37,586 nucleotides of DNA from Bacillota bacterium (lineage in GTDB: Bacteria; Bacillota; Limnochordia; DTU087). The position numbers were made by a program, and so were the translations under genes. The notes under the pieces are model-generated. The model saw only the letters and a program-made list of their open reading frames with translations, did not search any database and was not told where the DNA came from. Shown piece after piece: positions 1-37,586 of this stretch (the first letter of the stretch is position 1; each line of letters begins with the position of its first letter). The stretch is from contig JAAYSL010000052.1 in NCBI GenBank assembly GCA_012518315.1, positions 1 to 37,586 of the forward strand, given 5' to 3'.

Positions 1-1427
1 AAGGAGGCACTTAGTTGCGCGGAGGACTCAGTTGCCAGCTTTTCATCTATGGTCGCGATCTTGTCCTCTGTTACAGCCAAACGATCCTGCAACGTGATGA
101 CATAGCCCTGCAGCTCACTAACATATTCCTTTAGATCTGCCAGATCCCTGCTATCGGCGGCGGCACCCTGCTGCAAAATGGCGGTTCTTTTGTCCAATGC
201 GGTGATCCGATCAGTAATACTAATCAAATCAGTCTGGACTGCCTCAAGGCTTCTGACCAAATCCTGGCGTAATCCAGTTACATCCTGCATTAATTGGCCA
301 TCGGCGGCAACTAGCGCCTCAGCTTGTTTGACCAATTGCTCTTCCAGTCTGTCTACGTCCTGGACAAGAGTGTCTGTCTTGTCGGTGCGAGCCTGAATCT
401 CTTCTTCCAGCGCCTGCTGCAACTGTGTTAGCCCAATCCCTAGGTCATCTATCTGTACCGTGAGCTCCTCATTACGCTGACTGCTAGCCTTCTGCCATGC
501 GACCAATTTGTCTTCCACATTGATGAGTTGTTGAGCCGCCTCGGCCAGACCGACCTCCACCCGGTTAATCTCCGATGCCAACTCTGCGTCTTTGATCTCC
601 AGCTCGCTCTGGAGCAGGCTCAACGCAGCCTCTCTCTCAGCAAAACGGCTCTGTACCTTAACTCCGACCGCTTCCTCCAAGGCGGCTAGCGAATCTCCTT
701 GCACCGCTAACTTAAGTGCATGCTCCTTTAACTTTGCCGTATTGGCCTGTACTGCGGTATCGGTATCGGCTAAGGTCGATGCTGTACTCTCCAATATTGT
801 TGTTTGAATGTCTAATTTATCCCCTACCGCTCTAAGCTCTTTACCTTGCTGGGTAAGCTGATCAGCCAGAGCCCGATCTGTCGCATCCAGCCTCTGAGTA
901 GTAGCATTCATTTCCTGTCTAATACTGCCAATTTCAGCCAATATAGCGGCAGCTTGCTCCTGGATGGAACGACGTGTGGTGGCATCCTCTTGTTCCATCG
1001 TATCGATCACCCGTGTAATGGTATCATCCATCACTTGCACACGTTGCTGGGTGTCTGCTACAGCTGCACCTAAATTCTGTTTCTCATTGTACCAACGAAC
1101 CAATTCATCCCGGAATTCTGTAGAAAGCTGCCGAAGAAGGTCTAGGTCTGCCTGGGTGACTCCTAGCTGGCCCTTTTCAATCTCTACCAGCATTCTTCCC
1201 ACTACAGATGCTAATGTATACCGATCCACAGGTCTTTGGCCTTGGAACGTCCCATCCTCGTAAACAGCCAAATAACCTTCTTGTACTAGCTTCTTTACCC
1301 CCTGATAGGCCCAATGGCTTTCGGGAACATCACTAATCTGTTCCCCAGCACCAAACGCCGTCTGGCCTGCTAGCATCAGAATCAAAATCATCGCTACTGT
1401 TATTCTACTTGCCAATCTAGATCCCAT
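1..1427 (-). CDS. SLH-domain, coiled-coil envelope protein (3' end cut by window edge)
   Basis: An open frame runs without a stop from ATG at 1427 to the left edge, at least 475 codons, so the C-terminus is missing. Residues about 1-27 form a signal peptide with a hydrophobic core ending near AFGA. Residues about 30-80 match one SLH domain (SDVPESHWAY, then YEDGTF and a VDRYTLA segment). SLH domains bind secondary polymers of the cell wall. From about residue 85 onwards the protein is heptad-like, rich in Q, E, L, A and D with few prolines, as expected for a long coiled coil. One N-terminal SLH domain followed by a coiled coil is the layout of OmpM and Omp-alpha, which link wall to outer membrane and end in a beta-barrel; the barrel would lie outside the window. 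It is the last visible gene of the exbB-exbD-tonB cluster. Function is inferred; it could instead be a plain S-layer or cell-shape protein. Confidence 0.8.
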   Translation of the reverse strand, partial: MGSRLASRITVAMILILMLAGQTAFGAGEQISDVPESHWAYQGVKKLVQEGYLAVYEDGTFQGQRPVDRYTLASVVGRMLVEIEKGQLGVTQADLDLLRQLSTEFRDELVRWYNEKQNLGAAVADTQQRVQVMDDTITRVIDTMEQEDATTRRSIQEQAAAILAEIGSIRQEMNATTQRLDATDRALADQLTQQGKELRAVGDKLDIQTTILESTASTLADTDTAVQANTAKLKEHALKLAVQGDSLAALEEAVGVKVQSRFAEREAALSLLQSELEIKDAELASEINRVEVGLAEAAQQLINVEDKLVAWQKASSQRNEELTVQIDDLGIGLTQLQQALEEEIQARTDKTDTLVQDVDRLEEQLVKQAEALVAADGQLMQDVTGLRQDLVRSLEAVQTDLISITDRITALDKRTAILQQGAAADSRDLADLKEYVSELQGYVITLQDRLAVTEDKIATIDEKLATESSAQLSAS

Positions 1428-1490
1428 CTTTCCCCGCCCCCTGTCAATTTTTTGCCGATTGCCTCGCATGCTCCCACTTGCACTCACCGC

Positions 1491-3527
1491 TTACTTACCT
1501 ACAGTCACTGGCAATTCCGCTGTTCCCAACTCAACCACCTGGCCACTAGTTGTTGTTAAGCGGGCGGAATGTAACCAGATTGCGCCACTGCCTTCGCCCA
1601 CTGCTAGGAAGCGGACACCACATAGGTTACCGGTCAGACGACCCGATCCCATTCGGGAAAGCTGTGTAATTCTCACTCTAATCATACCCTGTGTCGGATC
1701 AACCTCTACTTGCATGGGAATATCCGTTCCCGCACTAGCAGTAGAGGAAGCCAACCCCGAACCCCGTTCAACTCCGAGCCGTCCACCGGCAACCCGCAAT
1801 AGATCCACAGGAAACTGCAGCCAAAATTCGGCTTCCTCTATGTTCTTTAGATTATAACCTTTCACTGCTGCCTTGTAGGGCTGGCCCACTGTGACAGCAG
1901 AACTGGGCTCTTCAGCTATGAGCCTTACTAGCTGCGGAAGCTGTGGTATGCTAATGAAACCATTTAGCACTTGTGCATCGGTAGCCCCAGACTCCACCCT
2001 AATCGAATAGGGTAGATTATCGCTTGCTACGTCAGTGGGAGTAATAAACCACTGCACTACGTGCTTCGCCTCTGGAGGTAGATCACCACTCAGCTTCATA
2101 CGTGCCTCCCCTGGCGCAAGCTGTAGTCCAATGGGGGCTTGCCACTCGGCTTGCACCCATGGCGCTTCCATTTCACCAACATTAGTAATCACAGCCCTAA
2201 CGGCGAAGGGAACGGGCTGTAGGCTCCCATCTTCGATTAATAGTCTGGGAGGCCCAGACAGATCCACCTCGAGCCGTGCCGGGTTCACTATTTGAACCTG
2301 GCGACGAACTTGGTTGGGTTCGCTATTGGCCGCTTCCACCCGAACCTGATAGCTAAACTCACCCCGAATTCGCTCTTCTACTTCCACTTGCCAGGCAATC
2401 TGCACCGATTCGCCAACAGCAAGATTGCCAAGCCTTCCCATTGCCTGCTGCCCTGGGGCAAGTGTCAGTCCTTCCGGCAGTTGGATGGCGGCCCGCACGT
2501 CCCTGGCCTCACCTTCACCACTGTTTTCCAGGTAGGCAACTACCGGGAAGCGGCTCCGACCTTCCGGTGATTGGGTAACAACCGCGGGCGATGTAACACC
2601 CAAAGAAAGCTTGCCAGGGGCGATGGTAATACCACCAAGGCCATAATAAGTGACCCAAGTAACGCTTTCACCTGGTGGAAGCGTTATAGGATCCCAAAAC
2701 ATGGCGATAGCCGAGTCCAGCTCGAACTCACCCTTGCGCAAGAACACTCGTCCAGGCTCAAAGTCGAAGTCCCAGACCTTCTCCGCGAGAACTCCCCAGT
2801 TGGTAAAATATACCCGATCTGGTGTCGTTACCCCTGGGCCCCGTAAGGTTCCCTGAGACATAACCTGGGGATCTGCCAGGGAGTCAAAGGCTTGCCAGAA
2901 ATCCGGTATAGTCTCCTTTGTGAACACCGTATCAGTAGTTACTGCTTGCTCTTTTACACGAAATGGCGCCCCATCGTTAGCACCAAGCATGGTATCTAGC
3001 ATCAACCGCATTCCCACTAGGTGGGGGACTGTGTCTCGATTGGTTAGCCGATAGGCGATGCGGGCGGTGTCCCTCAGACCGGTGGTGCTACTGCGAGTAA
3101 AGCTGAGAAGCTGCTCTGTCTCTACTGGACCAGTCTCGTAGATAGTGCGGATGACATTCCCCTCCACCACCTCTGGTCCAAAGACCAATTTGCCAAAGGG
3201 CCCTTGGCGACCGGCGGATGTTTGGGTACGGCCTCCAAACACGTAGTTACTTCCATCTACCTGAACTGTTGTGTATGATGTCCAGGGATCAGCCATACCA
3301 TATACTAGCGGTTTGTTCTCATCACCGACTCTATCTGGATCACCACCAGTGGTATTAATGGAAAACCGTCCAGTATTCTCTTTTCCTCCATTGACGATGA
3401 TGGATATGTACTCATTGGCAACGATCACGTTAGCGCCGACATTACCTTCAAGGGTGGCCCAGGCCTTCCCCACCCCCAGACTCATCAGCATTACCATGAC
3501 CAAGCCAAAAACCAGCCATCGCCGCAT
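1491..3527 (-). CDS. Secreted multidomain beta-sandwich protein with cohesin-like C-terminus
   Basis: This is a 678-residue protein of unknown function. Residues 1-25 are a signal peptide (MRRWLVFGLVMVMLMSLGVG, cleavage near AWA). Residues about 26-300 form an aromatic- and glycine-rich domain that I do not recognise. Residues about 305-530 contain two or more repeats of the CARDB or DUF11 kind, seen as phrases such as NSGEGEARDVRAAIQLPEG and NVGEMEAPWVQAEW, typical of extracellular beta-sandwich linkers. The last 140 residues resemble a cohesin-type fold: VTVGQPYKAAVKGYNL, then a hydrophobic strand ending DLLRVAG, then GNLCGVRFLAVGEG. No catalytic motif is visible and there is no sorting signal or C-terminal membrane anchor. 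It lies 81 nt after tonB and 63 nt before the SLH gene, so it is probably an exported envelope component of the same transcript. Confidence 0.8.
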   Translation of the reverse strand: MRRWLVFGLVMVMLMSLGVGKAWATLEGNVGANVIVANEYISIIVNGGKENTGRFSINTTGGDPDRVGDENKPLVYGMADPWTSYTTVQVDGSNYVFGGRTQTSAGRQGPFGKLVFGPEVVEGNVIRTIYETGPVETEQLLSFTRSSTTGLRDTARIAYRLTNRDTVPHLVGMRLMLDTMLGANDGAPFRVKEQAVTTDTVFTKETIPDFWQAFDSLADPQVMSQGTLRGPGVTTPDRVYFTNWGVLAEKVWDFDFEPGRVFLRKGEFELDSAIAMFWDPITLPPGESVTWVTYYGLGGITIAPGKLSLGVTSPAVVTQSPEGRSRFPVVAYLENSGEGEARDVRAAIQLPEGLTLAPGQQAMGRLGNLAVGESVQIAWQVEVEERIRGEFSYQVRVEAANSEPNQVRRQVQIVNPARLEVDLSGPPRLLIEDGSLQPVPFAVRAVITNVGEMEAPWVQAEWQAPIGLQLAPGEARMKLSGDLPPEAKHVVQWFITPTDVASDNLPYSIRVESGATDAQVLNGFISIPQLPQLVRLIAEEPSSAVTVGQPYKAAVKGYNLKNIEEAEFWLQFPVDLLRVAGGRLGVERGSGLASSTASAGTDIPMQVEVDPTQGMIRVRITQLSRMGSGRLTGNLCGVRFLAVGEGSGAIWLHSARLTTTSGQVVELGTAELPVTVGK

Positions 3528-3608
3528 CGATCACCAGCCCCCTACTCCGTTTTCTACGTTGTTGAACCTGTACCAGCTGAGCTTTTACCAAATAGATTAC
3601 GTCTTCGC

Positions 3609-4541
3609 TTAGTCGCCCCTTATGTAACGAATCCCATCATAGAGGATCGTTACTTCGAACCCCGGAGGCCCGCTAAACTCAATCGTGACCGAGAGAACGT
3701 AATCTTCCAGCAATGGTTCCATCTTCCACCCGTTTTGCACTGTCAGACGGGCTACTTGATCGAGATTCTGTGATCCCGACGATTCCTTAATCACAATTCT
3801 GTCTGCCTTTATTGCTCCTTTGGGCACATAGGCATCAAGCTTGACAACACCGGCCAATCCTTCATTAATCGCGTTCTTGGGATATTGCACACGCCCTCCA
3901 CCCGCCACTACACTACTGGCCGCGGGAAGTGGTGGCAAAGGTGGTGGAGATGGTTCGGCCTTCTCGGCAGGGCCCTGCTCTGCCGACGGAGACTGTGATT
4001 CCCCGCCCTCTGTCTCTTTGGCGCCACCACCAGAAACGACTACTCCTTGGCCATGCTCACTAGTAAGCAGAGTATCTGTATCGGTGCCTGACTCTGCTAG
4101 ATCCTTTTCTATACCCGTAACCGGTTTCACCGTCTCCTCTTCTGGTGGTTTAAGATCCGGTGTCACTTCTTTTTGCACCGGAGCTGTACTTGAGGGCTCT
4201 GGTGGAGTTGGGGGAGTTTCTTGCTTCGGAACAGGCTGTTTTGCCGGTTCGGGCTTTACATCCAGCTTCACTTCTTGTTCTGGCTTGGGCTCCGGTACTG
4301 GTACCTTCTTCTCGGTAGTGGGAACCCCTTGACCGGGCTGTCGACTGAGCTGTGCTCTAGGAGATGGTTGTTCCATCTCAATTGGGACAATGGTGAGGAT
4401 CCCACCATTACCTATTAGAAACGCGCCAGGCCCTGCTGCTATCTCCCATTGGGGGTAGAGAAAAATCACCAAAGCATGAAAAATTAGAGAAACAAGGATA
4501 AAGGCCCCTAGAGACCGTTCTCCCTCATCGGTAATATACAT
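3609..4541 (-). CDS. TonB-family energy-transducer protein
   Basis: This is a TonB-like protein of 310 residues. I start it at ATG 4541 because GGAGGTGG lies 7 nt upstream; the frame is open to 4580 but that start has no such site. A short cytoplasmic N-terminus is followed by one membrane segment at about residues 12-32 (LGAFILVSLIFHALVIFLYP). Next comes a long periplasmic-type spacer rich in Pro, Glu and Lys (repeats like PEPKPEQE and PSPPPLPPLP) up to about residue 215. The final 95 residues match the TonB C-terminal fold: YPKNAINEGLAGVVKLDAYV, then IKESSGSQNLDQVA and a W-K-M-E-P segment. TonB proteins take energy from ExbB/ExbD and act on outer-membrane receptors. It follows exbD directly. 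A TonB beside exbBD in a spore former argues for an outer membrane. No receptor gene is visible here. Confidence 0.9.
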   Translation of the reverse strand: MYITDEGERSLGAFILVSLIFHALVIFLYPQWEIAAGPGAFLIGNGGILTIVPIEMEQPSPRAQLSRQPGQGVPTTEKKVPVPEPKPEQEVKLDVKPEPAKQPVPKQETPPTPPEPSSTAPVQKEVTPDLKPPEEETVKPVTGIEKDLAESGTDTDTLLTSEHGQGVVVSGGGAKETEGGESQSPSAEQGPAEKAEPSPPPLPPLPAASSVVAGGGRVQYPKNAINEGLAGVVKLDAYVPKGAIKADRIVIKESSGSQNLDQVARLTVQNGWKMEPLLEDYVLSVTIEFSGPPGFEVTILYDGIRYIRGD

Positions 4542-4591
4542 TGTGGCACCACCTCCCCCCTGAGATTGTCTTACCCACAATCGATCAGGTT

Positions 4592-4999
4592 TTATTGATC
4601 ACGGGGGCGCACAGCTAAACCAAACCGATATCCCCCTACTTGTCGCACATCATCCATGGCTTGCACTACATAATCATAACGAGTGTTTTTATCAGCCCTG
4701 ATTACAACGAATAAGTCCGGCCTTTTCTGCAGTGACTGGCTAATCTCTTTCTTCAAGGCGGCAGAATTTACTTGGCGATCACCGAGAAACATCCGGCCAT
4801 CAGCAGCTATGGAGATTGTCACCTGGCTTGGGGACTGTTTATCTGAAGTCGCCGCCTTAGGAAGCTCTAGATTCAACCCTGCAGGTTGGGTTCGGAACGT
4901 TGTAAAAAGCATAAAAAATACTAAGATAAAGAAGATCACATCGATTAGGGGCACAATCTGTATATTGGGCTTTTTTCGGGCTGGACGCTTGACCAGCAT
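4592..4999 (-). CDS. ExbD/TolR-type biopolymer transport protein
   Basis: This protein of 135 residues is the normal size for ExbD or TolR. A basic N-terminus (KRPARKKP) precedes a single membrane helix, IVPLIDVIFFILVFFMLFTT. That helix carries the conserved aspartate, D20, which takes the proton in the ExbB/ExbD motor. The rest is a periplasmic domain of the ExbD fold, with motif DGRMFLGDRQV and the C-terminal segment YDYVVQAMDDVRQVGGYRFG. The start codon overlaps the exbB stop in a TAATG junction, so the two are translationally coupled and probably form one complex. With the TonB-like gene directly downstream, ExbD is a better guess than TolR. Confidence 0.92.
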   Translation of the reverse strand: MLVKRPARKKPNIQIVPLIDVIFFILVFFMLFTTFRTQPAGLNLELPKAATSDKQSPSQVTISIAADGRMFLGDRQVNSAALKKEISQSLQKRPDLFVVIRADKNTRYDYVVQAMDDVRQVGGYRFGLAVRPRDQ

Positions 5000-5613
5000 T
5001 AGATGTCACCCCTTGCTTCCAGAATAGCTAAGAGCTCCGAAGAGCGCTTGTTCATATCCACCACCAAGCGATCGATGATGCTCGTGAGATAGGAGTAGAT
5101 TAACATACCCGGGATAGCAATAATCAGTCCCACTGCTGTGGTAATCAAAGCCTCGGCGATCCCTGCACTTACCGCCAGTGGCTCCTCTAAACCACCAACT
5201 GCTACGATCATCTGGAAACTGTTAATAATACCGGTAACCGTGCCCAACAGCCCCAATAGCGGAGAAACGGTAACCAGTACATCAAGCATGCCAAGCCGTC
5301 GCTCCATACGAAATAGTTCCTCATTGGCGACTTCTTCCAAACGTTCTCGGATATGTTCTTTGTCTTTATCATAGTGGGCTATGCCAGCGGCCAACACTGA
5401 TGCAACCGGCCCCCTAGTCTTCTTCGCTATTTGCATAGCTTCTAGGATCTTGCCTTGCTGTAATGCCAGCTTGATATCATCCATCAAATCTTCTGTATCT
5501 ACCCGACAGCGCAGCAAGTAAAAAAGTCTCTCCAAAGTCACAGCCAACATTAAAACCGAGCAAAGCAGTAAGGGGATCATTACTGGGCCGCCCCGAATGA
5601 TCATATCCAGCAT
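4999..5613 (-). CDS. ExbB/TolQ/MotA-family proton channel protein
   Basis: This is a membrane protein of 204 residues, the usual ExbB length, with three hydrophobic segments at about residues 10-32, 108-135 and 150-178. The central conserved part is VTVSPLLGLLGTVTGIINSF, followed by GIAEALITTAVGLIIAIPGM, the signature of the MotA/TolQ/ExbB family. ExbB pentamers surround ExbD helices and form the inner-membrane motor driven by the proton gradient. A clear GGAGGT lies 7 nt before the ATG. It is the first gene of the minus-strand cluster exbB-exbD-tonB-secreted protein-SLH protein. The 274-nt region upstream, shared with the divergent SASP gene, contains a palindrome at 5686-5708 that could be an operator. 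Confidence 0.93.
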   Translation of the reverse strand: MLDMIIRGGPVMIPLLLCSVLMLAVTLERLFYLLRCRVDTEDLMDDIKLALQQGKILEAMQIAKKTRGPVASVLAAGIAHYDKDKEHIRERLEEVANEELFRMERRLGMLDVLVTVSPLLGLLGTVTGIINSFQMIVAVGGLEEPLAVSAGIAEALITTAVGLIIAIPGMLIYSYLTSIIDRLVVDMNKRSSELLAILEARGDI

Positions 5614-5685
5614 TGTCTATACCTCCACTCCATCCACGTTCATCGAGTAAGACTATTCGACAACCATGTACCATATCCTTCCTTA

Positions 5686-5708
5686 CAGGTTTTCCTAGGA
5701 TTTACCTG
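5686..5708. promoter_or_regulatory. Palindrome in the exbB/SASP divergent region, possible operator
   Basis: The 23-bp element has outer arms CAGGT and ACCTG, T-rich spacers, and a perfect CCTAGG centre. It lies 73-95 nt upstream of the exbB start, on the side away from the sigma-G promoter of the SASP gene. It does not resemble a classical Fur box. I could not find a convincing sigma-A promoter for exbB in this region. Its role as a repressor site for the exbB cluster is inference from position and symmetry only. Confidence 0.35.
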
Positions 5709-5816
5709 GGCAAGGCCTGCGTGCTTCCCGGATTTTCCCCATTTGGCAGTTTCGACAAAGGGCAAAACAAATCCTGCTGTCATGACTCGACATTAACAAA
5801 GAAAGAAAGCCCTTAG

Positions 5817-5846
5817 GCATGGGGAAAATATATCCAGGACATGCTA
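5817..5846 (+). promoter_or_regulatory. Sigma-G-type promoter of the SASP gene
   Basis: GCATG at 5817-5821 fits the sigma-G -35 consensus gHATR. CATGCTA at 5840-5846 fits the -10 consensus CATNHTA. The spacer is 18 bp, within the known 17-18. The transcript would start near 5853. This lies upstream of a gene whose product looks like a spore DNA-binding protein, and such genes are read by sigma-G in the forespore. The predicted transcript start lies downstream of the ATG at 5819, so that codon cannot be the start. Confidence 0.65.
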
Positions 5847-5887
5847 GGAACAAAGTAGGATTTCGTGTGGGGGGGACTCAGACCCAA

Positions 5888-6238
5888 ATGAAAGAAGAAG
5901 TTGAGGAGTCAAAGCAGATCCGTAGTCAAGCCATGAGTCAACTAAAGCAAGATTTGGCAGAAGACATGGGCCTATGGGAGTTAGTCAAAGAGAGAGGGTG
6001 GGGGGCTTTAGCGGCTAAAGACTGTGGCCGAATTGGAGGAAAAATGTCAAGCCAGCTCAGTCCAAACCTCCTTCGGAAGATAGCAGCTCAAAGTGAGCCT
6101 AAGCAGCCTGAAAAACCGTCCATCAGACCCAGAACAAAAAAAGGCGGTGAAACAAACATCTCCACCGCCCCTGAAAATATGCAGACTAGCCCACAGAACG
6201 ATATGAACAATGATGAAAGCGGTAGAATTCATCTTTGA
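5888..6238 (+). CDS. Alpha/beta-type small acid-soluble spore protein with C-terminal extension
   Basis: This is the only plus-strand gene. The core, residues about 17-65, reads QLKQDLAEDMGLWELVKERG, then WGALAAKDCGRIGGKMSSQL. It matches the SASP pattern in which LK..AE.LG is followed by GWG.L....G.IGG.M...L; these proteins coat and protect spore DNA. I choose ATG 5888 (116 residues); GTG 5867, with AGGA 6 nt upstream, is an alternative. ATG 5819 is ruled out by the sigma-G-type promoter at 5817-5846. Normal SASPs are about 60-90 residues. Here about 47 polar residues follow the core, and this tail runs through the terminator of the convergent acetyltransferase gene (6136-6169) and 53 nt into that gene. 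The tail may have arisen by loss of an earlier stop. I see no SASP terminator of its own. Confidence 0.82.
   Translation: MKEEVEESKQIRSQAMSQLKQDLAEDMGLWELVKERGWGALAAKDCGRIGGKMSSQLSPNLLRKIAAQSEPKQPEKPSIRPRTKKGGETNISTAPENMQTSPQNDMNNDESGRIHL
6136..6169 (-). terminator. Intrinsic terminator of the GNAT gene, inside the SASP coding region
   Basis: On the minus strand GGCGGTG and CACCGCC form a 7-bp GC-rich stem around a 13-nt loop, followed directly by seven T residues. It starts 17 nt after the acetyltransferase stop codon. The same bases code for part of the SASP tail on the plus strand, where the hairpin has no T-run, so it should act in one direction only. Confidence 0.8.
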
Positions 6239-6743
6239 GGATGCGCATCAGATAGATCTCTCGTTGCGATTGCTTCTGGGTTTGAGATCGAACGAGTTTG
6301 CCTTCTTTCTTAAAGCCTACTTTCTCGTAGCAGCGGATAGCAGCGGTGTTACCTTTTGCTACCCTTAGATAGACCCGGGAGAGGTTCATTTTACCAAAGG
6401 CGTAAATGAGTAAAGTACTAATTGATTCAACTCCAAAGCCCTTTCCCCTGTAGTCTGCCTCACCAATCCGAATGCGCAGCTCTGCATCACCACTTCTCCA
6501 CGTGATATGATCTAGCTCAATATCACCGATGGGCTGCCCGTCTAGTGTGGCGATGATCAGTCTTCGGTTGCGACGGTTGCTGCGTAGACTATCATACCAC
6601 TCTTGACAGTCCTCTAATGCTTCTGGGCACCCATCATCATCCATGTAATGCCCTACCTCAGGGTCTTTGGTCCATTGCACTATCTTGGCAAAGTCAGACG
6701 GTACTATGGGTCGTAAGACAAGCCTCTCCCCTTTGATCTTCAT
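6186..6743 (-). CDS. GNAT-family N-acetyltransferase
   Basis: This protein of 185 residues belongs to the RimJ/RimL-like branch of GNAT enzymes, which move an acetyl group from acetyl-CoA to an amine. It opens with GERLVLRPIVPSDFAKIVQW, typical of that branch. The acetyl-CoA site is in IGEADYRGKGFGVESISTLL (R-G-K-G-F-G), and the usual ending NTAAIRCYEKVGFKKEGKLV is present. I start it at ATG 6743 because AGAGGTGG lies 9 nt upstream; the ATG at 6773 has no such site. It is downstream of sigF, separated by 157 nt, and convergent with the SASP gene, with a 53-nt overlap of the two 3' ends. The substrate is unknown. A link to sporulation rests only on position. Confidence 0.85.
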   Translation of the reverse strand: MKIKGERLVLRPIVPSDFAKIVQWTKDPEVGHYMDDDGCPEALEDCQEWYDSLRSNRRNRRLIIATLDGQPIGDIELDHITWRSGDAELRIRIGEADYRGKGFGVESISTLLIYAFGKMNLSRVYLRVAKGNTAAIRCYEKVGFKKEGKLVRSQTQKQSQREIYLMRILKDEFYRFHHCSYRSVG

Positions 6744-6777
6744 CGCTTTGTGCCACCTCTTTGTGTTGTACATCTTT

Positions 6778-6786
6778 TGCTATAAT
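6778..6786 (+). promoter_or_regulatory. Possible extended -10 promoter pointing antisense into sigF
   Basis: TGCTATAAT is a perfect TGN extended -10 element on the plus strand, between the GNAT gene and sigF. No good -35 box is found 16-18 nt upstream, though extended -10 promoters can work without one. Any transcript would run against the 3' end of sigF. No plus-strand gene follows, so this may be chance. Confidence 0.25.
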
Positions 6787-6900
6787 GGGAGATGACCAAT
6801 GTTAGGCCATTCTCATACGATAATGCGTTAACCTAAAGTTCTACCTATGACAAAGGGTGACCTCTAGGCAATTGCAGCCAGCCATACCAATGCAAGGGGG

Positions 6901-7665
6901 CTATTTTGTGAGCGACTCACGCAGTAGTTCCATAGTGTGCTTTTCCAGACGTGATACTTGTCCCTGTGATATTCCCAGAAGCTGGGCTACCTCACTTTGG
7001 GTTTTTTCTTTGAGGAAACGCAGCATGACTATGGCCCGCGCTCGAGGTGGCAGCTCTTCACAGGCTTGCCTTAAGGCGTAGTTTTCTACCCACATTTCAG
7101 ATTCAGGCTCTATCCCTAGCTTATCTTGGAGAAGCACAGGACTACCGCCATCTTCGTGAATAACCTCATGAATAGACGCGACTGGAGCTACAGCTTCTAG
7201 AGCCTCTACCACATCCTCACGTCCTATCCCCAAAACCTCACCGATTTCAGTAGGAGTGGGGGCCCTGCCGAGCTGCTGCTCCAAGTCTTCCCGGGTTCGA
7301 ATGGCTGTTGCCGCCCTCTCTCTAAGTGTTCGGCTTAGCTTCATTGGGCCTTCATCTCGCAAGAACCGGCGGATTTCCCCCATGATAATCGGTACCGCAT
7401 AGGTAGAGAACCTGACATTAAAGGAAAGGTCGAATTGATCTATAGCTTTGACCAGCCCGATACTGGCCACTTGAAACAGATCCTCGATTTCACCTCTACC
7501 ACCAAAGCGCTGTGCGATGCTCATGGCTAGACGCAAATTGGCCTCAACTAATTGCTCTCTAGCTGCTGTATCTCCGGCTTGTGCCCGGGTCAACAATGAA
7601 CGGGTCTGCTCATGGCTCAAGTTCGATGCTGGTGGTAACTGGATCTTGCCAATGGCACCTTGCAT
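6901..7665 (-). CDS. sigF: RNA polymerase sporulation sigma factor SigF
   Basis: This sigma-70 family protein of 254 residues has the length and domain set of sigma-F, the first forespore-specific sigma factor. Region 2 is seen as NLRLAMSIAQRF, GEIEDLFQVASIGLVKAIDQ and FSTYAVPIIMGEIRRFLRD. Region 3 follows at about residues 115-180. Region 4 has the helix-turn-helix TQSEVAQLLGISQGQVSRLE at the C-terminus. In the family, SigF is held inactive by SpoIIAB and released by unphosphorylated SpoIIAA. The three genes lie in the standard order spoIIAA-spoIIAB-sigF, with 12 nt between spoIIAB and sigF. Sigma-F versus sigma-G is decided by this operon context. Confidence 0.96.
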   Translation of the reverse strand: MQGAIGKIQLPPASNLSHEQTRSLLTRAQAGDTAAREQLVEANLRLAMSIAQRFGGRGEIEDLFQVASIGLVKAIDQFDLSFNVRFSTYAVPIIMGEIRRFLRDEGPMKLSRTLRERAATAIRTREDLEQQLGRAPTPTEIGEVLGIGREDVVEALEAVAPVASIHEVIHEDGGSPVLLQDKLGIEPESEMWVENYALRQACEELPPRARAIVMLRFLKEKTQSEVAQLLGISQGQVSRLEKHTMELLRESLTK

Positions 7666-7677
7666 ACTACTCTCTCC

Positions 7678-8124
7678 CTACGAACATACCCGGGCCTCCA
7701 TGGGCGCCTTAGTCATAGTCAGGCATGTACCCTTGCCTGGAGCCGATTCAATTATCAGATCATCCATATATTCCTTGATGAAAACTAACCCCAAGCCCAT
7801 GCGCTCCTCTGGTTCTGTGGTGAAGGCCGGTTCTAAAGCCTTTTGTACATCGGTTATGCCTTGTCCCTGATCCCGTATAACGATCTCCAAAACATCGTCA
7901 AAAAGGCGACAGATAACAGTAATCTCGCCCTCTCTTCCTTTATAGCCGTGAATCACAGCATTAGATACTGCCTCAGAAGCAGCGATCTTGATTTCATCTA
8001 GCTCATCAAGAGTGAAATCTAGCTGAGAAGCAAAAAGAGCAATGGCAGTCCGGGCAAAGCCGATATTGGCTGCCTTGCTGGGAAACCGCATTTGAACCAT
8101 GTTGCGGATCGTTTCCATCATCAT
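7678..8124 (-). CDS. spoIIAB: Anti-sigma-F factor and SpoIIAA kinase SpoIIAB
   Basis: This is a protein of 148 residues of the GHKL ATPase fold used by anti-sigma kinases. The N box is KIAASEAVSNAVIHGY, the G1 box is VIRDQGQGI, and the G2 region is ERMGLGLVFIKEYMDDL. SpoIIAB binds SigF and phosphorylates SpoIIAA on serine. Its first ATG (8124) overlaps the spoIIAA stop by 4 nt. Three ATG codons stand in a row, and the third (8118) is best spaced from the upstream GGGGGAA, so the true protein may be two residues shorter. It is the middle gene of the operon driven by the sigma-H-type promoter at 8543-8571. Confidence 0.96.
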   Translation of the reverse strand: MMMETIRNMVQMRFPSKAANIGFARTAIALFASQLDFTLDELDEIKIAASEAVSNAVIHGYKGREGEITVICRLFDDVLEIVIRDQGQGITDVQKALEPAFTTEPEERMGLGLVFIKEYMDDLIIESAPGKGTCLTMTKAPMEARVCS

Positions 8125-8468
8125 CTTCCCCCAATCTGAGCTAGTGCTTGTTCTTCAGTATCAGCAAATTGCATAATGCGTTCCATACCAGCCATTCGGA
8201 GCATGCGACGCAGGGGCTCGGTAGCCCTAAGGGCCACAACTTTACCGCTTCTTTGTTGAATCTTCTTGTACCGACCCAAAAGTACCCCCAGGCCGGAGCT
8301 ATCGATAAACCCCACCTTCTCCAAGTCCCAAATCAGGTGATGGAGTCTGGAGTCTTCCAATAGGGCTGAATCAACCCGGTCTCTTACCTCCCCCGCTGTG
8401 GCTAGATCTAGCTCCCCCCCCAAAGACACTATCAAGGTTTTGCCTACTCGTTTGATCGCTATATCCAC
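8121..8468 (-). CDS. spoIIAA: Anti-anti-sigma factor SpoIIAA
   Basis: This is a STAS-domain protein of 115 residues when started at GTG 8468, which has GGAGGGG 5 nt upstream. The TTG at 8489, seven codons earlier, has no such site. The phosphorylation motif DSSGLGV lies at residues 56-62 in FIDSSGLGVLLGRYKKI. The N-terminal strand pair reads TLIVSLGGELDLATA. Unphosphorylated SpoIIAA takes SpoIIAB off SigF in the forespore. It is the first gene of the spoIIA operon, with a sigma-H-type promoter about 75 nt upstream and an intrinsic terminator that shields it from dacF. Its stop overlaps the spoIIAB start (ATGA). Confidence 0.95.
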   Translation of the reverse strand: MDIAIKRVGKTLIVSLGGELDLATAGEVRDRVDSALLEDSRLHHLIWDLEKVGFIDSSGLGVLLGRYKKIQQRSGKVVALRATEPLRRMLRMAGMERIMQFADTEEQALAQIGGR

Positions 8469-8542
8469 CTTGGCCCCTCCATATATCAACTAACGCATAC
8501 AAAGAAGAAGCATCACTGCCCCCAAAAACTCCCTTTGCTAGT

Positions 8543-8571
8543 ATTTTCGCAAAGATGTGGTAAATTCCTGC
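8543..8571 (-). promoter_or_regulatory. Sigma-H-type promoter of the spoIIA operon
   Basis: On the minus strand GCAGGAATT (8571-8563) is a full match to the sigma-H -35 consensus RNAGGAWWW. After an 11-bp spacer comes TGCGAAAAT (8551-8543), which fits RNNGAATWW except for the first base and an A in place of the T. In Bacillus subtilis the spoIIA operon is read by sigma-H under Spo0A control. I did not find a clear Spo0A box here. The start codon is about 75 nt downstream. Confidence 0.65.
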
Positions 8572-8610
8572 TTACGCTCTTGAATTAACCGATCTACGAT
8601 TGGGGATAAA

Positions 8611-8644
8611 CAAAAAGAGGAACCACGGCGTAGCGTAGCTCCTC
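8611..8644 (-). terminator. Intrinsic terminator after dacF
   Basis: On the minus strand, 8644 to 8617 folds as an 11-bp stem (GAGGAGCTACG paired with CGTGGTTCCTC, two G-U pairs) with a 6-nt loop. It is followed by TTTTTGTTT. It lies 70 nt past the dacF stop and upstream of the sigma-H promoter, so it separates deoB-pdp-dacF from the spoIIA operon. Confidence 0.82.
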
Positions 8645-8713
8645 ACTTACACATTGCTCCTACCTATTGACCAAACTTGGTCCTATCGCATTAAGGCCAC
8701 AAGTCTGAACGTT

Positions 8714-9931
8714 TCATCTACCCGGCACTATACTTTGCAAGAGCCGTTTTGACATTCGAACCAGAATCTGCCACATGTTGGCTCGCTCTACATCGGCATC
8801 GGATACCACTTCTATCCGAGCAACTTCTTTGCCGTCCCGCTTAACCACCAAATTACCTAAGATTTCACCCTTTTCTACCGGTGCAACCAATTCTTTCCGC
8901 CACTCCATCTCTCGAGTCAGGTCATCCTTGCGACCCCGGGGCACCCCGATGGTTAGGTCCTCCCTGGTACTGATGGATACTTTTTCTTCTTTGCCCCTAG
9001 AAACCAAAGCTTCTCCTAGAGACTGGCCAGCCCGAGCGATAGTCACCGGCTCATACAATCGAAAACCATAGTCCAAAAGGGTAACGGTATCTCTCTTTCG
9101 GGCTTCCTTTGTGGGATTGCCTAGAACCACAGAGACTAGGCGCATGCCATCTCGTTTGGCAGTGGCAGCTAGGCAGTAGCCCGCCTCCGATGTCATACCA
9201 GTCTTGATTCCGTCAAGACCCGGGTAACCATAGCGTCTACCAGAATCCAAGACCCGGTCGAGCAACTCGTTAAGAGTATATAGAATCGGTTTCTTGGTTG
9301 TGTCAGGTCTCATGACATACTCGTGGGTAGCGACCATCTCTAATAGTGAGGGTATGCGAACTGCATGACGGGACAAAAGCCCAAGATCATAGGCGGAGGC
9401 ATGGTGCTCGGCATCCATGCCCAGAGTCTTAGGTGGTAGTCCACTGGCATTACTGAAAACAGTGTTTGCAAGGCCAAGCTCTCTGGCCCGTCGGTTCATC
9501 TCATCGACAAAGCGTGCCTCAGAGCCAGATAAGTATTCCGCCACAGCTACTGCCGCATCATTAGCGGAACCAACAGCAATGGCATAGAGCATATCCTTTA
9601 GGGTCATCTGCTCTCCCACTTCGAGCCAGATCTGTGACCCTCCCATTTTGTTGGCATATTCACTAGTTGTGACAGTATCATCCAGCCTCACATTGCCTGC
9701 TTGCACTGCTTCTAACGCTAGCACCAAAGTCATGATCTTGGTAATGCTAGCCATAGGGAGGGGTGTGTGCATGTTCTTTTCATAGATCACGTCACCCGAG
9801 CTAGCCTCCATCAGAACAGCCGCCTGTGCCGATATGTTCAATTCCTGGGCAACAGCTATTGTTCCTACACCTGATAAGAGGAGAATAGCTAGCAAGATGA
9901 TGGCAACAAGTCTCTTTCGTCTTATAGGCAA
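8714..9931 (-). CDS. dacF: D-alanyl-D-alanine carboxypeptidase, DacF type
   Basis: This penicillin-binding protein of about 405 residues trims the last D-Ala from peptidoglycan stem peptides. I start it at TTG 9931 because AGAGGAGG lies 7 nt upstream; the ATG at 9955 has no such site. A signal peptide (residues about 5-28, RLVAIILLAILLLSG) leads to the peptidase S11 domain. The SxxK motif is SITK in MASITKIMTLVLALE, the SxN motif is in AIAVGSANDAAVAVAEYL, and the KTG motif is in GYPGLDGIKTGMTSEAGYC. The last 90 residues fit the PBP5 C-terminal domain and end in a basic amphipathic stretch (MSKRLLQSIVPGR), a possible membrane anchor. The position just before spoIIAA is the DacF position in Bacillus, where sigma-F reads it. 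I found no convincing sigma-F promoter here. Confidence 0.92.
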   Translation of the reverse strand: MPIRRKRLVAIILLAILLLSGVGTIAVAQELNISAQAAVLMEASSGDVIYEKNMHTPLPMASITKIMTLVLALEAVQAGNVRLDDTVTTSEYANKMGGSQIWLEVGEQMTLKDMLYAIAVGSANDAAVAVAEYLSGSEARFVDEMNRRARELGLANTVFSNASGLPPKTLGMDAEHHASAYDLGLLSRHAVRIPSLLEMVATHEYVMRPDTTKKPILYTLNELLDRVLDSGRRYGYPGLDGIKTGMTSEAGYCLAATAKRDGMRLVSVVLGNPTKEARKRDTVTLLDYGFRLYEPVTIARAGQSLGEALVSRGKEEKVSISTREDLTIGVPRGRKDDLTREMEWRKELVAPVEKGEILGNLVVKRDGKEVARIEVVSDADVERANMWQILVRMSKRLLQSIVPGR

Positions 9932-10020
9932 GTCAATCCCTCCTCTGCTAAACATGTCAATTGTCCTTAGCAGGCCACATTTTATAAACTATGTTGTGCC
10001 GCCATAGGTTATACCTTGAT

Positions 10021-11328
10021 TCACCTGGAAACACGAGCCAATAGAAGTGGTAAGGGTGCCACAGGTTCATCATCTATCCGAATGGCCTCCATCACTTGTG
10101 TATGGGCGGCCTTTACCGCGCTCTTGGTGGATCCGTGGATTCGGGCGATGGTCTGGCCTTCCTCGACCCGATCCCCTACCTTTACCAAGATCTCCAACCC
10201 TGCCGCTAAATCAATCACATCATCTAGCCGCTGTCTGCCTGCACCCAAATCCATGGCAATTAAGCCGATTTGCCTAGCCCATATCTTGGTAACATACCCT
10301 TGGCGAGCTGCCAATACATCCTTGCTTACCTCGGCCGTCGGTAGTGACTCGGGGTGCTCGATTACACCAGGATCACCACCCTGCATCTGCACCAAATCCC
10401 GGAACTTCTTCATGGGCAGTCCTTCTGCCATTACCTCGATAAGCAGTTGGCGCCCTGTTTCCAGATCTGCGGTTCTGCCGGCTTGAAGTAGCATTTCCGC
10501 TCCGAGGGCCAGGCACAATTCTGTTAGATCTTTTGGGCCCTTCCCTTGTAGTGTGGCTATGGCTTCCCGCACTTCCAGAGCATTGCCGACGGCAAACCCT
10601 AGAGGCTGCTCCATATTGGTTACTAAGGCTACTGTATGACGGTTAGTCTTGACACCAATATCAACCATAGTCTCAGCTAAGAGTCGTGCCCCCGAAAGCT
10701 CTTGCATAAAGGCCCCATCACCTACTTTTACATCTAAAACAATATGGCTAGCACCGGCTGCTATTTTTTTGCTCATGATGGAACTGGCGATCAGCGGTAT
10801 AGAATCGACAGTAGCTGTGACGTCGCGAAGAGCGTATAGCTTCTTATCTGCAGGCACTAGATTGCCAGTTTGACCGGCAATGGCCAGACCTGCCCCCTCA
10901 ACTACCTCGATGAATTCCTTTCTATTTAGCTCCCAGCGAAATCCTGGTATGGCACTCAGCTTGTCTAAAGTGCCTCCGGTATGACCCAATCCCTTCCCTG
11001 ATAGCTTAGCCACCTTAACTCCGGTAGACGCCACCCATGGCACCAATACTAAGGTGGTCTTGTCACCTACTCCACCGGTGGAGTGCTTATCCACAAGCTC
11101 CGAGCCAAATTCAGGCCAAGCCAAGGTCTCACCGGAGTCTACCATAGCCATAGTGAGCTGTGCGGTGACCTCCTTACTTAGGCCCCGGAAATATACCGCC
11201 ATACACCAAGCAGCTACCTGATAGTCAGGAATACTACCTTCTGTATATCCTTCAATGATAAAGCGTATCTCATCTCTGGTCAGATCTTGCCCTTCCCGTG
11301 TCTTCACGATCAGATCATACATTCTCAT
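10021..11328 (-). CDS. pdp: Pyrimidine-nucleoside phosphorylase
   Basis: This protein of 435 residues splits uridine, thymidine or deoxyuridine with phosphate to base and (deoxy)ribose-1-phosphate. The family signature is SGKGLGHTGGTLDKLSAIPG, and the phosphate- and base-binding parts KHSTGGVGDKTTLVL and AASSIMSKKIA-like SSIMSKKIAAGASH are present. The C-terminal PYNP domain is seen in VTKIWARQIGLIAMDLGAGR. GGGGGAGGG lies 6 nt before the ATG. It is 18 nt downstream of deoB, whose enzyme converts the sugar-1-phosphate product to the 5-phosphate, so the two form a nucleoside salvage pair. Pdp is preferred over DeoA because of length and the Firmicutes context. Confidence 0.93.
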   Translation of the reverse strand: MRMYDLIVKTREGQDLTRDEIRFIIEGYTEGSIPDYQVAAWCMAVYFRGLSKEVTAQLTMAMVDSGETLAWPEFGSELVDKHSTGGVGDKTTLVLVPWVASTGVKVAKLSGKGLGHTGGTLDKLSAIPGFRWELNRKEFIEVVEGAGLAIAGQTGNLVPADKKLYALRDVTATVDSIPLIASSIMSKKIAAGASHIVLDVKVGDGAFMQELSGARLLAETMVDIGVKTNRHTVALVTNMEQPLGFAVGNALEVREAIATLQGKGPKDLTELCLALGAEMLLQAGRTADLETGRQLLIEVMAEGLPMKKFRDLVQMQGGDPGVIEHPESLPTAEVSKDVLAARQGYVTKIWARQIGLIAMDLGAGRQRLDDVIDLAAGLEILVKVGDRVEEGQTIARIHGSTKSAVKAAHTQVMEAIRIDDEPVAPLPLLLARVSR

Positions 11329-11346
11329 CGCAAGCCCTCCCCCTTA

Positions 11347-12534
11347 CTAGCCCTGCCTAGCATCTACTCTACTCCAAATGCTAGTGCCTACTCCTTGCCA
11401 GTTAAGATTAAAGAACTCTGCTATGGAAGCGGCGAGATCGGCAAAGGTTTCCCGGACACCCAAGAACTTGCAGCCCGAAATCCCTCGTCCCACAACTATT
11501 AGGGGTACATATTCCCGAGTATGATCAGTACCTAGTGTTGTCGGATCACAACCATGATCAGCCGTGATCACCAATAGATCCTGAGGAGTCATTTCGTTTA
11601 ATAGCACCGGTAACTGCACATCAAAGGCTTCTAAGCCCTGGGCATAGCCTTGACTATCATTTCTATGGCCCCAGAGCATATCAAAATCAACGAGGTTTGC
11701 AAAAACGAGGCCAGGCTCCTTAAGCTCCTGCATGGCTTGGAGGACTGTCTCAAACACCTCCTGGTTCCCGTGGGCGGGAAGCACTCTGGTGATACCTTGA
11801 CCGGCAAAGATGTCTGGGATCTTACCTATGCCATAGACACAATACCCGGCCTCCTGCAGTCGATCCAGTAAAGTAGGCTGCAAAGGGGGTAGACTAAAGT
11901 CCCGCCTCCCCTCAGTTCTCCAGAACTCACCCGGTGAGCCAAGAAAGGGCCTGGCAATCACTCGCCCCACTCCATGCTCACCTTGAAGTAGCTCACGGGC
12001 CATTTTGCACATCTCGTAAAGCTTGTCCACACTAATGATCTGTTCATGGGCGGCAATCTGAAAAACGCTATCGGCCGAGGTATAGACAATAGGGTAGCCC
12101 GTCTCTAGATGTGTTTGCCCCAGCTCTTTGATGATCTCAGTACCAGAGGCGACCTTGTTTCCTAGGACCTTTCGGCCAATCCTTTGTTCAAAAGCTTCTA
12201 TGACATCAACCGGAAATCCGTAGGGATATACGGGAAATGGCCTCGGGAGAATCACACCCATCATTTCCCAATGACCTGTAGTGGTATCCTTTCCCGGAGA
12301 TTTTTCCGCCATCTTCCCCCAACCCGCTTGGCATTGTTCTTGGGGGGGCACTCCTTCAATGGGCACAATATTGCCAAGCCCCAGACTTTCTAGATTGGGA
12401 AGATCAAGCCCTCCCACGGCTTTGGCCACATTTGGCAATGTGGCACTTCCCGCATCACCATACTCCGCGGCATCAGGCAGTTCGCCGACACCAACACTAT
12501 CTAGAACAAGTAGAATGACTCTTGGAATATCCAT
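11347..12534 (-). CDS. deoB: Phosphopentomutase
   Basis: This protein of 395 residues, the standard DeoB size, interconverts (deoxy)ribose-1-phosphate and -5-phosphate. It is an alkaline-phosphatase-superfamily enzyme with two Mn ions. The first metal site is [17 protein letters not shown]. The phosphorylated threonine lies in [13 protein letters not shown], and the second metal site is [20 protein letters not shown]. The ATG at 12534 has only GGGTG 7 nt upstream, and an in-frame TGA 15 nt upstream prevents extension. A short leader frame with its own ribosome site lies at 12550-12573. It heads the deoB-pdp-dacF group, which in Bacillus also includes pupG; pupG is absent here. Confidence 0.94.
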
Positions 12535-12549
12535 TCTGCAACACCCAGT

Positions 12550-12573
12550 TCATAAACTAGCACTCTGAACCAA
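12550..12573 (-). other. Possible 7-codon leader reading frame upstream of deoB
   Basis: GAGGAG is followed after 6 nt by TTG at 12573, then six more sense codons and TGA ending at 12550, 15 nt before the deoB ATG. The ribosome site is stronger than that of deoB. It could couple or pause translation, or it may be a leftover. Nothing else supports it. Confidence 0.25.
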
Positions 12574-12633
12574 GTGCCCCTCCTCTCAAGCCAACCCCTA
12601 TATTTGTCGAATAAGGGCTTAGATGGTAATTAG

Positions 12634-12918
12634 TTAACTATTTCTAGATCCCATCACAGTTACCTGCCAACCACCACCTTCCCGGCTAGGTTGAACAAAG
12701 GAGAGAGCCGCATGGGTTAGTTGCGGCCCTTGACCGAGCCTGTGACTAAAAGGCACATACTCGTCATGCAGAAGCGGTTGTTCTCTATCCGGTTGCTTGT
12801 CTGTGAGGCGGCCGCTAGCCCACCAAAGTATCAATGCGATGGCCAACAAAACAATGATGGGCTTAATCACAAACCACAGGCGCCTTGTCAGTTCCCTCAA
12901 GGAGATCACCCAGATCAC
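12634..12918 (-). CDS. Small single-pass membrane protein of unknown function
   Basis: This is a protein of about 94 residues if started at GTG 12918, which has GGGGGG 6 nt upstream. The frame is open to TTG 12969, next to the spoIIM stop, but with no spaced ribosome site. One hydrophobic helix (LWFVIKPIIVLLAIALILWW) is flanked by basic residues on its N side, which suggests the C-terminal 50 residues lie outside the membrane. The tail is polar with no motif that I recognise. It lies between spoIIM and deoB, the place of yqzK (DUF4227, also a small membrane protein) in Bacillus. The sequences do not look clearly alike, so this is a positional guess only. Confidence 0.6.
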   Translation of the reverse strand: MIWVISLRELTRRLWFVIKPIIVLLAIALILWWASGRLTDKQPDREQPLLHDEYVPFSHRLGQGPQLTHAALSFVQPSREGGGWQVTVMGSRNS

Positions 12919-12971
12919 CGCAATCCCCCCATCTCCCATGCTGTCTTTGCCCACTATTATAGCCACCAACC

Positions 12972-13610
12972 TTACGTCAGGTAACGGGTGGCAGTTTCGA
13001 TTAGCATCGGTGTTATATATGCCTCAACCAAAGCGGCAATACCCATAAGGCCACAGGCAGCCATTACTAATAAGGTAGTGCTAAGAAAATGCTGGTACAT
13101 ATTAATGTCCCTTCTTCCCAAAAGGGTCTGCAAGGCTGCCCATGAGAAACCCAGCGAGGCTCCTCCAGCCAAAATAATGGCTGGCACCACCAACAGATTA
13201 TGGGGCACTACCGAAACAACTGCCAAGGCGATCCCTTTCAGGACCATCTCTTTAACCATAAAACCCACAGTAAACCCCAAGACAAATCCCCGCAAGAATA
13301 GAAGGGCTAGCACAAAGGGTGCCCCTAACACAGATAACCCCAATAGCCACATGACTCCTACAGTCTTAGCGATACTCTCCAGTAATGTCTGACGGATAGT
13401 CCCGAGGGAGGCGGTTGTATTTGTCGCAGCAAACCCATGCAGAAAGGTCTGAACGTAACTGGCCAGATCATCACGCTGCTGGGAACTAAGAGTCTTGACA
13501 GAAAAGGCTCCGCTGATACTGCCCATAGCAAAAACCACGATCAGGAACATGTATGTTGCGGCCCTACGACGAAAATAGCTGCGAACAGTCCCTGACACTT
13601 GTCTGGCCAT
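12972..13610 (-). CDS. spoIIM: Stage II sporulation protein M
   Basis: This membrane protein of 212 residues has about five hydrophobic segments and the SpoIIM signature. That signature includes LLFLRGFVLGFTVGFMVKEM followed by SVVPHNLLVVPAIILAGGAS. SpoIIM works with SpoIID and SpoIIP in the mother cell to remodel septal peptidoglycan during engulfment. The length matches Bacillus SpoIIM. The ATG has GGGGG 10 nt upstream and a GGAGG too close to be useful. The gene lies after an EndoQ homologue (YqxK in Bacillus), the same neighbour order as in Bacillus, with a histidine phosphatase between them. Xer recombinase and Fur genes, which often follow, are missing. Confidence 0.93.
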   Translation of the reverse strand: MARQVSGTVRSYFRRRAATYMFLIVVFAMGSISGAFSVKTLSSQQRDDLASYVQTFLHGFAATNTTASLGTIRQTLLESIAKTVGVMWLLGLSVLGAPFVLALLFLRGFVLGFTVGFMVKEMVLKGIALAVVSVVPHNLLVVPAIILAGGASLGFSWAALQTLLGRRDINMYQHFLSTTLLVMAACGLMGIAALVEAYITPMLIETATRYLT

Positions 13611-13717
13611 GCCTCCAACGCCCCCTTGTCCCGAACAGATCTAGCGATTCTAGCCTGGCTTTTCACACCATCTTTATGCGCTAATCCTTCCGTTTATGCC
13701 AAGGGGCCAAAGAGAGG

Positions 13718-14356
13718 TCATAGGTCGACCAAATGAGAGGTATCATTGATGATGACAATTCTTAGCCTATCGATACTGGGAGCTTCCACCACACTGATTC
13801 CACCATTATCAAGGTGGAACTGAGGTCTTTCCTGGTTGGCGATCCAAGCAAGTAGTGCCCGCAGGAGCCCTCCATGGGAGACAATAACCCCACTTTGGCC
13901 CTGGTACTTACCCAGCACCCAAGCCACAGCTTGAATAGCACGGGCCTTCAGTTCCGTCAGTGTTTCACCACCAAGAGGTGCTGCGTTTGCAGGATTACTC
14001 CGGTATTGTCTCCACTCTTCTGGATGCAATTCTTGGATTTCCGGCCTTGTTAAACCTTCCCAGCGACCATAGTCCCGTTCCCGCCATAGAGAAGACGTAA
14101 CGACTGCCAGCTTTAGGGACTCACCTATAATGGCGGCAGTATCTTTTGCCCTCATAAGATCACTACTAACTAGAAACTGTGCCCTTGCCCCAGCCAGCGC
14201 TTCTGCTACTTGCTCCGCCTGCCGCCTACCTAGGTCATTTAAGAAAGTATCCCGCTGTCCTTGATATCTTCTTTCCTCATTCCATAGTGTTGCTCCATGT
14301 CGCACAAAAATGAGCCTCTCGACGGACTTATCATCTTGAGCTCTGAATACGGCCAT
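13718..14356 (-). CDS. Histidine phosphatase superfamily (phosphoglycerate mutase-like) protein
   Basis: This is a 212-residue phosphatase of the cofactor-independent-of-metal histidine type. The RHG catalytic motif is in RLIFVRHGATLWNEERRYQG, and the arginine and glutamate partners follow in SSDLMRAKDTA and WRERDYGRWEG. The second histidine is in GVIVSHGGLLRALLAWI. I start it at ATG 14356 because GGAGGGGG lies 5 nt upstream; the GTG 14371 is part of that ribosome site. The start overlaps the 3' end of the upstream endonuclease gene by 26 nt. Relatives act on alpha-ribazole phosphate, phosphosugars or other phosphoesters, so the substrate cannot be told. In Bacillus the Nudix hydrolase nudF stands near this place. 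Confidence 0.88.
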   Translation of the reverse strand: MAVFRAQDDKSVERLIFVRHGATLWNEERRYQGQRDTFLNDLGRRQAEQVAEALAGARAQFLVSSDLMRAKDTAAIIGESLKLAVVTSSLWRERDYGRWEGLTRPEIQELHPEEWRQYRSNPANAAPLGGETLTELKARAIQAVAWVLGKYQGQSGVIVSHGGLLRALLAWIANQERPQFHLDNGGISVVEAPSIDRLRIVIINDTSHLVDL

Positions 14357-15503
14357 AGTGTCCCCCTCCACCTACAGATATTCCCAACCGACCTTCCCTA
14401 GCAGCCACAATACTCTCCGCCACTTGTGATCCTACCACCTCAGCCAGTTCGGCCAAAGAGGTGCCATGGATAATATCCATCTCCGTCCCAAAGGCAGAAA
14501 GCAGTCTACCGAGCGTCTTTGGCCCTACACCGGGGATGAACTCCAAGGGGACTTGGTGGATATAAGGGGGACGGCATGGTGGATGAATAGGCTCCTTTGC
14601 ACCGGCAATGATAGTAATCCGATCAAGAACACCCACCACCACTCGGTGATTTGCAGCCCGATGACAGTGATCTACCGGTGGTTTGGCAGCGACTACCGAA
14701 TCACAATCAAGACAATATGTGCGATGGTATTTCCCCAAGCGGGGATCTAACCCGTAGTTGGCAAGCAGTCGATTATCACTGTCTCCCTCTAGGGCTTTAC
14801 GGAAGTGGGTAAAATCCGGCTTTACCAGCTCTAAAGCATTATATTCCCTGGCGATTTTGGGTAGGGAGTGGGCATCAGAATTGCTCAGGAAGCAAAGACC
14901 CCCCAACTCAGGCAACCGATCAGCCAGGTTGGTATCGGCACTTAGACCTAACTCCAGGGCGGGAAACTCAACTCCGATCTCTGCAAGATGTCGCACACAG
15001 TTGCCATAGACACTCTTAAAAGGGGTGAAAGCATGGGCTGGCAGGAATATGCCATTTAACTCACCAGTCACAAACTCATGGACTTGGGCTATCTCGAGGT
15101 GTGCCCGCTGGGAGCTAAGAGAAATGTTGGTTATGGCCTTAGTCAAGAAATCACTAAGCTCCTTCATCGCCGCTACAGAAGCAGTATAGGCAAGAAAATG
15201 GGCACTACCTCCATTCGGGCCGGCCAACTCCACCTCTGCACCCAAGAATAACGTAACTTGACCAAGATAGCTAAGACCGCCGCCGGGGAGGTTCACTAAC
15301 TTATCTTGGGCCATTAGCTCTTGGATATCCCGAATCACCGGGGGTGAAGCCGCGTCTACAATACCCGCAATCTGGATGCCCTTGCGCTTAAGGCATTCTG
15401 CCAAGATACCCTGCAAGGTTAGCTTGGGTGAAGCTGTGATCTTAACCGGCTCGCCTTGAGAGGCTCGCCCAATGTGAATATGTAGGTCTGCAAAGAAAAT
15501 CAA
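14331..15503 (-). CDS. Endonuclease Q (YqxK-like PHP-domain nuclease)
   Basis: This protein of 390 residues has the endonuclease Q architecture. A PHP metal-binding domain comes first, with H8 and H10 in FFADLHIHIG, then GAEVELAG, LPAHAFTPF and LSNSDAHSLPK. A zinc-finger segment at about residues 260-285 has TYCLDCDS and, further on, DHCHR. Residues about 327-360 form a helix-hairpin-helix, EFIPGVGPKTLGRLLSAFG. EndoQ cuts 5' of deaminated bases (uracil, hypoxanthine, xanthine) and abasic sites; it is known in archaea and in Bacillus as YqxK. The start is TTG 15503, 6 nt after GGAGGT. The position upstream of spoIIM matches Bacillus yqxK. The function is inferred from architecture. Confidence 0.85.
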   Translation of the reverse strand: MIFFADLHIHIGRASQGEPVKITASPKLTLQGILAECLKRKGIQIAGIVDAASPPVIRDIQELMAQDKLVNLPGGGLSYLGQVTLFLGAEVELAGPNGGSAHFLAYTASVAAMKELSDFLTKAITNISLSSQRAHLEIAQVHEFVTGELNGIFLPAHAFTPFKSVYGNCVRHLAEIGVEFPALELGLSADTNLADRLPELGGLCFLSNSDAHSLPKIAREYNALELVKPDFTHFRKALEGDSDNRLLANYGLDPRLGKYHRTYCLDCDSVVAAKPPVDHCHRAANHRVVVGVLDRITIIAGAKEPIHPPCRPPYIHQVPLEFIPGVGPKTLGRLLSAFGTEMDIIHGTSLAELAEVVGSQVAESIVAAREGRLGISVGGGGHYGRIQSSR

Positions 15504-15562
15504 AAAAATACCTCCTGGTTGCCTTCAAAATAGATGTGTTGCCACCAGAAGATATTTCGCCA

Positions 15563-16696
15563 TCACGAATCATTTTCCCGCTTATCTATCTGAACCATCT
15601 TGGCGGCAAGCAAGCCCGCGGCTCCACCGGCCCTAAAAAAGACGGGATCATCCTGGGGCTTCCGGCCCATGGAGGTTATCTGGACTTTGTACTCACCTAG
15701 TAATTCAAGGGTTTGATCTGTATCTATCCAGGATACTGTGTGGCGATTAAGGTTGGCTGTCTCCACTTGCCCTTTAATTAGCACATCCTCATCTCCGGAG
15801 AGCGATGGCAGGGGTAAATAGCAGCTAGTTTGACATAACAGGCCAAGGGCAGTCAAGGTATGGTGACTCAGTCCATAGTGCCTTGATCGCTTGTCGGCAA
15901 AACTGATTCTTGGCACTGCCACAGCTCTACCTTTTAGGGCATTGACACCATCAAGAATTGCCGCGGTCTCCAGAGCCGTTGTGCCAAAGGGAGTCGCCGT
16001 TCCCACCACTCCAGGGCCCATCGCCACTATACAGGCATCTGCCTCTACCACATGTCGGGCCGCCAAAAGGCCTGAGTATACATTGACTGCCTCCAGATCG
16101 CCACCAAAAGCATGTCCGACGGTGATCGTTTTCGCAATTAGCCCCTGATCCTTTAGTGTAGCTACTAGTCGGCTAAATCCTAGCGGCAATGCCGCCCCAT
16201 CGGTCATAATGTAGGCCAGTCGAGCAGGTCTTCTGGCATGGGCATGGAAGGTGACCGCGGCCGGTGCGATAAGGCTATGTAAACTTGCTACCATCACAGG
16301 CATAGCTTCTAGAGAATCCACATTGGCCAGGATAGCATGATAAGGACTTTTCTCCTCCTCTACACACAACGTGGCCAGCTGCAGTGGGGTATATCTTAGC
16401 TTCATGATATGCCCTTCACCAAAGCTACCACGCCTGGGAGTTTCGGGCACCACCAGATCTCTTTGCCTATGGACATCATCAATCCAACCGATTACAAAAT
16501 GAGAGCCACCGGTTCCCAAAGACAAATCCACGGCAGTGGTGTTTACTTCAACCACGTCTCCAGGAAAAACGTCTTCACATAAAAAGCGGTAGTTGATCGC
16601 GGGGGCCATCTCCCCGTCGATCTCTACCACCAGATCTTGCGTATGCAAGGTAGTCCTTTGGACAGCCTGTACTTTGCCTCGCCTTCGATTAAGCAT
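15563..16696 (-). CDS. DUF3866 family protein
   Basis: This protein of 377 residues fits the DUF3866 family of Gram-positive bacteria, which has no known function. It has no signal peptide and no membrane helix. A small beta-rich N-terminal part (VVEIDGEMAPAINY, PGDVVEVNTTAVDLSLGTGG) precedes a larger alpha/beta region with glycine-rich turns, such as TVGHAFGGDLEAVNV and VAMGPGVVGTATPFGTTALE, and a conserved RSRHYGLSHHTLTAL segment. The turns suggest nucleotide or sugar-phosphate binding, but no catalytic motif is clear to me. It lies between pnp and the EndoQ gene, with 132 nt before and 59 nt after. Confidence 0.8.
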   Translation of the reverse strand: MLNRRRGKVQAVQRTTLHTQDLVVEIDGEMAPAINYRFLCEDVFPGDVVEVNTTAVDLSLGTGGSHFVIGWIDDVHRQRDLVVPETPRRGSFGEGHIMKLRYTPLQLATLCVEEEKSPYHAILANVDSLEAMPVMVASLHSLIAPAAVTFHAHARRPARLAYIMTDGAALPLGFSRLVATLKDQGLIAKTITVGHAFGGDLEAVNVYSGLLAARHVVEADACIVAMGPGVVGTATPFGTTALETAAILDGVNALKGRAVAVPRISFADKRSRHYGLSHHTLTALGLLCQTSCYLPLPSLSGDEDVLIKGQVETANLNRHTVSWIDTDQTLELLGEYKVQITSMGRKPQDDPVFFRAGGAAGLLAAKMVQIDKRENDS

Positions 16697-16828
16697 GGTC
16701 TGCCCCTTTACTCATCCCGGTCTGAATAGATGATTGGTGCCTTTTCGGTCTATTGCTAGCATTTCCTGGTGGCGAGGCGGTATACCTGGAAACCTTCCGT
16801 TATTCTAGCATTTTTCTACGAACCGAGT

Positions 16829-18973
16829 CTACGAACGTTGACGGCGACCCCGGCCATTACGACCAGATCCCTTGTCATCATCACCCTCTAGGGCTTCCGG
16901 CCGGGCTAAGTTAATCCTACCCATGCGGTCAATCTCAATCACCTTGACAGTGATGGTATCTCCTACTTGCACCACATCCTCAACTTTGCCCACTCTGCCT
17001 TTGGCCAATTTGGAAATATGCACTAGGCCTTCCTTACCGGGCAGCACCTCAACAAAGGCGCCGAAATCTACTATGCGTTTGACTGTCCCTAGGTAAGTCT
17101 CTCCTACCTCTACATCCTTGACCAAAAGCTCAATGAGCTCTTGAGCTTTCACACCTGCTTCTTGATTGGTGGAAGCTACGTAGACCCGACCGTCATCTTC
17201 GATATCAATGGAAACCCCGGTCTGATCAATGATCTTACGGATCGTCTTGCCCCCTGGTCCTATCACATCCCGAATCTTGTCCACCGGAATCTCCATAGTA
17301 AAGATGCGGGGAGCATAAGGTGAGAGCTCTTTCCGGGGCTCCTCGATGGCCTGCAGCATTTTCTCCAGGATAAAAAGTCGTCCTGCTTTGGCCTGAGCCA
17401 AGGCTTGCTCCAGAACTTCCCAGATCACACCCTCGATTTTGATGTCCATCTGCAAAGCAGTAACACCCTGGGCTGTACCGGCGACTTTGAAATCCATGTC
17501 GCCTAACGCATCTTCAAGTCCCTGGATATCGGAAAGGATAGAAAGCTCGTCTCCATCTTTGACCAGACCCATAGCTATACCAGCAACAGGTCGCTTGATG
17601 GGAACGCCGGCATCCATTAGGGCCAAGGTGCTCCCACAGACACTAGCCTGGGAGGTAGAACCATTGGACTCCAAGACCTCGGATACTAGGCGGATTGTAT
17701 AAGGAAATTCATCCTCACCAGGAATCATGGGTAGCAAAGCCCGCTCTGCCAACGCACCATGCCCGATTTCTCTCCGACCCGGGCCTCGCATAGGCCGCAC
17801 CTCACCAACACTATACGCCGGGAAGTTATAGTGGTGAATATAGCGCTTCCGATCCTCATCACCTAGGTCATCCAACAGCTGCTCATCAGATTTTACCCCT
17901 AGGGTACAGCTAGTCATCACTTGTGTCTGCCCCCGGGTAAAGATAGCTGCTCCATGTGCCCTAGGCAAAAATCCAACTTCACAGCTAATCGGCCGAATCT
18001 CATCCAAACCGCGGCCATCAGTTCTTTTTTTGTCATGGATGATCATATGCCGAACGATTTCTTTGATCAAAATATCGATGACTCGTTCTATTTCCCGCTG
18101 TCTTTGGAGCAAGACTTCCTCTCCAAATTCCTCAGCATACTCGTCCAACAAGGCAAGGCGAACACTATCCACATCCTCTTCCCGACTTAGCTTATCAGAG
18201 TTGCGTAATGCCTCCTCTAGCCGGGCAGTTCCTTTGCTGCGTACCCATTCATCCACTTGGGGATCCGGCTCTGGGAAAGAGAACTCCTGCTTGGGGCGCC
18301 CCACTTGCTTAGCTATTTCTTCTTGAAAGGCAGCTAGTCGCTGAACTTCTTTATGCCCAAACTTGATGGCTTCCAGGATTATGTCTTCTGGGATTTCATT
18401 GGCGCCGGCCTCCACCATGGTTACGGCGTCCTTGGTGCCGGCTACCACTAAGTAGAGATCACTTTTTTCCTGCTCCTCTAGCGTGGGGTTCACCACAAAT
18501 TGACCATCTACCCTGCCCACGACTACTCCACCCACCGGCCCTTCAAAGGGAATGTCCGATATGGATAGAGCAGCAGAAGCGCCCACCATCGCTGTAATAT
18601 CAGGGGCATTATCCTGGTCTACTGATAGAATGGTGGCTACAATCTGTACATCGTTGCGCATGCCTTCGGGAAATAGGGGCCTTAAGGGGCGGTCGATCAT
18701 TCTAGCCGCCAATATTGCCGCTTCACCTGGCCTTCCTTCCCGACGACCCCAGCCACCTGGTACCTTACCTACGGCATACATCCGCTCTTCATAGTCTACC
18801 AGTAGCGGGAAAAAATCGATGCCCTCCCGAGGTTCTCGGGACATTGTGGCTGTGACCAGTACCACAGTATCTCCGTAGCGCATTAACACACTACCATTGG
18901 CTTGTTGGGCCAAGGCACCGGTCTCAACAACTAACGGCCTCCCCCCTATGTCTAAGCGAAACTCTTCTTTCAT
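16829..18973 (-). CDS. pnp: Polyribonucleotide nucleotidyltransferase (PNPase)
   Basis: This protein of 714 residues has the full PNPase layout. The first RNase PH domain spans about residues 1-215 ([20 protein letters not shown]), followed by an all-alpha linker. The second RNase PH domain spans about 310-540, with [20 protein letters not shown] and [23 protein letters not shown] domain follows at about 555-615 ([20 protein letters not shown]), then an S1 domain at about 625-695 ([19 protein letters not shown]-like [20 protein letters not shown]). The C-terminus is short and basic. PNPase degrades RNA 3' to 5' with phosphate. AAGGAGGT lies 8 nt before the ATG. It follows rpsO, the universal order, with a stem-loop at 19121-19141 between them. 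Confidence 0.98.
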
Positions 18974-19120
18974 CTTCTGTTACCTCCTTAGGTCGAATGG
19001 GCCACTCTCCACCCAGCAGTTCCATCTAGCCAATGCGATATATGCCAGGCAGTATCATAGTATCCTCTTGATCTTCAGTATGCATTCTCTTCGGCGCAAA
19101 TCACAGTGGTCATGTGAAGA

Positions 19121-19141
19121 AGGAGCGGGGTTACCGCTCCT
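19121..19141 (-). terminator. Stem-loop between rpsO and pnp
   Basis: AGGAGCGG and CCGCTCCT form a perfect 8-bp stem with a 5-nt loop, 10 nt after the rpsO stop. On the minus strand the following bases are TTCTTC, a weak tail, so it may be a partial terminator or an RNase processing site. Such a hairpin between rpsO and pnp is common in bacteria. Confidence 0.55.
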
Positions 19142-19151
19142 TTAATCAAGA

Positions 19152-19421
19152 CTACCCTCGCAGGCCCAGTTTGGCAACAAGGGTACGATAGCGTTCAATA
19201 TCTGTTTCCCGAAGATAATCGAGCAGCCCTTTTCTTTGTCCAATCATCTTCAGCATACCCCGTCGGGAATGATAATCTTTCTTATGCACCTTCAAGTGTT
19301 CTGTCAGATCGCTAATCCGTTTGGTCAAGATAGCTATCTGCACCTCCGGCGAGCCGGTATCAGTTTCGTGCATGCGGAATTCATCGATTATCTCACGCTT
19401 AACATCTCTATCCAGAGCCAC
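19152..19421 (-). CDS. rpsO: 30S ribosomal protein S15
   Basis: This protein of 89 residues is the exact S15 length, starting [14 protein letters not shown] after the initiator. The signature is [20 protein letters not shown], followed by [20 protein letters not shown] and ending [12 protein letters not shown]15 binds the 16S rRNA central domain early in 30S assembly. The start is GTG 19421, with GGAGGT 7 nt upstream; the frame is open to 19484 but that part is leader. The gene has its own sigma-A promoter at the end of ribF (19514-19542) and a leader of about 86 nt that could hide the ribosome site, fitting known S15 autoregulation. Confidence 0.98.
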
Positions 19422-19507
19422 TGCCCTCACCTCCTCACATTCAGAATCGCCCCAGCCCAGAATGACGTTGGAGGAGCTCGTCAATCCGAGTCAAGGGTTC
19501 AAACACC
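19422..19507 (-). promoter_or_regulatory. rpsO 5' leader with possible Shine-Dalgarno-sequestering pairing
   Basis: The predicted transcript from the 19514-19542 promoter has about 86 nt before the GTG. CTCCTC (19476-19471 on the minus strand) can pair with GAGGAG inside the ribosome site at 19428-19438. S15 proteins of several phyla repress their own translation through such leaders. The pairing is only 6 bp across a loop of about 35 nt, so it is suggestive only. Confidence 0.4.
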
Positions 19508-19513
19508 GATCCT

Positions 19514-19542
19514 ACTATATCACAAAGCTTTTAGACTGTAAA
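19514..19542 (-). promoter_or_regulatory. Sigma-A promoter for rpsO
   Basis: On the minus strand TTTACA (19542-19537) and TATAGT (19519-19514) are separated by exactly 17 bp, each one mismatch from consensus. The -35 and spacer lie within the last codons of ribF, and the -10 is just after its stop. Confidence 0.65.
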
Positions 19543-20602
19543 TCTTTTCTCCTGGGCCACCTATACGACCTATAGGGGGTGTATCCTCGGTGCTCATGAA
19601 TTGGCCGGAAAAGAGCTCTCGGACAGTTTTGATGTCCCGAGTCACCTGGCTCTGCAATTCCTCTGCATTGGCAAACTTTCGAATGGAGCGTAGCCGCCTG
19701 TGAAAGGAGACTTCTAGCTTTTTGCCATAGTAGTCTTTCTCTTCATCTAGGATGTGCACTTCCACCGCCCGGGTGGCTCCAGCAAAGGTAGGTTTATCAC
19801 TGACACTCAAGACACCTAGCAATTCACCTGCCGTGGCCAATTGACCTGTCTGGGTAATCTCCATAGGTTGACGAATTGTTACAGCATATACCCCGTCTTT
19901 AGGTATGAGCCTTTTGGGAGGTATGGCAAGGTTTGCTGTAGGAAATCCAAGTTTCTTACCTCGGCCTTCACCTTCAACTACGGGGCCGATCAGCTTGTAA
20001 GGGCGACCCAGCAGCTCGGCGGCTTCTTCTACCATACCCTCAAGCAGCAATCCCCGAATGCGGGTGCTGGAGACCTTCTCATCCCCAACTATCACAGAAT
20101 CCACTGCTTGGACAAATCCAATGCCCCACTTATCGCCGTCTTTACGTAACAGATCAATCCCACCACGACCCTGGTATCCAAACCTAAAGTCCTCACCGGC
20201 TATTACTGCCACTACACCCAGTCTCTTGGCCAAGATATCGCTGGCAAACTGCTCCGGCTCTAGTCTAGCTAGCTGCTTGTTGAATGTGAGTTCAATCACG
20301 GCTTTCATGCCGAAATCCAACAAGTACTGCTTTCTTTCTTCCCCATCTGTCAAAAGCTGGGGTACCGCCTCAGGCCTAATCGTTGTAAGGGGATGTCGAT
20401 CAAAAGTGACTATTGCGGGAACTGCATCTAGGGTAGCCGCTACCTCAAGCACCTGTCTTAGAATCACCTGATGACCCAAGTGGACACCATCAAAAAAGCC
20501 AAGACCTGCTACTATTCGGCAGCCTTTCATGCCATCTGATAAGCTGCCATCCCACCAATGAATCTGCAAACTGTCCTCACCCCTGGCGATTGTTCCTATC
20601 AT
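19520..20602 (-). CDS. ribF: Bifunctional riboflavin kinase / FAD synthetase
   Basis: This protein makes FMN from riboflavin and then FAD. The N-terminal nucleotidyltransferase domain has GLGFFDGVHLGHQVILRQVL and later SSTRIRGLLLEGMVEEA. The C-terminal flavokinase domain, from about residue 200, has EGEGRGKKLGFPTANLAIPP and KDGVYAVTI, ending near YGKKLEVSFHRRLRSIRKF. At 360 residues it is longer than the usual 300-320. The extra length is a roughly 30-residue N-terminus before the catalytic motif, an insertion around QPMEITQTGQLATAGELLG in the kinase domain, and a C-terminal tail. The ATG overlaps the truB stop by 4 nt (ATGA), so translation is coupled. Confidence 0.95.
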   Translation of the reverse strand: MIGTIARGEDSLQIHWWDGSLSDGMKGCRIVAGLGFFDGVHLGHQVILRQVLEVAATLDAVPAIVTFDRHPLTTIRPEAVPQLLTDGEERKQYLLDFGMKAVIELTFNKQLARLEPEQFASDILAKRLGVVAVIAGEDFRFGYQGRGGIDLLRKDGDKWGIGFVQAVDSVIVGDEKVSSTRIRGLLLEGMVEEAAELLGRPYKLIGPVVEGEGRGKKLGFPTANLAIPPKRLIPKDGVYAVTIRQPMEITQTGQLATAGELLGVLSVSDKPTFAGATRAVEVHILDEEKDYYGKKLEVSFHRRLRSIRKFANAEELQSQVTRDIKTVRELFSGQFMSTEDTPPIGRIGGPGEKIYSLKAL

Positions 20603-21615
20603 CTATCCGATTCCCAGGGCAGCAGCCTAACCGGTTGCAGCTGCCATTCGCCCATAACGTCTTTCCAGCGACCAATCCCAAGAAACTCACCATCGAGATC
20701 ATATATACGAAGCAGTTCCTCTGACCCTTCCGCATCTGTCCAACCCTTCCCCGTGGTTTCTAGCGAGGCCTTTTCCGAGTCTCTTATCTCTACCACTTGA
20801 TCTCGCTTAGCCGGTACCCCATGGCGCACTTGTCTTGTGGCTTCCTGGGTAATCACCGCTCCTGACAGGTGCCGAATACCCCAGTCCATTGGAAAGAACC
20901 CAGGCAAACCAGGGCTTTCGGTGCTAGGTATTTGGTCGCTTCGTCCATCCCCGACAGTCTCCTGTAATTTGTCCAAAGTGATCCCGTCTGCAAGAGACCA
21001 AGGCCCCACTTTTGTCCTAATCAAGGAAGACATATGGGCTGGTACTCCAAGATAACTACCAATGTCTTGGCAAAGAGTCCGGATATAAGTACCTTTAGAG
21101 CAGACTACATCAAAACATACAGTATCACCAAAGCACCATGAGCCTTTTTGCCAATCTCCTACAAAAGAAAGCTGGTATATTGTCACTGGTCGGGGTTTTC
21201 TTTCGACAACTTTTCCTTGCCTAGCTAAGGCATATAGTCGCTGACCCTTATGTTTCAATGCCGATACCATAGGTGGAACCTGCTGAATCTCTCCCTGGAA
21301 GGCACTAAAGGCCTGCTCAAGATCGGCATCTGTGAGGGAGAAGCCCCGATCCTCTTCTAGTACCTTGCCACTAGCATCTTGAGTATCGGTAGAGCGCCCA
21401 AGCCATAGCTCTCCCAGGTAGCCTTTAAGATGTTCCTCCATATATGGTACTAACCGGGTAGCACTTCCCAAACAAAGCACCAAGACCCCGGCTACATCGG
21501 GATCGAGAGTACCCGTATGTCCCACTCTGCGCTGGCGCAGAATTCGCCTCACAGTGGCCACGACATCATGAGATGTCATCCCTCGGGGTTTTCGTATGAC
21601 CAAAATACCATTCAT
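20599..21615 (-). CDS. truB: tRNA pseudouridine-55 synthase
   Basis: This protein of 338 residues makes pseudouridine at position 55 in the T-loop of tRNAs. The catalytic aspartate is in VGHTGTLDPDVAGVLVLCLG. The N-terminal MNGILVIRKPRGMTSHDVV and the later CSKGTYIRTLCQDIGSYLG are standard TruB blocks. The C-terminal part, from about residue 255, is PUA-like and slightly longer than in Bacillus (309 residues in total there). It is between nrnA and ribF as in many Firmicutes, 12 nt after nrnA. An AGGCGG lies about 9 nt before the ATG. Confidence 0.96.
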   Translation of the reverse strand: MNGILVIRKPRGMTSHDVVATVRRILRQRRVGHTGTLDPDVAGVLVLCLGSATRLVPYMEEHLKGYLGELWLGRSTDTQDASGKVLEEDRGFSLTDADLEQAFSAFQGEIQQVPPMVSALKHKGQRLYALARQGKVVERKPRPVTIYQLSFVGDWQKGSWCFGDTVCFDVVCSKGTYIRTLCQDIGSYLGVPAHMSSLIRTKVGPWSLADGITLDKLQETVGDGRSDQIPSTESPGLPGFFPMDWGIRHLSGAVITQEATRQVRHGVPAKRDQVVEIRDSEKASLETTGKGWTDAEGSEELLRIYDLDGEFLGIGRWKDVMGEWQLQPVRLLPWESDR

Positions 21616-21627
21616 CTTGTGATCCGC

Positions 21628-22626
21628 CTAGATTGGTGGCGACTCTGACCCCCTTTGGGTACTAAGCATCTTGGCAGCAGTACTTAACACCTCAGCTTTC
21701 GCTTCCACCAGAGGGCTGTCGATGGTGCAGCCTGCTGCCCGGGCATGGCCTCCACCGCCAAATAAGCTTGCTATGTAGCTAGCATCGATATCATCTCGGG
21801 ATCGAAAACTGGCCTTGGTCTTCTCTGACTCGATCTCCCGAAAGAGAACGGCTAGCTTTACTGATTTGATCATGCGGGGAAAACGGATAATGTCTTCCGA
21901 ATGCTGACCAATCCAGGGGTCTTCCCCTAGCATTTCACGGGTTACCGTTATCCAACCGATTTCGCCATCAGAACTAATCTCCAAAGTATCCAGAGCCAAA
22001 CGCATCAAATTGACTGCCTGATATGAACGATTTTCATAAAGATACATGGCAATCTCTGCCGGATTAGCCCCATGCTGCACTAACTCTCCTGCAATCTTGA
22101 GGGTCTTACCTGTGGTATTGCTATAGCGAAAGGTGCCTGTATCACCGGATAGAGAAGCAAACAGGTTAGTGGAGATGGCTTCTGTTAGTTGCACCTTCCA
22201 ATATGCGGTGATCAGTTCGTGAATTATCTCCCCAGTGGCTGCAGCCTCAGGATTAACATAAAAAGCCTTCCCAGAGCCTGGATTAGAGCCGTGATGATCA
22301 ATATTGATTACCGGTAACCCGGACTTGAGGTAACTAGAAAGCCCCCCACAACGTTCTGGTTCACAATCAAGAACGATAGCGGCATCAAAATCCAACTTGA
22401 GATCGGCATGAAAGGCCTGGCACCGTCCGACACCGGGCAAAAAATCGTACCAGTTCGCTAAGGGATCTGGAGAAATGGACACCACCTGTTTACCTATTCC
22501 CTCCAAAGCCATCTGGAGGGCTAACCCAGACCCAACACTATCTGGGTCTGGATCTACATGCCAGGTAATCAGGAGTCGTTCGTATGAGTCTATGGCTCGG
22601 GCAACATCATCCAATGAACCACGCAC
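21628..22626 (-). CDS. nrnA: DHH/DHHA1 phosphoesterase, NrnA-type nanoRNase / pAp phosphatase
   Basis: This protein of 332 residues is in the NrnA family, which degrades RNA of 2-5 nt and often also 3'-phosphoadenosine 5'-phosphate or cyclic dinucleotide products. Motif I is HVDPDPDSVGSGLAL (usually DGDA; here DPDS keeps both aspartates). The middle aspartate is in AAIVLDCEPE, and the DHH motif is VINIDHHGSNPGSG. The DHHA1 domain has SLFGGGGHARAAGCTI. The start is GTG 22626 with AAGGTGA upstream; the gap to rbfA is 15 nt. The rbfA-nrnA-truB order is common in Gram-positives and ties nanoRNA removal to RNA metabolism. Confidence 0.92.
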   Translation of the reverse strand: MRGSLDDVARAIDSYERLLITWHVDPDPDSVGSGLALQMALEGIGKQVVSISPDPLANWYDFLPGVGRCQAFHADLKLDFDAAIVLDCEPERCGGLSSYLKSGLPVINIDHHGSNPGSGKAFYVNPEAAATGEIIHELITAYWKVQLTEAISTNLFASLSGDTGTFRYSNTTGKTLKIAGELVQHGANPAEIAMYLYENRSYQAVNLMRLALDTLEISSDGEIGWITVTREMLGEDPWIGQHSEDIIRFPRMIKSVKLAVLFREIESEKTKASFRSRDDIDASYIASLFGGGGHARAAGCTIDSPLVEAKAEVLSTAAKMLSTQRGSESPPI

Positions 22627-22641
22627 TATTCATCTTCACCT

Positions 22642-23034
22642 TCACTTGATGGTTGGTTTTTCACTGCCTCTTCGTGTTTCTTCATCTATATCTTCTTCCT
22701 TAAGATCCTGTAAGAGCTGGGAAATACGTGCTCCTCTTTCAATAGATTCATCCCAACGAAAGATAATCTCCGGTGTGTGCCTTAGCCGGATTCGTTGCCC
22801 GATTTCAGAGCGTATATACCCAGTGGCCCGTTCCAGCCCTTCAAAAGAGGTTCGCTTGGTTTCCTCATCCCCCAACACACTAATGAATATCTTGACATGG
22901 CGAAGGTCACGGGAGACTTCGGCATCGGTGACTGTCACAAACCCAATACGGGGGTCCTTCATCTGCTGGATAATGTCACTAGCTTCTTGCTTGATTGCCT
23001 CCCGGACTCTTTGTACCCGCTGTTGGGTAGCCAT
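22642..23034 (-). CDS. rbfA: Ribosome-binding factor A
   Basis: This protein of 130 residues has the single KH-like domain of RbfA. It reads RVQRVREAIKQEASDIIQQM, then DPRIGFVTVTDAEVSRDLRH, VKIFISVLGDEE and LRHTPEIIFRWDESIERGAR. RbfA helps mature the 5' end of 16S rRNA in the small subunit. I start it at ATG 23034 with AGGGG 9 nt upstream, rather than TTG 23055. It follows infB by 38 nt. Confidence 0.96.
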   Translation of the reverse strand: MATQQRVQRVREAIKQEASDIIQQMKDPRIGFVTVTDAEVSRDLRHVKIFISVLGDEETKRTSFEGLERATGYIRSEIGQRIRLRHTPEIIFRWDESIERGARISQLLQDLKEEDIDEETRRGSEKPTIK

Positions 23035-23072
23035 ATTCTTCAACCCCTTTTTCAACCTTTTGCTGATTTATA

Positions 23073-25211
23073 CTAGAGTGTCCGTTTCACAGCTTTAAGA
23101 ATATAAGCTTCGATTTCATCGCCTTCCTTGATGTCATTGAAGCGCTCGATACCGATACCACACTCGTAGCCTTGGGTCACTTCCCTGACATCATCCTTAA
23201 ACCTCTTCAGCGATGAAATTGCGCCTTCATGAATAACGACATTGTCCCGCAGCAGTCGTACACGGGCATTGCGGGTGATCTTGCCATCAGTCACATAGCT
23301 ACCTGCCACAACCCCGACATTGGGGACTTTGAAAGTAGCCCGGACAACCACTCGGCCTAACACTTCCTCCACATAGTCAGGCTCCAAGAGCCCTTCCATG
23401 GCTGCCTTCACATCATCGATGGCTGAATAAATCACTCGATAGGTGCGAACATCAACCTTTTCCCATTCAGCCACTCGACTTGCATTGACATCTGGCCGTA
23501 CATTAAATCCAATGATAACCGCATTAGAAGTTGCGGCCAAGTTGACATCCGTCTCTGTTATGCCACCGACGCCACCATGGATTACATTGACTCGCACCTC
23601 ATCGGTACTGAGCTTTTCTAGTGCCTGTCGCACCGCTTCTACCGAGCCCTGTACATCGGCCTTGATGATTAGATTGAGTTCTTTGACTTCACCTTCCTTG
23701 ATCCGCTCAAAAAGGTCATCAAGGGAGATAGGTGTAGACGGCCTAAGCTCAGCTGCCCGTTTTTGCTCCTGCTTTTCTGCAGCGACTTCTCTCGCCAGTC
23801 TCTCATCCTCCAAAGCCACGAGCTCATCCCCGGCCCCGGGCACATCAGAAAGACCAATGACTTCCACCGGAGTGGCTGGTCCGGCCAACTCAACTCTTTT
23901 GCCGGTGGCGTCTGTCATTGCCCTGACTCGCCCGGCTACCGAACCGGCAACAATAGCATCCCCAACCTTCAAAGTCCCGTTATTGATCAATACTGTAGCC
24001 ACAGGCCCTCGGCCTTTATCCAATTTGGCTTCTACAATGGTACCCCTAGCCATCCGATCTGGGTTGGCCTTTAGCTCCCTTAAGTCTGCCACTAGCAAAA
24101 TCATCTCTAGGAGGTCATCGATTCCTTCTCTTTGAAGCGCCGAGATATTGACACATACCGTATCCCCGCCCCACTCTTCTGGTATCAGATTCTGCTCTGC
24201 CAGACTTTGCTTGACACGGTCAGGGTTGGCATCAGGGCGATCCATCTTATTAATAGCCACAATTATCGGTACATCGGCGGCCTGAGCATGACTGATGGCT
24301 TCTTTAGTCTGGGGCATGACACCATCATCTGCAGCCACTACCAAAACAGCTATGTCGGTAACCTGGGCGCCCCGGGACCGCATGGCAGTAAAAGCTTCGT
24401 GTCCGGGTGTATCGAGGAAAGTGATCTTCCTTCCCTGCAGTTCTACCTGATATGCACCGATATGCTGAGTAATACCCCCGGCTTCTTCTTCTGTTACTCT
24501 ACTTTTCCGAATTGCATCTAGGAGAGTCGTTTTGCCGTGATCCACATGACCCATAATTGTTACAATAGGTGGTCGTGGTTTCAGTTTCTCGGGGGGATCC
24601 TCAATATCAGCTAGAGGATCGACAGTCTCCACTTCCATAAGCTTGACCATAAATCCAAAATCTTCAGCAACTGTAGCTGCCGCCTCCCAGCTAATGCTCT
24701 GGGGAACTGTTGCCATTACACCAATACTCATTAGTTTCTTGATAATACTCGTTGCCGGTACACTCATGCGTGCGGCTAATTCCTTGACTGTAATCGACTT
24801 AGGAATCTCTACCTCTCGGGGCTTCTGCACCACCGGGCTACTCTTTCTGGTGGGCTGTGAGCGACGGCCCCCAGGTCGACTGGGACCACCCCGCTGCCTT
24901 TTGGATCTTGGTTTGCTGTGTTGTGTTTTTTCTGGCTTATCTTCTTCTGCCGCCACCTTGACCTTGGGTTTAGCCGTCGGTGTAGGTTTTGCTTTACCAT
25001 TTTCTTTGTCTTTGGTTGAGGCTACCTGTTTGGCTTCTTTCGGTTTCTCTGACTTGCTGGTAAAATGATCCCTAACAAGCACTGCCACATCTGCCTCAAC
25101 AGTGCTCATGTGGTTCTTCACATCAGCACCTAGATCCTGCAAGAACTCTACTAGACGCTTGCTTTTGATACCAATCTCTCGAGCTAGTTCATAGACTCGA
25201 ACTTTTCCCAT
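23073..25211 (-). CDS. infB: Translation initiation factor IF-2
   Basis: This protein of 712 residues carries initiator tRNA to the 30S subunit. The N-terminus has the IF2 N domain ([20 protein letters not shown]), a Lys/Pro-rich linker at about 65-125, and a second IF2 N domain ([20 protein letters not shown]). The GTPase domain starts at about 220 with [19 protein letters not shown]2 to G4 are seen as [22 protein letters not shown] and [11 protein letters not shown]. Domains 2 to 4 follow to the end. AGGGG lies upstream of the ATG; ylxQ is 10 nt before it. Confidence 0.98.
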
Positions 25212-25221
25212 ACCATCACCC

Positions 25222-25569
25222 CTAGCTGTGATCCGCTGTTTCCTCTACTCTTCCATTGGTACTCTCTGCCTCCGTTATCCAAGTATTCGCTGCCTCCATA
25301 ATTGCCTCGGCCATTCCCGCCTCCATTATGCAAAGAACAGCTCGGGCCGATTTCCCGATGGCCCCTCCCAATTGTTCCCTAGTTCCCACCTGTATCACCG
25401 GCACTCTTCTAGCCGCTTTCAGGAAGGTCTGTTTTGTCCCATCGCTCCCATCTGTAGCAAGAACTACTAGGTGCACTCCTCCCCTCCTTAGCGCGGCCAG
25501 GCAACCATTATATCCAGATACCAGGTTGCCACTGGCTTGGGCAAAACCCAAAAGACTCAAGAATCTCAC
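25222..25569 (-). CDS. ylxQ: YlxQ-like L7Ae/L30e/S12e-family RNA-binding protein
   Basis: This protein of 115 residues has an L7Ae-type fold. It reads [20 protein letters not shown], then [20 protein letters not shown] and [20 protein letters not shown]. YlxQ proteins bind RNA, possibly kink-turns, but the precise role is not settled. The C-terminal 25 residues are a polar tail. It starts at a GTG overlapping the ylxR stop by 4 nt (GTGA) and is 10 nt before infB, the standard place. Confidence 0.9.
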
Positions 25570-25838
25570 TTGTCTCTCCCCAATTCATCCCGCAACCTGT
25601 CGATTACCTCCGGGCTAATGGTTATATCCAGTGCCCTCTCTAGCTGCTTTTTTCTAAAGGCCTGTTCCACGCAAGACTCATCGGTGCACACATAAGCACC
25701 TCGACCAGATCGTTTCCCGGTAAAATCAAGCAAAACATCCCCTTCAGGGGTTCGTACAATCCGAACCAAATCTCGTTTGGGACGCACGGTGCGACAGCCA
25801 ATACAGGTTCTTTGGGGAATCTTGCGTTTTCTTTGCAC
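25566..25838 (-). CDS. ylxR: YlxR family RNA-binding protein
   Basis: This protein of 90 residues has the YlxR pattern RKIPQRTCIGCRTVRPKRDL, then TGKRSGRGAYVCTDESCVEQ. The cysteines are C12, C15 and later C residues. YlxR is a small basic protein encoded between nusA and infB; it is reported to interact with RNase P in some bacteria. The start is GTG 25838, with AGGAG 9 nt upstream. It lies 36 nt after nusA. Confidence 0.92.
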   Translation of the reverse strand: MQRKRKIPQRTCIGCRTVRPKRDLVRIVRTPEGDVLLDFTGKRSGRGAYVCTDESCVEQAFRKKQLERALDITISPEVIDRLRDELGRDK

Positions 25839-25874
25839 CCATCATCACTCCTATAGAACCCTAATTGGGGAGGG

Positions 25875-27659
25875 CTAGTCACCAAGCTCCCGACGTAGGT
25901 CGGCAAAATCCTTAACAACTTTCGTAAATGGGTCTTTCTTTCCCTTAGAAGAGGTCTTTTTTGCCCCCTCTTCTGGCTTCTCACCATCTAGGTCTAAACG
26001 TCCTGCCAAAGTGAAGCCACTCTCATCATCTTCCAAGCCAGCAACATAGTGAGAGACCTTGGCATGCTGTTGGTGCTCGTCTTTGGTGAACAGGCTAGGC
26101 AAGGGTTCCTCTTCAATTAGTTCCTCTTCTAGTAAGGACTCTAGTTCCTGTTTCCGCACTTTTCGACTTCTTGTCTTGCCAGGCGCAGCTGCCACCTTGG
26201 GAACCCGCTTCGGTCGGAGTGTTTCCTCATCCAAAAGCTCCTCTATATCACTATCTTCTTCAAGGTCTTCATCTTCGCTTCCCATTTCCCCATCCTCGGC
26301 ATCTTCATCCCCGGCCACCTTTGCTTCATGGGGGGACAGCTCCGCTTCCGATTCGTCATCTATTGGCATTTCATCATCGGCCACATCTCGAGGTGCATCT
26401 ACTGTTGATGCCTCCACTGACACCTCGCTGTGTTCCCCAGCGACATCAGTCTCCCCTTCCTCATCCTGAACTGTATCTAGTTCATGGACTTCTTTTGCCT
26501 CAAGGGTTTCGGTTTCAGCCTGGGCCACAAGATCTAGCTCTTCATCTGCCTGCTCTGGCTTGGTGAGTCCATCATCTTCCGGATCTTTGGGTGTGGCCCG
26601 CTCGAAGGCTTCCTTGGCCAAGATCTGAGCCATCTGCTCTTGACTCTTGATATCTATCCTCCACCCTGTTAAGCGAGCGGCTAGACGAGCATTTTGACCT
26701 TCCTTACCGATAGCTAAGGACAGATGATTATCCGGCACTACGGCTCTGGCTGTTTTCGTTGTCTCATCGAGGTAAACCCTGACTACTTTCGCTGGACTGA
26801 GGGCATTTGCAACAAACTCATCTGTTAATGCTGCCCAAGGTATGATATCAATTTTCTCGCCTTTTAACTCAGAAACAACAGCCTGAACCCGCATACCCCG
26901 CGGTCCGACACAGGCACCAACTGGATCGACATTTTGATCCCGAGAAGACACAGCCACTTTCGATCGAGCACCAGCTTCCCGGGCTACCGCCCTGATCTCA
27001 ACAGTGCCATCATAGATCTCCGGTACTTCCATCTCGAACAAGCGGGATACCAGGCCTGGATGTGTCCGAGAAACACAGACCTGGGGTCCCTTACTTGTTT
27101 GCCTAACTTCAGAGATATAGACTTTGAGCCTAGCTCCTTGGGAATGAGAATCACCGGGCATTTGATCCGTAGGTCCCAAAACGGCCTCCACTTTCCCCAG
27201 ATCGATAATCACATTGCGATGATCCCAACGCTGGACGATACCGGTAACCGCATCTCCTTCTCGGTTGCTAAACTCTTCGTAGATGAGCGCTCGCTCAGCT
27301 TCACGAATCCTTTGGATGACCACCTGTTTGGCGGTCTGAGCTGCTATGCGACCAAAATCACTGGGGGTTACCTCAACTTCAATCACATCATCGAGCTGAT
27401 AATTAGGATCGATCTCTTTGGCCTCGTTTAGGCCAATTTGGGTAGTCTCGTCAACCGCATCTTCAACTATGATCTTCCGGGCATAGACATTGATCTCCCC
27501 TGTCTTTTCATCAACTTCCACCCGGACATTTTGGGATGTGCCATAGTTGCGTTTGTAAGCCGACGTGATGGCCGCCTCAATGGCCTCCAAGATGATTTCT
27601 TTAGTAATGCCCCGCTCCTTCTCTAACTCATTTAGAGCGCTCATCACTTCGAGATTCAT
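25875..27659 (-). CDS. nusA: Transcription termination/antitermination protein NusA with long acidic tail
   Basis: This protein of 594 residues is far longer than the usual 350-400 of Firmicutes NusA. Residues 1-345 are a complete NusA. The N-terminal RNAP-binding domain is followed by S1 (DAVTGIVQRWDHRNVIIDLG), KH1 (VDPVGACVGPRGMRVQAVVS) and KH2 (LSLAIGKEGQNARLAARLTG). Residues about 350-540 are a low-complexity acidic region with runs such as DEDAEDGEMGSEDEDLEED. The last 60 residues change to a mixed basic segment ending KKDPFTKVVKDFADLRRELG. NusA slows or stabilises paused RNA polymerase and promotes hairpin termination. AGGAGGG lies 8 nt before the ATG. The frame of the tail is unbroken and in operon with rimP and ylxR. 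Confidence 0.97.
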   Translation of the reverse strand: MNLEVMSALNELEKERGITKEIILEAIEAAITSAYKRNYGTSQNVRVEVDEKTGEINVYARKIIVEDAVDETTQIGLNEAKEIDPNYQLDDVIEVEVTPSDFGRIAAQTAKQVVIQRIREAERALIYEEFSNREGDAVTGIVQRWDHRNVIIDLGKVEAVLGPTDQMPGDSHSQGARLKVYISEVRQTSKGPQVCVSRTHPGLVSRLFEMEVPEIYDGTVEIRAVAREAGARSKVAVSSRDQNVDPVGACVGPRGMRVQAVVSELKGEKIDIIPWAALTDEFVANALSPAKVVRVYLDETTKTARAVVPDNHLSLAIGKEGQNARLAARLTGWRIDIKSQEQMAQILAKEAFERATPKDPEDDGLTKPEQADEELDLVAQAETETLEAKEVHELDTVQDEEGETDVAGEHSEVSVEASTVDAPRDVADDEMPIDDESEAELSPHEAKVAGDEDAEDGEMGSEDEDLEEDSDIEELLDEETLRPKRVPKVAAAPGKTRSRKVRKQELESLLEEELIEEEPLPSLFTKDEHQQHAKVSHYVAGLEDDESGFTLAGRLDLDGEKPEEGAKKTSSKGKKDPFTKVVKDFADLRRELGD

Positions 27660-27681
27660 TTAAGTGCCCTCCTGTTTCCCG

Positions 27682-28146
27682 CTAGAACTCGATAGCCAGA
27701 TTGGCTTTAGCCACCTGGTCCCGAGGAATCTTGACAATTTCTTCTTCAATTTCAAGCAATACCGCACCATCTTTCAGGCCAGCCAATCGTCCTTCCCACA
27801 TTTTCCGTCCTTGGATGGGTGCATAGGTCTTGACGTGAACCAAACGTCCCTTGAACCTCTCAAAGTGAGCATCTTGTGTCAGCGGTCTTTCTAGACCGGG
27901 TGAAGATACCTCCAGTGAATAGCTGCCTGGTATAGGGTCAGCGTTATCAAGACTTGAGCTTAGTCGGCGACTGACCTTCTCGCAATCCTCAAGACCAACA
28001 CCACCTTCTTTGTCAATGAACACCCGGAGAACCCAATCAGGCCCCTCTTTGCCATACTCCACATCGACTAACTCAAGCTCTGGGTAGTCCACTAAGATCT
28101 CTTCCGTTAGCTGGGCGGTGATGGTCTCCACATCTTGCCGTCCCAT
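27682..28146 (-). CDS. rimP: Ribosome maturation factor RimP
   Basis: This protein of 154 residues helps assemble the 30S subunit. It has the RimP N domain (LVDVEYGKEGPDWVLRVFID, KEGGVGLEDCEKVSRRLSSS) and the motif SYSLEVSSPGLERPLTQDAH. An SH3-like C-domain follows (GRLAGLKDGAVLLEIEEEIV). I choose ATG 28146, which has GAGGG 8 nt upstream, over ATG 28161, which has no such site. It is the first gene of the nusA-infB operon and follows a roughly 250-nt leader. It lies 22 nt before nusA. Confidence 0.95.
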   Translation of the reverse strand: MGRQDVETITAQLTEEILVDYPELELVDVEYGKEGPDWVLRVFIDKEGGVGLEDCEKVSRRLSSSLDNADPIPGSYSLEVSSPGLERPLTQDAHFERFKGRLVHVKTYAPIQGRKMWEGRLAGLKDGAVLLEIEEEIVKIPRDQVAKANLAIEF

Positions 28147-28399
28147 AACCTCATCCCTCATTTCTGAATATGTACACTGCGCAGGCCATTGGTCACCATT
28201 AGTCTATGTAAGGCACCTAGTGCCTCAAACATCTAGGAGAATAAGCCTGAAAAGCTTTCTCCCCTAGCCTGCTATTCTACCCCTCTTATTGCGAAAGAGT
28301 GGGAATCACCCACTCTTCCTAGATACGCTACGTAAAAACAACATTAGAGCAAAATGCGTCTTACCAGAGAAAGAACGAGAATGCGGCGCGGCATTCTCC
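28147..28399 (-). promoter_or_regulatory. Structured 5' leader of the rimP-nusA-infB operon
   Basis: This is most of the 347-nt stretch between rimP and polC, and it contains no gene. From the predicted start near 28399 the RNA would begin with a hairpin, GAGAATGC/GCATTCTC (28398-28377, 8-bp stem, 6-nt loop). A second follows, AAGAGTGGG/CCCACTCTT (28317-28295, 9-bp stem, 5-nt loop), then an imperfect hairpin between CTAGGGGAGAAAGC and GCTTATTCTCCTAG (28266-28232). A small AGGCAC/GTGCCT stem follows. None has a full T-run. NusA is known to control its own operon in several bacteria, so a NusA-responsive leader is plausible. No known riboswitch or tRNA is recognised. Confidence 0.45.
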
Positions 28400-28405
28400 A
28401 AGCAC

Positions 28406-28434
28406 AGTATACCACTTTACCACGTCATTGACAA
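28406..28434 (-). promoter_or_regulatory. Sigma-A promoter of the rimP-nusA-infB operon
   Basis: On the minus strand TTGTCA (28434-28429) and TATACT (28411-28406) have a 17-bp spacer, each one mismatch from consensus. It lies 60 nt downstream of the polC stop. Confidence 0.75.
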
Positions 28435-28478
28435 GACCCCGAAAACGCACCCGCCCAGCCAATATACCCCACTTTACC
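28412..28478 (-). repeat. Two copies of GGTAAAGTGG around the rimP promoter
   Basis: The 10-bp word GGTAAAGTGG occurs on the minus strand at 28421-28412, inside the promoter spacer and touching the -10, and at 28478-28469. Each copy is followed within 0-2 nt by TATA. The copies are 57 nt apart. They could be operator sites or a duplicated promoter fragment; the second copy has no matching -35. Confidence 0.4.
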
Positions 28479-28493
28479 CTATCCTTATGATTG

Positions 28494-31400
28494 TCAGAAC
28501 AAAGACAGCTGGGCTGTTTCTGGGAGCCCTTCCAGTGCACCATACAAGGCTAGGGTCTCCAGTGCTGTTCGACTTACCCCACACCTTCGGCGAATATCCT
28601 CCCAAGAAGTAAAGGCGGCCTCCTTGCGACCTTGGGCTAGAGTAAGTGCCGCCGCTTCACCCACTCCTGGGACAGCAGCAAGGGGAGGCACGAGGCTTTG
28701 GCCTTCGATTAAGAACCGAGTAGGATGTGATTGGTAGATATCAACCGGCTGAAAGACCACTCCCCGCAGCATGGCCTCCAGGACAACCTCGGCAACCACG
28801 AGCACATTTCTTTCTTTGGCAGTAGCCCCATGGCCCTTTTCTGTGATCTCTTGAATGATCTCCCGCACACCGGCCAGGCCATTGCTAGTCAGCCGTACTT
28901 CAAAGCTATCTGCACGCACAGAGAAATAGGCTGCGTAAAAGGCCAAGGGATAATGTACTTTGAAGTAAGCTATGCGAAAGGCCATGGTTACATAAGCCAC
29001 TGCGTGGGCCTTGGGAAACAAGTAACTGATTTTCTTGCAAGAACCAAGATACCATTCAGGTACTCCCACGTCTTTCATAGCTTGAATATCCTCTGCCCTA
29101 AGCCCCCTACCTTTGCGCACTCTTTCCATGATCTGGAAGGCTAACTGTGGCTCCATACCTAGTTGAATCAGGTAATTCATGATGTCATCTCTGGTGGCAA
29201 CGGCCTGGCTAAGATCAGCTATGTCTTCTCGAATTAGATCTTGAGCATTGTTGGCCCAGACATTGGTGCCATGGGAGAATCCACTAATTCGAACAAGCTC
29301 ACCGAAGGTAGTTGGCCGGGTCTCCTCCAGCATTTGGCGGACAAAGCGGGTACCAAATTCCGGAATGCCCAGGGTCCCCACATCGGTGCCTATGTCCTCG
29401 GCAGTGACACCAAGTCCTTCTACCCCGGAGAAGATGGACATTGTCTTCGGATCATCAAGGGGTATCTTAAGGGCATCGATGCCTGTGGCATCCTCTAGCA
29501 TTTTGATCATGGTTGGGTCATCATGCCCGAGGATATCTAATTTGACCAACTGCTCACTAATCGCGTTATAGTCAAAGTGGGTAGTGATGATCCCGCCTTT
29601 GGCATCATTAGCCGGATGCTGTACTGGCGTAAACTCGTTAATGTCATGCCCTTGGGGCACCACAATCATACCACCTGGATGCTGACCGGTGGTGCGCCGC
29701 ACACCTGTACAACCCCTGACTAGTCGATTGATCTCAGCCGATCGGGCCGTTTTGCCCTTGCTTTCCAAATACTTTCGCACAAAGCCATAACTAGTCTTCT
29801 CTGCTAAAGTGCCAATGGTACCCGCCCGAAATACATAGTCAGAGCCGAACAACTCCTCGGTATACCTATGGACGACACTTTGGTATTCCCCAGAGAAGTT
29901 GAGGTCTATATCCGGCACTTTCTCACCGTGAAAGCCCAGAAAAACCTCAAATGGTATATCAAAACCAAGTTTATGGTACTGTTCCCCACATTCACATTGT
30001 CGATCCGGTAGATCAACACCGGCCTCCACCGAGCCATCGGTGAAAAACTGGAAATCATGGCATTGGGGGCAGATATAATGAGGAGGTAGGGGGTTAACCT
30101 CTGTTACCCCACATAAGGTGGCAACTAGGGAGGAACCCACAGAGCCTCGGGAACCAACTAGATAACCATCATCTAGGGATTTCTTCACTAGCTTGTGTGC
30201 AATCAGATAAAGGACTGAAAACCCATTACCTACAATGGCATTTAGCTCCTTTTCAATCCGCTCTCTGACAATATCCGGTAATGGATCACCATAGAGCTGG
30301 CGGGCACTAGCATAGGTCATCTCCACAACCTGCTCTTCGGCACCTTCGATCTCGGGAGCATACAAACCATCTGGAACTGGCTGTAGCTCGTCAATCATGT
30401 CCGCTATTCGGCGAGGTCCGTCAATTACAACCTCCGCAGCGGTTGCCTCTCCAAGGTAGGCAAATTCCTCTAGCATCTCCCCAGTAGTCCGGAAGAACAA
30501 AGGTGCTTGTCTTTCCGCATCCTCATATCCTTGTCCGGCCATGAGTATGCGGCGATATACTTCGTCCCATGGCTGCAGGTAATGGACATCACAGGTTGCC
30601 ACCACCGGTTTGTCCAGCTGTTTGCCTAGCTCCGCCAGGCGACTGTTGATCTTCTCCAAGTCATCCTGTGATGATACCTTCTCTCCCACCAAAAAGGCGT
30701 TATTACCCAGAGGCTGGATCTCCAAGTAATCATAGAATGAAGCGATTCTGGCTAGCTCTTGCTCGTTGGCTCCATTTAGGCAAGCTTGGTACAACTCACC
30801 GGCTTCACATGCCGAACCAAGTAAAAGACCATCTCTATATTCCTCTATGAGTCTGCGGGGTAGCCGTGGACGGCGATAGAAATACTTGAGGTGAGACAAG
30901 GAGACCAGTTTGTATAGGTTACATAGGCCCCGCTGATTTTGGGCCAGAAGCACAATATGGTAGGAGGGAGCTTTCGGATCTTCCCCATCAATGAGGTAGC
31001 CTTCCATACCATAGATTACCTTGATCCCGGCCCGTTTACCCGCTTGGTGAGCCTCGGGGAATGCCTGCACAACACCATGATCGGTAATGGCAATAGCTGT
31101 ATGACCCCAGCTAGCTGCTAACCGAATTACCTCACCGACCTCTACAGTCCCATCCATTGCTGACATTTTGGTATGTAGATGTAGCTCAACCCGCCTTAGG
31201 GCCGCATCATCTCGACGAACGAGCTCTTCTGGAGGTTCGCATCTTTGTAGATCATAAGGTAGCATGGTCAGTTCCTGAGTGTATCGATCCCACTGAATGG
31301 GGCCCCGAGCACAGATCCATAAGCCTTTGGCCAAATCCGCGGCAAGTCTGGGACTATCTTCATTCTCAAATAACTTGAGTGTAATAGAATCGCCATAATC

Positions 31401-32051
31401 GCAAATATCAATTTGCACTAGCCGCCGTCCACTCCGCAGCTCCTTTTCATCTATGTGAATGACCTCTCCAGCCACTACATAGGATCTTTCTTCATCGGTA
31501 ATGAGGGCTATCGGTCTAGGTTCTTCCCTAATCCGGCGCCCTCTTAGGAGTTGGTTATTGTCAGTCTGATTGGCTGAGTCATTTGCTAACGGAGTTTCCT
31601 CCATTGTTCGGGCTGCATGTTCCATGACGAAAGACATATACGTAGCTTCATCGGCAGATAGTAGCTCCGCCCCAGAAACCGCATCATGCCCTTCCTCTGT
31701 CTTTGCCGGAGCATCAGATCCCGAAGCTTTGATATCATCTGCAGATTCAAAGGAAATGGAACGCACCCCGGGAAGTACAGCTACCAATGATTTGCTTAAC
31801 TGGTCCAGTTCGTCGGGGCACAAATCGCTGGCAGAGGCCAAGCAGATTCTCCAGGCTTGGCGCTTGGCATGAACCAAAACCTTTTCTACAATAGCGTGGG
31901 CGGCTGTTCCTTCACACATAACCGGAAGCCTCGCCGCCCTCAGGAAATCTGATAGACATTGACCCCTAGCCTGGGGAGTGATCATGTATACAGTTGCATT
32001 GCTATCCACTTGCAGAACCCTTTCCAGTTCCATTGCCACTTCCATTGCCAC
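28494..32051 (-). CDS. polC: DNA polymerase III PolC-type alpha subunit lacking the DnaQ-like exonuclease domain
   Basis: This 1185-residue protein is PolC by order and motifs. It has an N-terminal domain, an OB fold at about 185-275, and a PHP domain from about 288 (ELHLHTKMSAMDGTVEVGEV, then AITDHGVVQAFPEAH). The zinc knuckle CPQCHD...CECGEQYH lies at about 659-690. Catalytic aspartates are in KVPDIDLNFSGEYQ at about 713-725 and LVKLDILGHDDPTMI at about 840. The clamp-binding end is QLSLF. Bacillus PolC has about 1437 residues because a 3'-5' exonuclease of 170-190 residues (start VVFDVETTGL) is inserted in the PHP domain after YGMEANL. Here YGMEGYLIDGEDPKAPSYHI passes straight into VLLAQNQRGLCNLYKLVSLS with no exonuclease. 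The start is GTG 32051; ATG 32045 and 32033 are alternatives, none with a good ribosome site. Confidence 0.95.
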   Translation of the reverse strand: MAMEVAMELERVLQVDSNATVYMITPQARGQCLSDFLRAARLPVMCEGTAAHAIVEKVLVHAKRQAWRICLASASDLCPDELDQLSKSLVAVLPGVRSISFESADDIKASGSDAPAKTEEGHDAVSGAELLSADEATYMSFVMEHAARTMEETPLANDSANQTDNNQLLRGRRIREEPRPIALITDEERSYVVAGEVIHIDEKELRSGRRLVQIDICDYGDSITLKLFENEDSPRLAADLAKGLWICARGPIQWDRYTQELTMLPYDLQRCEPPEELVRRDDAALRRVELHLHTKMSAMDGTVEVGEVIRLAASWGHTAIAITDHGVVQAFPEAHQAGKRAGIKVIYGMEGYLIDGEDPKAPSYHIVLLAQNQRGLCNLYKLVSLSHLKYFYRRPRLPRRLIEEYRDGLLLGSACEAGELYQACLNGANEQELARIASFYDYLEIQPLGNNAFLVGEKVSSQDDLEKINSRLAELGKQLDKPVVATCDVHYLQPWDEVYRRILMAGQGYEDAERQAPLFFRTTGEMLEEFAYLGEATAAEVVIDGPRRIADMIDELQPVPDGLYAPEIEGAEEQVVEMTYASARQLYGDPLPDIVRERIEKELNAIVGNGFSVLYLIAHKLVKKSLDDGYLVGSRGSVGSSLVATLCGVTEVNPLPPHYICPQCHDFQFFTDGSVEAGVDLPDRQCECGEQYHKLGFDIPFEVFLGFHGEKVPDIDLNFSGEYQSVVHRYTEELFGSDYVFRAGTIGTLAEKTSYGFVRKYLESKGKTARSAEINRLVRGCTGVRRTTGQHPGGMIVVPQGHDINEFTPVQHPANDAKGGIITTHFDYNAISEQLVKLDILGHDDPTMIKMLEDATGIDALKIPLDDPKTMSIFSGVEGLGVTAEDIGTDVGTLGIPEFGTRFVRQMLEETRPTTFGELVRISGFSHGTNVWANNAQDLIREDIADLSQAVATRDDIMNYLIQLGMEPQLAFQIMERVRKGRGLRAEDIQAMKDVGVPEWYLGSCKKISYLFPKAHAVAYVTMAFRIAYFKVHYPLAFYAAYFSVRADSFEVRLTSNGLAGVREIIQEITEKGHGATAKERNVLVVAEVVLEAMLRGVVFQPVDIYQSHPTRFLIEGQSLVPPLAAVPGVGEAAALTLAQGRKEAAFTSWEDIRRRCGVSRTALETLALYGALEGLPETAQLSLF

Positions 32052-32064
32052 ATGGAGAGATGCG

Positions 32065-32778
32065 CTATTTCTGTCGCAAGACCTTAAGGATCTCCCAGTA
32101 CATTCTAAGGCGATTTTTGGCCCCGGGAAGGAATCCTTGTTTCTCCTCCTTCATAATCTGGGAAACATCCTGCAAAGGCACCTTTTCAACTCGAATAGAG
32201 TTGGATGTAGCATATCGGGAGATAGCTACCTCAACACCGTAGCGGCTGTCTTCCAGTTCGGGAATATCCTCGATGATCTCTTTGCGTAAAGCCCTTTGAC
32301 CCGAAAGAGACGGCGAGATCTTTTGAGCTAGGGTCGTTGCCGGCCGTCCCCCGTGGAAAACCCCAATGGTCATATCTGCCTTGTCACTTAGCACCGGCTC
32401 CAAAAGGGCATGACAGTGAGCATCTGTCAGCCCGACCAAATCTGCATCAATGAAAAGCAGAATATCGGCAGAAGTCACCTGTGAGCCTGCCTTCATGGCT
32501 CCCCCTTTACCTCGATTGGGGTATAAGTTGACTACACGCACTCCCAAGCTAGCTGCTATGTCAGCTGTGGCATCGGAGGAACCATCGTTGACCACAATGA
32601 GTTCATCAATATCTCGGCACCCCAAGAGCGCCTGTAGGATATCGGCAATGGTGTCAGCCTCATTATATGCTGGCACTATAGCAGCCACACTAGGCTTGGA
32701 TTTGACTGAACCATTTGGGTTAGTGCCTGCATGCAAGCTCGACATCCTCGATGGATCTTGTGATTCGGTCTTGAACAT
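32065..32778 (-). CDS. Family 2 glycosyltransferase
   Basis: This is a GT2 enzyme with a GT-A fold of about 237 residues. It has [20 protein letters not shown], then [31 protein letters not shown] and the metal motif [11 protein letters not shown]. These resemble dolichol-phosphate-mannose synthase-like and glucosyl-3-phosphoglycerate synthase-like enzymes. There is no membrane helix, so it is probably soluble or peripheral. The substrate is unknown. The 5' end overlaps the proS stop by 59 nt with ATG 32778, or by 26 nt with ATG 32745, which has GAGG directly adjacent; either may be right. It lies 13 nt before polC and is not part of the usual proS-polC pair. Confidence 0.85.
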
Positions 32779-34450
32779 GAGTCACCACTTCATTCAAAAA
32801 TATAAGATATTCTTCTCCAGAGGTACGCCAACGCACCTCAACTTGTCCATTGGCCAATGCCCGAGGTCCGATGGTAATCCGTACCGGAAACCCGATTAAA
32901 TCGGCATCCTTGAACTTCACACCTGGACGTTCGTCCCGATCATCTAGTAGTACTTCCACCCCGACTTCACAAAGGTCGTGATATAATCGCTCTGCTGCTG
33001 CCCGCTGCTCATCGTCTCGATAGTTGACCGGAACAATAGCAACATGATAAGGTGCAAGACTTATCGGCCAACAGATGCCATCTTGGTCATGACACTGCTC
33101 CACCACCGCGGCCATTGTCCGACTAACTCCAATCCCGTAGCAACCCATAATCAGAGGATGTTCCTCTCCCTCTTCATCGGCAAAAGTGGCCCCTAGAGCT
33201 TGGCTATACTTGGTGCCAAGCTTGAAGACTTGACCTACTTCAATACCTCTAGCGCCCTGCAAAGTCCCTTTGCCACAGAGGCAAGGATCACCGGGCTTAG
33301 CCATGCGAATATCCACTATCTCATCAGGGGTAAAATCTCGTTTGGGATTAATGCCTTTCAAATGCACATCAACGGCATTACCGCCACTAATCCCGGCTTC
33401 AATGTTCATTACCGCCGGATCAGCGATGATGCGACAACCCTTGAGGCCTACTGGCCCGGCAAAACCCCGGGGAGCCCCGGTGACTTCTTCAATCGTATTT
33501 TCATCGGCCAGTTCTACTTCAAGGCTACCTATGGCTCTTGCCAGCTTAGTGGGGTTTACAGCATGATCACCTCGAACCAATGCCGCCACCACCACATCAC
33601 CACTACGGTAAATCAGAGTCTTAATCATATCACTGGCAGGACGCCCGAAGAACTCTTCTAGATCCTCCACCGTCCGCATGCCTGGCGTCGAGACTTTGGT
33701 CAATGGTTCTAGCTGCCCGGTTGACTCTACACCCGGTGTCATACACTCAGCTTTCTCAACATTGGCCGCATAATCACAGTGAGAGCAATAAACAATCTCT
33801 GCTTCACCAGCTTCCGCCAAGGCCATAAACTCATGGGTCATATTCCCACCGATGGCCCCTGGATCTGCCTCAACTGGCCGAGTATTCAGACCACAACGAG
33901 AAAAAATCCGTTCATAGGCATGGTACATCTTCCAATAGCTTTCATCAAGACCACCATCATCTCGATCAAAGGAGTAAAGGTCTTTCATGATAAACTCCCT
34001 ACCCCGCATGACACCAAAGCGAGGCCGGATCTCATCTCGATACTTATTCTGAATCTGGTAGACAAGTAGGGGTAGCTGCCGATAGGAGCGTACCTCATGG
34101 CGGATTAGAGCTGTAGTAATCTCTTCATGGGTGGGGCCTAAACAAAACCCCCGATCATTGCGATCTTTTAGCTTGAACATTTCCTCGCCATAATCATCCC
34201 ACCGACCGGTTTCATGCCATAGCTCGGCGGGCTGTAGAATCGGTAGTAGTACTTCCTGACCACCAGCAGCATCCATCTCTTCCCGGACAATAGCCATAAT
34301 CTTCTGTAGCACCCGGTATCCTAACGGCAAGTAACTATAGACCCCTGCTGCCGATTTGCGAATAAATCCAGCCCGCAACATGAGTTTGTGGCTGGCGATC
34401 TCCGCCTCCGCGGGGACTTCCCGTAGGGTCGGTGCCAAAAGCCTCGACAT
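32720..34450 (-). CDS. proS: Prolyl-tRNA synthetase, bacterial type with editing domain
   Basis: This protein of 576 residues charges tRNA-Pro. Class II motif 1 is near [20 protein letters not shown], motif 2 is [20 protein letters not shown], and motif 3 is [16 protein letters not shown]. An editing insertion of about 180 residues sits between motifs 2 and 3, beginning after [15 protein letters not shown], and removes mischarged alanine. The anticodon domain is at the C-terminus. I start it at ATG 34450 ([13 protein letters not shown]). The upstream open frame to 34510 overlaps the -35 box of a strong promoter. The predicted 5' leader is only about 24 nt, so there is no T-box. Confidence 0.96.
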
Positions 34451-34480
34451 CCTCAATCCAACACCCCCGAAATCAAACCA

Positions 34481-34510
34481 ATTGTACCAGACCCCTGGAA
34501 TCCCTGTCAA
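34481..34510 (-). promoter_or_regulatory. Sigma-A promoter of proS
   Basis: On the minus strand TTGACA (34510-34505) is a perfect -35, and TACAAT (34486-34481) is a -10 with one mismatch. The 18-bp spacer ends in TGG, giving an extended -10. The start would be near 34474. It places proS, the glycosyltransferase gene and polC in one unit. Confidence 0.82.
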
Positions 34511-34535
34511 TATAGGGAAAAGGGCCTCTGGGCCT

Positions 34536-35666
34536 CTAAGACCTGGGATCTACCAGGTTTTCCACCGCTTCCACCAATACTTCCACCGCTTCCTCCACTG
34601 GAAAGCTCCCCACCAGTTCACCGTGTCTAAATAGCACTACATTATTCTTGCCACCGGCAATACCTATATCAGCATGTTTAGCTTCTCCAGGCCCATTGAC
34701 AGCACACCCCATCACCGCCACTTGCAGGGGTGTCTGGATGTGTCTTAGCCGAGCTTCCACCTCCTCGGCAATGCCGACAAGATCAATCTGGCAACGTCCA
34801 CAAGTAGGGCAGGAAATCACTTCAACACCCTTCTGTCGCAAACCTAGTGAGCGCAAAATCCCATAGGCTACCTCCACTTCTTGTTGTGGATCCCCAGTTA
34901 GCGATATCCGCAAAGTATCTCCAAGACCCATGGCGAGAAGAATGCCAATACCTACTGAAGACTTGATGGTGCCGTGAAATGGTGTCCCCGCCTCGGTGAT
35001 GCCCAAATGCAAAGGATAACTAGTGCGGGCTGCCATCAGCCTATAAGCTTCTACAGTAGTGGCTACATCGGAGGCCTTCAGAGAGATCACGATTTCATAG
35101 AAAGACAAATCCTCCAGGATCCGTACATGTGAGAGGGCACTTTCTACCAGGGCCATAGGTACCCTACCCCCATATTCATCTAGCATGGGCTTTGCCAAAG
35201 ACCCAGCATTTACCCCGATACGGATGGGTATACTCTTCTCCCTAGCTGCAGAGACTACCGCCTGAACCCGGGCTTTGCTGCCAATATTTCCCGGATTAAT
35301 GCGCAGCTTGCTCACACTAGCCTCCACAGCCATCAAGGCCAACCGATAGTCAAAATGAATATCTGCTACCACGGGAATGACAGCTTTTTGGCAGATCTGG
35401 GGCAGCACCGCCGCTGCCTCTGCGTCTGGCACGGCTACCCGCACTAGCTCACAACCCTGCTTGGCCAAAGCATCGATTTGGGCCAATGTAGCCTGGGCAT
35501 CTCTGGTATCAGTTGTAGTCATAGATTGCACCACAATGGGTGCACCCCCACCAATAGTTAGAGCCCTGACTTTAACTGGCTTTGTATCATAGCGGAGTTT
35601 GATCTCCTCGCCAGCTCGTCCAGGCATAAGCATAGGTTTTGCCCCGGAAGCCATATCACTTTGCAC
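34536..35666 (-). CDS. ispG: 4-hydroxy-3-methylbut-2-en-1-yl diphosphate synthase (IspG)
   Basis: This protein of 376 residues catalyses the seventh step of the MEP isoprenoid pathway, reducing the cyclic diphosphate. The TIM barrel has [35 protein letters not shown] and [19 protein letters not shown]. The [4Fe-4S] ligands come from [17 protein letters not shown] and [20 protein letters not shown]. The start is GTG 35666, with AAGGGGTG 7 nt upstream; TTG 35672 is too close to that site. It is two genes after dxr, so the window has two enzymes of the same pathway. A stem-loop at 35728-35757 lies between it and rseP. Confidence 0.97.
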
Positions 35667-35727
35667 CAGCAAACACCCCTTGTTCTACAGAAAGACTCCT
35701 GGCCTTAGTGCCGGACTAGGGAATACC

Positions 35728-35757
35728 GCTAGATAATACAATTAGAGAATATCTAGC
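35728..35757. repeat. Inverted repeat at the 3' end of rseP
   Basis: GCTAGATA and TATCTAGC form a perfect 8-bp stem with a 14-nt loop, spanning the rseP stop codon. There is no T-run on the minus strand, so it is more likely an mRNA processing or stability element than a terminator. Confidence 0.4.
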
Positions 35758-36782
35758 CTTAGCAAGTCTTTATAGGTGGCAAATAACATCAAAAGCAATA
35801 AGAAAGCCAACCCAATGAACTGCACTATGCCCCTTTGTTCCGGCTCCAAAGGACGGCCCCGAATTGCCTCCCAAATAATTAATACTAACCACCCGCCATC
35901 AAGCACCGGAATCGGCAGGAAATTAAACAGCCCAAGGTTAACACTGAGAACCCCTGCAATGAACAACACAAAGAAAACACCCCGACTAGCCGATTCACCC
36001 ACCAGCTGAAAAATCCCGATGGGCCCAGCAATATCAGGCTCTATCTTTCCGGTAATCATCCGAGAGATCGCCAAGATGATATCCCGTGAAACAAAATAGG
36101 TGCGCTCTAGCCCCGAGAGCAAAGCACGTCCCACTGATTCCCTGGGTTTTTCCACCATACCTATGCCCAAACGGGCTCGATTAAGCTCGGGGTCTAGCTC
36201 TGGTGTAATGACCAAAGCCAGTCGTTGCCCTTCCCGGGAAATGCCAACAGTAATCTCTTGGGCCTCGTAATTGGCAACTATCTGATTGATCTCTTTAATT
36301 GACTGGATTTTTTGCCCGGCCACCTCCGTAATCTCATCACCGGCCAAGAGCCCAGCAGCCGCGGCCGGTGACTCCGGCTCAACTACGTGCACTGTTGGTG
36401 GGATTACGACCAAACCCATGTACAGGGCAAATAGTAATGTAGCTAAGACCAGGTTCATGATGGGCCCGGCGGCAATCACCGCCAATCGTTGCCAGAGGCT
36501 CTTGCTCAAGAAACTCTTTTCGTCATCATCAGTTACCATATCTGCCTCATCTTCCGGCAGGTCCATGCCCGCTAGTTTCACGAACCCCCCTAGGGGCAGT
36601 CCCCTCACTGAATAGACGGTATCTCCCTTACGCCGTTTCCACAAGACAGGGCCAAAGCCCAAAGCAAACTCGTGCACCCTAACCCCCACGGCTTTGGCCA
36701 CAATAAAGTGCCCCAGTTCGTGGAAAAATATGGTGGGACCCAGCACAATGATAAAGGCCACGAAAAGATTCAAGCTAACCAT
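35742..36782 (-). CDS. rseP: Site-2 protease RseP/RasP
   Basis: This membrane metalloprotease of 346 residues cuts transmembrane anti-sigma factors and signal peptides inside the bilayer. The zinc motif is FFHELGHF, H21-E22-x-x-H25, in the first helix. A beta-hairpin segment follows (VRGLPLGGFVKLAGM). One PDZ domain at about 125-195 has SPAAAAGLLAGDEITEVAGQ. The third zinc ligand is in NFLPIPVLDGGWLVLIIWEA. The C-terminal helix is present. AGAGG is directly next to the ATG and no better-spaced site is seen. It lies 34 nt after dxr, the standard order. In spore formers this family includes RasP. Confidence 0.95.
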   Translation of the reverse strand: MVSLNLFVAFIIVLGPTIFFHELGHFIVAKAVGVRVHEFALGFGPVLWKRRKGDTVYSVRGLPLGGFVKLAGMDLPEDEADMVTDDDEKSFLSKSLWQRLAVIAAGPIMNLVLATLLFALYMGLVVIPPTVHVVEPESPAAAAGLLAGDEITEVAGQKIQSIKEINQIVANYEAQEITVGISREGQRLALVITPELDPELNRARLGIGMVEKPRESVGRALLSGLERTYFVSRDIILAISRMITGKIEPDIAGPIGIFQLVGESASRGVFFVLFIAGVLSVNLGLFNFLPIPVLDGGWLVLIIWEAIRGRPLEPEQRGIVQFIGLAFLLLLMLFATYKDLLRLDIL

Positions 36783-36816
36783 CCTCTCAGCCGCTTCTTT
36801 GGCATACAGGGTAACC

Positions 36817-37586
36817 TTACAGCAAGTTCATCAATTGCTTGCGGATAGCAGCATCTACTTTAAGTATATCCTCGATATCCGGTTGGGCCACACTAGAATG
36901 CTGTTCTAGAGCATCATTCACCAACCGGGGAATGTCCATAAAACCAATCCGCCCCTCCAAGAAGGCTGCTACTGCCACTTCATTAGCGGCATTTAGGACA
37001 GCGGGAAAAGTACCACCAGCTCTTAGAGCATCATAAGCCAACTGTAGACAGGGAAAGCGGTCGGTATCAGGTGGTTCAAATTCCAGATTACCAACATCTG
37101 TCAAAGACAAGGTCGGCACCGGAGTAGGCAGCCTTTCAGGGTAAGTGAGTGCGTATTGAATCGGTAAACGCATATCAGCTACACCTAGCTGGGCCAAAAC
37201 ACTGCCATCATCAAGTTCCACCAGGGAATGTATAATACTTTGAGGGTGAACTATGACATCTATGGCATCTGCCGAGACATCAAATAACCAATGGGCTTCA
37301 ATCACCTCTAGGCCTTTGTTCATTAATGTGGCCGAATCAATCGTAATCTTGCCACCCATCTCCCATGTCGGATGAGCCAAAGCTTCCTTGATAGTTGCCC
37401 TCTCTAGCTCTTTTTTGGTCCTTTGGCGAAAGGGACCACCAGAAGCCGTCAAGATTACTCTATGCAGATATCGCCCATTCACACTCTGAAGGCATTGGAA
37501 AATCGCACAATGCTCACTATCAACTGGCAGAAGCTGTACTTCGTGTTTCTGGATTGCTGCCATGACTACATTGCCTGCCGCGACTA
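36817..37586 (-). CDS. dxr: 1-deoxy-D-xylulose 5-phosphate reductoisomerase (5' end cut by window edge)
   Basis: The frame is open from the right edge; the ATG at 37563 is an internal methionine, since the codons before it (VAAGNVVM) continue the family's conserved region. About 257 of roughly 385 residues are present. They include LLPVDSEHCAIFQCL with the metal-binding region, VILTASGGPFR with the substrate loop, HPTWEMGGKITIDSATLMNK and HPQSIIHSLVELDDGSVLAQ. The C-terminal helical domain ends in KVDAAIRKQLMNLL. DXR makes 2-C-methyl-erythritol 4-phosphate with NADPH. The NADPH-binding N-terminus lies beyond the window. Confidence 0.95.
   Translation of the reverse strand, partial: VAAGNVVMAAIQKHEVQLLPVDSEHCAIFQCLQSVNGRYLHRVILTASGGPFRQRTKKELERATIKEALAHPTWEMGGKITIDSATLMNKGLEVIEAHWLFDVSADAIDVIVHPQSIIHSLVELDDGSVLAQLGVADMRLPIQYALTYPERLPTPVPTLSLTDVGNLEFEPPDTDRFPCLQLAYDALRAGGTFPAVLNAANEVAVAAFLEGRIGFMDIPRLVNDALEQHSSVAQPDIEDILKVDAAIRKQLMNLL

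Follow-up and report, generated by a model that had tools for sequence, protein, structure and literature searches.

In the diderm Firmicutes we identified an operon of five genes, encoding an ExbB-ExbD proton motor, a TonB-like transducer, a secreted protein (SEC) and an SLH coiled-coil protein (SLHCC), which is kept in order in nearly every diderm Firmicute examined outside one Negativicutes-like group, and which may do the job of Tol-Pal. The operon appears to be undescribed in the open-access literature searched. It was found at the left end of a window of 37,586 nucleotides (contig JAAYSL010000052.1, positions 1 to 37,586) from a Limnochordia genome, where ORF calls and Pfam matches place five minus-strand genes within positions 1-5613:

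4999..5613, minus strand: exbB/tolQ-like motor subunit, 204 aa (Pfam MotA_ExbB, 2.7e-32)
4592..4999, minus strand: exbD/tolR-like motor subunit, 135 aa (Pfam ExbD, 4.4e-33)
3609..4580, minus strand: TonB/TolA-like force transducer, with an N-terminal helix, a Pro-rich linker and a TonB-type C-terminal domain
1491..3527, minus strand: SEC, secreted all-beta protein, 678 aa (Pfam NPCBM_assoc/NEW3, 1.3e-5)
1..1487, minus strand: SLHCC, SLH coiled-coil protein, cut by the left contig edge (Pfam SLH, 2.4e-8, one domain)

These genes agree with the five co-directed genes of an envelope module reported in the preliminary description of this DNA. From exbB to SLHCC the successive junctions are an overlap followed by gaps of 11, 81 and 3 bases, an operon-like spacing. 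An Rfam search of the window gave no match.

To follow the operon across species, SEC was scanned against 84,980 species (one genome each, GTDB), and the best 80 of 131 relatives were kept. At 66 of these best 80 loci, exbB-exbD-tonB-SEC-SLHCC was complete, on a single strand and in the same order, while the remaining 14 were interrupted by contig ends and kept the order as far as the contigs reach. This recurrence of gene order far exceeds chance, and an operon fixed across loci bears out the earlier suggestion that a tether and its energiser might be linked. The loci include Limnochordia, Halanaerobiales MAGs, one Halanaerobium and one entry named UBP13. Flanking genes vary by lineage, with the sigF operon upstream in many and chemotaxis genes downstream in others, and no neighbouring gene was common to all lineages at the module loci compared; the five genes nevertheless stay joined.

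The host genome is represented by a draft of 2.72 Mb on 281 contigs, with a completeness of 97.65%. One contig (C223) carries BamA (POTRA and Omp85 domains), TamB and a LolA-like protein, and LpxC lies on another (C149). A search of the genome for BamA, lipid A genes and TonB-dependent receptors, as proposed in the preliminary description, thus recovered BamA and the lipid A gene LpxC and none of the receptors, the receptor plug domain (PF07715) being absent from the host's own genome. The sporulation genes that had been read in the window are also present: SpoIIAB and SpoIIM exceed the curated cut-off, which SpoIIAA and a sigma factor of the SigF/SigG family narrowly miss, and a SASP gene was recognised by Pfam. 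This SASP-like gene (5819-6238, plus strand) encodes 139 aa; its SASP domain is confined to residues 36-76 and flanked by long extensions, and NCBIfam gave no match. Taken together, the outer-membrane genes, the spoIIA operon, spoIIM and SASP support the proposal that the host is a diderm spore former. That assignment is correct, but not new for the class: Limnochordia are diderm, and one of them, Limnochorda pilosa, forms spores and stains Gram-negative (PMC11456536, PMC11448272).

The distribution of the module follows that of the outer membrane. A draw across the phylum comprised 299 genomes, 76 of them BamA-positive and 223 BamA-negative. Full-length SEC and BamA occurred together in 66 genomes, SEC alone in none, BamA alone in 10 and neither in 223. 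The 66 SEC-bearing genomes cover 29 families, so that the pattern is not one clade counted repeatedly. Nine of the 10 BamA-positive genomes without SEC fall in two families (f40 and f70) that are probably Negativicutes, and most carry TonB-dependent receptors; the tenth is 84% complete, and other members of its family have SEC. Both the module itself and its association with the outer membrane are well supported. In one family (f7) BamA and the module are present and LpxC is missing, which indicates that the module goes with the outer membrane and not with LPS, and which weakened an LPS-linked role that was also considered. LpxC was missing from all sampled genomes of three families of the class (f3, f7 and f130), of which f7 is nonetheless BamA-positive, and this suggests outer membranes without lipid A.

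Both motor subunits score nearer to their Tol than to their Exb counterparts. Against NCBIfam the exbB product gave 105 bits for tolQ versus 81 bits for exbB, and the exbD product 80.6 bits for tolR versus 61.8 bits for exbD, all four scores being under the cut-off. Positions corresponding to TolQ T145 and T178 are invariant in 73 module ExbB copies, as is the TolR D23 position in 75 module ExbD copies; the ExbD of the host's module is the only ExbD of its genome. The transducer matches Pfam TonB_C at 231-303 (1.7e-8), and its C-terminal domain was modelled with a pLDDT of 91-98 and has TonB C-terminal domains as its top PDB matches. Its S31 and H35 form the SxxxH coupling motif, which is present in 70 of 77 module transducers; three of the other seven are missing the N-terminus, and four have the His and not the Ser at that spacing. 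In a tree of ExbB plus ExbD, a module clade with support of 97/96 contains 30 of the 31 module copies. Receptor-linked and Negativicutes-like copies lie outside it, as does one divergent, weakly placed module copy (L120).

The SLHCC gene could be completed by joining contigs. Bases 1-127 of contig C212 are the reverse complement of window bases 1-127, an exact overlap within the coiled coil, and the remainder of the gene (C212:128-287) adds about 52 residues. Counted from GTG the joined protein is 548 aa, an ATG 20 codons downstream being a possible alternative start, and its C-terminus reads ...SLKGASNIATIAAVLALIIGFVR, compared with ...SLKGAANIATIAAVLALIIGFIGN in an intact homologue (L059). 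We regard the join as sound because intact homologues have similar ends and because the genes 3' of SLHCC in relatives are those on C212. The contig break inside the coiled-coil gene, with its 127-base overlap, is an assembly artefact, and the same gene is broken at contig ends in two further genomes (G002 and G010). The completed protein consists of a signal peptide, one SLH domain, a long coiled coil and a C-terminal hydrophobic helix, and has no lipobox Cys. Its coiled coil is very variable in length among homologues, which span 211-800 aa overall. A relation between TonB and SLHCC lengths was considered as a sign that both span one gap, and was set aside, with a rho of only 0.34 across 61 loci, uncorrected for relatedness. 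The sole other SLH protein found in the host genome (L146:688-1878, contig C267) has 396 aa, three SLH domains and no evident coiled coil. Two Phe-ending, OmpM-like SLH proteins lie in the outer-membrane cluster of the relatives G005 and G004 (L184:3119-6112 and L184:919-2448, L188:4938-8111 and L188:2728-4317); the host's own copy was not found, contig C149 stopping before that point of the cluster.

SEC is predicted to be all-beta (AlphaFold pLDDT 88.5), and comprises an N-terminal domain without a Pfam or NCBIfam family, Ig/NEW3-type domains and a cohesin-like C-terminus that matches a cohesin dyad over profile positions 542-659 (E 1.6e-11). The protein as a whole has no NCBIfam family, and a fold search returned generic Ig-domain strings and cohesin, which gives no function. 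Its orthologues at module loci are single-copy and 36-84% identical, with ~40% identity between distant lineages. Large secreted proteins of 600-2600 aa in BamA-less genomes (L174-L182) also begin, or nearly begin, with the N-terminal domain, and one of these proteins has C-terminal SLH repeats; the shared domain is extracellular and without a Pfam family.

We consider the chances about even that the five genes code for a force machine that spans the envelope and works like Tol-Pal. In such a machine the ExbB/ExbD stator in the inner membrane would harness the proton gradient and drive the TonB-like protein across the periplasm; through its C-terminal domain this protein would pull on a periplasmic SEC-SLHCC complex, contacts that are suggested by gene linkage only. 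SLHCC would be the tether between outer membrane and wall, its SLH domain binding the wall and its C-terminal helix sitting in the outer membrane, as in Omp-alpha. We infer this position of the helix from the analogy with Omp-alpha (PMC9388160, PMC3387000) and from the strict co-occurrence with BamA. SEC would then stand in the place of TolB as an adaptor and SLHCC in that of Pal as the wall-binding tether, and the outer membrane would be gripped, released or repositioned, for example at constriction or engulfment. The Tol-Pal-like reading draws on a gene order that matches tolQ-tolR-tolA-tolB-pal, on motor scores nearer TolQ and TolR and on a last gene whose product is wall-binding and anchored, as well as on the invariant motor residues, the SEC-BamA co-occurrence, the scarcity of receptors, the separate module clade, the absence of TolB from the 299 genomes, the presence of BamA and the module in the LpxC-less family f7, and the Omp-alpha-like architecture of SLHCC.

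Several observations count against this Tol-Pal-like reading. SEC does not have a beta-propeller fold, nor is SLHCC an OmpA-like lipoprotein, and the default location of an alpha-helical anchor would be the inner membrane. In its C-terminal domain the transducer looks like TonB from receptor systems, and neither SEC nor SLHCC yielded a TonB-box-like peptide. In the nine receptor-bearing genomes with a single detected ExbD, the motor of the module might power the receptor as well. Relatives moreover carry OmpM-like proteins alongside the module, so that the outer membrane there is already tethered. A more specific proposal is held with somewhat less than even confidence: that this is a separate energised tethering machine, in which a TolQR/ExbBD-type motor is combined with SEC and SLHCC, unrelated effectors that replace TolB and Pal, and that it forms the core outer-membrane maintenance and constriction system of diderm Firmicutes except the Negativicutes-like families, lost wherever the outer membrane was lost.

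An ordinary Ton system, with ExbB-ExbD-TonB powering TonB-dependent receptors for nutrient import and SEC and SLHCC as accessory envelope genes, would account for the TonB-type C-terminal domain and for the plug-domain protein found in 23 of the 66 module genomes, nine of which have only one detected ExbD. The plug domain was, however, missing from 43 of the 66, namely the host, where a conventional import role for the TonB set accordingly finds no receptor to serve, and 42 others, although receptors too divergent for the plug model are possible. A second ExbD was present in 13 of the 23 receptor-bearing genomes versus none of the 43 receptor-free ones, and typically lies about 3 kb from the receptor. 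Module copies form a clade apart, genes linked to the module are never receptors, and the module is independent of the receptor-linked ExbBD. The receptor counts, the receptor-linked second ExbD and the tree all weaken the import reading, which we regard as distinctly unlikely. Module-bearing diderm Firmicutes with TonB-dependent receptors, their own exbB-exbD and mostly tonB were seen at L150-L159, L165, L168 and L169 (for example in G250, a single-contig genome). These sets are at variance with a curated survey in which Ton among diderm Firmicutes was reported in Negativicutes only, and Tol-Pal in Gracilicutes only (PMC12204202). Surface display, with SLHCC as a scaffold and the motor pulling SEC, or proteins that dock on its cohesin-like domain, to the outer membrane or across it, would fit that cohesin-like C-terminus and the occurrence of the SEC N-terminal domain in giant secreted surface proteins of BamA-less genomes. 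Yet a single-copy protein about 40% identical across distant lineages would better fit a core component of the periplasm than a variable protein of the surface, and secretion or gliding genes are not linked to the module across lineages; we consider display very unlikely.

The remaining alternatives turn on the C-terminus of SLHCC. The preliminary description had expected a C-terminal beta-barrel in the SLH gene, that is, an OmpM-type tether beside an unrelated Ton system, and the SLH-porin model por_somb does match the SLH domain and next helix of SLHCC (1e-10). The leftward extension via C212 instead revealed a single hydrophobic helix, and no barrel was found in the host protein or in its 66 complete homologues, of which 57 have the terminal hydrophobic helix at KD19 >= 1.6 and 62 at >= 1.3, followed by a median of one residue. 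Phe is the usual final residue of outer-membrane barrels; it ends only one of the 66, and the Phe-ending OmpM-like proteins of relatives are encoded at another locus. The OmpM identity of the SLH gene was therefore rejected, and this version retains next to no probability. By its sequence architecture SLHCC instead resembles Omp-alpha of Thermotoga. Hydrophobic alpha-helices are by default destined for the inner membrane, and a machine of that membrane, with the SLHCC helix inserted there and linked to the wall, and with the motor acting on the wall or storing tension between it and the inner membrane, would also suit the signal peptide and short C-terminal end of a simple anchored protein. 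A link between inner membrane and wall would nonetheless not require the module to occur only with BamA (66 of 66 genomes, versus 0 of 223 without). The last residue is Asn in 24 of the 66 homologues and Lys or Arg in only 24, which leaves no clear basic cytoplasmic tail, and Omp-alpha, of the same architecture, has been assigned to the outer envelope (PMC9388160, PMC3387000). We consider the inner-membrane arrangement unlikely, while giving it appreciable weight.

A survey from 2022 reported that diderm Firmicutes and other atypical diderms are without tolB and pal, so that outer-membrane maintenance and invagination need another way (PMC8871954). In 2009, an ExbB-ExbD-TonB set without receptors was noted in Halothermothrix orenii and left without a function (PMC2626281). 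Like the module, that set has the three motor genes together without receptors, and it comes from the Halanaerobiales, an order in which the module was found, whereas SEC and SLHCC are not mentioned in the 2009 paper; the set, known here from the description in that paper, is likely to be this module. The operon is thus a concrete, testable candidate both for the missing substitute for tolB and pal and for the receptor-less set of H. orenii. If the proposal is true, it would constitute a second solution to energised outer-membrane tethering, with a bearing on the retention or loss of the outer membrane in Firmicutes.

In Tol-Pal, the release of Pal from the wall is due to TolB, and TolQRA, powered by the proton gradient, removes TolB from Pal, which allows Pal to bind the septal wall (PMC8928145). 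The module shares with it the five-part E. coli order of two motor genes, transducer, secreted protein and wall-binding anchored protein, a TolQ-TolR-type motor with the conserved Thr and Asp residues, a transducer of the TolA/TonB family and a tie to the outer membrane. It differs in that SEC is built from successive Ig-like domains, with a cohesin-like one at its end, and TolB_N (PF04052) was found in 0 of the 299 genomes, with controls working, in that the product of the last gene is a coiled-coil rod bearing an SLH domain and a terminal helix instead of an OmpA-like lipoprotein, and in that CpoB and YbgC are absent from the module. With Ton systems it has in common the ExbB/ExbD-family motor and the TonB-type C-terminal domain; receptors are, however, missing from the host and most module genomes, and receptor-linked sets represent an additional copy that falls on other branches. 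The OmpM/SlpA-like tethers of Terrabacteria resemble SLHCC in the SLH domain with its following helix and in the coiled coil, but not in their beta-barrel. Architecturally closest is Omp-alpha (OmpA1) of Thermotoga maritima, with its signal peptide, single SLH domain, long coiled coil and C-terminal hydrophobic helix (PMC3387000, PMC9388160), although SLHCC shares its operon with SEC and a proton motor, whereas the Thermotoga gene adjoins the porin gene ompB (PMC9388160). By family membership the module is consequently neither Tol-Pal, since its fourth and fifth proteins are not TolB and Pal, nor OmpM, since it has no barrel, nor, in this organism, a receptor-energising Ton system; the claim made here is that it works like Tol-Pal.
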